The translations under genes and the position numbers were made by a program. Below are positions 1 to 64,000 of a stretch of 64,000 nucleotides of DNA, piece by piece (the first letter of the stretch is position 1; each line of letters opens with the position of its first letter). Under the pieces are notes generated by a model that worked only from the letters and a program-made list of their open reading frames with translations, was not told where the DNA came from and ran no database searches. Origin of the DNA: a bacterium. GTDB lineage: Bacteria; Electryoneota; RPQS01. The stretch spans positions 651,377 through 715,376 of the forward strand of contig DASXUQ010000005.1 of the NCBI GenBank assembly GCA_036504735.1, given 5' to 3'.

Positions 1-122
1 CGATACGTCAGAAAGGTTACCGCACCGACTACCGCGAGGAACGCCACGACGATCACCCACCGGCCACGAAACAATATCCGGAGGAATTCCGATAGCTGAT
101 ACGATGTCTCTTTGTTTTCCAA
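1..122 (-). CDS. Wzz-like polysaccharide chain-length determinant, N-terminal fragment
   Basis: Only the first 40 or so codons are inside the window; the gene continues past position 1. The reading frame opens with TTG, six bases after an AGG in the GAGGCG stretch, and gives a short polar segment containing SYQLSEFLRILFRGRW followed by a hydrophobic stretch VIVVAFLAVVGAVTFL. This layout, a short cytoplasmic tail with a basic anchor and then the first membrane helix, is typical of Wzz/GumC/ExoP-type co-polymerases that set O-antigen or exopolysaccharide length. It follows the upstream membrane-protein gene by 15 bases, so it is probably the next gene of the gcvT-ftsK operon. The function is inferred from the N-terminus only. 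Confidence 0.6.
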   Translation of the reverse strand, partial: MENKETSYQLSEFLRILFRGRWVIVVAFLAVVGAVTFLTY

Positions 123-137
123 AGTTCGCCTCGACGT

Positions 138-1292
138 TTAGCTTATCGCGCGTTTCGCGCCATCCATATGATCTTCCGCAGCGCCGGATTTGGCTCCGCC
201 ACCGCCATTTTGCGTGTCATCCGGCTCGGAGGTCAAACGGCGCGCCTCGCGGAACGTCAACCCCATTTTCCAGAAGAAGAACAGACCCAGCCCCGTAAGC
301 GGAATGAAATTCAGCGCGTGCAGCAGAATAGCGAATCCTGCCGCGCGGTCACCGGGCACGCCCATCGCGGTCAAACCCAGCGTCATCACTCCGTGATATG
401 TTCCCACCGCGCCCGGCGCACTGGGAACCACAAACCCGACGGTATTGATCATCAGGATCGCCAGCACGGCCCCCAGCGGATTCGCATCGATCGATTCAAA
501 TCCCTGCGAGAGAAATCCCAACCCGGCCAGCACCATCCACACCATCATCGCATACATCGCCCACAGCACCAACGAACTCACGCACAGTCCGAGCAGATGC
601 TCCGACTTTCTGAGAATCGACAGCCCCGAAGTGAATTTCTCGAGCAGCTTAAAGATCCCATGCGCGATCTTCTTCGGGAAAATCGCCAGCATCTTCTGCG
701 CCAGCCCCAGCGCGCGTTCGCGGTCCACGACAATCCAGACCAGGAATCCCGCGCCCACAAGGGTCAACAGCCCCATCACCATGGCTCCCTGCCGTAGCGC
801 GGGGGAAACGGGAAAGAGCAGAATCGCCAGCCCCATAAAGGGAACCATGAACAGCAGATCCAGCACACGCTCCAGCACAATACTGCCGAACGCGGCGCTG
901 CGTGAGAGCCCGGAAATCTGATGTACGACCTGTGCGCGATACAATTCGCCCATGCGGAACGGCAGCAGGTCATTGGCCATATACCCGATGCACATTGCCG
1001 AGAACACGTCACCGTAAGGCATCGGCACCAGCGGGTTCAGCATCACCTTCCAGCGCCACGCGCGCACGAACAGCGAGACCACCAGCAGCGCACCGGCACC
1101 GAGAATCGGCGCCCAGTTGGCCGTCGCAATCACATCGCCAAGCTGCGACAGGTCGAAACGCATATGGCCGAACAGCGCGGTTCCAAGCCCAATCTCACCG
1201 CGAGCCAACGAACCGATTTGGGGGACAAAGAGCGTCAGGTAAAGGAATACAAGACTCAGTCCAAAGCTGACATATAGGCGGCTCCCGCGCAT
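138..1292 (-). CDS. YbhN/AglD-type (UPF0104) integral membrane protein
   Basis: A 384-residue polytopic membrane protein with about eight hydrophobic segments. It carries the family hallmarks: a FVRAWRWKVML segment after the second helix, then NDLLPFRMGELYRAQ and later IVLERVLDLLF. These match the lysylphosphatidylglycerol synthase transmembrane-region family (YbhN, AglD, UPF0104), whose members are thought to move or transfer lipid-linked groups. There is no C-terminal aminoacyl-transferase domain, so this is not MprF itself. An AGGGA motif sits eight bases before the ATG. It lies between lolA and a Wzz-like gene, which suits a role in envelope lipid or polysaccharide export, but the substrate cannot be told. 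Confidence 0.8.
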   Translation of the reverse strand: MRGSRLYVSFGLSLVFLYLTLFVPQIGSLARGEIGLGTALFGHMRFDLSQLGDVIATANWAPILGAGALLVVSLFVRAWRWKVMLNPLVPMPYGDVFSAMCIGYMANDLLPFRMGELYRAQVVHQISGLSRSAAFGSIVLERVLDLLFMVPFMGLAILLFPVSPALRQGAMVMGLLTLVGAGFLVWIVVDRERALGLAQKMLAIFPKKIAHGIFKLLEKFTSGLSILRKSEHLLGLCVSSLVLWAMYAMMVWMVLAGLGFLSQGFESIDANPLGAVLAILMINTVGFVVPSAPGAVGTYHGVMTLGLTAMGVPGDRAAGFAILLHALNFIPLTGLGLFFFWKMGLTFREARRLTSEPDDTQNGGGGAKSGAAEDHMDGAKRAIS

Positions 1293-1302
1293 GAACAGAT
1301 CC

Positions 1303-1926
1303 CTACTTGCCTTTCCCCGCGCCGCGGAAATCTATGATATTCTCCGGCGGCACGCCGGGAGGCGTGAACAGCGCCGGATCGGGCTTTACATTCTCTTCCC
1401 ACTGCGTGACATTGTAGCGGACGACCGAGCCGTCCGGCTGCGAAAAGGCCATCGCATCGGGAACATTCGCGCGCGCCGGAAACTCAATCGACACTCCGCC
1501 CGCCACGTCGGGCTTCTCCGATTCGAGTTTCAAAACGCGCCGGCCCTCTCCGGATTCATCGAGAGACACCGCGTGAAAATTCTTTTTGAGATCAAACAAC
1601 ACGTTCTGCGGCGAAAACTCGCTCTGCGCCGCGGCCGCTTCGAGAATCAGCGTCTCCTGATCCTTCAAATACCGCCACTGCTCCGCGCCGTTCTGACAGA
1701 CAGTCCACTCGGGAGTGTCGTGATAGTAGCGATCCGGCTTGATCCAGATCATGCGTCCCTGCACCACATTCCCGCCGGCGGAACCTTCCGCCTGATATTG
1801 GATTTCCAACGACTTCAAAGCTTGCAAACGCCGTTCCAACGACGCATACAGCGGCTGAGGATCCGTTGCCGCCGTAGCCCGAAGCCCGAGCAGCAGGAGG
1901 CCAAGGATCAGCACATTATGCTTCAT
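1303..1926 (-). CDS. lolA: LolA-like outer-membrane lipoprotein carrier protein
   Basis: A 207-residue periplasmic protein. The N-terminus MKHNVLILGLLLLGLRATA is a signal peptide with a likely cut before ATDPQP. The mature part has the LolA pattern: an early helix LYASLERRLQALKSLEIQYQAE, then beta strands with GRMIWIKPDRYYHDTPE, a mid-chain WRYLKDQETLILE and a late RVLKLESEK. LolA ferries lipoproteins from LolCDE to the outer membrane. I chose the ATG that overlaps the last 11 bases of ftsK; a longer frame begins 24 bases upstream but would place charged residues ahead of the signal peptide. The ftsK-lolA order is a common bacterial arrangement. Confidence 0.85.
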   Translation of the reverse strand: MKHNVLILGLLLLGLRATAATDPQPLYASLERRLQALKSLEIQYQAEGSAGGNVVQGRMIWIKPDRYYHDTPEWTVCQNGAEQWRYLKDQETLILEAAAAQSEFSPQNVLFDLKKNFHAVSLDESGEGRRVLKLESEKPDVAGGVSIEFPARANVPDAMAFSQPDGSVVRYNVTQWEENVKPDPALFTPPGVPPENIIDFRGAGKGK

Positions 1927-4216
1927 GTGGCGTGTCAAAGTAATGTTCATCTACGAGTACCGCCCGTGCTTTGGACCCGTCAAACGGTCCCACCACACCG
2001 GCGCGTTCCAGTTGATCGATCAGCCGCGCCGCGCGGCTGTAGCCGACCTTCAACCGGCGTTGCAAAATCGAAACGCTGCCCTGTCCCGTGCGCACCACAA
2101 TCTTGGCCGCTTCCATGAAAAACGGATCGCGGTCCGCGCCATCCAGCGCCAGGGTGCCGCCTTCATTTTCGTCATCCGGCTCAATCGGAAGCGTAAGCTT
2201 GAAGCGCGGCGGGCGCTGCTTGCAAATGTGCGTGATCAACCGCGAGATTTCCGATGACGTCAACAGTGCGCCCTGCACACGAATCGGGGCGGGTTCTTCC
2301 GGATGCTGGAAGAGCATGTCCCCCTGGCCTAAGAGCATTTCCGCGCCATTGGTATCCAGAATGGTGCGGGAATCGACCTTCATCGCCACGCGGAATGCAA
2401 TCCGCGCCGGAAAGTTGGCCTTGATCACACCGGTGATTACATCGACGGACGGTCGCTGCGTCGCGACAATCAGGTGAATACCTACCGCGCGCGCAAGCTG
2501 CGCCAGACGCGCAATCGGTTCTTCCACTTCCCGCTGCGCCGTGACCATCAAGTCCGCAAGCTCATCTATTACCACCACGATGAACGGCAGTTCCCGCTCG
2601 TCGTTCTCGCCGGGGTTCTCCCGCACCATCTCATTATACTCGCGAATGTGGCGCGCGCCCCGCTCGGCAAGCAGGTCATAGCGGTGCTCCATTTCGATCA
2701 GGCAGCTCCGCAGCACCTTCACCGCCTCATCAGGCTTGGTGATGACATATTCCGACAAATCGGGACGGTGCGTGACGTGGTGGTTGCGCAGTTCGTTATA
2801 GGCGGCCAGTTCCAGCTTCTTCGGGTCGATCATCACGAACTGCACCTCCTCCGGCGTCGTGCGCAGCAGAATCGATGCAATGATCGTATTCACGCAGACC
2901 GACTTGCCGCTGCCGGTGGTGCCGGCAATCAGCAGATGCGGCAGGGATCCCAAATCGGTCACAAAAATATCACCTTCCACCGTTCGTCCCAGCGCAATTT
3001 GCAGCTTGGAACGGGATGTCTGGTAGGCATTGGACTCCACCACTTCACGGAACGTTACCAGCGCGGCCTTGGGGTTGGCAATCTCCACACCCACCGCCGC
3101 CATGCCGGGAATCGGCGCCAGAATGCGCAGGCCGCGCGCACGCAGCGCCAGCGCGATGTCATCCGCCAGCGCCTCGATCTTCGAGACCTTCACGCCCGGC
3201 GCAGGCTCGAGGTCAAACCGCGTGATCACCGGACCGGGATTGACCCGCACCACCTTCGCCTGAACGCCAAAAGTAGCCAGCGTCTTTTCCAGCAACTCCG
3301 ACATGCGCGTCAGCTCTTCGGGAGTCATGCCGGTATCTTGTCCCGGCTTGGCCGGATTGAACAGATCTACGGATGGAAAGACGTAGCCCGTGCGGTCTTC
3401 AATCTGCATGGCAAGCTGCGCCACGTCGGGAGCCTTCTCCTTGCGCACCGCAGGCTTGATAATTTCCGGAGGCTTGTTGCGCGCGCCGTTGGTCTCCGGC
3501 GGCAACACGGCCACTACCGGCATGATCGCGTCGTCTTCCTCTTCCACCTTTTCCGGCTTGGGCCGTTTCTGGAACCAGCGTAGCTTCGGCACAGTCACCG
3601 GCGGCAGTTTGACCTGTGCCGCGCGGTCAATTGCGGTATTCACGCGGTGTTCAAACCATCCCGCAAATCCGGCCACCGTCGCCGCCAGGCCGAGAATCAG
3701 CACCAGGCCCATCATCAAAATCGCGCCGGGGACATTCAAAAAACCCACCAGCGCGCCGGCAGTTTCGCTGCCAAATAAACCTTCATGATGAAAAATCGAC
3801 CGCTGATCAAGGCCGCCGATCTGTCCGAGAAGTCCGAGCATCGTCGAGAACCACACCGTGGCCCCGAGAAAGAACGCTGAAAGAATCAGCGGCTTCTTCC
3901 ACGGCAGATGGCGCAGCAGCGTCCAGCCCCAGATGCCGATCACCGCGGCGATGCCGAACGCCGCCCAACGGCCAAACAGCATCGTCCCCAGCGCGTAGGA
4001 AATCACCGCGCCCGGCTTGCCCATCCAGTTGAAGGCAATCCGCCCCGCGTCCCGCGAGGACAGTTCCCGCATGGCTTCGCTGTCCTCGGCAGAATAACTG
4101 ACGAGCGACAAGAAGACCACCAGCGCAATGGCCAGCAGCACAAACCCCCACCAGAAGGAGGCCGTAACGCGTGACTCAGCTTTGGCTGGGTGCGGGTTCG
4201 CTGACCGGGTTGCCAT
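1916..4216 (-). CDS. ftsK: DNA translocase FtsK/SpoIIIE
   Basis: A 766-residue motor that pumps chromosome termini across the closing septum. Four hydrophobic segments fill roughly residues 20-185, an acidic/basic linker follows, and the alpha-beta motor domain carries Walker A GTTGSGKS at about 432-439, Walker B-like FIVVVIDELADLM and the LIVATQRPSVDVITG stretch. The C-terminal gamma winged helix (RRLKVGYSRAARLIDQLE) that reads KOPS sites is present. The ATG chosen (MATRSANP) has GAGGG ten bases upstream; a 30-residue longer frame has an unlikely basic N-terminus. The start overlaps the comB end by 41 bases. The linker is short compared with E. coli FtsK, as in many bacteria. Confidence 0.95.
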   Translation of the reverse strand: MATRSANPHPAKAESRVTASFWWGFVLLAIALVVFLSLVSYSAEDSEAMRELSSRDAGRIAFNWMGKPGAVISYALGTMLFGRWAAFGIAAVIGIWGWTLLRHLPWKKPLILSAFFLGATVWFSTMLGLLGQIGGLDQRSIFHHEGLFGSETAGALVGFLNVPGAILMMGLVLILGLAATVAGFAGWFEHRVNTAIDRAAQVKLPPVTVPKLRWFQKRPKPEKVEEEDDAIMPVVAVLPPETNGARNKPPEIIKPAVRKEKAPDVAQLAMQIEDRTGYVFPSVDLFNPAKPGQDTGMTPEELTRMSELLEKTLATFGVQAKVVRVNPGPVITRFDLEPAPGVKVSKIEALADDIALALRARGLRILAPIPGMAAVGVEIANPKAALVTFREVVESNAYQTSRSKLQIALGRTVEGDIFVTDLGSLPHLLIAGTTGSGKSVCVNTIIASILLRTTPEEVQFVMIDPKKLELAAYNELRNHHVTHRPDLSEYVITKPDEAVKVLRSCLIEMEHRYDLLAERGARHIREYNEMVRENPGENDERELPFIVVVIDELADLMVTAQREVEEPIARLAQLARAVGIHLIVATQRPSVDVITGVIKANFPARIAFRVAMKVDSRTILDTNGAEMLLGQGDMLFQHPEEPAPIRVQGALLTSSEISRLITHICKQRPPRFKLTLPIEPDDENEGGTLALDGADRDPFFMEAAKIVVRTGQGSVSILQRRLKVGYSRAARLIDQLERAGVVGPFDGSKARAVLVDEHYFDTPHEA

Positions 4217-4979
4217 CGGGCCTGTACCCTCGAATTTTCCCTTCCACCAGCGTCGGCACCATCTGATGGGTGTCCACGCGGGCGCAATACTCGATATCTT
4301 CCTCAAAACCCAGCGACGTCAGATAGCGTCCGTGGCTGCTGCTTTTGAGCAGCGAAACAATACTGCCGTCAAAGTGCCTGTGAAGCAGAGCGGCGGCGCG
4401 TGCGCCGTCGCTCAGGTTCAGTCCTCGTTTGGCGCGGGTTTCAAGCGCATTCACGAATTTACCGCCGCACACGAAATCCTCGATGGCAAACTGTTCCAGC
4501 TTGCCCGCGCAGATCACCACCACGGGCAGCCTGTCTTCCAGCACCCGCTTGACCACCGCGCCGAAGTTATTGAAGCCGCCCACATACACGTGCTCGGCAA
4601 TGCGAGCCCGCAAAATGGCCGGCGAACCGTTGGTCGATGAGAAAATAAGAATCCGCCCGCTCACGCGGTCGGGAATGTACTCTAAAGGAGAATTGCCCAG
4701 ATCAAAACCGTCAATCTTCTTTCCTTCCCGCTCGCCGCAGAGCAAACTGATCCCCCGCTCCGCACGGCCGGCGAGCTTACCGCCCTCGGCCGGCGAGAGT
4801 ACAGGGATCACTTCGCGCGCGCCTGACGCCAGGGCGGTAATAATCGACGACGACGAACGCAGGACGTCGATCACCACCACGGAGCAGCCACGCAAATCAT
4901 CATCGGTCACCTCGCGCGGCGACGTGAAGAGTTTAACTTCAAGCGCCGCGGAGTCCGATTCCTTGGGGTCATTTCTCAT
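4176..4979 (-). CDS. comB: ComB family 2-phosphosulfolactate phosphatase
   Basis: A 267-residue cytoplasmic protein with the ComB signature: SVVVIDVLRSSSSIITAL near the N-terminus, LLCGEREGKKIDGFDLGNSP in the middle, then SSTNGSPAIL and VICAGKLEQFAIEDFVCGG. In methanogens ComB removes phosphate from 2-phosphosulfolactate in coenzyme M synthesis. Many bacteria without coenzyme M carry the family, where sulfolactate metabolism or another phosphatase role is possible. The ATG follows the gcvT stop codon with no gap, and the end overlaps ftsK, so it is cotranscribed with both. No ComA or ComC partner is in the window, so the true substrate is open. Confidence 0.88.
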   Translation of the reverse strand: MRNDPKESDSAALEVKLFTSPREVTDDDLRGCSVVVIDVLRSSSSIITALASGAREVIPVLSPAEGGKLAGRAERGISLLCGEREGKKIDGFDLGNSPLEYIPDRVSGRILIFSSTNGSPAILRARIAEHVYVGGFNNFGAVVKRVLEDRLPVVVICAGKLEQFAIEDFVCGGKFVNALETRAKRGLNLSDGARAAALLHRHFDGSIVSLLKSSSHGRYLTSLGFEEDIEYCARVDTHQMVPTLVEGKIRGYRPDGNPVSEPAPSQS

Positions 4980-6071
4980 TCAGTAAGGTCGCTGGTAGAA
5001 AGGAGTCTTCACGACACGCACGGGGAGAACCGTGCCACGGCAATCCATCTTCAGCTCGCTGCCGATGGCGCTGAGTTCGGTGGGCACGTACCCCATGGCA
5101 ATGCCTTTGTTCAGACAGGGAGAGACCGTTCCGGATGTTACCGCGCCGATCACCGAGCGGTCACCGTTCGGGCTCAGGAGGGAGTAACCGTGGCGGGGGA
5201 AACCCTGGCCTTCCAGTTCCATGCCAACCAGCTTGCGCGTCAGGCCGGCTTCTTTGGCTTTCAGAATCGCGTCGCGTCCGATAAAGTCACCCTTGGCCAG
5301 CTTGGTAATCCAGCCGAGTCCGGCTTCCAGCGGATTCGTCGTTTCGTCGATGTCGTTGCCATAGAGCGCCATCTTCATTTCCAGACGCAGCGAGTCGCGA
5401 GCGCCGAGGCCGATGGGCTCGATGTCATATTCCTTGCCTTCTTTGAACAGTGCTTCCCAGACGGTCTTCGCGTCCTTGTTGGCGATATAGAGTTCAAAGC
5501 CGTCTTCGCCGGTGTAGCCGGTACGGGCGATAATCGCATTAGCGCCGGCGACTTTGCCTTCGGCAAACCAGTAATACTTGATCTGCGACAGATCCGTCGC
5601 GGTCAGCTTCTGCACCAGCGGCGCGGCCTTACGGCCCTGCACGGCCAGCAGAGTGTAGTCATCGGTGCGATTGTCAAGCTGCACGTTGCCGCTCTTATTC
5701 TGCACCAGCCAGTTCCAGTCCTTCTCCATGTTCGAAGCATTCACCACGAGCATAATCTTATCCGCAAAGCGGTGGACCAGAAGATCGTCCACGATGCCGC
5801 CGTGAGGCAGGCACATGCACGAATACTGCACCTGTCCGGCGGACAGGGCATTGACGTCGTTCACCGTAACGCGATTCACGAACGCTTCGCGATCTGGACC
5901 GGTCACAAAGAACTCACCCATATGCGAGACATCGAACACACCCACCGTGTTGCGCACACGGAGATGCTCGGATCGGATAGAAGTATACAGTACCGGCATT
6001 TCATATCCGGCGAACTCAACCATCTTGGCGCCCAGAGAGCGATGGATTTCAGTCAGGGCAGTCTTTTTCAC
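4980..6071 (-). CDS. gcvT: Glycine cleavage system T protein (aminomethyltransferase)
   Basis: A 363-residue tetrahydrofolate-dependent aminomethyltransferase of the glycine cleavage complex. Visible motifs include MVEFAGYEMPVLY, GVFDVSHMGEF, the folate-fold ARTGYTGEDGFELY with the conserved EDGFE, and the C-terminal barrel PRHGYSLLS...IGAVTSGTVSPCL. I chose the GTG start, nine bases after GGAG. The in-frame ATG 66 bases upstream lies at the promoter -35, ahead of the predicted transcript start, so it cannot be used. gcvH and gcvP are not in the window. It is the first gene of the operon running to the Wzz-like gene. Confidence 0.95.
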   Translation of the reverse strand: MKKTALTEIHRSLGAKMVEFAGYEMPVLYTSIRSEHLRVRNTVGVFDVSHMGEFFVTGPDREAFVNRVTVNDVNALSAGQVQYSCMCLPHGGIVDDLLVHRFADKIMLVVNASNMEKDWNWLVQNKSGNVQLDNRTDDYTLLAVQGRKAAPLVQKLTATDLSQIKYYWFAEGKVAGANAIIARTGYTGEDGFELYIANKDAKTVWEALFKEGKEYDIEPIGLGARDSLRLEMKMALYGNDIDETTNPLEAGLGWITKLAKGDFIGRDAILKAKEAGLTRKLVGMELEGQGFPRHGYSLLSPNGDRSVIGAVTSGTVSPCLNKGIAMGYVPTELSAIGSELKMDCRGTVLPVRVVKTPFYQRPY

Positions 6072-6108
6072 AGTAAGATTCTCCAGGGAAGTTTCGGGTA
6101 AGCTATGT

Positions 6109-6137
6109 AGTATAGCAATTTCCCCGCAAATCAGCAA
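6109..6137 (-). promoter_or_regulatory. Promoter of the gcvT-comB-ftsK-lolA operon
   Basis: The -35 is TTGCTG, the spacer is exactly 17 bases and the -10 is TATACT, read on the minus strand. Transcription should begin about 31 bases before the gcvT GTG, which supports that start and leaves no room for a glycine riboswitch. Confidence 0.65.
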
Positions 6138-6288
6138 GCGCGGGGGTGAAACGAGGGTTAGCGTAAGATACTGTTTTTACTGAATAGCAGAGAAGGAAGG
6201 ATGAAATGGGGCAAATAAGCCGGGCTCGGACGACGAAAGACCGGGCAAAGTTCGCCCAACAAGGCAGAAATTGAAGGAAAAGAGGCCG

Positions 6289-7176
6289 TTATTGCGCCGG
6301 TTGTTTGACAAAACGTACAGGAATCGCCGCTGGACGGTACTTCAGTTCACCACCTATCCGGCGCTGGCCGATATTGCCCATGATATAAGTCAAATAGCCC
6401 GCCGCCACGTCCTCCTTCTGGTGGGTTGTGATGTAGGTAATATCCAGCCGGAAGGGGTAACTCAGTGTGTCGAGAATCGTCTTGTAGTTAGGGGATATGT
6501 CCTCGTCCTGCCTGTGGAAATCGAGGGCCTTGTGCGTCCTCAGGGAGTCTATGGGCTTGGAATAGGCCAGCAACGCGCCTGGATCGCTTCGTGCCGTATC
6601 CAGCATCGTAGCCGCCGTGGAACAGGGAATGGCTGTGATCGAATCCAACTTGCCATAGTAGTTCAACAGGCTCACCCAAGCGCCTTCGCCCGGCGACGGC
6701 ACATAGAGGTGCAGACGCTGGTCCGGGCCTCCCAGATCCTTCCAGTTGCGAATGGAACCCGTCAGCACGCCGCGCAGCGCCGCACTGTCAATCACGGCTA
6801 CGGGGTTCGACTTCGGGACCAGCAGAAAGACCGGATGGTAGGCGACCTTGTACGTGTAGAGCTTCAGATTCGCCTGGCTGAAGGCGGCGGACTCGGCGGG
6901 CATCAGACCGCGGTCTAAAAGGATCTGGTCCGTACGCTCGTTCAGCAGCGAGTCCACGCTCATGATGCCCGGATAGGGTTTGAGATCGACAAAGGCATTG
7001 TTGTACGTGGTCTCAAAGGCGTTGGCCAGATAGCGGGCAAAATCGAACACGGCATCCGACACAAACACCACTCCGTGGCCTTCCGTCATTCCGGGCACCG
7101 TCTTCTTCGGCCCGCAGCCAACAGCAAACAGCAGCGCAAGCGCGCCGGCCAGCAGTGAGAAACGCAGAATCTTCAT
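6289..7176 (-). CDS. PstS-like substrate-binding lipoprotein
   Basis: A 295-residue protein with a lipoprotein signal, MKILRFSLLAGALALLFAVGC, where the lipobox cysteine is residue 21. The mature domain looks like a phosphate-type periplasmic binding protein: LLDRGLMPAES, KVAYHPVFLLVPKSNPVAVID, LTGSIRNWKDLGGPDQ and PSPGEGAWVSLLNYYG are in the expected order. No PstC, PstA or PstB gene is nearby; it closes an ExbB-ExbD-TonB operon instead. The ATG overlaps the stop of the preceding small gene (ATGA), which decides the start. It may bind phosphate or a related oxyanion, or have become a sensor or accessory of the TonB complex. Confidence 0.75.
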   Translation of the reverse strand: MKILRFSLLAGALALLFAVGCGPKKTVPGMTEGHGVVFVSDAVFDFARYLANAFETTYNNAFVDLKPYPGIMSVDSLLNERTDQILLDRGLMPAESAAFSQANLKLYTYKVAYHPVFLLVPKSNPVAVIDSAALRGVLTGSIRNWKDLGGPDQRLHLYVPSPGEGAWVSLLNYYGKLDSITAIPCSTAATMLDTARSDPGALLAYSKPIDSLRTHKALDFHRQDEDISPNYKTILDTLSYPFRLDITYITTHQKEDVAAGYLTYIMGNIGQRRIGGELKYRPAAIPVRFVKQPAQ

Positions 7177-7412
7177 CGGTTCTCCCAAGGAAATTTACGT
7201 GGGCCGCCGAATCGCCGGCGATCGTCCGGCGGGCCGCGCCGCTGGCTGCGCGACGAGACAAAGCGCAGTACACCCAGCAGAATAGCCACCAGACCGAACA
7301 TGAAGCGGAGCGAACTCCCCGCCGGCAATGTCGGGATCAGGACGCCTGTTAAAATGGCAATGCCGATTGCAATCATAGCAATCGGCAATACCCACTGAGA
7401 GAATACTTGCAT
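7173..7412 (-). CDS. Small two-helix membrane protein, unknown function
   Basis: A 79-residue protein that I do not recognise. Two hydrophobic helices (roughly residues 8-28 and 35-51) are followed by a strongly basic tail rich in Arg, Gly and Pro (RSQRRGPPDDRRRFGGPRK). The tail probably stays in the cytoplasm. Its stop overlaps the start of the PstS-like lipoprotein gene by four bases (ATGA), and it sits 33 bases after the second TonB-like gene. That coupling is the main evidence that it is real. Confidence 0.6.
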   Translation of the reverse strand: MQVFSQWVLPIAMIAIGIAILTGVLIPTLPAGSSLRFMFGLVAILLGVLRFVSSRSQRRGPPDDRRRFGGPRKFPWENR

Positions 7413-7445
7413 AGGAATGGATCAGGATTCGGGCCTGACCTTACG

Positions 7446-8192
7446 CTACTTCTTCACGTTGAACTTGAACGGCACAGTCACCCAAACGCCGATCGCGTTG
7501 CCGCCCTGAATGGCGGGCGTGAACTTCCACTTGGTAATGACCTTTGCCACCTCTTCTTCAAAGCCGAATCCCGCGGGATTCACCTGAACGAACTGCCACT
7601 TCTGGATGTTACCGCGCTTGTCCACGTAAGCTTGCACAATGACTCTGCCGCTCATGCCGCTTATCTGGGCCAGATCGGGATACTCCGGCTGTGGGTTGCT
7701 GCTCAGGGCCAGCGGATCGACCTCAACAGGCCGGTACTCTTTCGGATCCGGAATCACTTCCGTGTCGGTCGGCGGCTCGCGATACACCACCTGACCGGTG
7801 CCTTCACCGGGCTCCGGAAGCGGTGTTCCGCCAAGAACCCGTTTGATCGTGGTCTGATCCGGAACCTGTGGCGCATCCCGGTCAACTTGGTCTATCGGAA
7901 CAGGAACAGGCAGAACATATCTGGCCATATCCGGTTTCGGCAGAGCAATCCTGACCACAGAGGGCGGATCGGCTTCGTACGGAATGATCCTGGTCGGTTC
8001 AGTGACCACAATCGGCGGCAGCGGAATAGCCGCCTCATGCAGGAACAACCTGGCGATAATGAAGGGAGAAGCAATGACGGTGCTGTGGATCAGAAAGCTG
8101 ACAAGCAGGCCCTTCAACAAATTCGGTCCAACCTGTCTCTTCAGTTCAAAGGAGCCGTATCGGCCCTTTTCCAACTGCTCGAAGAAGTCCAT
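7446..8192 (-). CDS. TonB-family energy transducer (second copy)
   Basis: A 248-residue TonB-like protein. A cytoplasmic head MDFFEQLEKGRYGSFELKR precedes a single membrane helix (about residues 28-50), a proline-rich periplasmic linker and a C-terminal TonB domain with NPQPEYPDLAQISGMSGRVIVQ, VDKRGNIQKWQFVQ and VITKWKFTPAIQGGNAIGVWV. The ATG after GGAGG at five bases is preferred over one four codons upstream. It is a close paralogue of the next gene upstream: head, helix and TonB domain all align, and only the linker differs much. It probably couples ExbB/ExbD energy to an outer-membrane receptor, though no receptor is in the window. Confidence 0.88.
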   Translation of the reverse strand: MDFFEQLEKGRYGSFELKRQVGPNLLKGLLVSFLIHSTVIASPFIIARLFLHEAAIPLPPIVVTEPTRIIPYEADPPSVVRIALPKPDMARYVLPVPVPIDQVDRDAPQVPDQTTIKRVLGGTPLPEPGEGTGQVVYREPPTDTEVIPDPKEYRPVEVDPLALSSNPQPEYPDLAQISGMSGRVIVQAYVDKRGNIQKWQFVQVNPAGFGFEEEVAKVITKWKFTPAIQGGNAIGVWVTVPFKFNVKK

Positions 8193-8407
8193 GGGAACCT
8201 CCAAAGGTGTTGCATCATGCGCCCGTAATATGTCCCAAAGATAGCGTCAGTCTGACCGGATTTAATGCCCGTTCACCTCCCGCGATATGGGTTGCGCAGA
8301 ACCTTTAAGTTATCCCTACTGCACCTGTCCTACTTCTTTTACTCTTCAAACCTCCGATTAGTTGCCCGTCCTGCTCATACCGAAGCCGGCCCGTCGCCGA
8401 TTCGCAG
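8193..8407 (-). other. Spacer between the two tonB-like genes
   Basis: A 215-base spacer, long for this otherwise tight operon. On the minus strand it includes a GGAGG ribosome site for the downstream copy and a GC-rich stretch with imperfect inverted repeats near the end of the upstream copy. I found no convincing promoter. Confidence 0.4.
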
Positions 8408-9160
8408 CTACTTCTTATACTTGAAGTTAAAGGGAACGGCCACCCACACGCCCACAGGATTACCCTGCTGAATCGCCGGGGTGAACTTCCATTTATCGAT
8501 CACCTTCTGCACTTCATCTTCAAATCCGAGGCCCTTCGGGTCGACCTTGACGATCTTCCACTTCTTCACCTCGCCGTGCTTGTCTACATAGACCTGCACG
8601 ATGACCTTGCCCGTCACGCCGGCGGTTTTCGCCAGTTCGGGAAACTCCGGCTGCGGGCTGGAAGCCGGCAGCGGCTGGGGCGGGACTTCAAACGGCGTAA
8701 ACGTTCCCATGTCCGGGATCGCTTCGCTCGCGCCGACGTCCGAGATTTCAATCTTCTCGCCCGGCTTGATGTCCAAGCCGGAGTCGGCTGACTGAGTGAA
8801 CGCCTGCTTCATTTCAGATTGCGTCATCGGCAGAGCCTGCTCGACGGGCACTTCCTCTTCAGGCACGGCAACCGGCATGGCCGCCTTGGGCGGCGCCAGC
8901 TTAGGCATCGCAATCCGGACCTGCTCGGCGGTATTTTCCTCGCTATGAAGCTTGGTGAGCTGCGAAATGTCCACCACACGCGTGGGCGGAGGCGGAATCT
9001 CTTCTTCGCCCCGGAGTGCCGCGATGATGTACGGGGTGGAAATCACCACCACGTGAATAATCACGCTGATGATCAAACCCCGCATCAGGTTCGGCCCGAC
9101 CATCCGCTTCAGCTCGAAAGACCCGTAGCGGCCCTGTTCTAATTGTTCAAAGAAATCCAC
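8408..9160 (-). CDS. tonB: TonB-family energy transducer (first copy)
   Basis: A 250-residue TonB-like protein that starts with GTG, five bases after GAGG. The head MDFFEQLEQGRYGSFELKR is nearly identical to that of the next gene, then come one membrane helix, a linker rich in Pro, Glu and Val, and the C-terminal domain with SPQPEFPELAKTAGVTGKV, YVDKHGEVKKWKIVKVDP and VIDKWKFTPAIQQGNPVGVWV. It follows ExbB and two ExbD genes in the usual order for a proton-driven transducer. The conserved 30-residue cytoplasmic head is longer than in E. coli TonB and may contact another partner. Confidence 0.9.
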   Translation of the reverse strand: MDFFEQLEQGRYGSFELKRMVGPNLMRGLIISVIIHVVVISTPYIIAALRGEEEIPPPPTRVVDISQLTKLHSEENTAEQVRIAMPKLAPPKAAMPVAVPEEEVPVEQALPMTQSEMKQAFTQSADSGLDIKPGEKIEISDVGASEAIPDMGTFTPFEVPPQPLPASSPQPEFPELAKTAGVTGKVIVQVYVDKHGEVKKWKIVKVDPKGLGFEDEVQKVIDKWKFTPAIQQGNPVGVWVAVPFNFKYKK

Positions 9161-9208
9161 GCAAACCTCGAGAGGTTGCTAATTGTTAACGGTTCACTTG
9201 TCACTACG

Positions 9209-9238
9209 CTCGGGCTGGGGAGAACCCCTTAGTCCGAG
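9209..9238 (-). terminator. Hairpin over the stop codon of the second exbD
   Basis: Arms CTCGG and CCGAG enclose an inner GGGG-AGAA-CCCC stem; the exbD stop codon lies inside the structure. No U-tract follows, so it is more likely a processing or pausing signal between exbD and tonB than a full terminator. Confidence 0.4.
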
Positions 9239-9828
9239 CTTTCCGCCGCTTGCGGCGGTTCAGGAAGCCCCTTCGGTCCGGCCGTGGTGAAACCCGCGGC
9301 CCGCATCAGGGAATCGTCCATCGTGTTGTACTTGTCAATCGAAAAACGGTTGACCGAGTCCACGTTGAACTGATCCACCAGATTAACCAGGGACTCATAG
9401 GAAGCCTTGCGGTCAATCTTTGCCAGCACGGTCAGATTGGGCTTGCGCACCGAATCCTGCACCGTAAAACCGGCGATTTCCCGGCGTTTTACCAGCGTGT
9501 CACCCAGCAAGGCCCATGACAGTGGCTTCGGAGAATCATTGCCCACCCGGTATGCCAGCGAGTCCTTTTCGCCCAGCCGCATCACATAGACCGTGAGCAA
9601 ATTCTTCTCGGCGATCTTCTGAATGGTCTTGGTCTGTTCCTTGGTATCCGGCAGAGCCATTTCCATGGTTTGCGGAAGCCGGAACACGGTGGTCACCATG
9701 AAGAAGATCAGCAGGAGGAAGGCGATATCCACCATCGGCGTCATGTCAATACGAATATTGACGCGGGGCCGTTTCCAGCTTGGTCCGCCCGCCGCTTTTT
9801 TGGATCCGCCTAAATCAACTGCACCCAT
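9229..9828 (-). CDS. exbD: ExbD/TolR family proton-channel protein (second copy)
   Basis: A 199-residue protein with a basic cytoplasmic N-terminus (KRPRVNIRIDMTPMVD), a single membrane helix DIAFLLLIFFMVTTVF that carries the conserved channel aspartate, and a periplasmic domain of about 150 residues. ExbD with ExbB forms the proton-driven motor that powers TonB. It is longer than typical ExbD (about 140 residues) because of extra periplasmic sequence, including a Ser/Ala/Pro-rich tail. It lies 18 bases after the first exbD and shares its N-terminal pattern. Confidence 0.9.
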   Translation of the reverse strand: MGAVDLGGSKKAAGGPSWKRPRVNIRIDMTPMVDIAFLLLIFFMVTTVFRLPQTMEMALPDTKEQTKTIQKIAEKNLLTVYVMRLGEKDSLAYRVGNDSPKPLSWALLGDTLVKRREIAGFTVQDSVRKPNLTVLAKIDRKASYESLVNLVDQFNVDSVNRFSIDKYNTMDDSLMRAAGFTTAGPKGLPEPPQAAESSD

Positions 9829-9846
9829 ATGTAGTTACTACTCGGG

Positions 9847-10413
9847 TTAACGATGAGCGAATTGATCGTTCCGCGACCCGCTGAGGTCCGCCGTCGGCTG
9901 CTTGGTGGCATCCTTCGGCACGTCGCCCTTCAGGTCCGTTACGAAATTGACAATGTTCAGGTCGTTCTTCTGAAGAGTCTCCAGAACGCTCTCGACCGTG
10001 CCGTAATCCACCACCTTGTCCGCCTTGATCACCACGCGGCTGACCAGTCGTTTGATCAGCAGCCGCTTGATGACCGTCGGCAGGGAATCGGTGACGAACG
10101 GTTTGCCCGAGATCTTTCCCGTTTGGGGATTCTGCTGGGACAGGCCGTTATCATAGTCCAGCGCGGCGTTCTCAAGAGTCATCAGAATCTTTTCCGTGCT
10201 CTCCCCTTCCTGCTTCTTCGGGATCGTAATCACGATCACGCCGGTTTCCGGAAGCTTGCGGACCGAGTGCGATGCAGGGAGTTGCACGGGCACTTCCTCG
10301 GGCTTCTTGAATACCGTAGTCGACATGAAGAAAATGAGGAGCAGGAAGGCGATGTCCACCATCGGCGTCATGTCGATGCTGATGGGAATACGTCGCTTTT
10401 TCGGTGCTGCCAT
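9847..10413 (-). CDS. exbD: ExbD/TolR family proton-channel protein (first copy)
   Basis: A 188-residue ExbD. A basic N-terminus MAAPKKRRIPISIDMTPMVD leads into DIAFLLLIFFMSTTVF with the conserved membrane aspartate, then the periplasmic domain (VVIKADKVVDYGTVESVLE) and a polar tail. AAGGA seven bases before the ATG supports the start. Two different ExbDs beside one ExbB are often seen in FCB-group genomes; the pair may form a heteromeric motor with ExbB. It follows exbB by 51 bases. Confidence 0.92.
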   Translation of the reverse strand: MAAPKKRRIPISIDMTPMVDIAFLLLIFFMSTTVFKKPEEVPVQLPASHSVRKLPETGVIVITIPKKQEGESTEKILMTLENAALDYDNGLSQQNPQTGKISGKPFVTDSLPTVIKRLLIKRLVSRVVIKADKVVDYGTVESVLETLQKNDLNIVNFVTDLKGDVPKDATKQPTADLSGSRNDQFAHR

Positions 10414-10464
10414 ATTTCAATCCTTCGGTTAAGTCCCAACCTCCATAGAGGACGGAGACCGGAC

Positions 10465-11226
10465 TTAGGCCGCTTCTTTCTCTTTCAGAATTTCCACCAT
10501 CAAGTAGGCGGCTTCGTCGATCTGGTAGTTGAACTGGTCAACCTTGTTGACGAAGAAGTTGTACGCCACGATGCCGATAATCGCCGTGAACAGACCGAAC
10601 GCCGTGTTTACCAGAGCTTCGGAAATACCGACGGCGAGCTGCGTCGCATCCGGCGCGCCCTGACGGCCCATGGCGGCAAACGCGCGAATCATACCGACGG
10701 TCGTTCCCAGAAGACCGACCATGGTAGCAATAGACGCAATCGTCGACAGCGCGATCAGGTTTCTCTCCAGGAACGGCACTTCGAGCAGACGGGCTTCGTT
10801 GATCGCACGCTGGGTCTCGGCCAGGCGCTTGTCCGTCGTCATGGTCTTGTCATTGGCGGTGCGAACATACTGCTCGGCGCCGGCCTTCAAGACGGCCGCA
10901 GCACTGCCGCGCTGCTTGTCGCACAGTTCCGCCGCCTGCTGGTACTTGCCCTCGCGCACGGACTTCGTGAAGTTGGAGAAGAACGTCGGCAGCGGAGCAG
11001 AGCCCTTTGCCTTGTACAGGGTAATGATCCGCTCAAACACGAACGTGATCAGCATAAGCAGCACGGTCATAAGGAACGGTACGAGAATTCCACCCAAGTG
11101 AATCTGATGAAGAAGCGGTGTTTTCTCCTGGCCCTGGTCCATGCCGGGCAGCCCGAGAAAGAAGAAGCCGAACGCAATAGCCGCCGCTGCGACCATGGTG
11201 ATGACTGTGAAGATGCCCTGTTTCAT
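10465..11226 (-). CDS. exbB: ExbB/TolQ/MotA family proton-channel protein
   Basis: A 253-residue protein with about four hydrophobic segments. An N-terminal helix near residues 8-27 is followed by the ExbB core: a second helix near 50-68, a cytoplasmic stretch, and the family signature LIALSTIASIATMVGLLGTTVGMI followed by AFAAMG and ISEALVNTAFGLFTAIIGIVAYNFF. It is the stator-like half of the motor formed with the two ExbDs downstream. The first helix is an extra found in many FCB ExbB proteins. Confidence 0.92.
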   Translation of the reverse strand: MKQGIFTVITMVAAAAIAFGFFFLGLPGMDQGQEKTPLLHQIHLGGILVPFLMTVLLMLITFVFERIITLYKAKGSAPLPTFFSNFTKSVREGKYQQAAELCDKQRGSAAAVLKAGAEQYVRTANDKTMTTDKRLAETQRAINEARLLEVPFLERNLIALSTIASIATMVGLLGTTVGMIRAFAAMGRQGAPDATQLAVGISEALVNTAFGLFTAIIGIVAYNFFVNKVDQFNYQIDEAAYLMVEILKEKEAA

Positions 11227-11295
11227 TCCTTGTCCTTTTCCCGATGAATCTATGTCCGAGATTGTCGTATTGTAGTAGTAGGCAGGTCCGCGAAC

Positions 11296-12981
11296 TTACT
11301 GGCCGGCCCCTTTCAACTGATTCAGTTTGTCACACGCATCCTTGTTGCCCAAAGCGCACGCGCGCGTCCAGGCTTCCTTGGCCTTCTCGAGATCGCCCTT
11401 GGTCGGCTTCTTGGTCGAGAAATAGTAGGCCTGGCCCAGCGAGTCCCACAGATCTCCGTCCTTCGGACAGGATCGTACCGCCGCTTGCAGCGTGGGGATC
11501 GCCCCCGCAAAATTCTGCCGCTGCATATCGAGCCCCGCGAGTTGGCCGTAACCGTCGCACCAGCCCGGATTGTACGCCAGCATCTGCTTCAACGCGTCCT
11601 TCGCCTGAGCGGCTTTGCCGCTTTCCATGAGGGCATAGCTGTAAACGCCGCCGTAACGCTCGATGAAGCGGTCCTGCGGCTTCTTGGTCGAATCGGCCGC
11701 CGACTTCGTCTGTGTCCAGTCCTGCTTGCCATAGACAGGCTGCAGTACCTCGGCCAGCCCCGCGTAATCTTTCTTCTTCTGCAGCGAGTTGATCAACCGC
11801 GCGAATTCGCCCTCATCATCCGGCGTCTGCACGAGCTGCAGCTTCGAATAGGCAATCGTCGAATCCAGATTCCCTTCCTTGAAGAAGGCGCGGGCAATCT
11901 GACCGTACACCCCGGCCTGCGTCGTATCGTACTTCAGAGCCTCATGGGCAAACGTGATCGACGAGTCATACAAGGCGCGCGCATTCCCCGAAGAATCCAC
12001 GAGACCGCGCTGGTAGTAAATGCGGGCTTCGGTGAAAATGGCCTCGCCCAAAGACTTCTTCGCGTCCGGATTGTCAGGCCGCAGTTCGAGGGCCTTGCGC
12101 AACGCGGCTTCCGCCTTGGGATAAGAATTCACCTTCTCCGCCCGCGAGTACTCGAGATAGCTTTTACCCAGCAGCAGCCAGGAAAGGAAATGGTCAGGCC
12201 GCTTCTGCACCGCACCTTCGAACTGCTGCGAGGCATCGCCAAACCGGTTTGCCGCATAGTACAGGCGGCCAATCAGATAGTCAACAGACTTGTTCTTGGG
12301 ATCCTTTTGCTGGACCGTTTTGAACAGGTTAAGAGCTTCGTCGTATTTTTTCTTGTCCAACAGAACCAGGCCATACTCGTAGGCGACGCTGACGTTGCCC
12401 GGAGACAGTTTCCACGCGTCCGCGTAGTACTTCTCGGCCAGATCCGTGACCTTCTTGTCGGCGTAGATCCGCGCCAGAATCTGCGGATAGAGCGGATTCT
12501 TCGGATCTTTCACCGTCGCGCTGGTGAGAATCTGCGTGGCCTTGGCCATATCGCCCTGCTTGGCGAAAATCAGACCGCGCGCCACCTTGATCTCTTCGTA
12601 TTTGCCCTTGCTGTCACGCTCTTCAGCGGCAGCCACCACTCGTTCGGCAGCGGCCTGGTCATTCTTCTTGAGATAGTAAGACGTCAGGTCCAGCACGGCA
12701 GCGGGAGTACGGGGTTCGATCTTTACCGCCTGTTCAAGGGCCGCTATGGCGGAGGCGGTGTCGCCCATCGCCATCTGTCCCTGACCCAGCAGCGTCCACG
12801 CCTCTTCGTTGCCCGGATCTTCCTTCGTGGCCTGACCGGCAAACTGAACGACCTGCTCCCAATCGCTATGGCTCGCAGCGTCCTTCGCCTTGTTCACGGC
12901 ATCACTCTTCGCCCAGGCAGCCGTTGCGGACAACCACAAGGAACAGGTCACAATCAGCAGGATGAATGTTCGTCTCGACAT
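11296..12981 (-). CDS. Secreted tetratricopeptide-repeat protein
   Basis: A 561-residue protein with a signal peptide (MSRRTFILLIVTCSLWLSATAAWA) and then TPR units almost to the end. Clear units include EEAWTLLGQGQMAMGDTASA, VSVAYEYGLVLLDKKKYDEA and DLWDSLGQAYYFSTKKPTKG. TPR arrays in the periplasm serve as binding scaffolds. A longer frame upstream has no signal peptide and starts ahead of the predicted transcript start, so I used this ATG. The gene precedes exbB by 69 bases and is probably the first gene of the ExbB-TonB operon, so the protein may organise that complex. No clear Shine-Dalgarno precedes the ATG. Confidence 0.82.
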   Translation of the reverse strand: MSRRTFILLIVTCSLWLSATAAWAKSDAVNKAKDAASHSDWEQVVQFAGQATKEDPGNEEAWTLLGQGQMAMGDTASAIAALEQAVKIEPRTPAAVLDLTSYYLKKNDQAAAERVVAAAEERDSKGKYEEIKVARGLIFAKQGDMAKATQILTSATVKDPKNPLYPQILARIYADKKVTDLAEKYYADAWKLSPGNVSVAYEYGLVLLDKKKYDEALNLFKTVQQKDPKNKSVDYLIGRLYYAANRFGDASQQFEGAVQKRPDHFLSWLLLGKSYLEYSRAEKVNSYPKAEAALRKALELRPDNPDAKKSLGEAIFTEARIYYQRGLVDSSGNARALYDSSITFAHEALKYDTTQAGVYGQIARAFFKEGNLDSTIAYSKLQLVQTPDDEGEFARLINSLQKKKDYAGLAEVLQPVYGKQDWTQTKSAADSTKKPQDRFIERYGGVYSYALMESGKAAQAKDALKQMLAYNPGWCDGYGQLAGLDMQRQNFAGAIPTLQAAVRSCPKDGDLWDSLGQAYYFSTKKPTKGDLEKAKEAWTRACALGNKDACDKLNQLKGAGQ

Positions 12982-13064
12982 AATGGTCACGTGGTGTTGC
13001 TTCGATAATGGAATGGGAAAAGCGGCATTGCCGACATGAACCATGTGGAGGTTCAGAATATGGA

Positions 13065-13093
13065 AATATAGAAAATACCTCTCAAAAGAGCAA
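13065..13093 (-). promoter_or_regulatory. Promoter of the TPR-exbB-exbD-tonB operon
   Basis: Minus-strand -35 TTGCTC, 17-base spacer and -10 TATATT. It predicts a leader of about 77 bases before the TPR gene. Confidence 0.55.
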
Positions 13094-13126
13094 GCAGAAT
13101 TCGTGATTTCTTTCTCAATCACAATA

Positions 13127-13165
13127 GGCTTAACGCAGGATAAATAGATCATCCCGCGTTAAGCC
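13127..13165 (-). terminator. Hairpin behind the S41 protease gene
   Basis: A 15-bp inverted repeat with one mismatch (GGCTTAACGCAGGAT against ATCCCGCGTTAAGCC) and a nine-base loop. It lies about 53 bases after the protease stop and just ahead of the next promoter, the right place for a terminator, but no U-tract follows. Confidence 0.5.
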
Positions 13166-13217
13166 CTGCCAATCTTTCGATGTATTTTGTTGTTTTTTCG
13201 GAGGCGTAAGGAAGGGG

Positions 13218-14825
13218 TCAGTTTTTGCCCATATCCTTCAGCATTCCTGCCCCGAGCTGGCTGGCACGATCAAAGAGGGCAATGCCGGTCTTAACCTGAG
13301 GATCGTCGCCCAGCCTGACCAGGTAGTAGAAGTTGCGGTCGTTGAAGAGGATGCTGGCCAGTTCCGCCTTAATGTTGGATTTGGCGAAGCTCAGATCCTG
13401 CGTCCATTCTTCTTCCTTGATCTCCACCTTGCGCTCCTTGGCAAGGGCTTTCAGCCCGCCCAGCATCGCATCGGTCACTTCAAAGTTTTTCAGGAAGGCG
13501 TCCGGATTCTTCTTCAACTCCGGGTGCTTGGACGCATAGTCGTTAGCAAATTCGAAATAAAGCCGCTGGCTGAGCAGACGCTGCGATGTCAACGTTCCCT
13601 TGGGAGGATGCACGGTGCTGTCGGGTGTGATGCCGCCGCCGCCGTACACCGTCCGTCCGCCGTCCGTGTGGAAGATCTCTTTCGGCGTCGTATCATTGGC
13701 CGCAACCGTGCTGTCTTCATCACCTGCAGCTTCCATCAAATACTCGCCGATGCCTTTGTCATAAGGCCGCTGAATCAGTCTGCCGGACGGCGTGTAATAA
13801 CGCGCCGTGGTAATCCGAACAGCCGAGCCATCGGGCAGCGGATACGGAGTCTGAACCAGCCCCTTGCCGAAGCTGACTTCGCCGACGATCAGACCGCGAT
13901 CATGATCCTGAATCGCGCCGGAAACGATCTCCGATGCGGAAGCGCTGCCGTGATTAATCAGCACCACCAGCGGGAAACCATCCTTCGTGCCACGTCCCGT
14001 CGAGCGGAATTCCTGATTCGACCGCGGCGTGCGGCCCTTGGTGAACACGAGCATCATGCCCGGCTTGGGCATAAACAGGTCCGCGACTTTCCACGCCTGA
14101 TCAAGATAACCGCCGGGATTGCCGCGCAGATCGAGCACCAGGCGCTTCATGCCCTGACCCTTCAGGCTGTCAATCGCGCTCTGCACTTCATGATCGGTGG
14201 TCGCCGTAAACTGATTGATGCGCATGTATCCCGTCTCTTTGTCCGGCATCAGGAAGGATGCTTCGACCGAGTAGATCGGAATCTTGTTACGCGTAATGGT
14301 AAAGTCCAGCGGCTCGGTGAGTCCGGGACGGGCAATGGTCACATCAACCGTGGTTCCGGATGGACCGCGCAGCTTTTCGAAAACTTGATCGTTGGTAATA
14401 CCGTAAGCGGAGACATTGTTGATCTTCACAATGCGGTCGCCCGCGCGGATCCCCAGCCGGTCGGCGGGAGTTCCCGGAATCGGCGAGATCACGGTAATCC
14501 ACTTGTTCTGAATCGAGAACTGAATACCCACACCTTCGAACTCGCCCTTGAAGCGCTCGGCGATCTTCTTCTGCTCATCGGCGGCAATGTACACCGAATG
14601 CGGATCCAACTCTTCGAGCATTCCGCGGATCGCACCTTCCAGCATCTTGGATACATTGGGCTGTTCCACGTAATTGTCGCGCACCGTGTGCAAGACGTAA
14701 TTAAGTTTGTCAAGTTGCATCCGGACGTCATCGGCCTCGGCCCACAGCGCCGGTCCCCACAGGAGCAACCCTCCTACGGTCAGCACTACAAAAGCCGTCC
14801 CGAGAACTAAGCGAGTTTTCTTCAC
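13218..14825 (-). CDS. ctpA: S41 family C-terminal processing protease
   Basis: A 535-residue envelope serine protease. A signal or anchor helix (residues 5-28) is followed by a helical region (YVLHTVRDNYVE), a PDZ domain at about 95-170 (GVGIQFSIQNKW, GIRAGDRIVKINN) and the protease core. The catalytic serine is in GSASASEI (293-300) and the general-base lysine in GKGLVQ. LDLRGNPGGYLDQA is the family strand. A C-terminal tail of about 110 charged residues is unusual in length. The GTG start shares one base with the stop of the GlmU-like gene (TAGTG), which fixes it. Such proteases trim membrane or periplasmic proteins. Confidence 0.92.
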   Translation of the reverse strand: MKKTRLVLGTAFVVLTVGGLLLWGPALWAEADDVRMQLDKLNYVLHTVRDNYVEQPNVSKMLEGAIRGMLEELDPHSVYIAADEQKKIAERFKGEFEGVGIQFSIQNKWITVISPIPGTPADRLGIRAGDRIVKINNVSAYGITNDQVFEKLRGPSGTTVDVTIARPGLTEPLDFTITRNKIPIYSVEASFLMPDKETGYMRINQFTATTDHEVQSAIDSLKGQGMKRLVLDLRGNPGGYLDQAWKVADLFMPKPGMMLVFTKGRTPRSNQEFRSTGRGTKDGFPLVVLINHGSASASEIVSGAIQDHDRGLIVGEVSFGKGLVQTPYPLPDGSAVRITTARYYTPSGRLIQRPYDKGIGEYLMEAAGDEDSTVAANDTTPKEIFHTDGGRTVYGGGGITPDSTVHPPKGTLTSQRLLSQRLYFEFANDYASKHPELKKNPDAFLKNFEVTDAMLGGLKALAKERKVEIKEEEWTQDLSFAKSNIKAELASILFNDRNFYYLVRLGDDPQVKTGIALFDRASQLGAGMLKDMGKN

Positions 14826-16156
14826 TACTTTATCTCCCTGTTGGCAATATCCGCGTAATGTCGCCGCAGCAACTCTTCTTCACGCTCCGAAAGCTCCTGT
14901 CCGCGGCGCGGCATGGCGATCTGCGCTGCGGCCAGTGTGCGCTCCAGTGATCCGATCTTCAACCCTTCTGCTCCACCCCACATAAAACTATCGATAAACC
15001 GCGGCGGGTATCCCGCCCCGTACACATTCGCTCCCACGCCCACCACCGTTCCCGTGTTGGTCATGGTATTGATCCCGGTCTTGGAATGATCGCCGCACAT
15101 CAAGCCGATAAACTGCTCCCCCGTCGCCACGATTCCCTTTCCGACCTGCACCTTCACCTGAGAGTAATCGTTCTTCAGGTTGGATGTACGCGTATCTGCG
15201 CCAAGGTTCACCCACTGGCCCAGAATACTGTTTCCCAAAAACCCTTCATGCTGCTTGTTGACGAAGCCTTGCAGGATCGAAGCGGAGATCTCGCCGGCCA
15301 CGCGGCAGTGCGGACCCAGCGAACACCCATGATAGAAGCGGGCTCCCGCCTTCACACGGCAGTTCGGCCCGATATAGAGCGGTCCTTCGAGATAGGTGTG
15401 CGGTTCCACGTCCGTATGCGCGCCGATCCACACCGGCCCGGCGTGGTTCCCGATGACAACTCCGGGAGCCAGCTTTACCCCAATACCGACATACGTCGGA
15501 TGCCCGCCGTTGCGATCCGTAATCTGAACTCCCGGCGGCAGTTCGCGCAGCGTATGTGCGCCCAGAACTTCGCTGGTTGCACGATTTCCTACAATAAGCT
15601 GTCGTTCCAGGATTTCCTGATTGTGAATCATGAAGTCCCATACGTAACGCGCATAACGAACCGTCCAACCCTTGGGCACAGATTGGACGGACGATTCTTG
15701 AACGAGCGAAGCCGCTAAATCGTTTCCCTGTAAAGACAGCAACTTCTGCGCTTGCGCGCCGCGCCGCCGGGCCAGCAGGATCCGGCCATCAGAATCCACA
15801 AGGGTGTCAGGAAATTCCTCGCCATTCGCCTCATTCTGCCAGATGCCGATCACGCGCCCGTTGATAAACAGCGTGTCCATCTCCAGATCCACCGGATCGT
15901 CATCCCGCCCGGCCAATTGCACTGCCATGCGCTGCAGCTCGTGGCGGGGCCGCATCAGCACCGAGAGTCCGGCCAGTTTCAGGCTGAACAGCCATTGCCG
16001 CAAGCAGCCCGCGCCGCAGCGAATTTCCCACGACGGACGCAGGACCGACAGCGGAAACAGTTCCTCGGCGGTGCGGTCATCTTCGAACAACACCACATTG
16101 CAATCGGAGAGCCAGGATTCCGGCAGCAGCCGGAGCGCGGTATCATGCTCGGACAA
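14825..16156 (-). CDS. GlmU-like protein: putative sugar nucleotidyltransferase with hexapeptide repeats
   Basis: A 443-residue protein. The first 200 residues resemble a nucleotidyltransferase fold (NVVLFEDDRTAEELFPLSVLRPSWEIRCG) but lack the usual nucleotide-binding loop LxxGxGTRL. From about 215 to 390 it is a left-handed beta-helix of hexapeptide repeats (VEPHTYLEGPLYIGPNCRVKA, then VKVGKG-like and TGTVVGVGANVYG turns), as in GlmU and acyltransferases. Similar proteins are annotated as putative sugar nucleotidyltransferases in FCB-group bacteria. The start overlaps dprA by 14 bases. It may make or bind a UDP-sugar for the envelope; the missing loop leaves catalysis by the N-terminal half in doubt. 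Confidence 0.78.
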   Translation of the reverse strand: MSEHDTALRLLPESWLSDCNVVLFEDDRTAEELFPLSVLRPSWEIRCGAGCLRQWLFSLKLAGLSVLMRPRHELQRMAVQLAGRDDDPVDLEMDTLFINGRVIGIWQNEANGEEFPDTLVDSDGRILLARRRGAQAQKLLSLQGNDLAASLVQESSVQSVPKGWTVRYARYVWDFMIHNQEILERQLIVGNRATSEVLGAHTLRELPPGVQITDRNGGHPTYVGIGVKLAPGVVIGNHAGPVWIGAHTDVEPHTYLEGPLYIGPNCRVKAGARFYHGCSLGPHCRVAGEISASILQGFVNKQHEGFLGNSILGQWVNLGADTRTSNLKNDYSQVKVQVGKGIVATGEQFIGLMCGDHSKTGINTMTNTGTVVGVGANVYGAGYPPRFIDSFMWGGAEGLKIGSLERTLAAAQIAMPRRGQELSEREEELLRRHYADIANREIK

Positions 16157-17257
16157 AGTACTTCCCCGGAAGTTGTTTGACGGCGCCCTTCAGTTCCAAG
16201 AGCAGCAGTTGGCCAAGGGTTTCCCCGACGGGAAGACCCAGGCGCTCGGCGATAAGATCGATGTGCTGTGCTTCAGACGCATCCAGCAGCTTGATGACAT
16301 TGGCTTCGGGACCATCCAGCACCAGCTCCGGCTGCCGGGATTTATCCGGCTGGCCGTCAGCGGTCTTCACCTCGAGCAACTGCAAAATATCATCCACTCG
16401 CTCAATCAGCGCCGCGCCGTTCTTGATCAGTTCGTGGCAGCCCGCCGACTTGGGATTAGTCACCGCGCCCGGCACGGCGGCCACTTCGCGGTTGTAATCC
16501 AGCGCCAGCAGCGCGGTGATCAGCGCGCCCGACTTCTCCCCCGCTTCGATCACCAGTGTCACCTGTGAGAGTCCCGAAATAATGCGATTTCGCTGCGGAA
16601 AATGAAACCGGTCCGGCGTCGTCCCCAGAGGATACTCGGAGAGCAGCGCGCCGCCCGCGGCGATAATGCGATTGCTCAGGGTTTCATGAAACGGCGGATA
16701 GATGTGGTCCACGCCGCAGCCGAAGACCGCTTCGGTCATGAGGCCCGCTTCCAGTGACGCTTCATGCGCGAAGCCGTCAATGCCCGATGCAAGCCCGGAG
16801 ACGATATGCACTCCGCTGCCGCCCAATCCCACCACCAGGTCGTGCGTCATGCGTTTGCCGTACACCGTTGCGCCGCGCGTGCCGACGATGGCCAGCCGGC
16901 GAGCTTCGGTCGGCAAATTGCCCCGGATAAACAACACCGCCGGAGCGTCATGCTCAATCTGGCGGAGCAGCGGCGGATAGGCGTCATCCCAGAAGGTGCG
17001 CACCTCCACCCCGCTCTCGACGGCCTTCTCATACTGCCGCTTGCCCACATCCCCATCCGCGCGCACCGCTTTGAGTTTGGAGATCGCCGCCGCCGCCATG
17101 CGCGGCACAGCGCTCAGTCGGGCTTCCGGGGCATCGAACACGGCGCAGGCCGATTCGAACTGGTTGACCAGCCGTACGGCCGTTCCGGATCCGATGCCGT
17201 CCACGGAGAGCAAATTGAGCAACGCAATTTTCTCGGAGACCGGGACGGGTTCTGCCA

Positions 17258-17258
<1 letters not shown>
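16143..17258 (-). CDS. dprA: DNA-processing protein DprA/Smf
   Basis: A 371-residue protein that loads RecA on incoming single-stranded DNA during transformation. An N-terminal helix-hairpin-helix-like region (LLSVDGIGSGTAVRLVNQFE) precedes the Rossmann domain with AIVGTRGATVYGKRM, IVSGLASGIDGFAHEASL, VFGCGVDHIYPP, SEYPLGTTPDRFHFPQRNRI and EAGEKSGALITALLAL, all classic DprA blocks. A C-terminal winged helix (about 310-365, IDLIAERLGLPVGETLGQLL) is present. The ATG overlaps the obgE stop by one base. With the type IV pilus locus nearby it hints that the organism could be naturally competent. Confidence 0.95.
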
Positions 17259-18422
<1,164 letters not shown>

Positions 18423-18456
18423 AAGGGCCAGGTGCCCTTACAAACACCTGGCCCTT
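18423..18456 (-). terminator. Perfect hairpin behind the secreted beta-propeller gene
   Basis: A 12-bp perfect stem (AAGGGCCAGGTG and its complement) with a ten-base loop, about 86 bases after the stop codon of the minus-strand gene at 18542. No U-tract follows on either strand. Confidence 0.5.
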
Positions 18457-18541
18457 GGGGCAAGCACAGATACGTAGTCGCGTTTAGCAGGAGATGAAGT
18501 CCGTCCGCCCTATGACAGGCTTGCGGATAACGCAGGGTGCG

Positions 18542-20605
18542 TTACTTCATCACCACCATCTTCAGCGACTGAGCCTTGCCGGCGACTTCGATACGGTAGA
18601 TGTACACACCGCTGGCCAGACCGGAAGCATCAAAGGCTGCCGTCTGAGCGCCGGCGCTCATCCACTTGTTGTTGAACAGCGTGGCCACTTCTTCGCCCAG
18701 CACGTTGAAGACCTTCAAGGTCACGCGCGCGTCGCGGGTCAGGTCAAACTGAATGTTCGTCGTCGGGTTGAAGGGATTCGGGTAGTTCTGGTAGAGCTTG
18801 TACGACGTCGGACGCAAAATGTCGTGCGGATTCGCGGCGCCAGGCGCAGCCGGGCAAGCGGCGATAGCTTCGGGATCCGTCAGCGGATGCACGCGGCCGG
18901 GCATACCGGTCGAGTCGACGTGCAGCAGCGGGAACGCCCAATCGGTCAGCGGAAGCGCCGGGATCGAATCGATAGGAATACGCTGGTACTTCACGGGGTT
19001 CAGCGTCGCGGTACCTTCGGTCTGCGGAATGCTGCCGGCATCGAGGTCGAGCACATATTCCATGTTGATGTAGCCGACGTTGTCCTGATAGGAGACGTAG
19101 TCGGAAATCGTGATGTCACGTTCGCTCTGGCACTGGCCTGCGGGGGTCGGAACCGGGGGACGCGTGTTGGTGACGTCCTTGGCCACGCTCCACGTACGGC
19201 CGCAATTGCGGGACATGGAAATGTAGGCTTCGCTCTGCGGGAAGCCGCCTTCGGAGATGCCGTCGACATAGTCATAGATCCACAGCGAGCAGTAGAGATA
19301 GCCCGTTGTGCGGTCGAGACACAGGCTGGGGCGCTGAACGACGCGCTGCCATGCACCGGCGGCGGGAGTCGGCAGGGTCCAGTCGGTGGAGTCGAACCGG
19401 CCATGATAGATCGGCGTGAACTCGGTGTTCGCCTCGTCCCAGTGCCATACATCCGAGAACCACGGCTGAATCGTGCCTTCCAGCGAGAAGTAGGGGCTGG
19501 TCGTGAACGCGACGTGGAGGTTGTCGGAATTGTCGAAGATCGCGCTGCAATCCGTGTACACGCGGAACGTGTCACGATCGCACACCGCTGTATCCTGCGA
19601 CGCGCAGTCCATATCCGCGGCGATGAAGTTCGTGATGTTGATGCGGGGACCCCAGTTGAGGCCGCCGTCTTCGGAAATCTGAGCGTAGAGATCGTTGTTG
19701 TACTGTGTCGCGGAATCGAGCGGCCAGTCGCGGCTCTTGGACCACAGATACGCCACACGGTGGGAATTCGGGGAAGCCACCACCAACTGAGCGATCACCT
19801 TCACAGTGTCCATGATCTGGAAACCGTTGCAGGCCAACTGGTCCCACTCAATCTGCACACCGTAACCCTGATCGTCCCACGTGGCATGACCACGCGAGTA
19901 GGCGACGGGCTGGGGAATACCGGACGTGTTGGCAGCGTCGCTCCAGCAGGTCGCCATATGGACCGTGCTGTCAAACGGGCTGATCGCCATCTTCGGCCAA
20001 AGATACTGGCCGTTGTGATCCGCCGAGCCCCAACCGGTCAGGCAATACGCGGGATTGTTGCTCGTGAACGCGCCGACACGGGCGTTGAAGTCCATCGCCG
20101 CCGTGGAATGGATGTAGCTGTTCATGATCTGATGGTAACCCGGGAAGGCAAAACCGCCGGGCAGCACTGCCACGTCGGTGTAGCCCGCACGGGTCGTGTT
20201 GACCATGACGCCCGTGGGCTGGCCATTGGTCACGAAAGTCATCGAATCGCCCGTCGGATCCCACACCTGATAGTTGATCTGGCGCGGTCCGGACAATACG
20301 TTGGTGGTACCGTTCATCCATACGAGATGCACAAAACCGTCAGCATCGGCGCCAACCATCTTGCCGGCCGTGCCGTTGTGCTGGAAATCATACCAGGTCG
20401 TTCCACAATTGTAAACGCGGCCCGTGGGGTCATCCAAGCTCACAGGATTACCGTGCTGCGGAGGTGTGACAGGCACATAGGCTGGATCGCTTGAACCGCC
20501 GGACATCGGCAGATTCCGCATCGGTACCTTGTCATTTACTCCGGCGAATGCGCTTACGGCAAACAGCACGACTGCCGCAAGGAAAATACAGTATAATCTC
20601 CGCAT
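18542..20605 (-). CDS. Secreted sialidase-like beta-propeller protein with type IX sorting domain
   Basis: A 687-residue exported protein. A signal peptide (MRRLYCIFLAAVVLFAVSAFA) leads to a region with two Asp-box (BNR) motifs, SEDGGLNW at 311-318 and SRNCGRTW at 465-472, of the kind found in sialidase-type beta-propellers. The last 85 residues are a C-terminal sorting domain: LYQNYPNPFNPTTNIQFDL, VTLKVFNVLGEEVATL and GVYIYRIEVAGKAQSLKMVV. Such domains direct FCB proteins through the type IX system and are then cut off. No glycosidase active site can be assigned. The gene has its own promoter just after pilD. Confidence 0.85.
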   Translation of the reverse strand: MRRLYCIFLAAVVLFAVSAFAGVNDKVPMRNLPMSGGSSDPAYVPVTPPQHGNPVSLDDPTGRVYNCGTTWYDFQHNGTAGKMVGADADGFVHLVWMNGTTNVLSGPRQINYQVWDPTGDSMTFVTNGQPTGVMVNTTRAGYTDVAVLPGGFAFPGYHQIMNSYIHSTAAMDFNARVGAFTSNNPAYCLTGWGSADHNGQYLWPKMAISPFDSTVHMATCWSDAANTSGIPQPVAYSRGHATWDDQGYGVQIEWDQLACNGFQIMDTVKVIAQLVVASPNSHRVAYLWSKSRDWPLDSATQYNNDLYAQISEDGGLNWGPRINITNFIAADMDCASQDTAVCDRDTFRVYTDCSAIFDNSDNLHVAFTTSPYFSLEGTIQPWFSDVWHWDEANTEFTPIYHGRFDSTDWTLPTPAAGAWQRVVQRPSLCLDRTTGYLYCSLWIYDYVDGISEGGFPQSEAYISMSRNCGRTWSVAKDVTNTRPPVPTPAGQCQSERDITISDYVSYQDNVGYINMEYVLDLDAGSIPQTEGTATLNPVKYQRIPIDSIPALPLTDWAFPLLHVDSTGMPGRVHPLTDPEAIAACPAAPGAANPHDILRPTSYKLYQNYPNPFNPTTNIQFDLTRDARVTLKVFNVLGEEVATLFNNKWMSAGAQTAAFDASGLASGVYIYRIEVAGKAQSLKMVVMK

Positions 20606-20697
20606 GTGAATCGCTCCTTTAGCATTATGACCTTGAAGGGGAGAGCCGCAAGGCCTTTTATAGGGTGTTCCGAGGTGGTTGAAACCTGATAACGGAT

Positions 20698-20726
20698 AAC
20701 TTAAGACTCGCGTGCTTAAAAGTCAA
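20698..20726 (-). promoter_or_regulatory. Promoter of the secreted beta-propeller gene
   Basis: Minus-strand -35 TTGACT begins four bases after the pilD stop codon; spacer 17, -10 TAAGTT. The leader would be about 85 bases. Confidence 0.55.
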
Positions 20727-20730
20727 GTTT

Positions 20731-21837
20731 TTATCCGGTAAGAAATGCGATATACCATCCTATGATGCTGTCGCCGATCAGTAGACAAACCAGCGCAGAC
20801 ACCGCCAGCAATGGTCCAAATTGTATTTTTAAGTCACGTATATTTATACGCATAACAACAAAGAGCAGGGCCAGAAAGGTGCCGAGAAACGAGGCCATGA
20901 AGGTCATCAGCAGCACCAGCTTCCAACCGAGGAAGACTCCCGCCATCATACCAAAGACTATATCGCCGCCTCCCATTGACCCTGCATCCTTCAATTCCTC
21001 TCCGATTTCCTCACTGGCTTTTCCGAAGGCTACAGAATCGTGCGCCGAAGTGCTCTTGCGGGGGCGAAACGCCCAACGGTACAGCAACGCCACCACTACG
21101 AAGGGAAGCGCACCATACAGCACGTAAGACCACCCTGAAGTCACGGAATTGAGGCGAACAAGGAAGGAGCCGGCCACGGCGGCGATCATGATGCCAAGCG
21201 TGACGGCATAGGGTAGGGCAAGGCTTCGGGAATCCGGTTCATCCGCCGCCGCATCGTCGATCTCGTCGGCTGGATACTGCTGCCGCCTGCGGCGAAACAG
21301 GACATTGCCCAACCCACCGATTCCGGCCAGAACGGCCCCTCCTACAACCAGTCCAAGCAAACTGTCTGCCAACGGCCTGAGGTGAAAGAAGATGGCCCCC
21401 GTAAGACCAATGATCGCAAGCGGAACAGTGATCGCAAAGGGTAAGAGCCACGATTCCAAGTCTATGATAACCAAGGCCAACAGTGCAATAAAGAGCAGGC
21501 AATACGCAAAACTTGCGTAGCTCAGTCCAAAGAGCCGCACCGCGACGATGGCCAACTCCCCGCCCGCGATCTCGATCAACGGATATCGCACCGAAATCGG
21601 CGACCGGCAGGTCCGGCAATGGCCCCGCAGAAAAAGCCAGCTTAGAACCGGGACATTTTCCAGCGCGCCAATCTCCCGGTTGCAGCCCGGACAATGTGAA
21701 GGCGGCTGGACGATGGATTCACCGCGCGGAAGGCGGTAGATCAGGACGTTGGCAAAACTGCCCAGGGCCAGGCCCAGAATCGTCACAGGGGTATACACCA
21801 GCCACCAGGGCAGCGGTCCCCAGGGGGAGTCAACCAT
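20731..21837 (-). CDS. pilD: Type IV prepilin peptidase PilD
   Basis: A 368-residue membrane aspartyl protease that cuts prepilins and methylates the new N-terminus. The N-terminal block has LGSFANVLIYRLPRGESIV and the zinc-binding pairs CPGC and CRTC around HCPGCNREIGALENVPVLSW. The membrane core has IDLESWLLP, where PilD usually has LLPD, and GGGDIVFGMMAG with the second catalytic aspartate. It is about 90 residues longer than usual because of a segment between those motifs that includes an Arg/acidic loop (RRRRQQYPADEIDDAAADEP). AGGAG precedes the ATG. It serves the pilins at the other end of the locus. Confidence 0.92.
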   Translation of the reverse strand: MVDSPWGPLPWWLVYTPVTILGLALGSFANVLIYRLPRGESIVQPPSHCPGCNREIGALENVPVLSWLFLRGHCRTCRSPISVRYPLIEIAGGELAIVAVRLFGLSYASFAYCLLFIALLALVIIDLESWLLPFAITVPLAIIGLTGAIFFHLRPLADSLLGLVVGGAVLAGIGGLGNVLFRRRRQQYPADEIDDAAADEPDSRSLALPYAVTLGIMIAAVAGSFLVRLNSVTSGWSYVLYGALPFVVVALLYRWAFRPRKSTSAHDSVAFGKASEEIGEELKDAGSMGGGDIVFGMMAGVFLGWKLVLLMTFMASFLGTFLALLFVVMRINIRDLKIQFGPLLAVSALVCLLIGDSIIGWYIAFLTG

Positions 21838-21872
21838 TACGGTCTCCTGCCGTTCATGGAAAGGCTAATAGA

Positions 21873-21910
21873 AAGTCGCCGTGACCGGATTGCACCGGCC
21901 ACGGCGGCTT
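21873..21910 (-). terminator. Hairpin between pilC and pilD
   Basis: Sixteen-base arms (AAGTCGCCGTGACCGG against CCGGCCACGGCGGCTT) pair with one G-U and one mismatch, with a six-base loop. On the minus strand the stem is followed by TTTCT, so partial termination after pilC is plausible. Confidence 0.5.
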
Positions 21911-21941
21911 GACATCTCACCGGACTTCCGGCACCCGGCTC

Positions 21942-23195
21942 TTACGCGCCCGACTGGACCGCGCGACCAAGCATAAACACCGGCAGGTAAATCGAGATCA
22001 GAATGATGCCGATCACCGCGCCGATCATGATAATCATGAGCGGCTCGATCAACGCCGTCAGACGGCCAATGGTGGCGTCCACCTGCTTGGCATAGAACTC
22101 GGATACCTTTTCGAGCAGGCGGTTGATTTCACCGGTCTCTTCACCGGTGGCAATGAGCTGCACAACGATCGGCGGAATCGCGCCCGTCTTGCGCAGAGCA
22201 ACCGAAATCGCGAAGCCGTCCTTAATCATGTTGGAGGCCTGCCGCAGACCGTTGGCGATCACGCGGTTTTCCACCACGCGCACGGCGTGGCTGAGGGCTT
22301 CCAGCACCGGCACACCCGAACCGATCAGAATACCGAAGGTGCGCGAGAACTTGTCCATGATCGCGCTCATCATCAGGCCGCCGAAAATCGGGAAGCGCAG
22401 TTTGATCGTATCCCAGGCCAGTCCGCCGCGGCGGGTTTTGGTCAGCACCCACAGGCCGGCAACCGCAGCCATGATCACCAGGAACGCGAGGAACGCGTTG
22501 TGGACGATGATCTGCGAAATATTCATCATGACGCGCGTTGCGAACGGGAGCTTCGCTCCGAACTTGTCATACACATCCTTGAACATCGGCACGACCACCA
22601 CCATCAGGAAGGTGACCACGCCCGTCAGGAAGATCACGGAGAATACGGGATAGCTAAGGGCCGAAATCACCTTGCGGTGAGTGTCGGACACCGTCTCGAG
22701 GTAATCGGAAAGCCGCCCGAGAATCACGTGCAGGTTTCCGGAAACCTCGCCGGCATGCACCAGCGCCACATACAGGTTCGAGAACACGCCGGGGTGCTTG
22801 GCCAGGCACTCGGACAGGGCATAGCCCTTCTTCAAGTCCGTCGATACCTGCACCAGCACCTTCTTGAAGCGGTAGTTGCGTTCTTCGGACAACAGGTTGG
22901 TGATGGACTTCTCGATGGTCAGACCGGCAGAGAACATGGTCGAAAGCTGCCGCGTGAAGAAAACCAGCGTGCGCAGGGGCACCCGCGTGCGGAAGCGGTA
23001 AATGGCGAGACCGACCTGTTCGCCGACGCTCATTTCGTCGGAGGCGAGGCCGCCGCGGATCTCATGAACAGACACGATCGAAGCCGCGCCGCGTTTGCGG
23101 AGTGCATCGACCGCCGCTTCGTAACTCGAAGCTCGGATATTGTCTTCGTGCCGCGCGCCGTCGGCATCCTTGATCACATAGGCGTAATTCGGCAT
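21942..23195 (-). CDS. pilC: Type IV pilus inner-membrane platform protein PilC
   Basis: A 417-residue GspF-family protein. Two repeated cytoplasmic helical bundles (LVFFTRQLSTMFSAGLTIEKSI and FSRTFGILIGSGVPVLEALSHA) alternate with three membrane helices, and the C-terminal helix MIIMIGAVIGIILISIYLPVF is typical. EVSGNLHVILGRLSDYLE and EETGEINRLLEKVSEFY are the two copies of the family motif. PilC anchors PilB and PilT at the membrane and helps turn ATP hydrolysis into pilin movement. It follows pilB by 70 bases. Confidence 0.95.
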   Translation of the reverse strand: MPNYAYVIKDADGARHEDNIRASSYEAAVDALRKRGAASIVSVHEIRGGLASDEMSVGEQVGLAIYRFRTRVPLRTLVFFTRQLSTMFSAGLTIEKSITNLLSEERNYRFKKVLVQVSTDLKKGYALSECLAKHPGVFSNLYVALVHAGEVSGNLHVILGRLSDYLETVSDTHRKVISALSYPVFSVIFLTGVVTFLMVVVVPMFKDVYDKFGAKLPFATRVMMNISQIIVHNAFLAFLVIMAAVAGLWVLTKTRRGGLAWDTIKLRFPIFGGLMMSAIMDKFSRTFGILIGSGVPVLEALSHAVRVVENRVIANGLRQASNMIKDGFAISVALRKTGAIPPIVVQLIATGEETGEINRLLEKVSEFYAKQVDATIGRLTALIEPLMIIMIGAVIGIILISIYLPVFMLGRAVQSGA

Positions 23196-23265
23196 ACTGG
23201 TTTACCGGTGGTTGAGCGATGGACTCCTGTGCATGGGCGATACTGAAATGGCTGCGGACGCCGTC

Positions 23266-24969
23266 TCAGTACTCCTGAACGGTCACACGAAGCAACTCGT
23301 GCGCGGTCGTGACTCCCCTGAAGATTTTGCGGAAGGCCGCGTCACGCAGCGGACGCATGCCGTTGGCAATGGCTGCCTCGCGAATATCTTCCTGGTTGGC
23401 GTTGTCGAACACCAGACGGCGGATGTTCTGCTTCATCTCGAGCATCTCGAAAATGCCCGTTCGGCCATGGTAGCCGGTATTGCGGCAGTGGGCGCATCCG
23501 CGGCCCTTGTACAGCTTGCGGTTGTTCAAAAACTCGCGCGTGATTCCCAGCGCGGCCAGTTCGCTGTCATCCGGATCGTACGGCGTCTTGCAATGCTCGC
23601 AAATCTTACGGACAAGGCGCTGCGCCATCACGAGGTTCATACACGAACCGGCCAGGAACGGCGGCACGCCGATGTCCAGCAGACGGGTAATCGTCGCCGG
23701 GGCGTCGTTGGCATGCACCGTCGAAAACACAAGGTGGCCCGTCAGTGCGAACTTGACCGCGATATCGGCGGTTTCTTCATCTCGAATTTCACCGATCAGC
23801 AGCTTGTCCGGGTCCTGGCGCAGAATCGATCGCAGCGTGTGGGCGAAGGTCAATCCGATGCTGGCCTTGGTCTGCACCTGATTCACTCCCGGCATATGAT
23901 ATTCGACCGGGTCTTCCACCGTCGTGATGTTGTCTTCTTCGCTCTTGATCTCCTGCAGCGACGCGAACAGCGTCGTGCTCTTGCCGGAACCGGTCGGGCC
24001 GGAGATGATGATCATGCCGTACGGCTGGCGGATCCAGCGGCGGAACACCATCAACTCCTCTTCGTCCATACCCAGCGTGGTCAGACTGTGCGCGAATCCC
24101 GACTTGTCGAGGAGACGCATCACAATCTTCTCGCCGGCGACCGTGGGCAGCACGGACACACGAACGTCAAAATCTTTATCCGCCGTCTTGATCGTGAAGC
24201 GGCCGTCCTGCGGCAGGCGCTTTTCGGCAATGTTGAGCTTCGACAGAATCTTGACGCGCGAAACGATACCGGCATGGGACTGCTTCGGCGGCTTCATCAC
24301 TTCGGTCAGTACGCCGTCGACGCGGAAGCGGATCACCAGGCCTTCATCGAAAATTTCAATGTGAATATCGGTGGCGCGCTCCTTGATCGCGTCGGCGATC
24401 ATCAGGTTGACGAGCTTGACCACCGGCGCATCTTCGATGCCGACGGTCCGCGTCATGTCCACCATGCCTTCTTCGTCTTCATCCGACTGCGCGAAGAATT
24501 GCAGGTCACCCAGGGCTTCGCCGACTTCCTCGCTCTTGCGGATCTTCGAATAGAGGTTCTCGATGGCCGCCATGATCGCCGTGGGAGCGGCAAGCCGCAC
24601 GTCCACGTCGCGCCGCGCCAGTTTCTGAAGCTGGTCAACCACCACGATGTCATCGGGGTCGGCCATACCCACCACCAGCGTGCGCTCGGCCAGGCCAATC
24701 GGGATCACGAGGTTTTCGCGGGCGAAGACTTCGGGGACCAGTTCGAGCACGTCCTTGTCGGCTTCGAGAATATTGTCCGCCGAAAGGAAGGGGATCTGCC
24801 ACTGCATCGCCAGACTGGAATAGACCTTTTCCTCGGTGCAGTGGCCCAGGGATACGAGGGTCTCCCCGAATTTCTTCCTGGAGTCCTTCTGCCGCGCAAG
24901 CGCGTCATTCAGTTGTTGCGTATTGATATGGCCAAGCCGGAGCAGAATTTCGCCAAGTTTTTCACGCAT
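23266..24969 (-). CDS. pilB: Type IV pilus extension ATPase PilB
   Basis: A 567-residue GspE/PilB ATPase. The N-terminal MshEN-like domain (LGEILLRLGHINTQQLNDAL) leads to the ATPase core with RATDIHIEIFDEGLVIRFRV, Walker A GPTGSGKSTT, the Asp-box TTVEDPVEYHMPGV, Walker B LLIGEIRDEETADIA and the His-box GHLVFSTVHANDA. The zinc-binding cysteine pairs CEHC and CAHC are present. It powers pilus extension. The ribosome site is weak, and a double hairpin lies between it and the Ig-repeat gene upstream. Confidence 0.96.
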   Translation of the reverse strand: MREKLGEILLRLGHINTQQLNDALARQKDSRKKFGETLVSLGHCTEEKVYSSLAMQWQIPFLSADNILEADKDVLELVPEVFARENLVIPIGLAERTLVVGMADPDDIVVVDQLQKLARRDVDVRLAAPTAIMAAIENLYSKIRKSEEVGEALGDLQFFAQSDEDEEGMVDMTRTVGIEDAPVVKLVNLMIADAIKERATDIHIEIFDEGLVIRFRVDGVLTEVMKPPKQSHAGIVSRVKILSKLNIAEKRLPQDGRFTIKTADKDFDVRVSVLPTVAGEKIVMRLLDKSGFAHSLTTLGMDEEELMVFRRWIRQPYGMIIISGPTGSGKSTTLFASLQEIKSEEDNITTVEDPVEYHMPGVNQVQTKASIGLTFAHTLRSILRQDPDKLLIGEIRDEETADIAVKFALTGHLVFSTVHANDAPATITRLLDIGVPPFLAGSCMNLVMAQRLVRKICEHCKTPYDPDDSELAALGITREFLNNRKLYKGRGCAHCRNTGYHGRTGIFEMLEMKQNIRRLVFDNANQEDIREAAIANGMRPLRDAAFRKIFRGVTTAHELLRVTVQEY

Positions 24970-25061
24970 GACAGATAATACTCATTTCTCGTCCGCACGC
25001 GGACGGTTCACAATCGAGGGATTTCGTTCGGTGGGGTCCGCCTGCGGTCCGCCACATACCG

Positions 25062-25105
25062 CACGAAGGCCGGAGCCGAGAGATCATCTGGCTCCGGCCT
25101 TCGTG
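25062..25105 (-). terminator. 16-bp perfect hairpin behind the Ig-repeat lipoprotein gene
   Basis: Arms CACGAAGGCCGGAGCC and its exact complement enclose a 12-base loop. It is the strongest stem in the window and lies 38 bases after the stop codon. No U-tract follows, so it may work with the second hairpin beside it or need a protein factor. Confidence 0.6.
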
Positions 25106-25117
25106 TCATTCATTCTG

Positions 25118-25135
25118 CGGCCAGGTATCTGGCCG
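25118..25135 (-). terminator. Small hairpin behind the Ig-repeat lipoprotein gene
   Basis: A perfect 7-bp stem (CGGCCAG, loop GTAT, CTGGCCG) between the stop codon and the larger hairpin. Confidence 0.4.
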
Positions 25136-25142
25136 GGGAGTC

Positions 25143-27875
25143 TTACTGAGGACGACCGCCGTTACCGCGACGGAAGTTAATCACGCGCGAGTCGGTCGCC
25201 GCCGAGAAGCCAACGACTTCAACCGTCACGTCGCCGGTGATTTCCGTGGACAGCGGATCCGGGAAGATCCAGTGAGCCGTGTCGACCAGGTACAGCGTCG
25301 CGGAACCAAAGCCGTACGGATCGTCAACCTGGTAGTCCGGATCGTAGCCGGTCGTGCGGCGCGACACGGGCAGACCCGTGTTGTTGTCCACCGGGTAGAG
25401 GCGGCCACGCGTCGTTCCGAAGCGAATCACAGACCCATTGATCAACACGCCGTGCCCGTCTTGAAGCGTGGCAATACAGCGGATGTGGCAGGGCAGGCCG
25501 TTCGGGTACTGGGCGTCAAACTGCACCGAAGAAGGCTCCACACCCAACTGAATGGCAGGCGCCTGAATCGGAAGCTGATAGGTGATCGTCGCAGTAACAG
25601 GCTCCGTGCTGTCCGTACCCGCGGTGCGGGCCGTGATGTCTACAAGCTGGTTCGTCGCGGCAGAAATGTACCGCAGAATCGTCTCGGCTACACCTGCATG
25701 ATGAGCGCCGTTGCCGGTGACCACTGTGTCCGACAAAATCGTCGCCGTATCAGGCAGCACACTGAAGAACACCGCCACACCGTCACGCACAGGGTTGTTG
25801 AACTCGTCGGAAACCAGCGCCTGCACGCTCACGTCCCACGATGCGCCGGCATCTACACCAACGCTGTTCGGCTGGATCAGGATGTGCCGCGGCGGACCCG
25901 AAACGATGCTGATGTTGGAAACCGTCGCCTGTGCGAGGTGAATCGAATCGGTATACACGCTGGCGCGGATCGAAACCGGGCCGGGGGTGCGGCCCGCATT
26001 GAACGTGGCTAATGCAATGCCGCCGGAGGTCATCGCGGAATCCAGACGCGGATTCTGCGCGTTGTTGATATTGCAAAGGACATCCGGAGCATCCAGAATC
26101 TGGAAATAGACCCACAGTCCGTCCGGGGAGGGGTTGCCGCCGGCGTCGTGCACGCGCGCCTGAAGTTGCGTCCACTCCATACCACCGGTTCCCTGAACCT
26201 GCGGGCTGGGATTGCTAACGTCAAGCTGGATCGTCGCCGCACCGCCCGGGTTCACCGTGCAGAGCACCGAATCTACAGCCAGGCCGGCGCCGATGGTCGC
26301 CTTAATAATTGCGGGACCTGCCGTGGTACCGCTATTGAACATACTGGTTGCCATGCCGTTGATTGTCTGCGTCAGCGACGGGGACATGGTACCCAAGTTT
26401 GTCTCAAACAACACGCTCTGGCCATTGCCCACATGGTTGCCCAGAGAGTCCGTTACGATGACCGAGATCGGATTGCTTTGCCCCACACCCACGGGATTCG
26501 AATACGCCAAAATGTGTACGTAGCGCGCCGGGCCCGCATCAACAGTGATGCTAATCGAGTCCGACCGCGCAGCGCCCACGGTGGCAACCATATGAACGGG
26601 AGCACCGTTCGGGCTCACAACGGAGCAGAACTTCCAGGGGATCGCCTGAGTAGTGCCGTTATTGATCAGGAAGGAATCCGACGACAGGTACGGATTGCAA
26701 TCCGCGAGGATGTGTGCATAGCGGCCGTTCACCGGCGAGTTATCATCATACGATGCCTGAACCGTCAGAAGTGCCGAGTCAATCCCTGCGACACCTTCGT
26801 ACTTGTTGCTCCGCAAAGTGACGGTCCCTACACTTGAAGCCTCGCCAACCCAGATACGGACCGTATCCGACAGGCCCCAGCGATAGTAACTGGCGGTCAC
26901 GACAGCGGAATCGCTCGGCGACGATGAGGGAATGTCATCCGCAGTGAAGTACGCATGAGCAACGCCATGTGAGTCCGTAACTGCGTAGGCATTCACGCTT
27001 CCGAGGTTTGGCGCGGCGAAAAAGATCGTGTCGCCGAAACGCGCCACCGAATGCTGATCCTTAAGCGTCGCCCTGATCGCGGCTTGGGTAATACCCATAT
27101 CCGCGTGAATGACGTTCTTGTCAGACGCCATGGTCAACGTGCCCAGAACGGGCGGAAGCAGATGCACAAAAATCGAATCCTTCGTAGACTGATTCGCCAC
27201 CTGTACCGACAGGACACACCAGCCTTCGCCCTGATTGTTCGAATACCACATGGTGCAGGCCCGGCCCGACGCATCCGTCGGGGGTAGCGAAGCCATACGC
27301 CCGCAGCTCGTGCGAAGCTGAAGCGAATATCCTGCAATACCGATACCCGAAGTGTCCACCAGGGTTACACAGACAGAAACGGAATCTTCTTGCGGAGGTG
27401 CCACCTGCACCTGGCTCTTCGACAGCGAAATGTGCGGCTGGCCGATCAGCACACTCGACGGCTGGATCCAAATCGTATAATTGGCCTCCGCGCTGCCGAT
27501 GTTCGCATGAACGATATTGTAGCCTTGTCCGACCTGACGGTTCGTGCGGAAGATGAAGTCCACACGGCCGACCGTGTTGGTCGTATCGTTGAGGTGCTCG
27601 ATGACACCTACATTGGGCTGAACCAGCGACAGGTTCACCTTCACGCCCGTCACCGTCAGACCCGTGCTTGCATCCTTCACCAGCACGTAGCCCTGAGCCG
27701 ATGCGGAATCACCTGGAAGGAACCTCAAGGTGTCCGTCGGGGTCAGCATTACGATCTGCAGCAGATAACTTCCACCAACGGTGGCAGTGCTGCGCTTGTC
27801 CGTGGAGCATCCCAGCCCGAGCACTAACAGGATCATGAGCGGTAGTGTCAGTGCAGCCCACGTAATCTTCTTCAT
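25143..27875 (-). CDS. Outer-membrane-type lipoprotein of about eight Ig-like domains
   Basis: A 910-residue lipoprotein: MKKITWAALTLPLMILLVLGLGC ends in a lipobox cysteine. The rest divides by eye into about eight beta-rich units of 95-115 residues in the style of invasin/intimin (Big_1) Ig domains. Repeated cues are a start such as ILAYSNPVGVGQSNPISVIV, a centre such as DSLGNHVGNGQSVLFETNLG and an end such as GPAIIKATIGAGLAVDSVLC. It sits between the SLBB gene and pilB, inside the pilus locus. Two further ATG codons lie 12 and 15 bases upstream, the outer one with its own AAGGAGG site. A stalk-like adhesin or a structural part of the pilus exit site is possible. Confidence 0.8.
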   Translation of the reverse strand: MKKITWAALTLPLMILLVLGLGCSTDKRSTATVGGSYLLQIVMLTPTDTLRFLPGDSASAQGYVLVKDASTGLTVTGVKVNLSLVQPNVGVIEHLNDTTNTVGRVDFIFRTNRQVGQGYNIVHANIGSAEANYTIWIQPSSVLIGQPHISLSKSQVQVAPPQEDSVSVCVTLVDTSGIGIAGYSLQLRTSCGRMASLPPTDASGRACTMWYSNNQGEGWCVLSVQVANQSTKDSIFVHLLPPVLGTLTMASDKNVIHADMGITQAAIRATLKDQHSVARFGDTIFFAAPNLGSVNAYAVTDSHGVAHAYFTADDIPSSSPSDSAVVTASYYRWGLSDTVRIWVGEASSVGTVTLRSNKYEGVAGIDSALLTVQASYDDNSPVNGRYAHILADCNPYLSSDSFLINNGTTQAIPWKFCSVVSPNGAPVHMVATVGAARSDSISITVDAGPARYVHILAYSNPVGVGQSNPISVIVTDSLGNHVGNGQSVLFETNLGTMSPSLTQTINGMATSMFNSGTTAGPAIIKATIGAGLAVDSVLCTVNPGGAATIQLDVSNPSPQVQGTGGMEWTQLQARVHDAGGNPSPDGLWVYFQILDAPDVLCNINNAQNPRLDSAMTSGGIALATFNAGRTPGPVSIRASVYTDSIHLAQATVSNISIVSGPPRHILIQPNSVGVDAGASWDVSVQALVSDEFNNPVRDGVAVFFSVLPDTATILSDTVVTGNGAHHAGVAETILRYISAATNQLVDITARTAGTDSTEPVTATITYQLPIQAPAIQLGVEPSSVQFDAQYPNGLPCHIRCIATLQDGHGVLINGSVIRFGTTRGRLYPVDNNTGLPVSRRTTGYDPDYQVDDPYGFGSATLYLVDTAHWIFPDPLSTEITGDVTVEVVGFSAATDSRVINFRRGNGGRPQ

Positions 27876-27996
27876 GATTGCCTCCATCATGCGCCCTCCT
27901 TAAAGAGTTGAAACCCTGTAGACCGATCGGAAGCTTCCCGAAACCATTTGTTCTGAAAACCCTCCGAGTGATCCCCAGCTTCCAAAGGGCGAGTCA

Positions 27997-29667
27997 CTAC
28001 TTCTTGAGATTCTGAACAATGAGTACGACTGTGGCCACCTGCGCGGTGACGCCCAATACGTCCTTGAACGTCTCCCATGTCGTTACCTGTTGCCGGTTGG
28101 GGATGAAGATCACGTCACCCGGATCGATAGACAGTGAAGACTCATACTGCAACTGTGAGCCGTTGCGGGCTTTTACCACGACAGCGCGGCTCTTCCAACC
28201 CACATGGTTGACACCGTCAGCCTGCGCCAGATAGTAATTCAAATTCTTTCCCGTCACCCACGGTACTTCGCCGGCACGGTTAACGGCTCCCAGCACCCGG
28301 ACTCCCAGAGGATTCTTGGGCACTTCCAGCACGTCGCCGTCCTGAAGCTGCACCTTGGCGGGGTCACCGGCCTTGTCGCGGCCACTCAGATCGAGCACCA
28401 CGCCGGTGTGACTCCACCGGGCAAATTCTACGGCCAGCGCTTTGTCGTTGTCGCCGTATCGCGGATTCATCATCATGCTGGCTTCGAGGACCCGGATCCG
28501 CTCGGAATTCACGGGATCCTCTCGTGGCGTGCGCATCAGCCGGGCCGAATTCGCCGCTGCCGATGGCAGCAGACCGCCCGCCTGATCCAGCACATCCCGC
28601 AGAGTTGTTTGCCCCACGATGATCGGATAACCGCCGGGATGGACAACTTCACCGCGCAAGGTCACCGATCCGGCGCGGCTGGTATCCGCAAAACCTGACA
28701 CGTACACTCGACTGCCGGCGGACAGGGGCTGCGCCAGACTGGCACTCCGGGCTGTTCCGCGAACATCAAGCCGGGTACGGCTGCCGTTGCCTTCAATAAC
28801 CACTACATTCGACGAATCCGCTTGCGAAGTCAGACCGCCGGCCAGTGCCAAGGCATCCTCGACGTCATCACCGTCCGCGCTTTCGAACAGGCCGCCGTTA
28901 TTGACCGCCCCGAAAATACCGATCTGATCGCGGATGCCCTGCGCATACGGCACAAAGATGGTCAGGCCGTCCTGTAGACGCGGATTGGCCTTGAGCCGTC
29001 CGCCGCTCCGGAAGAGGAGCAGGTCCGCATGTCCGGCGTCGCCGCCGTCCGGCGTCCTCAGTTCCACGCGTCTCTGCGATCCGCTGACCGTGGTCGACGT
29101 ATCGCTGCCGACAAAGGCCACCGACCGCTTCAAACCTCCTGCCAGGGCTATGGCATCCGCCACGCGAGCCGTCGCGGGCACCACATAGGTCCCGGGCATT
29201 TCCACCAGACCGGTCACATTCACCCGGAAGCGGCGCGGTTCGATCAGCGAGACCGTAACCTTGCCGACTCGGATAGACCGGATCACGGCCTGTTCAATGC
29301 GTTCTCGGGCTTCCCGGAGACTCACGCTGGCAACCGATACCATTCCGACGAAGGGAATGATTACGTCGCCTTCGGCGTTCACGGACACCGGATTCTCCGT
29401 GAAATTGGGCTGCCAGAACACCACATCGAGGCGGTCTCCCGGCCCGACGATGTAGTCGTCGGGATTGACTGGCCCTTCAAAGAACATCTCGCCTGTCGGG
29501 CCGACGGAACTGCGTCCGCCCAGCAGGCCTTCCAGGCCAGTCCGGCTCGAAGGGAGCATGGACTGGCTTGGAAAGGTCTGCGCGAATCCACTATGGTGTA
29601 CAGAAGGCAGTACAAGCAGGCAGATCACGATCCCGTAGCAGAGTATGCTGCGGAAGTATGCCGTCAC
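27997..29667 (-). CDS. SLBB-domain polysaccharide-export-like outer-membrane protein
   Basis: A 556-residue exported protein with a signal peptide ending near HHSGFAQ. A Poly_export domain at about 65-155 (DDYIVGPGDRLDVVFWQPNF, IIPFVGMVSVASVSLREARE) is followed by several SLBB beta-grasp units (VTGLVEMPGTYVVPATARV, LRGEVVHPGGYPIIVGQTT, LGAVNRAGEVPWVTGKNL). A hydrophobic C-terminal helix (VLGVTAQVATVVLIVQN) resembles the membrane-spanning helix of Wza. Wza-type proteins export capsule or slime polysaccharide. Here the gene directly follows pilQ in the pilus locus, which is not the usual place. There is no lipobox cysteine. Confidence 0.85.
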   Translation of the reverse strand: MTAYFRSILCYGIVICLLVLPSVHHSGFAQTFPSQSMLPSSRTGLEGLLGGRSSVGPTGEMFFEGPVNPDDYIVGPGDRLDVVFWQPNFTENPVSVNAEGDVIIPFVGMVSVASVSLREARERIEQAVIRSIRVGKVTVSLIEPRRFRVNVTGLVEMPGTYVVPATARVADAIALAGGLKRSVAFVGSDTSTTVSGSQRRVELRTPDGGDAGHADLLLFRSGGRLKANPRLQDGLTIFVPYAQGIRDQIGIFGAVNNGGLFESADGDDVEDALALAGGLTSQADSSNVVVIEGNGSRTRLDVRGTARSASLAQPLSAGSRVYVSGFADTSRAGSVTLRGEVVHPGGYPIIVGQTTLRDVLDQAGGLLPSAAANSARLMRTPREDPVNSERIRVLEASMMMNPRYGDNDKALAVEFARWSHTGVVLDLSGRDKAGDPAKVQLQDGDVLEVPKNPLGVRVLGAVNRAGEVPWVTGKNLNYYLAQADGVNHVGWKSRAVVVKARNGSQLQYESSLSIDPGDVIFIPNRQQVTTWETFKDVLGVTAQVATVVLIVQNLKK

Positions 29668-29673
29668 AGAGAA

Positions 29674-31128
29674 CTATTTCCCTTCTGGCTTCGGCGATTG
29701 TGCCGAGGGCATGAACCGATCCTGGACTTCCTGCACGCGCGGAGGAAGACCGATAGCATAGCCGCCGCCCAAGATGTGCGGAGTCACCTGAATGATGAGG
29801 TCGGTCTTCCGGGTCAGGTCAGCCGAATGGCGGAATAAGGCTCCGACAAAGGGCAGATCGCCGAGGAACGGCACGCGGTGCACCGTCTTGGAAGATTCGA
29901 CACCCAACAGGCCGCCGATCACAACCGTCTCGCCGTCTTTGATTCGAATGGTCGTTGTCGAGGTGCGACGTTTCACCCACGGAAGCTGAGTGTCCGAAGA
30001 CTCGATGAATTGGAAAATGGACGACAGTTCGGGCGAGATGTCACAGGTGACGAAGCCGTCACTGTTGATCTTGGGACGCACCGTGAGCTTGATGCCCACC
30101 GTGGCCGCCTGAATCTGCACCTGACCGCCGACGCCGCCACTGCGGGCCACGTACGGAATTTCGTCCACAACCTGAATGTTGGCTTCCTTGTTGTTCAAGG
30201 TGGCCACGGCCGAGTTGGCCAGCACTTCCGCGCGGCCGCGCTTCAGCAACAGATCCAGCGCCACTTCGAAGGCGGTCACCTGCTTGCTGAAATAGCCGAT
30301 GCGGCGGGCTTCCAACGGATAGAACGGCAACGTCGTCGGGGCGCGGCCCTTCTGCGCGGGGTCGATACCGGTGAGGTCGGCGGCGCCGGCGGCATTCAAC
30401 TGATTGCCGTATGCGTCCACCGGCGATTCCATGATCACGGTCTGGAGCTGCGACAGGCGGTTCCAGTCAATGCCGAGATTGGTTTCGTCGTCCACACCTA
30501 CTTCGATAATCCGGCATTCCAGCACGATCTGCAGCGCCGGACGGTCAACCTGCTCGACGACTTTCTGGACGTCGGAGAAGACCTTCGGGCTGGTAATCAG
30601 CAGCACCTTGTTGCCGGTGGTGTCAATCGAAATGTCCGCCGTGAAGTTCTTCAGGACCTTCGCCATCGTCGGCGCGTCCGTGTACTTCAGGTCGAGCACA
30701 TAGGAGGTCAGACCAGCCTGCTCCTTGAGCTGCTTGGCGGGAGCCACGAGGAAAGACTTTCCGACGATCTCGTAGGACAAACCGGCGGCGCGAACCACGA
30801 GGTTCATGGCCTGCTCGATCGGCACGTCCTTGAGGTGGACGGAGACTCTTTCTTCCTTGTTGACTCCGGGACCGGTCACGATGTTGTAGCCGCTCTTCTC
30901 CGCAAGAATCGAGAGCACCGCGGGCAGGAATGCATCATCAGCGTCAATTGTGACGGAACGGGACAGCTGTTCGCCGTTGCCGTTCGTCTGTGCCACGGCG
31001 ATACCCTGCCGCGCTGGGCTGGCCGCCGCCAGAATCAGAGCCAGCAGCGCGAGCCATATCATGGAGCATGCCGGCGTACGCAAGCCTCTGCGGGTGAGGC
31101 GCGAGGGGAATTGCTTTACAAGGCTCAA
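29674..31128 (-). CDS. pilQ: Type IV pilus secretin PilQ
   Basis: A 484-residue secretin that forms the outer-membrane pore for the pilus. After a signal peptide, an STN domain (about 50-115, VTIDADDAFLPAVLSILAEKSGYNIV, VSVHLKDVPIEQAMNLVVRA) and one N1/KH domain (about 140-200) lead to the secretin barrel, with VLANSAVATLNNKEANIQVV, GIKLTVRPKINSDGFV, IKDGETVVIGGLL and VPFLGDLPFVGALFRHSAD. No AMIN domain is visible, so this PilQ is short for the family (usually 600-900 residues). The TTG start has GAGG ten bases upstream. Its stop lies six bases before the SLBB start. Confidence 0.93.
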   Translation of the reverse strand: MSLVKQFPSRLTRRGLRTPACSMIWLALLALILAAASPARQGIAVAQTNGNGEQLSRSVTIDADDAFLPAVLSILAEKSGYNIVTGPGVNKEERVSVHLKDVPIEQAMNLVVRAAGLSYEIVGKSFLVAPAKQLKEQAGLTSYVLDLKYTDAPTMAKVLKNFTADISIDTTGNKVLLITSPKVFSDVQKVVEQVDRPALQIVLECRIIEVGVDDETNLGIDWNRLSQLQTVIMESPVDAYGNQLNAAGAADLTGIDPAQKGRAPTTLPFYPLEARRIGYFSKQVTAFEVALDLLLKRGRAEVLANSAVATLNNKEANIQVVDEIPYVARSGGVGGQVQIQAATVGIKLTVRPKINSDGFVTCDISPELSSIFQFIESSDTQLPWVKRRTSTTTIRIKDGETVVIGGLLGVESSKTVHRVPFLGDLPFVGALFRHSADLTRKTDLIIQVTPHILGGGYAIGLPPRVQEVQDRFMPSAQSPKPEGK

Positions 31129-31198
31129 CAGGAACTTACCTCTTCAGCAAAAGGTTGGAATGATGAAACGAAACTTAATGATGACGAAGAACCGGGGC

Positions 31199-31750
31199 TC
31201 AGTAATTTCGGCCGGACACTGATGTCTGCTTGGTGCTTTCGGAGAGTTCCTCATCGGGGGCCTTCTCCACCGCCAGCACGAGCTGAGCTCCGCCTTTGGA
31301 CATGAACATCTGCGACGGCGATATCTTCGAGACCTTGAAGCCATTGAAGGTGTCGCCCTCGTGAAGATTGTAGCTCCTGCCCATGAATTTCACCACTCCC
31401 ATGGACATCCCGTCCGGGGACGTGGCCGTGCAGGATAACCGCATGCGGCCCTGCTGATCAAGCGTCTCGCGCAAGCCGAGACTCTGAAGAAATGCCTTGG
31501 ATTGAATCACCTTCGTCAAATCCAGCGGGTCCCCGTCGACATGCGTCTGGTAAGCCAGGCGGTCATCGAGGTTTTTCTCGAGCGTGCTCACCGTCTCCTT
31601 GAGCTGCTCGTCGGTTCCCAGCACGATCTTCTGCTGACGAAGTTTTTCCACTTGCTTGGACATGCGATAGTCGCTGTAGCCGATCCAGATCACGCACACG
31701 ACCAGCAGGCTGATCACAATGCCCCATAACACATTAATGCGCTGTCCCAT
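31199..31750 (-). CDS. PilP-like inner-membrane-anchored periplasmic protein
   Basis: A 183-residue protein with one N-terminal membrane helix (INVLWGIVISLLVVCVIWIGY), a short coiled coil (MSKQVEKLRQQKIVLGTDEQLKETVS) and a small C-terminal beta domain (MGRSYNLHEGDTFNGFKVSKISPSQM) like the periplasmic domain of PilP or GspC. PilP links the inner-membrane PilN/PilO complex to PilQ. The call rests on this fold-like pattern and its place between the pilO-like gene and pilQ; overall sequence likeness to PilP looks low, and it has no lipobox. Confidence 0.65.
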   Translation of the reverse strand: MGQRINVLWGIVISLLVVCVIWIGYSDYRMSKQVEKLRQQKIVLGTDEQLKETVSTLEKNLDDRLAYQTHVDGDPLDLTKVIQSKAFLQSLGLRETLDQQGRMRLSCTATSPDGMSMGVVKFMGRSYNLHEGDTFNGFKVSKISPSQMFMSKGGAQLVLAVEKAPDEELSESTKQTSVSGRNY

Positions 31751-31760
31751 GCGATGATCC

Positions 31761-32315
31761 TTACTTATGCTTCAAAAGGGTGAGCGTCGACAGGGTAATG
31801 GACATCGGCCGCTTGTCGAGCTTGCCCGCCTTGGCCAGAGCCTGGACGCGCTTCACCGTGCTGTTCAGCTCGAGGCGGTCCACGGTCACCAGTCGGTTAT
31901 TCTTTTCCACGTCGTTCAAGAAATCCACCAGCGACTTGTAGCTGGTTTCTACGTCCATCGTGTAAGGATTCTGGACGTAATCCGCGAAATTCTTCCTGGG
32001 ACTCGGCTTGATCGTCACCAGGTTGATATTGTGCGCGCGCAGAATATCCGTGATCTGATTCATGAACGGGAGCGACGCGTCATCGGCGAGCGAGTCGCGA
32101 GCCGACTGCGCAAGGTTCCCTTCGATCAGCTTCGTCACGTGCTTGAGTTCGCCGGCAATGATCTGGGCCGCGATCAGCTTCTCGTTTTCCTGCTGAATCA
32201 CCTTGTCCAGTTCTTTAATCTTGCCCGGCTTCGGCGTATAGACCAGCTTCTGGTAGTAGTAGAACCCCACCGCCGCAATCGCCAGTAACAGCAACCCTGC
32301 AAAAACTTTTCTCAT
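31761..32315 (-). CDS. pilO: PilO-like pilus alignment protein
   Basis: A 184-residue protein with an N-terminal membrane helix (VFAGLLLLAIAAVGFYYYQ), a coiled-coil segment (IKELDKVIQQENEKLIAAQ) and a ferredoxin-like C-terminal part with YTMDVETSYKSLVDFLNDVEKNNRLVTVD, the classic PilO strand-helix block. PilO pairs with PilN in the inner-membrane ring that aligns the pilus motor with the secretin. It lies 15 bases after pilN. Confidence 0.85.
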   Translation of the reverse strand: MRKVFAGLLLLAIAAVGFYYYQKLVYTPKPGKIKELDKVIQQENEKLIAAQIIAGELKHVTKLIEGNLAQSARDSLADDASLPFMNQITDILRAHNINLVTIKPSPRKNFADYVQNPYTMDVETSYKSLVDFLNDVEKNNRLVTVDRLELNSTVKRVQALAKAGKLDKRPMSITLSTLTLLKHK

Positions 32316-32330
32316 TGAAGTAGGGTCTCC

Positions 32331-33005
32331 TTAGAATTTTGCCTGTGTTGCAGCCTTGGTGATCTTCGTCGTCGTCGTGCCGCCGCTGCCGCCGCCTTCA
32401 CCCGCCTGGGCCGCCCTGGCCTTCGCCTTGCGGTCCGGATCCTGCGTCAGGCACTGCACCGAAAAGAGCAGCACGTCTTCGCCTTCCACCTTCTTGCGCA
32501 GAGACTGGTCGAAGCGGATCTCGTACAGTCCCTGCCGGAACTCCGGAGTCGACTTCAGCAGCTCGATGAACTTCGAAATGATGTCGAATTCCTTCACGCC
32601 GGTGTCCACCTGGGCGATGGCGCTGATCGTAAACACGCGGTTCTGATAGTCCAGTCCCGTCAGCGACATGGCCGGGGGCAGCACTTCGCCCAGCTTCTCC
32701 AGCCGGCGCGCCCAGAGGAAACGCTCATTTTCCAGACGCGCCAGTGCCAGCACGTCGTCCTTGGATACTTTCGTCGCCTCGCGCTTCAGACTGTCCAGCT
32801 CGAACCGGATCCGGTTCAGCTTCTGCTGGCGCGATTTGATCACATCGTTCATAGCCCCATTCTGTGCCCAGGTGAGGCTGGCGAGAACAAGGAAGACAAT
32901 TGCGAACAGACCGAGCACCAGATAGGAACGACGCTCCTGCCGGCGCATGCGTACGACCGCTTCGCCTTCGCCCTTGTTCAGATTGATCGAAAAACTTTTG
33001 ACCAT
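32331..33005 (-). CDS. pilN: PilN-like pilus alignment protein
   Basis: A 224-residue protein. The cytoplasmic N-terminus has SINLN, the counterpart of the PilN INLLP motif that binds PilM, then one membrane helix (YLVLGLFAIVFLVLASLTW), a long coiled coil (about 50-100) and a ferredoxin-like domain (VLPPAMSLTGLDYQNRVFTIS). The last 35 residues are a low-complexity tail of Gly, Thr, Ala and Lys, which is not typical. It starts 18 bases after pilM. Confidence 0.87.
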   Translation of the reverse strand: MVKSFSINLNKGEGEAVVRMRRQERRSYLVLGLFAIVFLVLASLTWAQNGAMNDVIKSRQQKLNRIRFELDSLKREATKVSKDDVLALARLENERFLWARRLEKLGEVLPPAMSLTGLDYQNRVFTISAIAQVDTGVKEFDIISKFIELLKSTPEFRQGLYEIRFDQSLRKKVEGEDVLLFSVQCLTQDPDRKAKARAAQAGEGGGSGGTTTTKITKAATQAKF

Positions 33006-33023
33006 GGGCCGCTTGTTCTCTCG

Positions 33024-34100
33024 TTAGATGCCCTGTGCTCGCGCTGCCAAACCCACCGCCGCCGCGAACTGCGAACGGTGCCGTACGTCCTGCGATCCTT
33101 CCACATTCACGAACGGATCAAAGGCGCGAACTTCGATTTTGAACTTCTCGTGCAGACTTTCCGCGATCTCGCGGCTCTCCGCCATGCCGCCCACCATCTC
33201 GATGCGGTGAACGAAACTCTGGCCCGTCTCCTTCACATAGTAGCGAAGCGAACGGTTGATCTCGTCGCCCAGTTTATCCAGCGCGGACTTCTCGGCCAGG
33301 GCGAACATTTCTCCGCCGCCGCCGCTCTCCGCCGCCTTCAAACCGCCGGCCGTAATGCCCTGCGACTTCTTGATATCTTCCGCTTCGGAGAACTTCACGT
33401 TCAGCTTCTTCATGACCTCTTCGGTGAAGTTGTAACCACCCACCGGCAGGTCGCGGCTGAAGAACATGTCCTTGCGGCTCAAAATCAGCAGATTGGTGCG
33501 CTTCGCGCCGATATTCAGGAACACGATCACGCCGTCATCCGGCAGTTCCGTGTGGCCGATAAACGTATTGGCCGCCGCGAGGGGCTCCAGATCGATCACG
33601 CCCGGCCGCAGTTCCGTCTCGCGCAGAATGTCCACGTGAGCGTCGAACATGCGCTTGGTCGTGGCCGCCACCAGCACGCGCACCTTGTCCGCTTCCTTGG
33701 GGTCTTCACCCAGAATCTGGTAATCCACCACAGACTCGCTGCCGTCCAGTGGCACGTGCTTGCGGGCTTCCTGCAGAATCGAGGACGCCATTTCTTCCTC
33801 GGCCATTTGCAGGGTTCGAATCTCCTTGGCCGCCTGATTCGATCCGCCGATGCAGCTTCCCAGATGCGCGACGCGCTTCGGACGCACCCCGGCTTCCTGA
33901 AACATCTCCAGCAGAAGGGGAACAACCAGCGTCTTCTTCGGGCCGTCCAGGTCAAACTTCTCCTGGCCCGCATATATGTCCCGGGAAATCGCTTTCACGA
34001 GCCGGAGCTTCCCGTGGCTGCCCTTTTCGGCCAGCACCATCTTGATGGCGTGTGAGCCAATATCGAGGCCCACCCGCAAACTGGATTTCAATGCTATCAC
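33024..34100 (-). CDS. pilM: Actin-like pilus assembly ATPase PilM
   Basis: A 358-residue actin-fold protein. The phosphate-1 loop is LRVGLDIGSHAIKMVLAEKG, the phosphate-2 region VIVFLNIGAKRTNLLIL, and IEMVGGMAESREI is the adenosine motif. The charged block YQILGEDPKEADKVRVLVAATTKR is also typical of PilM. It binds the PilN N-terminus on the cytoplasmic face. The start is GTG, five bases after AAGGAG. It leads the pilM-N-O-P-Q series. Confidence 0.93.
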   Translation of the reverse strand: MIALKSSLRVGLDIGSHAIKMVLAEKGSHGKLRLVKAISRDIYAGQEKFDLDGPKKTLVVPLLLEMFQEAGVRPKRVAHLGSCIGGSNQAAKEIRTLQMAEEEMASSILQEARKHVPLDGSESVVDYQILGEDPKEADKVRVLVAATTKRMFDAHVDILRETELRPGVIDLEPLAAANTFIGHTELPDDGVIVFLNIGAKRTNLLILSRKDMFFSRDLPVGGYNFTEEVMKKLNVKFSEAEDIKKSQGITAGGLKAAESGGGGEMFALAEKSALDKLGDEINRSLRYYVKETGQSFVHRIEMVGGMAESREIAESLHEKFKIEVRAFDPFVNVEGSQDVRHRSQFAAAVGLAARAQGI

Positions 34101-34371
34101 ACTCGCTCCTTTAGGCAGGAGAATACAGAATATGGAGTTCCGCGGCGCAAAGGCCGAGGGCTCCGCGGACCAGACAAATGATGTGGGGAGAATTGCTTAC
34201 CGAATCGGCGGACGGGGAGCGCGGACGGAGACAGGTGAAGTCATCCGCGCTCTGAGCGGAGCAAGAAGGCAGGCCACAACGTTGCGGGAAAAATCGCGGC
34301 GCAAACCTTAATCCAGATCGGGCTCAGCCTTCCGCCCCGCGTGCGCGAGTCGTACGGATCCGGCTAACCCC

Positions 34372-35883
34372 TTAGTTGTAACGAACCATGTTCCAACGCT
34401 GCACTTCGTTGCGCGACTCATTAGCCTCGCCCCATTGGACAACGTTGAACAGCGCGTGACCGGCATCATCCGTTACGTGGAAGAAACAGGGCGGTTTGAT
34501 GCGGTCGAAGCGCCAGTCGTAGCGGTATTGTTTGGCGTAACCGGTAGAACCGTTGGTTGAACGGTGGACATAGCCGCGGCGCTTCTGGGTGATCGAGCCG
34601 TACACGTAGATCGTGCCGCGGTCATCGCGCGCAGGCTGCGGTGGATTGCCCGTCTGGTAGACATAGCCGCTGTCGACGTCATTCTGCTGCTCGAAGGTGA
34701 AGCTCTCGCCCAGCGCCACGATGGCGGCATCGATGATAATGCTTGTCAGGTTCCGATTGTTCTGGCCCTGACCCGCACCGGCCGAGTTCTCGCGTCCATT
34801 GGCAACCGTGTTCGCCACCTTCACATCATGCTCGGAAACGATGCCGAGAACGGCCAAAGAATTGACCGGGATCTCTCCCTGTGGCCCTGCACCGGCATAA
34901 GTAATGTCATCGATCAGCCGGATGTTGTTGGAACAGCCGATGGTTACCTGACCGGTCAGACCGCTTCCCTTAAGTTCCAGTGGTCCATCAAAGAACATGC
35001 AAAGGCGTCCGACAATCGGAACCGGCTGGCGAAAGGTGGAATCAAAGGGCGTTCCAACATCCCAGGTGTCAACATATACCGTTCCACTCGCAATCGTTGT
35101 CCGGTACTGCTTGCCGGGAACGTTGTAAAACTGCCCCTGCATCGAAGCACCTTGGCGTAGGTTGTTCGCCAACTCGGGAATTTCAACGCGCGGTGCGCGG
35201 AACTGCGGCTGCGGTCCGTGGAAGCCGGGATTGTAGCCCGGTCCCCGCCAGAAGTCACACTCGGTGGTGCTAACCTGGCCATAAAACTGGGGTGTGCCCT
35301 CGATGGCGATCAGACTGTTCGAATGCACTCGGCCCTGCAGCGTGTCCGGGGTCCAGAACTTGATGCGGTCGCCAAAGGTAGTCAACTCGCAATCGGAAAG
35401 ATACATGTAGTCGGCGAAATTGCGCACCTGCACATACAAAATGGCTTTGCGCTTAATCTCTTTAAAATCGTTCGCCCCCTCATGCAGCACGGGCACTCGG
35501 ACCTTGCCGATGGCCGAAATCCGGAAGCGCCGGTCTTCCAGCCAGAATTGGCCCTGGTTAATGGACGGCATACCGAAGATGCTGACGTCAGAGTACCCTC
35601 CATCCGGATTGACATCCCGGCCGGGGCGTGTCACTTCACCTGTCGGCAGCTCCGTTTCCTTCTGACTGCGCAGCCACATGAAGCCTTCTTCAACAATGCC
35701 CATCTGGGCCAAATAGTATGCCTGCATGGCTGCGGCAGACTCACGGGACTGTAGCGCCTCGTCCGTGGACCAACGCATAAACGCGATGCCGGTGGCTAAC
35801 AGCACAGTCGTCAATGCCGCGACGGCGACCAACACATAACCGCCCTGACGGCCTTGGGGCCTTTGTGTAAGTTTGCTGTCCAT
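34372..35883 (-). CDS. Large PilX-like minor pilin
   Basis: A 503-residue protein with a prepilin-like N-terminus: a basic leader, Gly-Gly at 14-15, then YVLVAVAALTTVLLATGIAFM. The residue at mature position 5 is Val or Ala, not Glu. After the helix it keeps the PilX-type pattern SRESAAAMQAYYLAQMGIVEEGFMW. The remaining 400 residues look like a beta-rich domain with many Asn, Gly and Tyr, including LQGRVHSNSLIAIEGTPQFYGQV, similar in style to PilX/DUF4900-like proteins. It could form part of the pilus tip. It is preceded by GAAGGG. Confidence 0.75.
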   Translation of the reverse strand: MDSKLTQRPQGRQGGYVLVAVAALTTVLLATGIAFMRWSTDEALQSRESAAAMQAYYLAQMGIVEEGFMWLRSQKETELPTGEVTRPGRDVNPDGGYSDVSIFGMPSINQGQFWLEDRRFRISAIGKVRVPVLHEGANDFKEIKRKAILYVQVRNFADYMYLSDCELTTFGDRIKFWTPDTLQGRVHSNSLIAIEGTPQFYGQVSTTECDFWRGPGYNPGFHGPQPQFRAPRVEIPELANNLRQGASMQGQFYNVPGKQYRTTIASGTVYVDTWDVGTPFDSTFRQPVPIVGRLCMFFDGPLELKGSGLTGQVTIGCSNNIRLIDDITYAGAGPQGEIPVNSLAVLGIVSEHDVKVANTVANGRENSAGAGQGQNNRNLTSIIIDAAIVALGESFTFEQQNDVDSGYVYQTGNPPQPARDDRGTIYVYGSITQKRRGYVHRSTNGSTGYAKQYRYDWRFDRIKPPCFFHVTDDAGHALFNVVQWGEANESRNEVQRWNMVRYN

Positions 35884-36201
35884 CGTGCCCTTCCCTTCGC
35901 CGGGTTAACTTCGTTCACCCACTTTTCACGATTGTCTTGATACTTCTGGCCTGAGCAGCGCTCTCGGCTGCAAAGTCCTCGCCCATGTTCCCAAGGGGAA
36001 AGCGGGCGTGAACCTCACCTCTGTGCCGCCATGCCAGTGCGCTCGAGACAAACGATGGTTGATGTGCGAATTACAGTCAACCGGCCTCGCGCCACACGCC
36101 TACCATTCGGTCAGCTTTGCCACCGCCTATATTGTGACGTCTTCCACGACGGCCCGGAAGCGGGCCGTCGTGGGGACGCTTGTCGTCAAATCGTTTCCGG
36201 A
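35884..36201 (-). other. Non-coding gap between two minor-pilin genes
   Basis: The 318 bases contain the perfect hairpin at 36144-36173 and, on the minus strand, a TTGACT with no good -10 at 17 bases (CATCGT). I see no gene in it. A promoter for the large PilX-like gene is expected here but not clear. Confidence 0.5.
36144..36173 (-). terminator. 13-bp perfect hairpin behind the second minor-pilin gene
   Basis: CCACGACGGCCCG, tetraloop GAAG on the plus strand, and the exact complement. It begins 28 bases after the stop codon. No U-tract. Confidence 0.55.
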
Positions 36202-36984
36202 CTATCCGGTGTGCGCCAGCAACGAGTCCTTGAACGCGTTGCCGTCGGTGTCCCAGTTCTTCAGGGACACCTGCGTCGAATACTGCCGCTCACGCACGTA
36301 ATAGTTGCCGTACAGTCCCATGTCGCTGTTGGGGAAGGTCCCACGGTAGGTATACTGCATGGTCATGCTGATCTCCACCACACCCTGCCGCCGAATCTGA
36401 TCTTCAATCGTATTCGTGCGGTACCAAGGGAAGCGGTTGAACTCCATGGTCAGCCCTTCTACCGTCATCCGGTCGCGCCGGTCAAAGGAGCGAACTTCGC
36501 CCCGGTGCGGTGCGGTCCCGATGAACCGGTACTGGCTGTGCCGGTTATCGCCCGCCCACGGCGGCACGCGTCCGCCAATCAGGATTCCCGAATTGGGATT
36601 GTAGCTGAACGTGACAAACTTGTTGTAGTCACGCATGCGGCCGAAGCGGGAGTTGCCCATCTGGCCGTTCTCTTCGAACTGATCGTCGAACATGAACTTC
36701 CAGCGGGTGTTCCGCGGACCGCCTTCAATCTGAATGCCACCCCAACTCCATGACAGGTCGTTCGTCAGCTCCTGCATGGCCGCCGCCGCGTACTGGTCCA
36801 TTTCGCGTTCGGCGTTTCCGATCTTCCACTGCCGCAGCATGCTGGCATAACTCATCCATCCGCCTGCCAGCATAATTCCTGCAACCGCAACGCTGACGGC
36901 GGTGGAGACAATGGTAAACCCGCTCGCCCAACGGCGGCGCGGTTTTGCCGCACACGACGGCGACTTCTGTGTGTGTGTGCTCAT
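36202..36984 (-). CDS. Minor-pilin-like protein, PilW-like
   Basis: A 260-residue protein with a Cys/Arg-rich leader, a cleavage-like glycine at 22 and a hydrophobic helix FTIVSTAVSVAVAGIMLAGGWM. Position 5 of the mature form is Ser instead of Glu. The body (AEREMDQYAAAAMQEL, then a beta-rich region) fits a PilW/PilJ-size minor pilin. The start ATG follows GGGAGGG. It lies 46 bases after the smaller pilin-like gene, so the two are likely cotranscribed. Confidence 0.7.
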   Translation of the reverse strand: MSTHTQKSPSCAAKPRRRWASGFTIVSTAVSVAVAGIMLAGGWMSYASMLRQWKIGNAEREMDQYAAAAMQELTNDLSWSWGGIQIEGGPRNTRWKFMFDDQFEENGQMGNSRFGRMRDYNKFVTFSYNPNSGILIGGRVPPWAGDNRHSQYRFIGTAPHRGEVRSFDRRDRMTVEGLTMEFNRFPWYRTNTIEDQIRRQGVVEISMTMQYTYRGTFPNSDMGLYGNYYVRERQYSTQVSLKNWDTDGNAFKDSLLAHTG

Positions 36985-37030
36985 GACAACGTCCCTCCCC
37001 TAAATCGGGATAATGTTTCAGCCGCACCGG

Positions 37031-37552
37031 TTAAAGGTCGGCGCGAACCAACACCGCCGTCTCCATTGTAATTTCGCGAATGATGCCGGCTTCATCACGA
37101 AGATTCTCGGCATAATCGCGCTCCCGCCACTGGGCATGCATCCTTAGCCGATAGAAGTCTGGTGGCTTCACCTGACCGTTATTACCCATCCGCGGACCAT
37201 TCCGCGGATCGTCAACCTCTTCCACCACATCCCGGCTCACCGTTACCATCACCCGCTGCACCGACGTGCCACGCTCCGCCGCCAGATCCAGCGGCTTATC
37301 GGGGTATGTCAGCTGCCCCAGGTTGCGATCTCCGCGCGCCTCATCGACATACTGAAGCTCACCTTGGGCCTGTTCCATCATCCCGCGCAGAATATACGCG
37401 GCGGCCTTATAGTGCTCCTGCCGAATCAGCGCCTCCCGGCCGTACACCATGGCCGCTGATGTCCCGGCGGTGACAATGCCCAAAAGCAGCATTCCCACCC
37501 CGACAGACACCATGTCCGCGGTGCCTCGTTGCCATGTTCTCCTTTTCGCCAT
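37031..37552 (-). CDS. Minor-pilin-like protein, PilV-like
   Basis: A 173-residue protein. The leader MAKRRTWQRG is basic and ends in glycine; the helix TADMVSVGVGMLLLGIVTAGTSA follows, with Val at mature position 5. The next segment (LIRQEHYKAAAYILRGMMEQAQGEL) is like the amphipathic continuation of pilin helix 1. The ATG used has GGGAGGG at five bases; a frame ten codons longer lacks such a site and would lengthen the leader. It follows pilT by 33 bases. Confidence 0.7.
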   Translation of the reverse strand: MAKRRTWQRGTADMVSVGVGMLLLGIVTAGTSAAMVYGREALIRQEHYKAAAYILRGMMEQAQGELQYVDEARGDRNLGQLTYPDKPLDLAAERGTSVQRVMVTVSRDVVEEVDDPRNGPRMGNNGQVKPPDFYRLRMHAQWRERDYAENLRDEAGIIREITMETAVLVRADL

Positions 37553-37585
37553 GAAACCCTCCCGCGAAAGTGAAAAACTCAAAGA

Positions 37586-38668
37586 CTAATCGGCGAGATT
37601 GACTTCAAACAACTTCGGATTCTCCGCCACGTGGGCCGCCGTCTCACGGCTGATCATACCCTTGTGCAGCAGACGCATCAAATCCTGATCCAGACTCTGC
37701 ATACCGGACTTGCCGCCGGCCTGAATCACCGAAGGAATTTGGTAGATCTTGTCTTCGCGAATCAAATTCCGGATTGCGGTGGTCGCCACCATCACCTCCG
37801 CCGCAACCACTCGTCCCTTGCCATCTTTACTCGGCAGCAGTTTCTGTGCCACTACCGCCTCCAGCGACTCGGCCAGCATCGAACGGACCTGGGTCTTTTG
37901 CGCTGCAGGGAAGATGTCGATAATACGGTCAATCGTCTTCGCCGCGCTCGAGGTATGCAGCGTCGCCAGCACCAAGTGGCCGGTTTCCGCCGCCGTCAGG
38001 GCCAGAGAGATGGTCTCCAGGTCGCGCATTTCGCCGACCAGAATCACATCCGGGTCCTCACGCAGAGCCGCGCGAAGCGCGTTCGCGAACGAGTGGGTGT
38101 TGGCACCCAACTCGCGCTGGTTCATCATGCAGTTCTTCGAATCATGGAAAAACTCGACCGGATCTTCGATCGTGATGATGTGCAGTTCTTTGTATTCGTT
38201 GATCCAGTCAATCATGGTAGCCAGGGTGGTCGTCTTGCCCGAGCCCGTCGGCCCCGTCAGCAATACCAGACCACGGTCCCGGCCAGCCAGGTCGCGAAGC
38301 GCCTCCGGCAACCCCAACTCTTCAAACGTGCGAATATCCGAAGGAATCGTACGGAAAACTGCGCCCATGCCGTTGATCTGCTGGAACACGTTCACACGGA
38401 AACGCGCGATCTGCTCGAGCTTCGCCGAGAAGTCGATTTCTTTCATCTCCTCGAAACGCTCGATCTGATCCCGATTCAATACCGTGCGCACAATGTGCCA
38501 CATGGTATCGTTGTCCATGTGCGGCATGTTCAGCTTCCGCATACGGCCATGAACTCGAATCATGGGAATCGACCCAGTCGAAAGGTGTAGGTCTGAGGCT
38601 CCTTGGTCTACCGCAAACCTCAGCAATTCGTAGATGTTTAGCTTTTGCCCTGTCGCGACCTCAGTCAC
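37586..38668 (-). CDS. pilT: Type IV pilus retraction ATPase PilT
   Basis: A 360-residue hexameric ATPase that drives pilus retraction. N-terminal domain ASDLHLSTGSIPMIRVHGRM, Walker A GPTGSGKTTT, Asp-box TIEDPVEFFHDSK, Walker B ILVGEMRDLETIS, His-box GHLVLATLHTSSA and the PilT-specific AIRNLIRE helix near the C-terminus are all present. That last motif separates PilT from PilB. The protein should give twitching motility and DNA-uptake retraction. It lies between pilA and the minor pilins. Confidence 0.96.
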   Translation of the reverse strand: MTEVATGQKLNIYELLRFAVDQGASDLHLSTGSIPMIRVHGRMRKLNMPHMDNDTMWHIVRTVLNRDQIERFEEMKEIDFSAKLEQIARFRVNVFQQINGMGAVFRTIPSDIRTFEELGLPEALRDLAGRDRGLVLLTGPTGSGKTTTLATMIDWINEYKELHIITIEDPVEFFHDSKNCMMNQRELGANTHSFANALRAALREDPDVILVGEMRDLETISLALTAAETGHLVLATLHTSSAAKTIDRIIDIFPAAQKTQVRSMLAESLEAVVAQKLLPSKDGKGRVVAAEVMVATTAIRNLIREDKIYQIPSVIQAGGKSGMQSLDQDLMRLLHKGMISRETAAHVAENPKLFEVNLAD

Positions 38669-38710
38669 TTCTCATCCTCTTTCAGTTTTCAACACAATCC
38701 ATCGGTCCGA

Positions 38711-38728
38711 AGGGCACGGCTGTGCCCT
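38711..38728 (-). terminator. Short hairpin between pilA and pilT
   Basis: AGGGCAC, four-base loop, GTGCCCT, in the 78-base gap. There is no U-tract. It may stabilise the abundant pilA message or reduce read-through into pilT. Confidence 0.4.
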
Positions 38729-38746
38729 ATAAAACTGTCAGCAAAA

Positions 38747-39178
38747 TCAGTTCGACGATCCTTCGTCCTGCGGCAAGCCGTAGCCAACCCACGAGCCGTC
38801 CTGGATGTTGTACGTGACCTGATGACCGGCGCCACCACGCATCTGCTCCGTCGAAACAGCCGTAATCGTCACCGGAGGGGCGCCGACGATGCTGAAGCTC
38901 CACTGCAGGCGGGTTGCTTCCGAGATTTCCAGATACTTCTGCGTTTCGAGTTCTTCAACGGTGGCCGGCCAATCACCCTTGTCCTGGTAATACACCTGGG
39001 CAGCTTGCCAGATCGCGTTGATGGTCGTCTTTGCATCGGACGCACGGGCGCTCTTTACGTACTCGACGTAGATTGGCACCGAAATAGCGGCCAGAATTGC
39101 CACGATCACCACCACGATCAGGATCTCGATAAGGGTGAATCCTTTCTCGTTCGGTCTGCGATTGAACTTTGTGAGCAT
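38747..39178 (-). CDS. pilA: Major type IV pilin PilA
   Basis: A 143-residue prepilin. A 13-residue leader MLTKFNRRPNEKG is followed by FTLIEILIVVVIVAILAAISVP, with phenylalanine at +1 and glutamate at +5 of the mature chain. The head has GDWPATVEELETQKYLE, much like GspG-type pilins, and no cysteines, so there is no disulfide D-region. AGGAGAG precedes the ATG; a longer frame 120 bases upstream is not credible. It is the only gene in the locus with the intact Glu5 class III motif. Confidence 0.95.
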   Translation of the reverse strand: MLTKFNRRPNEKGFTLIEILIVVVIVAILAAISVPIYVEYVKSARASDAKTTINAIWQAAQVYYQDKGDWPATVEELETQKYLEISEATRLQWSFSIVGAPPVTITAVSTEQMRGGAGHQVTYNIQDGSWVGYGLPQDEGSSN

Positions 39179-39269
39179 GGTCTCTCCTTTACTTTGGCTC
39201 TTGAGCTGTGCACCGTTGTGGTGCCTCTCGTCTCGGATCCCCAACGACATAACAAATTTGACGGACAAA

Positions 39270-39298
39270 AAGTTACGACGATGTGCGCACAATTTCAA
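39270..39298 (-). promoter_or_regulatory. Candidate pilA promoter
   Basis: Minus-strand TTGAAA, 17-base spacer, TAACTT followed by TTTG. It would give an 85-base leader. A sigma-54 site (GG and GC 10 bases apart) was sought here and not found. Confidence 0.4.
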
Positions 39299-39511
39299 GT
39301 GCTAAGTTCCTCGCACATCGAAGTTTCTACCAATTCTTCAATTTACAAGTGGCAACAACCGTTCCTCTATTTGTCCCGACTCCATCATCCTTAAAATCAG
39401 CAAAAACACCTGTCCATCCAAAAATGAGGTGTGCAAATCGTGCGACGACTGCACAAAATGCAGGCCGGATTTTTGCAGATTTCCCGGCCGCCCGCACTTT
39501 TCGGAAAAATG

Positions 39512-39527
39512 AGAGGCATTCGCCTCT
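39512..39527 (-). terminator. Terminator of the ECF sigma/anti-sigma pair
   Basis: AGAGGC, loop GAAT, GCCTCT, followed on the minus strand by CATTTTT. It is the only minus-strand hairpin seen with a real T-run, about 100 bases past the anti-sigma stop. Confidence 0.5.
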
Positions 39528-39627
39528 TAATCCTATCTTAACTATCCAAATTATTTGAAACGAAGAGGCCGCGCTCCTATCTCCCCGAAGCACGGCCTGA
39601 TACAATCCTAAAACTCCCCAAAGGGGC

Positions 39628-40122
39628 TCAAGAACTCAGTCTGCACCGCCCGGTCAGCACACACGTAGCTAATCCACCCGCCAACAGCGGCGCAATCAAG
39701 CCCAGAATCAGCACCGGATGCAAAGCAAACAGACTGAAACCTGTCAACGATTGCACCCAGGTTCCCGCTCCTGATAACAGATCATTCGACCACAACAAAA
39801 TGGTTCGCCCATAAAACAACACCATTATCACCAGAGCCGCCGCAGACAAAACCAATTTGGCACGTTCCCACGCCACGGGCCACGCGGATACCGCAACAGA
39901 AGGAGCAGGCTCTATACGCAATAAGATGTCTCGCGTAAAATGGGGCGACGGCACCAGCCATGGCTGGCCGCGCAACGCCGAGTCCAGCCGCTGTGATACC
40001 TGTACGGTCTCGAGCAATTCGGGCTGCTCTGTCAGAAGCCTTTCGAACTCTGTTCGCTCCGCTCCGGTCAAGCCTCCATCCAGATAGTCCGGCAACCGGC
40101 GGTATGCGTCTTCGATTTTCAT
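39628..40122 (-). CDS. Probable anti-sigma factor
   Basis: A 164-residue protein. The N-terminal part (YRRLPDYLDGGLTGAERTEFERLL) has the helical layout of anti-sigma domains (LxxYLDGxLxxxExxxFExxL) but lacks the zinc-binding HxxxCxxC. About three hydrophobic helices fill residues 80-160. It should hold the cognate sigma factor at the membrane until a signal arrives. Its ATG overlaps the sigma factor stop (ATGA), the usual translational coupling for such pairs. Confidence 0.75.
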   Translation of the reverse strand: MKIEDAYRRLPDYLDGGLTGAERTEFERLLTEQPELLETVQVSQRLDSALRGQPWLVPSPHFTRDILLRIEPAPSVAVSAWPVAWERAKLVLSAAALVIMVLFYGRTILLWSNDLLSGAGTWVQSLTGFSLFALHPVLILGLIAPLLAGGLATCVLTGRCRLSS

Positions 40123-40694
40123 GCCGTTTCCTCCTTCGCCACTTCCCGTCCCAGAAGCTTATCTCGCAGCCATGCTTTTCCCCGGAACAGGTAACTCTTT
40201 ACCGTACCCATCGGGACCTGCATGATGTCGCTGATTTCCTGATAGGAAAGGTCTTTCAAATAGTAAAGCGATATTGCCGTGCGGTAATGCTCCGGCATGT
40301 GCGTGAGCAGCGTCTGCACCCGCTCTTTCAGGATAACTTCTTCGGCGTACTCATTATCGCTCTCGGTCCGAAGTTGCGGCTGGGCCATGATCGAGGGGTC
40401 GTCAATCGCCACAAACTCGGATCGCCCCCGCGCCGTCTTCCCTTCGGCAATGCATAAATTGATGGTGATCCGGTAAATCCACGTCGAGAGCTTGCATTCT
40501 CCGCGAAACTGTGGAAGCCCCTTCCACACCCGCAGGAAGACCTCCTGAGCGATATCCTCCGCCGAGTCCGGCTTGCCCGTCATGCGCGCCGCAAGGTTCA
40601 ACACCATGCCCTTGTAGAGATCTACCGTCTCCGCAAACGCCTGCGTGTCTCCCCGCCAAAGCCGCCACAGTAATTGTGCATCATCGGGCTGCAT
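40119..40694 (-). CDS. ECF-type RNA polymerase sigma factor
   Basis: A 191-residue sigma-70 family factor with region 2 (LYKGMVLNLAARMTGKPDSAEDIAQEVFLRVW, then FRGECKLSTWIYRITINLC) and region 4 (LLTHMPEHYRTAISLYYLKDLSYQEISDIMQV, MGTVKSYLFRGKAWLRDKL). No region 1.1 or 3, as expected for an ECF factor. I chose the ATG after GAGGAAG rather than a frame 33 codons longer. The target promoters are not known; it does not obviously recognise its own upstream region. Confidence 0.9.
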   Translation of the reverse strand: MQPDDAQLLWRLWRGDTQAFAETVDLYKGMVLNLAARMTGKPDSAEDIAQEVFLRVWKGLPQFRGECKLSTWIYRITINLCIAEGKTARGRSEFVAIDDPSIMAQPQLRTESDNEYAEEVILKERVQTLLTHMPEHYRTAISLYYLKDLSYQEISDIMQVPMGTVKSYLFRGKAWLRDKLLGREVAKEETA

Positions 40695-40754
40695 GAGCCT
40701 GTCTTCCTCGCTCCACCGGTAGGTATCTGCTGAATCAGACGGCAATCCGCCGGA

Positions 40755-40794
40755 ATTGTTGCGCGCGGCCCCTTTGACCGCGCGCTGCAACAAT
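40755..40794. promoter_or_regulatory. Imperfect palindrome between the sigma gene and the small membrane-protein gene
   Basis: ATTGTTG followed by CGCGCGG is mirrored by CCGCGCG, a three-base bulge and CAACAAT. It lies between divergent genes, so it could be an operator. Confidence 0.35.
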
Positions 40795-40912
40795 ATCGAT
40801 TTCCCTCCACTCGTACTTATCAGGAGCCCTTATGAGGCCGGGTCGCCCGGTCAGGGCATCACTGAAAGCGCACAAACGACAGCTTTGGCACTATCCCTCG
40901 AAGGAGGTTCAT

Positions 40913-41359
40913 ATGCACGACCCTACAGGTATCGCGGAATTGGGAATGCTGACCGGTATGATTTCGATCGCCGGCACCCTCGCCGTTATCCTGATCATCG
41001 TTCTCGCACAAATCCGCAACCGGCGCGCCCGCGCGGAAATGCTGCACAAAGAACGCCTGCTTGCCATCGAGAAGGGCATCCCCATCCCGCCCGACTACCT
41101 TGAAACCGGCGACAACAAGAAGCGTCGCCCCTATGTCGGTGGTCTCGTGTGGGCCGCCGTTGGCCTCGGCCTGCTGATCTGGGGCATTATCGGCGAAGAC
41201 CATGACCTCAACGGATTCGGCCTGATCCCCCTCTTCGTCGGTATCGCCCTTATGATTGGGGACTTTCTTGCAACAAAGCGTGTGGCGCATCCGAAAAACG
41301 ACTCAGTAGTGTATCCTGAGGCGCCCGCTCCTTATCGGGCTCCGGATAATCCGTCATGA
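40913..41359 (+). CDS. Small membrane protein of DUF6249 type
   Basis: A 148-residue protein with an N-terminal helix (MISIAGTLAVILIIVLAQI), a basic cytoplasmic stretch (RNRRARAEMLHKERLLAIEKGIPIP) and two more helices (GLVWAAVGLGLLIWGIIG and GLIPLFVGIALMIGDFLA). The sequence ERLLAIEKGIPIPP is a hallmark of small FCB-group membrane proteins often found beside ECF sigma factors. An excellent AAGGAGG site six bases before the ATG fixes the start, 81 bases inside a longer frame. Its last 110 bases overlap nadB on the other strand. Function unknown. Confidence 0.8.
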   Translation: MHDPTGIAELGMLTGMISIAGTLAVILIIVLAQIRNRRARAEMLHKERLLAIEKGIPIPPDYLETGDNKKRRPYVGGLVWAAVGLGLLIWGIIGEDHDLNGFGLIPLFVGIALMIGDFLATKRVAHPKNDSVVYPEAPAPYRAPDNPS

Positions 41360-42899
41360 AATGCAGGCCGCGGCTCTCCTTGCGGCTCATGGCGCTGCGT
41401 ACGATCAGATCGGCCAGAATCGTCATATTGCGCAGTTCCAACAGCGGCTCATTGACCCGCGTGCGCCGATAGAATTCGTCCACTTCCTGCTTGAACAGCG
41501 TCATCCTTCGGCGGGCACGCTCGAGACGGAACGTGGATCGAACAATACCGACATAGTCCCACATGATTTTGCGGATCGCGTCCCGGTTATGCTCAACCAG
41601 CACCCATTCTTCCTGGTTGACCGTTCCTTCCGCAGACCAATCTTCAGCTACAGGAAGCGCCGGCGCTTCCTGTAGCCATTTCTGGCAACTCTTCGCCGCC
41701 TGATCCGCAAAAACCACCGCCTCCAGAAGTGAGTTGGACGCCAGGCGGTTTGCCCCGTGCAGCCCCGTCATGGCCACTTCGCCCACCGCAAACAATCCTT
41801 CAATCGTCGTCTTCGCGTCCAGATCGGTCACCACGCCGCCGCACTGATAGTGCGCCGCAGGCACAACCGGCAGGGGCTGCTGAGTAAAATCCAGGCCGCG
41901 TGCGCGGCAAATCCGGTCGATATGCGGGAACTCCAACTGCAACCGCTCGGTAGACAGGTGGGAGCAATCCAGCAGCACGTAGGGATCGCCCCACTTTTTC
42001 ATTTCCGCATCGATGGCGCGGGCGACGATGTCGCGCGGAGCCAGTTCCTGCCGCGAATCATATTTCTCCATGAACCGCTCGCCGCGGCGATTCTTCAGGA
42101 CCGCTCCGAATCCGCGCAGCGCTTCGGTAATCAAGGCGCGCGAGCCGCCGTCGCTGTCCGGCTCCCAGAGCGTCGTAGGATGGAACTGGAAGAATTCCAG
42201 ATCGCCGACCATCGCGCCAGCCCGCCATGCCGCCACCACACCGTCTCCTGTGGCAATCGTCGGATTGGTCGTGTGCAAGTAAACCATGCCCGAGCCGCCC
42301 GTGGCCAGCACGACCGCCTTGGCCGTGATGGTCTTGACGACGTCGTGCATCGTGTCCAGCACGTACGCGCCGAAGCACCGCTGTTTGCGGTTCGACTGCC
42401 GCGCATCGCGCGGCCGGGGCTCCACCAGCAGATCAATCATCAGGTGATGCTCGATCAGCGTCAGGCGTCCGCTCGCGCGCGCCTGCTGAAGCAGCACCGA
42501 TTCGATCTCCTGCCCGGTGTGATCGTGATGATGCAGGATGCGGGACTTGCTGTGCCCGCCTTCTCGTCCCAGCGACAACTCGCCGTCGTAGCGCGTAAAC
42601 CTGACGCCAAGGTCCATCAGTTCGCGGATGCGTTGCGGTGCCGTCTCCACCACGAGGCGTACGGCATCGTCATGGCACAGCCCCGCACCGGCCTTGATCG
42701 TGTCGTCCTCGTGCAGCAGAAAATCGTCATCGCGAGCGGTGACAGCCGCAATGCCGCCCTGCGCCCAGTTCGTGGCCGTGTCCGCCGACTCTTTCTTGGT
42801 CACCAGCGTGACATCCGCGTAGTGGGACGCCTTTAGAGCCAGACTCAGCCCCGCGATCCCCGAGCCGATAATCAGAATATCGGTCTTATGTTGTGCCAC
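41250..42899 (-). CDS. nadB: L-aspartate oxidase
   Basis: A 549-residue flavoenzyme that oxidises aspartate to iminoaspartate in NAD synthesis. FAD-binding IIGSGIAGLSLALKAS, TNWAQGGIAAVTARDDDF, the active-site stretch GLCHDDAVRLVVETAP, ATGGSGMVY, CGGVVTDLDAKTTIEGLFAVGEVA and GLHGANRLASNSLLEAVVF are all in place. The helical C-terminal domain ends at GLHFMTDYPEP, after which 30 extra residues run into the convergent gene. The start is GTG. nadA and nadC are not in the window. Confidence 0.95.
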   Translation of the reverse strand: MAQHKTDILIIGSGIAGLSLALKASHYADVTLVTKKESADTATNWAQGGIAAVTARDDDFLLHEDDTIKAGAGLCHDDAVRLVVETAPQRIRELMDLGVRFTRYDGELSLGREGGHSKSRILHHHDHTGQEIESVLLQQARASGRLTLIEHHLMIDLLVEPRPRDARQSNRKQRCFGAYVLDTMHDVVKTITAKAVVLATGGSGMVYLHTTNPTIATGDGVVAAWRAGAMVGDLEFFQFHPTTLWEPDSDGGSRALITEALRGFGAVLKNRRGERFMEKYDSRQELAPRDIVARAIDAEMKKWGDPYVLLDCSHLSTERLQLEFPHIDRICRARGLDFTQQPLPVVPAAHYQCGGVVTDLDAKTTIEGLFAVGEVAMTGLHGANRLASNSLLEAVVFADQAAKSCQKWLQEAPALPVAEDWSAEGTVNQEEWVLVEHNRDAIRKIMWDYVGIVRSTFRLERARRRMTLFKQEVDEFYRRTRVNEPLLELRNMTILADLIVRSAMSRKESRGLHFMTDYPEPDKERAPQDTLLSRFSDAPHALLQESPQS

Positions 42900-42938
42900 G
42901 TTCTTCGTTCTTTCGCATTGTGTATAATCTGGTCAAGT

Positions 42939-42967
42939 AATATAGCGACCGCGCACCGAAATGTCAA
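42939..42967 (-). promoter_or_regulatory. nadB promoter
   Basis: Minus-strand TTGACA, 17-base spacer, TATATT. Its -35 faces the -35 of the divergent promoter. Confidence 0.7.
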
Positions 42968-42980
42968 GCGAGCCTTGACA
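42961..42980. repeat. Perfect inverted repeat across the two divergent -35 boxes
   Basis: TGTCAAG, five bases, CTTGACA. The arms contain both -35 hexamers, so a bound regulator would block nadB and the divergent gene together. It may also simply reflect two consensus -35 boxes back to back. Confidence 0.55.
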
Positions 42981-43003
42981 TCTCTCCGTGCAATTGGTAT
43001 CTT
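42975..43003 (+). promoter_or_regulatory. Promoter of the papain-like gene
   Basis: TTGACA, 17-base spacer, TATCTT. The leader is about 23 bases. Confidence 0.7.
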
Positions 43004-43032
43004 ACTTCTGTATAAAAACATAGCCATACGTT

Positions 43033-43671
43033 ATGAAGAAATCTCCGCGCCTCACCGATCCGAACCTGCTCGAATTCTGGCGGACTTATGCCGCTCCGGG
43101 ACGGATCGGTCTTATTCACATAAACTTCGTCGCCGCCAAACTGATTAACTGGGGCGAGAAGTGGGTGACTCCCACAGGCGAGCCGTCCCCCTGGACCCAC
43201 GTCTTCATGTTCACCAAGCCCCGCCGGGGGATGCCGTGGATTGCGGAGAGCGATTTTCACGTGCCGCTTCCCGGATTCCTGCCGAAGCCCGACGGCCCGC
43301 AGGAAAATCCCGTGCAGAAATGGTCATCGACCACGATTGACCGCGCCGCCGTGGTGGATACAGGATTGACCCATGAGCAGTTTGAGGCCGCCGAACACGC
43401 CGCCCAGCATCTGATGTCCTCGGGCTACTCCTACCGCTTCGCCGAGCTTGCCGAGGCGTGGGTGGCCATGCTGAAACATGACCTGACCTACGTCAGCCCA
43501 CTGCACCGCGACGATTCCATGCACTGCGGACACTTCCTGCGGGAGTGCTTAAGCGCCGCAGCATGCGACCCCTTCGGTCCCGGCGTATTGCCTCACAATA
43601 CCGTCCCCGAGTTGTTTGCGCAGAAGTTTTCGCACATCGCCGAGTGGAGCAAGCCGCAGACCGCAGAGTAA
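43033..43671 (+). CDS. Putative permuted NlpC/P60-type papain-like protein
   Basis: A 212-residue cytoplasmic-looking protein without signal peptide. An early histidine in SPWTHVFMF, an acidic ESDFH and a late cysteine in SMHCGHFLRECL follow the His-first, Cys-last order of permuted NlpC/P60 enzymes (YiiX/YaeF type). Those enzymes act on peptide, amide or lipid bonds. The catalytic assignment is inference; the fold match is by motif order only. It has its own promoter and a terminator, so it is a single-gene unit. Confidence 0.6.
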   Translation: MKKSPRLTDPNLLEFWRTYAAPGRIGLIHINFVAAKLINWGEKWVTPTGEPSPWTHVFMFTKPRRGMPWIAESDFHVPLPGFLPKPDGPQENPVQKWSSTTIDRAAVVDTGLTHEQFEAAEHAAQHLMSSGYSYRFAELAEAWVAMLKHDLTYVSPLHRDDSMHCGHFLRECLSAAACDPFGPGVLPHNTVPELFAQKFSHIAEWSKPQTAE

Positions 43672-43695
43672 CGGCATGCCTCGAACCAAACGCGT

Positions 43696-43724
43696 AAGCC
43701 GCCGTGTTCATCACACGGCGGCTT
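43696..43724. terminator. Bidirectional terminator between convergent genes
   Basis: A 12-bp perfect stem (AAGCCGCCGTGT and complement) with a five-base loop, followed by TTTGCT on the plus strand. It serves the papain-like gene and probably the secreted repeat gene from the other side. Confidence 0.7.
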
Positions 43725-43749
43725 TGCTATGGAAAGGAAGCGGTAACGG

Positions 43750-46700
43750 TCAGCGGATCAGCAGCAGCTTCTTCGCCTTGGTGTAGTTGGTCCCGGCTTT
43801 CATCCGGTACCAGTAAACTCCCGACGGCATCAGCACACCCGTATCATTGCGGCTGTCCCATGTGGCGTGGTATTCCGCCGGAGCCAGATGTCCCTTCACC
43901 AGCGTGCGTACCTGCCGCCCTAAAAGGTCATAGATGATAATCCGCACATCGGCGGTCGCAGGCACGATGTACGTAAAGTTCGCATCCTGATTGAACGGAT
44001 TCGGGAACGCGTCGCCGATCTCAAAACGGGTCGGCGGAATACGCGGAACACCATCCGTCTCTTGCGTCAAATTCACGCGGTCGAAATTGATGGACTCTGC
44101 CGACAAACGGTACGTGTAGTGTCGCCCCGGCGTGAGTCCGCGATCCACGTAGCGATAGACCGAGGCCGTCGCTTCCGTGCCGCGTCCTTCCAGTTCGGGG
44201 TGGTTCCGCCAGTTGGCGACCACCGCAAAGGAATCTTCATTCTCCGCCCTGCGCAGCAGCAGAAAACCCGCATTCGCCGTTTCCGAAGCAACCCCCCACT
44301 GAATCCGCAACGCGCCGAACAGCGTATCCTGTGCCGTAGAGAAGCTGGTAAGGTTGACCGCCAGCGGAACGTCGCGCGTACCGATCGGCCAGTGATCCGC
44401 CAGCACCGGGTCGCTGCCGCAGTCGATGTATGATGATTCCGTAATCGACAGAAAAACCGTGTGCCCCGGATTCGCGTTGGGACCGTGATAGAGCGACACG
44501 AAGAAGCTGGTCGGCGATGTGCTGATCGGAACCGTAAAGCCCTCAAACACCATGTCCTCGCCATTCCACGTGCCTAAGCTGTCCAGTGAGACATCTTCTC
44601 CCTCCGAGAACACGGTATCCACGCTGGAGAACAGCCGGATCTCATTGGCTGCCGCATCCGAAGGCAGAATGCTGCCCTGCACCGAAAATCGCAGACGACG
44701 CAGCACACTGGAACCGCCGAGCGACTTCAAATCCAGCCGGAACACCACGTGCCTCATCATATTGGGGATGACACTCCCCGCGCCAAGCGAACCGCCTGAC
44801 GCGAACACCGCCGTACCGCTGGGATAGATCAATTGATTGACATCCACCCGCGCCGCCGGATTGTTCAAGGTATCGCTGTAGAGAACCGAAAGCCGGTAGA
44901 GACCTCGTTCCACCAGTGAAAGTCCGCCCTCCACCCGCTCCACTCCGGGAGTGGCATCCAGCGACGCCGGCTGCAGCACAATCATCTTTTCACCCAGCGA
45001 GTCATTGCTCAGGTAAAGCGTGTGCGGCGACCCCGGATCCAAAGTTCCACCGGTCTGAGTCAACACCAGTCGCAGACTTCCGGGAAACGATTCCTCCGGC
45101 TGGAAGAATCGAACCGGCATGCTGATCTGGTACAGCGTATCGCCATCCACAGGCGAGTGAATCTGCGCCGGCTGCGTGTGATTATCGAAGGTGGTAAAGG
45201 CCAGCGGAGACACCGCCACGGGATTGCCGAGCGAATCACGGTAGGCCACGCGTACCCGGTACCGCAGGCTGTCGACCAGTGTGTTGTTCTGATCGGCGGT
45301 GCCGCCCCCGGTCACACTGTCCACCAGGCTCGAAAAGCTTAAGCCCGTCGCGTTCAACGTCAGGGCCATGTGGCCCGGAGCCTCCGTATGCAAATAGACA
45401 TTATGCGGTGAGCCCGGATCGCCTCCCGCATTGGCCTGAAGGATCATATAGACGCTTCCCGGCCACGGAGTCTCGGGCAGGTAATACTCCAAACGCATCG
45501 TGGCGTTGGTCGCATAGTTGACCGGCGGCGCCGGTGATGGCGGCGGCGGCGCGGGATACACCATGCGCGGCGGAATGGTGGTCTGGTCCCGTGGCCATAC
45601 GTAGCCGTCGTTCGTCACGGATACATTATCGTTGTTCAGAGAATCCCCGTACGTCAGCGTGACCTTATAGATGCACTGCGGCACCAGCCGGTCGTTCAGG
45701 CCGATATTGCTCTCCACCACCATCGGGTTGTTGGTGCCGATATTCTGTCCTTCAAGATGGAAGTTGACCAGGCCCGGACCGTAGTACCCCGGAGCCATCC
45801 GCAAAATGTGAATGGTGTCCGCGACCGCGGAAAGGTTGGTGTCAGGCTCAAACGTCAGCCATAGCGAATCGGCGCCCTCCGGCAGACTGTAGACCACATA
45901 GACCGTCGAATCGTAGGGATCCGCAGGCTGATAGCCGATGCGCGGCTCGTAAAGGGACGGCGTCTCCGTCCGCAAATCCGTATGGATATAACTTACCGTA
46001 GCCCGGGCGATGGGATTGTGGTTAATATCGCGGTAACTGAGTACAAACTGGTAGGTCGCCCCACTGGAGAGCGAATCCCCGCCCAGCAGAGTGTCCAGTG
46101 TCGTACGGTCAAACAGGTGGTAGGCATCCAGCGGAAGCGTCTTTGCCGCGCCCGCCGAATCATTGTGGATGTACAGAAAATGTGCTTCCTGGAATGGCTC
46201 CATCCGGGAGATGACCAGTGACAACGCGCCGAGGGCCGAATCCGCAGGCTCGGGCTGATTGTACACGAAGTTGAAACGGCGGCCAATGGTCATGCCGGAA
46301 TCCAGAGACAGGATGTGCGGCGGCAGAGTCACATTGTCGCGGAAGCGCAGATAGGTCGTATGCAACGCATCGACACTGTTCCGCACCGCCGGAACACCGT
46401 CCACACCGAACTGGCTGTCCCGCAGTTCACTTAAGAAGGGATGCCCGGAAGTATCCGACCAATAGACCGCCAGTTCCACCTGAAGCGAGCGCACATAGGG
46501 GTCCGTGACCTCAGGCAGCAGCGTGGCAAATTCCACCGTATGCGGCACCGAGATGGTATCAAAGACCATCCGCTGCGGATCCACCAGGCCATAGAGGACA
46601 CCGATGGGTTCCCGCCCCGGAATCGTGTCGGGGTGCAGATAAACGCGGATCATCTGCAACGAGTCCCGCTCCAGACCGACGCCCGCTATCGGGTATTCCG

Positions 46701-46887
46701 GTCCGGCAATGTATGAGGCAATAACATACAGCGAATCCCCGTTGAAAACGATACTATCCCGCACGCCCGGACTGCCGGACAAACCGATTCCCTGAACTTC
46801 CGGCAATTGCGCAAACGCGTTCGGCGCAACAACCGCCAGCAACAACCCGAGGAGCATCATGCCGCGTAGCTGTGAGAAACGTTTCAT
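43750..46887 (-). CDS. Large secreted repeat protein with type IX sorting domain
   Basis: A 1045-residue exported protein: signal peptide MKRFSQLRGMMLLGLLLAVVAPNAFAQ, an N-terminal domain, four tandem repeats of about 110 residues (roughly residues 188-680), a beta-rich stretch and a C-terminal sorting domain (FEIGDAFPNPFNQDANFTYI, VRIIIYDLLGRQVRTL, GVYWYRMKAGTNYTKAKKLL). Each repeat ends in a line like YRVRVAYRDSLGNPVA, and two contain DPGSPH followed by YL. I do not recognise the repeat family. It lies 48 bases after the protease gene and is probably cotranscribed with it. Surface or extracellular location is expected. Confidence 0.82.
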   Translation of the reverse strand: MKRFSQLRGMMLLGLLLAVVAPNAFAQLPEVQGIGLSGSPGVRDSIVFNGDSLYVIASYIAGPEYPIAGVGLERDSLQMIRVYLHPDTIPGREPIGVLYGLVDPQRMVFDTISVPHTVEFATLLPEVTDPYVRSLQVELAVYWSDTSGHPFLSELRDSQFGVDGVPAVRNSVDALHTTYLRFRDNVTLPPHILSLDSGMTIGRRFNFVYNQPEPADSALGALSLVISRMEPFQEAHFLYIHNDSAGAAKTLPLDAYHLFDRTTLDTLLGGDSLSSGATYQFVLSYRDINHNPIARATVSYIHTDLRTETPSLYEPRIGYQPADPYDSTVYVVYSLPEGADSLWLTFEPDTNLSAVADTIHILRMAPGYYGPGLVNFHLEGQNIGTNNPMVVESNIGLNDRLVPQCIYKVTLTYGDSLNNDNVSVTNDGYVWPRDQTTIPPRMVYPAPPPPSPAPPVNYATNATMRLEYYLPETPWPGSVYMILQANAGGDPGSPHNVYLHTEAPGHMALTLNATGLSFSSLVDSVTGGGTADQNNTLVDSLRYRVRVAYRDSLGNPVAVSPLAFTTFDNHTQPAQIHSPVDGDTLYQISMPVRFFQPEESFPGSLRLVLTQTGGTLDPGSPHTLYLSNDSLGEKMIVLQPASLDATPGVERVEGGLSLVERGLYRLSVLYSDTLNNPAARVDVNQLIYPSGTAVFASGGSLGAGSVIPNMMRHVVFRLDLKSLGGSSVLRRLRFSVQGSILPSDAAANEIRLFSSVDTVFSEGEDVSLDSLGTWNGEDMVFEGFTVPISTSPTSFFVSLYHGPNANPGHTVFLSITESSYIDCGSDPVLADHWPIGTRDVPLAVNLTSFSTAQDTLFGALRIQWGVASETANAGFLLLRRAENEDSFAVVANWRNHPELEGRGTEATASVYRYVDRGLTPGRHYTYRLSAESINFDRVNLTQETDGVPRIPPTRFEIGDAFPNPFNQDANFTYIVPATADVRIIIYDLLGRQVRTLVKGHLAPAEYHATWDSRNDTGVLMPSGVYWYRMKAGTNYTKAKKLLLIR

Positions 46888-46935
46888 AGGATGATATCCG
46901 TAAGGATTCAAGGGATCATGGCTTCGCACGTCGTT

Positions 46936-49740
46936 CTATCTCAGGATCAGCAACTTGCCGTCCACACGCCCGGACTGGGATTCAATACGGTAAAACAGGA
47001 CTCCGCTGGCATTGTCGAGCATCCCGCGGTCCAGAGCAATCGGATTGGGACCGCCGCGCAAACCATGCAGGTCCGCCACCACCTGTCCCAGCACATTGTA
47101 CAGACGCAGATTCACCGGCTGAGCGTCCGGCACCAGCAGGTGAAGCGGCTCTCCCTGCGGCAATGGATTGGGGAACAACCGGGGCTTTTCGGCAACCATC
47201 TGCGGCGCGGTTGGCGGAACTGGCGGCAAAACGTGCTGACCGTACCGCGCCCGGGCCGAATCCGCCTGCAACCGCAAATCCTCGATAGTCTGTCCCGTCA
47301 GCATCGCATAAGCAAACGTTCGCGTCTCGTGGCTGGTCATGGTCAGCGGTCCAATTGCCAGGGCCAGGCTCAAATCCATCGGCTGGGTGGGCGTCGGTTG
47401 GACTCCCTGCGTCAGGATATGCCACTTGGCGCTGTCGCCCCATGTTGGAGGATCGATCTGCGCGCGATTGTCGATCACATACAGCGTTCCCAAAGTGTCC
47501 GTGAGCGGCACGATGCCCGCCAGCGGATGCGATGGCCGGATCTGTTCGACGTACGTGATCCCCGACGCCGTATCATAATGAGCCACATTGGTTATCGCCG
47601 ACGCCAGATCGATGTCGAGAAAGAGGGAGGCGTAGGCCTGATTCCACGTATTCACCGAGCGGTTGGTCACCGTGTATTCGAGCACCAGTGAACCGTTGGC
47701 ACCCGGGCTGTTCCATCCAAGGACTGACGCGCCCACCTGCGCAAACAACGGCTCGGCGGCCGCACGGTCATCAAAGGTTGTCCGCGCTTCATAATCGGCG
47801 CGGGTCGATGAAACCGCATGCGCCACGCTGTCCGGCAAGACGGCCCAGTCGAAATAATCGGGCAGGCTGTCTACCGCATGGTTGTTGTAAAAATTGTCCG
47901 ACGCCGCGCCATCGGCGGCCATCACAAAACTGCCGTGATACAGCGCATTGGTGTGATCGGAAATCTGCCAGCCGGGGCCAAGATACTGGTTGCGCACATA
48001 ATCGAAATATCCAAGGGACCCGTTTTCGGCAAAGCCCAGCTTCAACCGGCCATTATCGGCAACAACAAACGTCGAATCCAAAATGACCGTCGCCGTGCCT
48101 CGTCCAATCAGGCGCTGGCCGGATTCGAAATCCACCGTGATCGGAATAATCGGACCGCGCCGCGCCGTACCAATGACCTGAATTCGCAGCGGTGTCGTGT
48201 TGACAAACGGCCCACCGTGCGGCACATTGCCAAAATCTACGATGGTGCCGGTCAGAGAGACGCTGTCACTGGTGGTGGAGACCCGGCCAATCACATTTCC
48301 GGCACTGCCCAGATCATTGAAAATAGAAATCTGCAAATTGGCGGTTTCCCCGCCCTGAATGTGGGTATCGTTGTTGCCGTCGTTCGGAGTGTAGGTCACA
48401 TTGACCAGCCGCACTCCGGCCACCGAGTCGGAAAGAGCCCGCCAGGCATTGATCCGCCCCAATCCAAGCTTCCCCGCCAGAGTCGGATTCATCGCATCAA
48501 TCGGATCCGATGACAAGATAACCCGTTCCATAATCTGCCGGCCATCCAGATTCCGAAAACGGCTGGCCACCAGAGCACAGGTCGCCGCAGCCATCGGTGT
48601 GGCCATGCTGGTACCCTGAAAGTAGTCATACGCCGCCTCGCCGTTCGGGCCAATCACTGTCGACAGGATCATCACACCCGGCGCGGTCACTTTCACCCAG
48701 TCGCCATGCGTGGTAAAATCCGCCGCTATGTCGCCGATCTGACTCGCCGCCGTTGCCAGTACCCCTTCGGTTCCCGCCGGAAACTCCCGGGATAGCGCAG
48801 GATCGTTCCCTGCCGCGGCCACCACCACGCAACCGTGGGACATCACGTAAGCCAGCACATCCTGTTCGAAGCCGGACGCATCCGACCCGCCCCAGGAGCA
48901 ATTGATAATTTTCGCCCCGCTTCGGCAGGCGTAGTAGATGCCGTCGTATCCGAAGTTGATACCGCCGCCCGCCCCCGCGCGTACCCCCATCACCTTGCAG
49001 CCGGGAGCCAGTCCCGAAATGCCGATGCCGTTATTCCGAGTCGCCGCCGCAATCCCCGCGACATGGGTGCCGTGAGTCTCCGGTCCCAGCCGTGGGTTCG
49101 GAGTCGGGTCTCCGTCCCCGTCTACAAAATCGTATCCGTAAAGGTCGTCGATGTACCCATTGCCGTCATCATCCACTCCCGGCTGGCCATGGACCTCCGC
49201 CCAATTCACCCAGCGTTGCGCCGCCAGATCCGGATGGGTGAAATCCACCCCCACATCCACCACCGCAATCACCACATTGGTGTCGCCCCGTGTGATATTC
49301 CACGCCGCTTCGGCGTCCACCGCGGGCAGTGCCCATTGCTGAGTATAGAAGGGATCGTTCGGCACACCGTCCAGCGCGTTTCCTCCGCGCCGCGCCGCCG
49401 TGTAATCATCGGTATGACGCTCGGGCCGCAGTTCGGCATAGTCAACGCGCGGATCTCCCTGCAAACCGGCGACAATCTCCTCTGCCGCCTGCCGCGATGT
49501 GGCCACAAGCACACTCACCCGCTCCAGCCCCTGCTCGGTGCGCTCCGTAATGGGCAGCGCGGCACGAACGCTCTCGGTGCGGCCTGCAAACTCCGGCATA
49601 GCCGTCAGAGCATCCAGCCGGGACGGCGGCGTCCGCCACTTGATAACCACTTCACGCGCCGCTCGTTCAATCGAGGCCGGAACGGCGGCAAAAGCCGATG
49701 CCGCAATCAGGAGGCAGCCAATCCACCACAATCGGATCAT
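46936..49740 (-). CDS. Secreted subtilisin-like (S8) serine protease with type IX sorting domain
   Basis: A 934-residue exported protease. Signal peptide MIRLWWIGCLLIAASAFA, an I9-like propeptide (about 25-110), and a catalytic domain with Asp162 in VVDVGVDFTHPDL, His223 in HGTHVAGI, Asn312 in AAGNDPA and Ser378 in GTSMATPMAAA. DDDGNGYIDDLYGYDF is a calcium-type loop. A long beta-rich region follows, then the sorting domain (PRLFPNPLPQGEPLHLLV, VNLRLYNVLGQVVADL, GVLFYRIES). The ATG overlaps the aminotransferase stop (ATGA), which sets the start 31 codons inside a longer frame. Confidence 0.92.
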   Translation of the reverse strand: MIRLWWIGCLLIAASAFAAVPASIERAAREVVIKWRTPPSRLDALTAMPEFAGRTESVRAALPITERTEQGLERVSVLVATSRQAAEEIVAGLQGDPRVDYAELRPERHTDDYTAARRGGNALDGVPNDPFYTQQWALPAVDAEAAWNITRGDTNVVIAVVDVGVDFTHPDLAAQRWVNWAEVHGQPGVDDDGNGYIDDLYGYDFVDGDGDPTPNPRLGPETHGTHVAGIAAATRNNGIGISGLAPGCKVMGVRAGAGGGINFGYDGIYYACRSGAKIINCSWGGSDASGFEQDVLAYVMSHGCVVVAAAGNDPALSREFPAGTEGVLATAASQIGDIAADFTTHGDWVKVTAPGVMILSTVIGPNGEAAYDYFQGTSMATPMAAATCALVASRFRNLDGRQIMERVILSSDPIDAMNPTLAGKLGLGRINAWRALSDSVAGVRLVNVTYTPNDGNNDTHIQGGETANLQISIFNDLGSAGNVIGRVSTTSDSVSLTGTIVDFGNVPHGGPFVNTTPLRIQVIGTARRGPIIPITVDFESGQRLIGRGTATVILDSTFVVADNGRLKLGFAENGSLGYFDYVRNQYLGPGWQISDHTNALYHGSFVMAADGAASDNFYNNHAVDSLPDYFDWAVLPDSVAHAVSSTRADYEARTTFDDRAAAEPLFAQVGASVLGWNSPGANGSLVLEYTVTNRSVNTWNQAYASLFLDIDLASAITNVAHYDTASGITYVEQIRPSHPLAGIVPLTDTLGTLYVIDNRAQIDPPTWGDSAKWHILTQGVQPTPTQPMDLSLALAIGPLTMTSHETRTFAYAMLTGQTIEDLRLQADSARARYGQHVLPPVPPTAPQMVAEKPRLFPNPLPQGEPLHLLVPDAQPVNLRLYNVLGQVVADLHGLRGGPNPIALDRGMLDNASGVLFYRIESQSGRVDGKLLILR

Positions 49741-50879
49741 ACTCGCTCCTTGATCATGCTCCTCAGCCGTGATAAGCCTTCCCTGACTTCCTCCACCGGC
49801 CCGCCAAAGCTCACTCGCACCGTGCCCGGGCATTCAAAGAAACTTCCGGGAAATACCACCGTCTTCTTTTGGGCCTGAAGTTCGCGCGAGAATTCCAGAT
49901 CATCGGTTCCCGCCGGCAGTTCCACCAGAGCGGAAATCCCCGCCGGCGGCATTACACAACTCACCTCGGGAGTTGCCGCCACAAAGTCCTCGAACAGGTC
50001 TCGTCCTGCGGTAGCCTTGGCAACCCCGGCAAGCATTGTTTCCACAGCCGCAGGGCTCTTCAACACGCGGTACGCCAGATCTTCGGTCATATGCGGCTGG
50101 TTGACTCCGAGCAGATTATTCAACCGGTAAGCGCGGTGCACGATGTCCGCCGGGCCAATTCCCCACCCCACTCGCAATGCATCGAGCCCCCAGGATTTGC
50201 CGAGGCTGTTCAGAGAAATCGCTCCGCGCGAGTACCCGTGCGTCCGGTGATCACGCCGCAGCATCGCCAGAAAAACTTCGTCGATCACCACCACCGCGCC
50301 CACTTCCGCCGCAATCGAGACCATTGTCGCCACCGCATCCATGTCCAGTGACGCGTGGGTCGGGTTGTGCAGATTGGTCAGCATCACCAGCCGCGTGTGC
50401 TCGTCAATCAGTTTCCGCAAGTCCGCCGGATCGGGCTGATAGCCCTTCTCCCTGCGGCGCGGCAGCCGCACGACGCGGTCCGCCCAGACCTGTATCGAAC
50501 GCAGAATCGGCTGGTACAGCGGTGTCTCCACAATCGCCGTGCCGCCATCAGCCAATACCGAGCCCGCCATCAGAAAATTGCACTGACTGGCCCCCTGCGC
50601 AATCAGCACATTCTCCGCACCCGTGCCATACATCTCCGCGATAACAGCCTTCAGTCCTTCATGGCCCCACTCATTGTGGCCGTAAAGGTCAGGCACATAC
50701 GGCCCGCCCGGCCAATCGGAAACGCTGGTAATCGACGGCACGCCGCTGCGCGCCAGATTGAAATGGCCCTCGGTAGTGTAACCGGTCTTCGCCCATTCCA
50801 TCAGTTCGGTGGGCTGCCATTTCAGAAATCGCGGTTCCATAGGGCGGCGGAAAACAGGGTCGTGGATCACGGTGCTCAT
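49737..50879 (-). CDS. PLP-dependent class I/II aminotransferase
   Basis: A 380-residue fold-type I enzyme. YGHNEWGHEGLKAVIAEMYG at the N-side, NLHNPTHASLD, the PLP-nitrogen aspartate in VVIDEVFL, the Schiff-base lysine in SLNSLGKSWGLDALRVGW and the carboxylate-binding arginine in VRVSFGGP are all present. The likely substrate is an amino acid, but its side chain cannot be read. Both ends overlap neighbours by four bases (a membrane protein upstream, a secreted protease downstream). A cytoplasmic metabolic enzyme in a set of secreted proteins is unusual. Confidence 0.88.
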   Translation of the reverse strand: MSTVIHDPVFRRPMEPRFLKWQPTELMEWAKTGYTTEGHFNLARSGVPSITSVSDWPGGPYVPDLYGHNEWGHEGLKAVIAEMYGTGAENVLIAQGASQCNFLMAGSVLADGGTAIVETPLYQPILRSIQVWADRVVRLPRRREKGYQPDPADLRKLIDEHTRLVMLTNLHNPTHASLDMDAVATMVSIAAEVGAVVVIDEVFLAMLRRDHRTHGYSRGAISLNSLGKSWGLDALRVGWGIGPADIVHRAYRLNNLLGVNQPHMTEDLAYRVLKSPAAVETMLAGVAKATAGRDLFEDFVAATPEVSCVMPPAGISALVELPAGTDDLEFSRELQAQKKTVVFPGSFFECPGTVRVSFGGPVEEVREGLSRLRSMIKERV

Positions 50880-51607
50880 CGGTCGTTCTCCGGCAAGTGG
50901 GCTGTGACGGCAAAAAAACTTGTATAGACGTCTCGAACGGACTCTTCGACGCAGAAGTCCAGCCGTGCCTTAAGCAGCCGGATTCCCGCTCCGAATACCA
51001 CCACCAGCAGTGCTCCCATTACCAGATGCACCGCTTCATAATCTAAGAATCCCGTCACCGGAATAATGATCCCGAACTGCGGCAGCAGCAGCAGCACCAG
51101 ATGCTTGGCGGCAATCAGCGCGCTGGTAATCAGCCCGATGCGGGCGGCAATCAAGATTCCCCGAAACAGATGGCCGAAAGCTGCCAGGGCTTCGATCCGT
51201 TTTGCCGCGTTGTGCTGCGTGACGTAATCTTGGCATAACCGATACAGTTCCGGCCCTGTTGCCGCCGCGCCGAACAGCCGCTGGGCGCGCGCCATCACGT
51301 CCCGTTTGAACTCTGCCGAGAAACTTCGGTCGTTGCCCGCCAGAAGCTGGGCAGCAGCCTGGCTCTCCGTGCCATGCCGAGCCTCCCCCGGAAACAGACC
51401 GCTGAAGAGCTGCACAAAGATCCCCGCCACGTAGGCGGCCAGCAGCCACATCACCAGCGAAACTACGCCGGTTCCAAGGGTCAGCAGGTTGATGATCAAT
51501 CCTGCAAACCCGTCGAGGAACCACAGAGTCAGTGCCACCAGAATCGCGCCCGGAATCACATGGGCAGCAATATCCTTGGCAGAGAGCGGGGCAGATCCGA
51601 AATACAT
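50876..51607 (-). CDS. Four-helix membrane protein, unknown function
   Basis: A 243-residue protein that I do not recognise. Two hydrophobic helices near the N-terminus (AAHVIPGAILVALTLWFLDG and GTGVVSLVMWLLAAYVAGIF), a soluble helical stretch of about 85 residues (LAGNDRSFSAEFKRDVMARA) and two more helices (GILIAARIGLITSALIAA and AVHLVMGALLVVVFGAGIRL). Its stop overlaps the aminotransferase start, so the two are coupled. It lies 11 bases after the secreted protein gene. Confidence 0.7.
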   Translation of the reverse strand: MYFGSAPLSAKDIAAHVIPGAILVALTLWFLDGFAGLIINLLTLGTGVVSLVMWLLAAYVAGIFVQLFSGLFPGEARHGTESQAAAQLLAGNDRSFSAEFKRDVMARAQRLFGAAATGPELYRLCQDYVTQHNAAKRIEALAAFGHLFRGILIAARIGLITSALIAAKHLVLLLLPQFGIIIPVTGFLDYEAVHLVMGALLVVVFGAGIRLLKARLDFCVEESVRDVYTSFFAVTAHLPENDR

Positions 51608-51618
51608 ACCTTTGAAAG

Positions 51619-52593
51619 CTATTTTTCCAACAGAATCCTTTGTGTCCGCGAGTGGCCTTGAGCCTCAAGGCGCACAAAGTACATTCCTGAACTCCAATCC
51701 TGCCCGTTCAGGGACAGCCGGTGTGTTCCTGCACTGAACACCCTGCCGGCCAGTTCCGCGCGCTCCCGCCCCAGAATATCCAGCACCGTCACCTTCACCG
51801 CCTGCGGACGCGACAAATCAAAAGAAATCGTCGTCTGCGGATTAAAGGGATTCGGATACGCCGGGTACAGCGCAAAACTCTCGGGCTTGTCTCCGGGGGC
51901 GAGCACCGAGATTCCCGCCGAGGGAATACTCACAATCGCCCGAATCAAAAAGTCTACTCCCCTGAACCCTGTCTGCATCAGTTCGAAGTGCCCGTTGTAG
52001 AATTCGCTGGAGTAGATCGACCCCGTATTGCCGTCTGCCAGAATCGCCAGCGTGTCGCCACTCCCGCCCCGGATCGCGGTGTATCCCACATGGAACCACT
52101 CACCTGCCGTCAGGCTCACCGGAGTTGCCGTAAGGTCCACCATGACAAATTGCGCCGGCACATTTCGCCATACGGAATCCACATCGAACACGGATGCCGA
52201 ATACTGGCTGAAGCTCAGGGTATCGCTTGCCAGTTCCGCATTTAAGTTCGGAAAAGAATCCGCGCCCGATGCCCACACCTTAGTCACAAGGGCCGGGCTG
52301 CCTGTTGTCAAAGACCGGAATCCGCGCGTCCCGAAGGCCATCATCACGCCCACAAGGCTGCAATTCTCGGGAGCCCGGAAGCGCTGATTGCGCAGATCAT
52401 CGCCATAAACATCGGGGAATTTGAAGGGGTACACCACCGTCCCATTGTCCAGTTGCAGCACAAGCAGGCTGTCATCCAGTGCATTTCGACCTCCCGGAGC
52501 ACGGCCAAAACCGCCATCCTGCGCCCACGCCGCCCAAACGGACAGCGATAACGCAAAAGCGATAGCAAATGCCTTAAAAAATAAACCTCTCAC
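51619..52593 (-). CDS. Secreted protein with type IX sorting domain
   Basis: A 324-residue exported protein beginning at a GTG with GAGG just upstream. Signal peptide LFFKAFAIAFALSLSVWAAWAQ, then a beta-rich domain of about 200 residues with no motif I can name (FRAPENCSLVGVMMAFGTRG, SLTAGEWFHVGYTAIRGGSG), and the sorting domain FALYPAYPNPFNPQTTISFD, VKVTVLDILGRERAEL, GMYFVRLEAQGHSRTQRILL. It is the first gene of the five-gene set ending at the large repeat protein. Confidence 0.82.
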   Translation of the reverse strand: MRGLFFKAFAIAFALSLSVWAAWAQDGGFGRAPGGRNALDDSLLVLQLDNGTVVYPFKFPDVYGDDLRNQRFRAPENCSLVGVMMAFGTRGFRSLTTGSPALVTKVWASGADSFPNLNAELASDTLSFSQYSASVFDVDSVWRNVPAQFVMVDLTATPVSLTAGEWFHVGYTAIRGGSGDTLAILADGNTGSIYSSEFYNGHFELMQTGFRGVDFLIRAIVSIPSAGISVLAPGDKPESFALYPAYPNPFNPQTTISFDLSRPQAVKVTVLDILGRERAELAGRVFSAGTHRLSLNGQDWSSGMYFVRLEAQGHSRTQRILLEK

Positions 52594-52634
52594 GGCCTCT
52601 TTCCCCTGCTGCGGTTGACCTTCCTCAGAATTAA

Positions 52635-52663
52635 AAGGTAACCTCCAGACCCCACAAAGTCAA
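52635..52663 (-). promoter_or_regulatory. Promoter of the secreted-protein/aminotransferase/protease set
   Basis: Minus-strand TTGACT, 17-base spacer, TACCTT. Leader about 35 bases to the GTG. Confidence 0.5.
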
Positions 52664-52900
52664 GACAAAACTTACGCTTGGATTTCCGTTAGGATCTGTG
52701 CATTTCATAGAGCCGGCGTAAGCCCTGCCCGCGCAGGCCTCATTACGCTTTGCAGCTGAAGAGGTGTGCTTCCCCTGAAGCTGTCAAAGACCTGAAACAA
52801 ACCGGTCAATTCTCCGGTACACATCACAGCCAAGAGCTAAAAGGATACACTATACGGGGTTAGATAAGCGACTCCGAATGCAAATGGACGGTGTTTTCTC

Positions 52901-52929
52901 TTGACAATGCAGCGCTAAAGCCTTATCTT
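52901..52929 (+). promoter_or_regulatory. Promoter of the kdsC-lptB operon
   Basis: TTGACA, 17-base spacer, TATCTT. The same hexamers and spacing recur upstream of the papain-like gene and rpoN. Confidence 0.7.
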
Positions 52930-53005
52930 TATGATTAACAAGCAAAAACTGTACCCTTCCCTCCTGAGTAAGTGAGGTTTGGGTACGCCGATTCTTGGCG
53001 CTGGA

Positions 53006-53557
53006 ATGACCATAGACGAACTTTCTGCCGATGTCCGGGCTCGCCTGGCAAACGTGCGCATGCTGCTGCTCGATGTGGATGGCGTCCTTACCGATGGCCA
53101 CCTTCACATCGACGATCACGGCGTGGAATCCAAAGCCTTCTACACCCGCGACGGCTTTGCTCTCGTGTGGCTGAAGCAATACGGCCTGGTCACCGGCGCA
53201 ATTTCGGGGCGAAAGTCTCCGGCAACGGAAATGCGCTGCCGCGATTTGCATTTCGATGAGATCCACATGGGAGATGTCCACAAACTCCCGGTTCTGAACG
53301 ATATTATCACCCGGACCGGCATTCCCGCCGAGGCCATCGCCTATATCGGCGACGATGTGCTCGATCTGCCCATCATGCGGAAAGTCGGAGTCTCTGCCGC
53401 GCCTTCGGACTCCCACACCGAAGTCCTGCGCCGCGTCGACATTATTCTGGACCGTCCCGGCGGCTCCGGCGCCGTTCGGTGCTTTCTGGATCTGTGGCTG
53501 ATGGCAACCGGACGCTGGGAGTCCGCCTTAGAGGATATTTTTCGTGGAAATTTCTAA
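53006..53557 (+). CDS. kdsC: KDO 8-phosphate phosphatase
   Basis: A 183-residue HAD-type C0 phosphatase of the KDO pathway. Motif I LLLDVDGVLTDG, motif II ISGRKS, the lysine in HMGDVHKLPVL and motif III IGDDVLDLP are all present, and there is no cap domain. It removes phosphate from KDO 8-phosphate to give KDO for LPS. I used the ATG; a TTG 27 bases upstream (with GAGG close to it) is an alternative. kdsA and kdsB are not in the window. Confidence 0.9.
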   Translation: MTIDELSADVRARLANVRMLLLDVDGVLTDGHLHIDDHGVESKAFYTRDGFALVWLKQYGLVTGAISGRKSPATEMRCRDLHFDEIHMGDVHKLPVLNDIITRTGIPAEAIAYIGDDVLDLPIMRKVGVSAAPSDSHTEVLRRVDIILDRPGGSGAVRCFLDLWLMATGRWESALEDIFRGNF

Positions 53558-54548
53558 CGGCGTTCAAACCCAGAGCGCCCGTACGGAAAGTCTGGCTGTA
53601 GCCCGACGCCTGCTGCGCATCGAAGCCGAATCGGTCAAGGCTCTGGAAACCCGGATTGACGACACCTTTTTGCGTGCTATCGATCTGCTCGCCGGAATCA
53701 CTGGACGCGTGTTCATTACCGGCATGGGCAAGTCAGGGCACATCGGGCGCAAGATCTCAGCCACGCTGGCCAGTACCGGCACACCCTCCGACTTCCTCCA
53801 CCCCACCGAGGCCGCCCACGGTGATCTGGGCATGGTCACCCGTGCCGATGCAGTCCTGCTGCTCTCCAAAAGCGGCGAGACGGCGGAAATCCTCAGCCTG
53901 ATTCCCTACTTCAAATTGTTGAATGTGCCGGTCATTGGCCTGCTGGGCAACCTCCACAGTTCCCTCGGCGAAAAGTGTGACGTCTGTCTCGACTGCTCCG
54001 TCGTCGAAGAAGGCTGTCCCCTCGATCTGGCTCCCACGGCCTCCACCACCGCCACGCTGGCAATGGGTGACGCCATTGCCGTGGCCCTGCTTACCGAGAA
54101 GAAATTCCGCCCCGAAGATTTTGCTTTCTTGCATCCCGGCGGCGCGCTGGGCCGCAGGCTACTGATGAAAGTCGAGCAGGTGATGCACGCCGGCGAAGAG
54201 GCTCCCCGCGTCTCGCCTGACGCTCCCATGCGCGAAGTGATTCTCGAAATGACACGCAAGCGCCTCGGCGCGGCGTGTGTGGTGGATGCCGAAGGCCGTC
54301 TCGAAGCGATCTTCACCGATGGCGACTTGCGGCGGACCCTCGAACGCGGCATGGACTTTACCGCCATGACCGCCACGCAGGTGGCTGTGCACCATCCCAA
54401 GACCATCGAACCGGGTGCCCTTGTCACACGGGCCATCAATCTGATGGAGACCTACAATATTCTGGTGCTCCCGGTGGTCGACAGCGATGGCAAATTGCTG
54501 GGCATTGTGCATCTCCACGATTTGCTCAAGTCGGGGATTGGCCGGTGA
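53544..54548 (+). CDS. kdsD: Arabinose-5-phosphate isomerase
   Basis: A 334-residue enzyme that makes arabinose 5-phosphate, the KDO precursor. The SIS domain (about 40-170) has FITGMGKSGHIGRKISATLA and LLSKSGETAEIL; the ligand loop PTASTTATLAMGDAIAVAL and HPGGALGRR are typical of KdsD. A pair of CBS domains follows (about 205-334, VVDAEGRLEAIFTDGDLRR). The GTG start overlaps kdsC by 14 bases. Confidence 0.95.
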   Translation: MEISNGVQTQSARTESLAVARRLLRIEAESVKALETRIDDTFLRAIDLLAGITGRVFITGMGKSGHIGRKISATLASTGTPSDFLHPTEAAHGDLGMVTRADAVLLLSKSGETAEILSLIPYFKLLNVPVIGLLGNLHSSLGEKCDVCLDCSVVEEGCPLDLAPTASTTATLAMGDAIAVALLTEKKFRPEDFAFLHPGGALGRRLLMKVEQVMHAGEEAPRVSPDAPMREVILEMTRKRLGAACVVDAEGRLEAIFTDGDLRRTLERGMDFTAMTATQVAVHHPKTIEPGALVTRAINLMETYNILVLPVVDSDGKLLGIVHLHDLLKSGIGR

Positions 54549-55144
54549 GCTACTCACGCACCGTCCTTGCCGCCGCTTGTCTGCTCTTTCTTGCAGGCTG
54601 TACCAAAATCAGTGCGCCACCCACAGGAGATCCGGCCAAGACGGAAGCTCCGCAGCAGGAATTCTACGGCGCAACCATTACCTTTTATCAGGGCGACAAA
54701 CCCAACGGCATTCTGCAGGCGGGCCGCATCCGCAAATTCGAAAAATCGGCGACAATTCTCCTCGACAGCGGTGTGGTGATGGACGTCTACAATGAGCAGG
54801 GCCAGCACACCACCAAACTCTGGGCCGACTCCGCCCGCACCGATGAAAACCGCAAAGATATGATCGCCATGGGGCATGTGATCGCCAAGTCCGACAGCGG
54901 CGAGACATTGCTGAGCGATCAACTGCGCTGGGACAACCGCACCCGCCACATCCGCTCGGATACGCAAGTCAAGCTGATGACCAAAACCGATACCATCAAC
55001 GGCGTAGGCTTCGACTCGGACGAGCATCTGAAGAACTGGCGCATCCTCCAGCCCACGGGGCGCACTTTCCGCGACCTGTCCAAGGCTGTGCCGCGCGACA
55101 CCACCCAGCGCGATACCACGTCGCGCGAGGATTCGCTGCGATGA
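54545..55144 (+). CDS. lptC: LPS export protein LptC, lipoprotein form
   Basis: A 199-residue LptC. The start is GTG within the kdsD stop (GTGA overlap). The N-terminus is a lipoprotein signal (TVLAAACLLFLAGC) where E. coli LptC has an uncut membrane helix. The body carries the LptC beta-jellyroll pattern: GATITFYQGDKPNGILQAGR, then IRSDTQVKLMTKTDTINGVGFDSDEHLKNW, which matches the conserved DTLNGxGFxxDxxLxxxxI block. It passes LPS from the LptB2FG transporter to LptA. A polar Thr/Arg/Asp tail closes the protein. Confidence 0.88.
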   Translation: MSYSRTVLAAACLLFLAGCTKISAPPTGDPAKTEAPQQEFYGATITFYQGDKPNGILQAGRIRKFEKSATILLDSGVVMDVYNEQGQHTTKLWADSARTDENRKDMIAMGHVIAKSDSGETLLSDQLRWDNRTRHIRSDTQVKLMTKTDTINGVGFDSDEHLKNWRILQPTGRTFRDLSKAVPRDTTQRDTTSREDSLR

Positions 55145-56247
55145 TCCGGCGACTGCTCCTTGCCATGCTTTGCTTCGCCGCGCTCCTCGGCGCCGGTCTG
55201 GCGTCCGGGGCCGCCGAACGGACGCCGATTGTTCTCAATCGTGCGCGCACTCTGGTGTCTTCCGAGGAGAACGGCAAACGCAAGCAGGAACTGCAAGGGG
55301 ACGTGGAGATCACCAAGGACAGCCTGATCGTCACCTGCCAGAATGCCGAGTATTATCCCGATTCCGGGATCGTCATTTTCCGCGATGATGTCGTCTTCAA
55401 GACTCCCCACCGGATCCTCATGGCCGATCAGGTCATTTACAATGAGAATACGGAAGAGGTCCACGCCTCCAACCGCGTGCGCGTCTATCAGGGTGACACC
55501 TTATCCGCCACATCCCGCACAGCCGACTACTTCGACCGGCTGAAGGCCGGATACCTCTATGATGAGGTGAACATGCGCGAGGACAATCGCCGCGTGCTGC
55601 TCACCGGCCAAAAGGGATTCGGGGACAACGACCGCAAGTACGGCTGGGTTACGGGAAATCCCGTCGCCACCGAGCGCGACAGCACCATGAAAATTATCAG
55701 TCAGGTGCATGGCGACACCATCGAGTATTTCGGCGATACCAAGCTGATGCGCGTCCGCGGCAAAGTCCGCGTCGACCGTGATAGCCTTGTCGCCACCGGC
55801 ACCGCGCTGGATTACTTCACCCAGGAGCACTACGCCGTTCTGGTAGGCGGGCCGGAAGCCATGCGCAGCAATGACCATGTCAAGGGCGATACCATCCGTC
55901 TCTATTTCGAAAAGGAGAAGGAGGCGCTGGACAGCGTCGAGGTCTCCGGCCACGCGCTGGTCACCAGCCCTGCCGACAGCACCTCTCCTGAGCCTCTGAA
56001 CCGGATGGAGGGCAAGCACATGACGCTCTACCTCGACAAGGGGGCGATCTCCAAAGTGCTTGTGCAGGGAACAGCCGTCGCCACCTACTATGTGCGTGAG
56101 AAGGCCGAGAAGCGCGGCATGAACATCACCTCCGGTGACCGCTTGTGGGTCTTTTTCGAAGACCGCAAAATCGCCCGCATCCGGGTCGAAGGCGGCACCG
56201 AAGGCCAGTACACGCCCCAACGGCTTGTCAGCAAGCCGGCGTCGTAA
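55141..56247 (+). CDS. lptA: LptA/OstA-like periplasmic LPS transport protein, double length
   Basis: A 368-residue protein; LptA is usually near 180. A signal peptide (LLLAMLCFAALLGAGLASGA) precedes at least two OstA-type units: GDVEITKDSLIVTCQNAEYY near 50-70 and GKVRVDRDSLVATGTALDYF near 200-220, each followed by further strands (LMADQVIYNENTEEVHASNR). OstA repeats stack into the bridge that carries LPS across the periplasm. The ATG overlaps the lptC stop (ATGA). The extra length may let one chain span more of the gap. Confidence 0.85.
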   Translation: MIRRLLLAMLCFAALLGAGLASGAAERTPIVLNRARTLVSSEENGKRKQELQGDVEITKDSLIVTCQNAEYYPDSGIVIFRDDVVFKTPHRILMADQVIYNENTEEVHASNRVRVYQGDTLSATSRTADYFDRLKAGYLYDEVNMREDNRRVLLTGQKGFGDNDRKYGWVTGNPVATERDSTMKIISQVHGDTIEYFGDTKLMRVRGKVRVDRDSLVATGTALDYFTQEHYAVLVGGPEAMRSNDHVKGDTIRLYFEKEKEALDSVEVSGHALVTSPADSTSPEPLNRMEGKHMTLYLDKGAISKVLVQGTAVATYYVREKAEKRGMNITSGDRLWVFFEDRKIARIRVEGGTEGQYTPQRLVSKPAS

Positions 56248-56282
56248 GTTGGATATTATAGCTAACCCGTTGCGAGGATCGC

Positions 56283-58883
56283 TTGACCGCAAAGAACATT
56301 AAGGCGCAACCGCAGTCCAAAAACGCTGCAACCCACGCCACCGCTCCGGCGCGGAGCACCAGCCTCAAAACCTGGCAGGCCGATCTCATCGCCTGCGCGG
56401 TGATCTATCTGGCTGTCTTCATCTTCTTCTACCAGATCCCTCTGCAAGGGAAAACGTTCTCGCGCGGTGATGATACCGAGGCGGCAGCCTCCACAACCAC
56501 CTTTGCCAAGCAGGAAGCACAAACTCACGGTTATCCGCTGTGGTGCCCCTACATCTTCGGCGGCTTCCCCGGCATGGCCGCGGGCGCCTATGGCAGCTAT
56601 GAGTTCATGGGCGGCCCCTACGCCTTCGCCTACCGTTATCTCAATCCCCGCTACTGGGTGGACGTGCTGACCATTGACGGGCTGTTCCTCGGCAAGTCTG
56701 CGGATCCGCAAACCCGTTTTGATCCCTACTATCTGAACCCGAGCTGGTATGTGGCGCTCATGTTTTACGGCGGACTGCTCACCTTCCTGCTCATGCGGCG
56801 GCTGGGGTTAAGCACGCTGATTTCCCTGATGGGCGGACTGCTGATGGCGTGGAACCCCTACCTGATTTCTCTTGCCACGGCGGCTCATGGCGGCAAGTTG
56901 CTGACGTTCATTTATATGCCGCTGATCATTCTGGCCGCCTGGAACGTCTTCGAGAAACGCCGATTGTTCGATCTGGCGATTCTCGCACTGGCTTTCGGCT
57001 GGCAGATCGCCATCGGCGGCCATACACAGATTCTCTTCTACAGCATGGTCACGGTAGCCATTCTGTATGTCGTCTGGGCCATTTTCGAGTGGCGCGAAAC
57101 CAAATCGCCGCTCGTGCTCAAACCGGCGGCCTTTGTTGCCATTGCCCTGTTGCTCGGCTTTGCCGTCGGCGCGCTCTGGTACATCCCGCTCCTGAAATAC
57201 ACCGGCTTCTCGATTCGCGGCATGGGCCCGGCCATTGCTCAGGCCGGCGGTGCCACGGGCTACTCCATTGCCGAAGCCACCGGCTGGTCCTTCTCGCCCG
57301 GCGAGTTGATTACCTTCATCGTGCCGTCCTGGTTCGGTCTCTCTTCGCGCTATCTCTGGAACGGTCCGCAGGGCGCGATGATGATCCCCGCGTACTGGGG
57401 GGACATGCCCTTTACCTCGTCGAGCTTCTACTTCGGCGTGGTGCCGTTCTTCTTCGCCATCCTCGCCTTCTTCGGCAAGAAGGACCGCCTGTTCTGGGGT
57501 CTGGTCGCGCTGTCCGGCTTTTCCATTCTGCTCTCGTTCGGTTCGCACTTCCAGAGCTTCTATTCGCTCTTCTTTAACTATCTGCCGTTCTTCAATAAAT
57601 TCCGCACGCCGTCGCTCATCCTCCTGCTGGTGGTGCTCTCCGGCATCGTGCTGGCGGGCTACGGTCTCCGCTTTGTGCTAAACATGCCGCGCACCGACAA
57701 GTGGAAGAAAGCCTTCCTCGTCGGCATGTGCGTCTGCGCCGGCATTCTGGTCATTGCACTGGTCAGCGGCAATACTCTGGAAGGTCTGTTCGGGTCGTTT
57801 GAGCGCCCCGGGGAGCCCGCTCAATACGGCGCACAGACCATGCAGATGCTCCGTGACATCCGTTTCGAAATTCTTCGCAACAGTCTTGCCATGTCCATGC
57901 TGTGGCTGGGTCTTGCCTTCGCCGCCTGCTGGGCATTGGTCACGGAGCGAATCAAGTTTACGGCCAACTCTTTTGTGGTGGTAATCCTGGCCATCACGGC
58001 GATTGACATGTTCTTCTTCTCCAAAAAGTTCTTTGAACCGCAATCGTCCACGACCACGCTCGAGACCCTTCAGCCTACCCGCGTGGTAGACATGCTGAAG
58101 CAGGACAAGAGCATCTTCCGCGTCATGCCCATCGGCAATTTGTCGCAGGACAATCGCTGGGCCGCGTGGGAAGTCGCCTCGCTGGGCGGCTACCACGGCG
58201 CCAAAATGCGCGGCTATCAGGATCTGGCGGAGAACGTGTTCTACAATGGCGCGGACCGCCGCATGCCCCTGAATATCCCCTTCTTCTCGGCGATGAACTG
58301 CAAGTACTTCCTCGTCGAGGGACCGCTGCCTCCGGTCGCCGGACTCGAACCCATGCTGGGTGATTCCGCCGCCAAACAATATCTCTACCGCAATCGCAAC
58401 GCGCTCGACCGCGTCTACTTCGCGGATTCCGTGCAGGTCATTTCCGACCGCGTCGCCACCGTCAAGCGCATCGCCGATCCCGCCTTCCCGTGGGGCAGAA
58501 TGGCCATCACCGACAAGTCGCTGCCCGGTCCTGTTGGAATGGACAGCGCCCGCAGCGCCCGCGTCACGGACTATACTCCCGATGACGTGAAGATCTCCGC
58601 CCGCACGTCGGCTCCGTCGCTTCTGGTGCTGTCCGATGCCTATTATGCTCCGGGCTGGACAGCCTTCGACAACAACAAAGAAACGCCCATCTACATGGTC
58701 AACGGCTTCGTGCGCGGCATTTACCTGCAACCGGGTGACCATAGCATCGAATATCGCTACACCGGCAAGTATGAGCACCGCGGCATGGCGGTCGCCACCG
58801 TCTCGCACTTCCTCGTCTGGGGTCTGGTGATCGGCGCGTTCCTCTATGAGCGCAAGCGCCGCAACGTGAGGACGGACGCGTGA
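56283..58883 (+). CDS. YfhO-family integral membrane protein
   Basis: An 866-residue protein with about a dozen membrane helices and a soluble C-terminal third. Early residues include an acidic loop [12 protein letters not shown] after the first helix, as in GT-C glycosyltransferases, and [13 protein letters not shown]. The C-terminal part ([20 protein letters not shown], then ending in one more helix) is the YfhO hallmark. YfhO-type proteins help glycosylate cell-wall or lipid-linked polymers in Gram-positives. Its place between lptA and lptB suggests a step in LPS or O-antigen decoration. The start is TTG after GAGGA. Confidence 0.85.
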
Positions 58884-59671
58884 TCGTGCAGCCCGCACCG
58901 ACTCCTCCGTCCACTGACGGCCCGGCTCCCGTGGCCTATAAGCCGCACACGCTGATCGCGGAGAACCTGGTCAAGTATTATGGCCGCCGCAAGGTGGTGG
59001 ATGACGTCACGCTTCGCCTCAGCACCGGTGAGACCGTCGGACTGCTCGGCCCCAACGGCGCGGGCAAGACCACCTCGTTCTATATGGTGGTTGGATTGAT
59101 TAAGCCCAATGCCGGCCGCATCCGGATCAATGACAAGGTCATCACTCATTTGCCCATGTACCGCCGTGCGCGGCTGGGCATCAGCTACCTTGCGCAGGAA
59201 CCCTCTGTCTTCCGCAAGCTGACCGTCGAGCAGAATCTGAAATGTGTGCTCGAATTCACGCCGCTCAATGGCCGCCAGCGCCGCGAACGCATGGAGCAGC
59301 TCCTCGAGGAGTTCCGTCTCACCCACGTGCGCAAGAACAGGGGCTACCGCCTCTCCGGCGGCGAGCGCCGCCGTGTGGAAATCGCCCGCTCCCTGATCAC
59401 CGAACCCAAATTCATGCTGCTCGATGAGCCCTTTGCCGGCATTGACCCGATTGCCGTCAATGATATTCAGGAAATCGTGCGCGGACTGCGCTCCCGGGGC
59501 ATCGGCGTGCTCATTACCGACCATAATGTCCATGAGACTCTGGCCATCACGGACCGCTCCTATCTGATTTACAGCGGGCACCTCCTCAAGGAGGGCAGCG
59601 CCGAATTCCTTGCCAGCGATGAAGAAGCCCGCAGAATTTATCTGGGAGAGTCGTTCCGACTTGACAGGTAA
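58880..59671 (+). CDS. lptB: LPS export ABC transporter ATPase LptB
   Basis: A 263-residue ATPase. Walker [20 protein letters not shown]-loop [20 protein letters not shown], signature [15 protein letters not shown], Walker [14 protein letters not shown] and H-loop [26 protein letters not shown] is specific to LptB. The GTG start overlaps the YfhO stop by four bases. lptF and lptG are not in the window. A proline-rich 25-residue N-terminal extension precedes the domain. Confidence 0.95.
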
Positions 59672-59689
59672 CGCGGAATCTCCTATCTT
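59661..59689 (+). promoter_or_regulatory. rpoN promoter inside the lptB end
   Basis: TTGACA, 17-base spacer, TATCTT. The -35 overlaps the last lptB codons. It predicts a leader of about 193 bases. Confidence 0.65.
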
Positions 59690-59889
59690 TGACACAACAC
59701 TCTTTATAGCACTGCCGCTCAAGTTTGACGCGACACTGCCGATAACACGTGTGGTACCCCTCTGATCCTTGTTAGGGTTGCGCCCCGGCAATCTGCTTTC
59801 CCGCCGCCGGACATCAAACCCCAGATGTGTTTACTTTCCCCGTTTAACGGATAAATTAGAAAACCTCGAGCCCCTCGAGGAGAGCACGT
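59672..59889 (+). other. Leader region of rpoN
   Basis: The region carries a near-repeat TTTGACRCRACACT at 59688 and 59724, a second repeat CACTGCCG at 59710 and 59734, an ACACGTGT palindrome near 59744 and a hairpin over the ribosome site. No short reading frame stands out. Confidence 0.5.
59864..59880 (+). promoter_or_regulatory. Hairpin overlapping the rpoN ribosome-binding site
   Basis: CCTCGAG, three C, CTCGAGG. The right arm includes the first four bases of the GAGGAGAG site before the rpoN ATG, so folding would limit ribosome access. Confidence 0.5.
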
Positions 59890-61377
59890 ATGCACCAACT
59901 TCGACAAGAGCTACGACAAAAGCTCGAACAATACCTCCAGCCCCAGCAGATTCTTCGCAGCGAATTGATTCAATTACCGCTGCTGGAACTCGAACTCCGC
60001 GTTCGCACGGAGTTGCAGGAGAACCCGTTCCTCGAGGAACTGCCCGAGGACGAAGCTATTGTCGAAAAGGAACATGCGGAGATCGAGACCGAACAGGCCG
60101 CGGCCTCCTTCGAAACCACCGGTGAGCAGGCCGAGCGCGAAACCGCCGCCGCCAAGCCGGAAGAGCCCATGACGGCCACCAAGACCGAAGATGAGGTGGA
60201 TTGGGAAAACTACCTGGACGACGAGGAGACTCTGGTCTTCGCCGCCAACAAGTTTATGCCCGATGAACTCATCGAGACGCCGCGTCCGTTTATCCCTTCT
60301 CTGGCCGAGCATCTCGAAGAGCAGCTTCACATGCAGCGCCTCACCGACGAGGAGCTGCGCATCGGCCAGTACATCATCGGCTCGGTCAACAAGGACGGCT
60401 ACCTCAACTATCCCATCGAAGAGATTGCCCGCGAACTGAACGTCGATGTGCCGATGGCCGACAAGGTGCTCCGCTGTGTGCAGCAGCTCGATCCTCCCGG
60501 CATTGCCGCCCGCAATCTGCAGGAGTGTCTGGCCATTCAGTTGCGCCAGAGCGAGACTCCCGACAAGGCGCGGCTCCCGTTGCGGATGATTACCGAAACC
60601 TATGAAGATTTCCTTAACAAGCGTTTCGAAGTCGTCGCCCGCAAGCTCGGTGTGGCCCTTGAAGAGGTCAAAGCCGCCTTCGGTGAGATCCGCAAGCTGA
60701 ATCCCAAACCGGGTGAAGGCTACTTCGATGAAAAGCAGAACTACATCGTCCCCGATCTGGTGGTGCAGCGTGTGGGTGACGGCGATCTGGCCGAATATGT
60801 CGTCTATCTGAATGACGGCAATATCCCCAGCTTCCACATCAACAGCGCCTACAAGGAAATGTTCCTCGCGGGCAACACTGACAAGAAGGTCAAGGACTTC
60901 GTCACCCGCAAGCTCGAAAGCGCGCGCTGGTTTGTCAATGCCATTCATCAGCGGCAGACCACCATTCTGCGCACCATGCGCGCCATCGTCAAGCGGCAGG
61001 AAGGCTTCTTCCGCCACGGCAAGGACCATCTCAAGCCGATGATCCTGCAGGATATCGCCGAAGAGATCGGGATGGACATTTCCACCATCTCCCGCGTGAC
61101 CTCCGGCAAGTATGTGCAGACCGAATGGGGCGTGTTCGAACTCAAGTATTTCTTCTCCGAGCGCATGGAGACGTCCGAGGGCGAAGAGATCTCCACCAAG
61201 GTGATCAAATCCCGCCTGCAGGAGATCATCGACAACGAAGACAAGTCCGATCCCCTCTCCGATCAGGCCATTGCCGAAATGCTCGCCAAAGAGGGCTACC
61301 CCATCGCCCGCCGCACCGTCCAAAAATACCGCGAGCAACTGAGCATCCCCGTCAAAAGACTGCGCCGCGAAATCTGA
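59890..61377 (+). CDS. rpoN: RNA polymerase sigma-54 factor
   Basis: A 495-residue sigma-54. Region I (about 1-48) is rich in Gln and Leu (RQKLEQYLQPQQILRSELIQ) and is the activator-interaction part. Region II is acidic. The core-binding domain (about 120-310) has VQQLDPPGIAARNLQECLAI and LNPKPGEGYF, and the helix-turn-helix DIAEEIGMDISTISRVTSGK is followed by the RpoN box ARRTVQKYRE at 473-482, which reads the -24 element. It should need enhancer-binding ATPases to work; none is in the window. Confidence 0.97.
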   Translation: MHQLRQELRQKLEQYLQPQQILRSELIQLPLLELELRVRTELQENPFLEELPEDEAIVEKEHAEIETEQAAASFETTGEQAERETAAAKPEEPMTATKTEDEVDWENYLDDEETLVFAANKFMPDELIETPRPFIPSLAEHLEEQLHMQRLTDEELRIGQYIIGSVNKDGYLNYPIEEIARELNVDVPMADKVLRCVQQLDPPGIAARNLQECLAIQLRQSETPDKARLPLRMITETYEDFLNKRFEVVARKLGVALEEVKAAFGEIRKLNPKPGEGYFDEKQNYIVPDLVVQRVGDGDLAEYVVYLNDGNIPSFHINSAYKEMFLAGNTDKKVKDFVTRKLESARWFVNAIHQRQTTILRTMRAIVKRQEGFFRHGKDHLKPMILQDIAEEIGMDISTISRVTSGKYVQTEWGVFELKYFFSERMETSEGEEISTKVIKSRLQEIIDNEDKSDPLSDQAIAEMLAKEGYPIARRTVQKYREQLSIPVKRLRREI

Positions 61378-61716
61378 CCTCAACGTTGTCCCGCGCGCCC
61401 ATAGAACGCACAAAGGCGAACCCTAATCCGGTTCGCCTTTCTCGTAGATCTACCCCCACCCACGGGTTCAAAAGGATTTCGCATTCGGTCGTGCTGTCGC
61501 ATCCAAGGCGCATTCACACCATGCCACACCATCGGTATTCGGCACAACATGCTAATAATCAATACCCCGCACCCAAAATTCTCGCATATGCCCAGCCTTC
61601 ACACGGAGTAAGCCCTCAAATTGCCTTTCGGGCGGCTCTCTCTGGCGGCGTACCCTCGAAATTTGTATATTGATGGGCTTACCTTTCCCTTCATACATTA
61701 ACCCTGCACAGTTTTT
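61378..61716. other. Intergenic region between rpoN and lon
   Basis: The 339 bases contain the rpoN terminator and candidate lon promoter elements (TTGATG at 61670, spacer 18, TACATT at 61694; a separate TATATT at 61666). No CIRCE-type inverted repeat and no gene is visible. Confidence 0.5.
61412..61440 (+). terminator. rpoN terminator
   Basis: An 11-bp perfect stem (AAAGGCGAACC and complement) with a seven-base loop. The stem ends in TTT and runs into CTCGT. It starts 35 bases past the stop codon. Confidence 0.7.
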
Positions 61717-64000
61717 ATGACCATGCTTAATCCTGCCGACCGACCGAACCTCTACCCTGTTCTCCCGCTGCGTGACGTGGTGGTTTTCCCCTCCATGATC
61801 TTCCCGCTGCTGATCGGCAGACCGGGAACGCTCGCCGCCGTGGAACGCGCCATGCTTGGCGACCGCAAATTGTTGTTGCTGGCCCAGCGCGATTCCAATC
61901 AGGAAGACCCCACCGTGCAGGATCTGTATCAGGTCGGCGTCATTGCCAGTGTGCTGCAAACCCTCAAGCTTCCCAACGGCCTTATCAAGGTGCTGGTGGA
62001 AGGTCTCGAACGCGCCACCGCCCTGAGTTTTACGCAAGACAGCAACAACTCCTTCGATGCCGAAGCCGCCACGCTGATCATCACCGGCGCTGACTCTCTG
62101 GAGACCCGCGCTCACATGAAAGTCGGTGCGCGGCGCTTCCGCGAATATGTCAGCCTCAACCGCCAGCTTCCCGATGAAGTGCTGATCACCCTCTCCAATC
62201 TGACCGAACCCGAGCGCACCGCCGACTTCATGATGGCCCATCTGCCGCTGCCCCTGCCCAAAAAGCAGGAAGCTCTCGAACAGGACAGCCTGCTCGAGCA
62301 GTTCAAGCTCATCAATGGCACTCTCGAACAGGAAATCGAAATTCTGAAAATCGAGCGCACCGTCGAAGGTCAAGTCCGGGAAAAGATCAGCCGCTCGCAG
62401 CGCACCTACTACCTGCAGGAGCAGCTCCGCGTCATCAAGAAGGAACTCGGTGAAGATGGCGACGAGGATTTCACGGATGTTATCGCCTACAAAAAGCGCA
62501 TCAAAAAAGCCAAGATGCCCAAGGCGGTGAAAGACCGCGCCGAAGAGGAAGTGGACAAGCTCAAGGGCATGGCCATGATGTCCCCCGAAGCATCGGTCAT
62601 CAAAAACTATCTCGACTGGCTCTGCGCCATGCCGTGGGCCACTATTACCAAGGATAATCTCGATCTCGATGCCGCCGAACGCGTGCTTGAAGAAGACCAT
62701 TTCGGCCTGCGCAAACCTAAAGAGCGCATTCTCGAGCACCTCGCAGTGCTCGCCCGCGTCGATAAAATCAAGGGTCCAATTCTCTGCCTCGTCGGCCCTC
62801 CCGGCGTTGGCAAGACGTCTCTGGCTCGCTCCATTGCCCGCGCCATGAATCGCAATTTCGTTCGCCTGAGTTTAGGCGGCGTACGCGACGAAGCCGAGAT
62901 CCGCGGACACCGCCGCACCTACATCGGTTCTATGCCGGGCCGCATCATTCAATCCATGAAGCGCGCCGGATCGATGAATCCCGTCTTCCTGCTCGATGAG
63001 GTCGACAAGATGGCGTCCGATTTCCGTGGCGATCCCGCGGCGGCGCTGCTCGAAGTTCTCGACCCCGAACAGAACGGCACCTTCTCCGACCACTATCTTG
63101 AAGTGGATTTCGATCTCTCGCAGATCCTCTTCATCACCACCGCCAACATGCGGCACGAGATTCCGCTGCCGTTGCAGGACCGCATGGAAGTGATCGAGAT
63201 CCACGGCTATTTGCGCTATGAGAAGCTGGAGATCGCCAAGCACTTCCTGATTCCCAAGCAGCTTAAGGAACACGGCATCAAGCCCGGAGAATTGCAGCTC
63301 ACCGACGACACGATCTATGCGATGATCGACGTCTACACCCGTGAGTCCGGCGTGCGCGAACTGGAGCGCACCATCGCGCGCATCTGCCGCAAGGTGGCCC
63401 GCGAAACCGTCAATGCCCGTGGCCGCGAGACCGTCATTTTGCCCGATATGCTCGAAAAATACATTGGCATTCCGCCCTTCAAAGAGAGCATGATCGAGCA
63501 GGGAGAGCGCGTCGGTACCGCCATCGGCCTCGCCTGGACCTCGCTCGGCGGCGACATTCTGAATATTCAGGCCAGCATGATGAAGGGCAAAGGCACGCTG
63601 CTGCTGACGGGCCGGCTCGGCGATGTGATGAAAGAATCGGCGCAGGCTGCGATCTCTTTCCTGCGCGCTCATGGGCGCCCCTGGGGTGTGCCCGATGAAT
63701 TCCTTAAGGGCCACGATGTGCACATTCACATTCCCGAAGGCGGCACTCCCAAGGACGGGCCTTCTGCGGGAATCACTCTGGCCACGGCGCTGCTCTCGGC
63801 TCTGACAGGCCGCGCGGTTCCGGCGGATATCGCCATGACCGGCGAGATCACTCTGCGCGGCCACGTGCTGCCCATCGGCGGTCTCGCCGAAAAGATCATG
63901 GCGGCAAGGCGCGCGGGCATCAAAAAGGTCTTCGTTCCCGAAACCAATCGCGTCGACTGGTTCGATCTTGATGAGGACCTGCGTTCGGATATCGCCGTGG
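61717..64000 (+). CDS. lon: ATP-dependent protease Lon, partial
   Basis: The first 761 codons; the 3' end lies outside. The N-domain ([20 protein letters not shown], residues about 10-200) binds substrates, a coiled coil follows ([20 protein letters not shown]), then the AAA+ module with Walker [10 protein letters not shown] near residue 360 and Walker [10 protein letters not shown], and the protease domain with the catalytic serine in KDGPSAGI near 681 and lysine in GLAEKIMAA near 724. The ATG lacks a clear ribosome site; another in-frame ATG two codons on is possible. It degrades damaged and regulatory proteins. Confidence 0.95.

Follow-up and report, generated by a model that had tools for sequence, protein, structure and literature searches.

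Which domain is repeated four times in a secreted protein of an uncultured phylum when no domain library names it, and what might such a protein do? The question arises from a gene in a 64,000-nucleotide stretch of DNA (the whole stretch analysed, hereafter the window) belonging to a genome of 4.16 Mb in 19 contigs from Ca. Electryoneota, a phylum in which a paper on Ca. Electryoneota/AABM5-125-24 names an 'RPQS01 class' (PMC10439189). The first-pass annotation, made from the letters and their reading frames, had described four tandem copies of a 110-residue repeat, suggestive of a beta-sandwich of a family that it could not name and set in a type IX cargo protein. Our analysis indicates that the units are ordinary in kind, namely bacterial Ig-like, and new in detail, and that their carrier is a conserved type IX cargo protein. 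We found no earlier description of the repeat in the literature on Electryoneota, KSB1 type IX secretion and Marinimicrobia Ig-like repeats.

The repeat and its carrier protein

The repeat in the protein encoded at 43753-46887 is real (layout in Table 1). Positions 44818-46323 encode four units in tandem, each about 115-123 residues long, and the coordinates first given for them, 44848-46326, were correct to within about 30 bases. The count of four copies stands and the length of 110 residues does not, since the units are somewhat longer: the similar line that had been noticed at the end of each copy is present in all four, at residues 279, 407, 543 and 664 (spacings of 128, 136 and 121). DPGSPH followed by YL also occurs in copies 3 and 4, as had been noted.

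Table 1. Features of the repeat gene and of the gene directly upstream (positions in the window; residues of the 1045-residue protein)
Feature	Position	Strand	Remarks
Repeat protein, 1045 aa	43753..46887	-	ATG at 46887; orthologues in 12 other genomes
Stop codon of the repeat gene	43750-43752	-	
Longest ORF for the repeat protein	43750-46929	-	GTG start at 46929
Likely signal peptide, residues 1-27	46807..46887	-	judged by eye from sequence
N-terminal domain, residues 28-188	46324..46806	-	without family match; by profile unrelated to the units
Unit 1, residues 189-309 (profile envelope 190-304)	45961..46323	-	shuffles and profiles
Unit 2, residues 310-437 (profile envelope 310-432)	45577..45960	-	profiles
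Unit 3, residues 438-572 (profile envelope 450-568)	45172..45576	-	shuffles and profiles
Unit 4, residues 573-690 (profile envelope 575-689)	44818..45171	-	shuffles, profiles and structure model
Middle domain, residues 691-838	44374..44817	-	without family match; by profile unrelated to the units
Domain preceding the sorting domain, residues 839-954	44026..44373	-	
Type IX (type A) sorting domain, residues 955-1045	43753..44025	-	TIGR04183, PF13860
Subtilase (S8), also bearing a type IX sorting domain	46936..49833	-	PF00082 150.9 bits; TIGR04183 28.4 bits (cut-off 23)

Pairwise unit scores were set against 1000 shuffles of one partner. Units 1, 3 and 4 are strongly backed by this comparison, with scores of 146 for units 3 and 4 (top shuffle 54), 91 for units 1 and 4 (top shuffle 49) and 73 for units 1 and 3 (top shuffle 49). 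Unit 2 is weakly backed: it scored 56 with unit 3 (top shuffle 55) and 54 with unit 4 (top shuffle 57; one of the 1000 shuffles equal or higher), and its score of 34 with unit 1 lies within chance (94 of 1000 equal or higher). In profile-profile comparison all six unit pairs matched at 97.3-99.7% probability, using profiles from an 11-row full alignment of orthologues that omits two of the 13 proteins (L058 and L059). Unit 2 was shifted in two MAFFT alignments; the orthologue alignment and one further alignment place its strands with those of the other units. A proline-rich linker lies ahead of unit 3 in the protein of the window genome. A possible fifth unit at residues 28-188 was rejected, as its scores against the units were no better than shuffles and its profile match reached 7%; by shuffles and profiles, none of the N-terminal, middle, C-terminal and sorting domains is an extra copy of the unit. 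A full-length structure model of the protein, computed from three sequences, had a pLDDT of 33 and gave no usable domain arrangement.

The C-terminus of the protein scores over the cut-offs of TIGR04183 (27.4 bits, cut-off 23) and PF13860 (28.1 bits, cut-off 27), and below that of PF18962, the Pfam sorting-domain model (21.5 bits, cut-off 27). In its own genome the main piece matched by the SprA model scores 586.5 bits against a cut-off of 200, and this model is over its cut-off in 10 of the 11 genomes of the family and in 0 of 14 control genomes. Judged by its sorting domain and by the translocon of its genome, the protein is a predicted type A cargo of the type IX system, and the TIGR04183 score bears out the annotation on this point. 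A search of the genome with the whole protein gave at least 150 matches, itself counted (150 of 255 candidates scored); the other matches, at least 149, fall in the C-terminal part of the protein, many of them within the last ~100 residues only, which suggests a large set of putative type IX cargo in this genome. The C-terminal region so matched at 149 or more further genomic places (150 of 255 candidates scored) is 43753-44373 on the minus strand, and the domain at residues 839-954 co-occurs with the sorting domain in some of the matches elsewhere.

Kinship of the units with bacterial Ig-like domains

An iterated profile search, seeded with units 1, 3 and 4 only and joined by unit 2 during the iterations, collected 53 units in 13 proteins, four of them in the window protein. 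Among these 53 units from 13 genomes, no Pfam or NCBIfam family matches more than one, so that the annotation was right to leave the family unnamed as regards these two libraries. The best single-unit matches were FlgD_ig in Pfam (E 5.8e-4, one unit) and the MXAN_2561 family in NCBIfam (E 0.0054, one unit). Big_3_3, Big_5 and Big_13 each match one of the 53 single units at E ~0.08-0.1, and none of the three matches the window protein at E <= 10 (Pfam). No match was found for units 1-4 in PDB sequences (E 10) or plasmids (tblastn, E 10), or for units 3-4 in phages and plasmids (tblastn, E 1). The 53-unit profile gave 14 matches to PDB sequences at E 10; the top one, a phage capsid-protein fusion with E 6.2e-5, was judged a chance match, its stretches scoring 11.5 and 12.2 bits. 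The annotation had proposed a profile search that might place the units in a known fibronectin-III (FN3) or Ig family at full coverage; as regards FN3, the next PDB match of the 53-unit profile was chitinase A1, at E 0.033 over profile positions 50-110 of 116. Screening with two short peptide patterns only gave 33 matches in viral contigs, none confirmed, and 38 in genome contigs, 3 of them confirmed; because the genome contigs were screened with these two patterns only, more distant kin may be missed.

The scan of genome contigs yielded a distant relative, L068, a 3057-residue Ca. Marinimicrobia ORF (UBA6931) that resembles the unit profile over about 26 stretches, 21 of them cut out as units by pattern. 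Whole L068 passes the Pfam cut-offs of Big_3_3 (PF13750, 149.7 bits), Big_5 (PF13205, 121.2 bits) and Big_13 (PF19077, 89.4 bits), whereas the window protein does not. It also passes that of the OmpL47-type domain NF047446 (72.8 bits, cut-off 40), and it scores 80.9 bits with the MXAN_2561 family model, below the cut-off of 150. Its single units are weak, with 6 of 21 matching Big_3_3 at E <= 1 (best 1.6e-4). The pooled profile of the window-kind units matches the profile of the L068 units at 98.4% probability over 97 columns, and unit positions 1-4 match it at 95.3, 96.8, 96.2 and 97.6%, against internal controls of 0.2 (N-terminal domain), 0.1 (middle domain), 15.3 (C-terminal domain) and 1.6% (sorting domain); the E-values of these profile-profile comparisons refer to one pair, not to a database. 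A central D..SPH pattern and the end line L(V)..Y....D..GN are common to both kinds. They differ in length, the 21 measured L068 units having 101-105 residues and the window kind 110-127 across orthologues, with a gap of ~14 columns on the L068 side of the alignment, and in number, with ~26 unit matches in one protein against three to five copies. Moreover, the 53-unit profile matches 33 of 149 Marinimicrobia genomes (E <= 1e-4), and in 12 loci inspected among these 33 genomes, each a fragment, the best unit has ~97-104 residues. Homology to accepted Ig-like repeats is thus detectable, at the level of profiles, for all four unit positions.

The bacterial Ig-like domain superfamily, in the broad sense, is a seven- to eight-stranded beta-sandwich. 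Unit 4, the one unit of the four modelled singly, on an alignment of 33 units drawn from the window and from L066, L067 and L068, gave a model with pLDDT 96.1, pTM 0.88, eight strands and a short helix. This predicted structure fits the seven- to eight-stranded description and aligns over its length with FN3 and other sandwich modules, in agreement with the beta-sandwich first proposed. Since the model alignment includes Marinimicrobia relatives, the evidence from model and profile is not fully independent. Foldseek returned no PDB match to the model at E <= 0.001. A second structure comparison gave Z up to 8.6 among the matches listed, which include esterase and glycosidase stretches, this value being near the tool's middling range and the listed matches mixing several kinds of sandwich. 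The six top matches listed have 86-87 aligned residues with rmsd 2.4-2.8, named FN3 modules among the matches listed have Z 6.4-7.6, and sequence identity to unit 4 does not exceed 19% for the FN3 modules and similar sandwiches found in secreted PDB enzymes, again among those listed. We read the top matches as Ig-like accessory modules from their aligned ranges, the titles being silent on this. These matches support a common sandwich arrangement and nothing beyond it, and a family missing from the matches listed does not count as ruled out. To judge by the gap between the aligned profiles, the short helix of the unit 4 model and one of its strands may be extras to the common fold.

On the evidence of the profiles, and with less certainty on that of the model, the units are a diverged and longer subfamily of bacterial Ig-like domains. 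The suggestion of an unnamed sandwich thus holds for the missing Pfam and NCBIfam name and fails for the unknown kind, as the units join the bacterial Ig-like and FN3-like domains. A profile is now available for an Ig-like subfamily invisible to the libraries searched, and the subfamily can be placed. The lack of a Pfam match in this case most likely reflects divergence of a common domain rather than a novel fold.

Distribution and history of the units

With units 1-4 as query, the protein was found in 9 of the 11 genomes of the family, its own included. A profile of the window's four units alone recovered it in 13 of 39 phylum genomes (E <= 0.01) and the 53-unit profile, built from those proteins, in the same 13 (E <= 0.001); at this last threshold, no genome of the 39 had more than one matching protein. 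Orthologues from the order are 31-46% identical to the window protein, and those from two genomes further away 23-24%. Four units are present in 10 of the 13 proteins, five in two (the extra unit being that of G007 and G008) and three in one. Across the nine orthologues of the conservation table (of 11 aligned rows), unit 2 is the best conserved unit, with a mean pairwise column identity of 0.42 against 0.32, 0.35 and 0.40 for the others; the sorting domain, at 0.48, is above all units.

The 53 units were placed in a quick tree with SH-aLRT support only. Labels by position were given in 11 of the 13 proteins, while the additional unit in G007 and G008 and all units from the two distant proteins were treated as separate groups. 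The tree contains 8 changes of position label, against 33.4 in shuffles. For positions 2 and 4, one branch each sets the units of that position apart from all others (support 90 and 96); position 3 accounts for two label changes and position 1 for three, and at positions 1 and 3 the copies from the sister family group away from their own positions. Since units 2 and 4 keep their position across two families, their duplications predate the split of these families. For units 1 and 3, a duplication ahead of the splits holds inside the window's family only. The four units are old, diverged copies, and the build of four has stayed mostly constant.

Possible role and the neighbouring subtilase

We consider it rather likely that this is a type IX-exported protein, probably held at the surface, in which four Ig-like domains serve as spacer or scaffold and offer binding faces to a partner or substrate. 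Type IX cargo is described as either released or anchored (PMC10202324); for the repeat protein, presumably exported by this system, anchoring at the cell surface seems the probable outcome and release the alternative. The four beta-sandwich domains might then serve as spacer, stalk or scaffold, their position-specific faces might bind the partner or substrate, and the protein possibly works together with the secreted subtilase encoded next to it.

The subtilase gene adjoins the repeat gene directly upstream on the same strand, with 48 bases from its stop codon to the ATG at 46887. The part past the catalytic domain, used as query with at most 40 candidates scored per genome, matches at least 30 of 39 phylum genomes at E <= 1e-10. 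Close copies (E <= 4.3e-63, the next best being 5.0e-43) occur in at least 10 of 39 genomes, all of which have the repeat protein. In 9 of these 10, the window counted, the close subtilase lies directly upstream on the same strand; in the tenth, G006, the repeat gene starts near a contig end and the subtilase is on another contig. The upstream subtilase of G009 is cut by a contig end, and its matched stretch reads through one stop. Neither repeat protein nor close subtilase was found in G003 and G005 (56% complete).

A more specific explanation is that the two proteins form a working pair, the repeat protein being docking scaffold, substrate or inhibitor of the subtilase and its conserved unit faces holding the enzyme. 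The shared order, strand and adjacency in nine of the ten genomes and the type IX sorting domains on both proteins speak for it. Within the window's own family this adjacency is weak evidence, because the wider gene order is largely kept there. More telling is the sister family (L062, L063), where 3 of 31 window ORFs match within the 15-20 kb fetched, namely the repeat gene, the subtilase and one more ORF with a sorting domain, nearly all other neighbours not being found nearby. However, the repeat protein is present in G002, G033 and G034 with no subtilase match among the candidates scored, and neighbourhood is no proof of contact. What is indicated is a conserved neighbourhood of secreted protein and protease in an uncultured phylum, and we regard the working pair as a tentative and rather unlikely explanation. 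Somewhat more doubtful is its fuller form, in which position-specialised Ig-like units would dock the partner subtilase at the surface, as a two-gene protease-scaffold complex inherited together in one Ca. Electryoneota class.

The surface spacer or scaffold with binding faces also has to be weighed against a fibrillar adhesin of variable repeat number, as in long repetitive stalk proteins. Long Ig-like repeat regions have been described in adhesins of other bacteria (PMC4083281, PMC9704523), and the Marinimicrobia relatives are large arrays of ~100-residue units. Yet the phylum proteins mostly keep to four units (10 of 13), units 2 and 4 hold their positional identity, and units 1-3 of the window protein are merely 22-31% identical to unit 4. 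We take an adhesin of this type to be improbable; the N-terminal domain has no family match in Pfam, and no tip domain was seen. Even less probable is a truly new sandwich family without kinship to bacterial Ig-like domains, which the lack of a curated model naming the units consistently, the empty Foldseek search and the ~14 residues by which the units exceed those of L068 would favor, but which is opposed by the profile-profile matches of all four positions to L068 beside low internal controls and by the D..SPH pattern and Y..D..N end line present in both groups.

Other ORFs accompany the repeat gene. Beside it, on the plus strand (43033-43671), lies a conserved 212-residue ORF found in five related loci, which has no match in Pfam (E 0.001) or NCBIfam (E 0.1). 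Further upstream on the same strand as the repeat gene, a 324-residue ORF (51619-52593, minus) matches TIGR04183 at 42.1 bits, and matches to it that extend past the sorting domain are found near the repeat gene in L055, L058, L059 and L063. In L062 (8853-14033) and L063 (2087-7369), a large ORF of 1726 and 1760 residues, respectively, follows the repeat gene, and its end matches the sorting domain.
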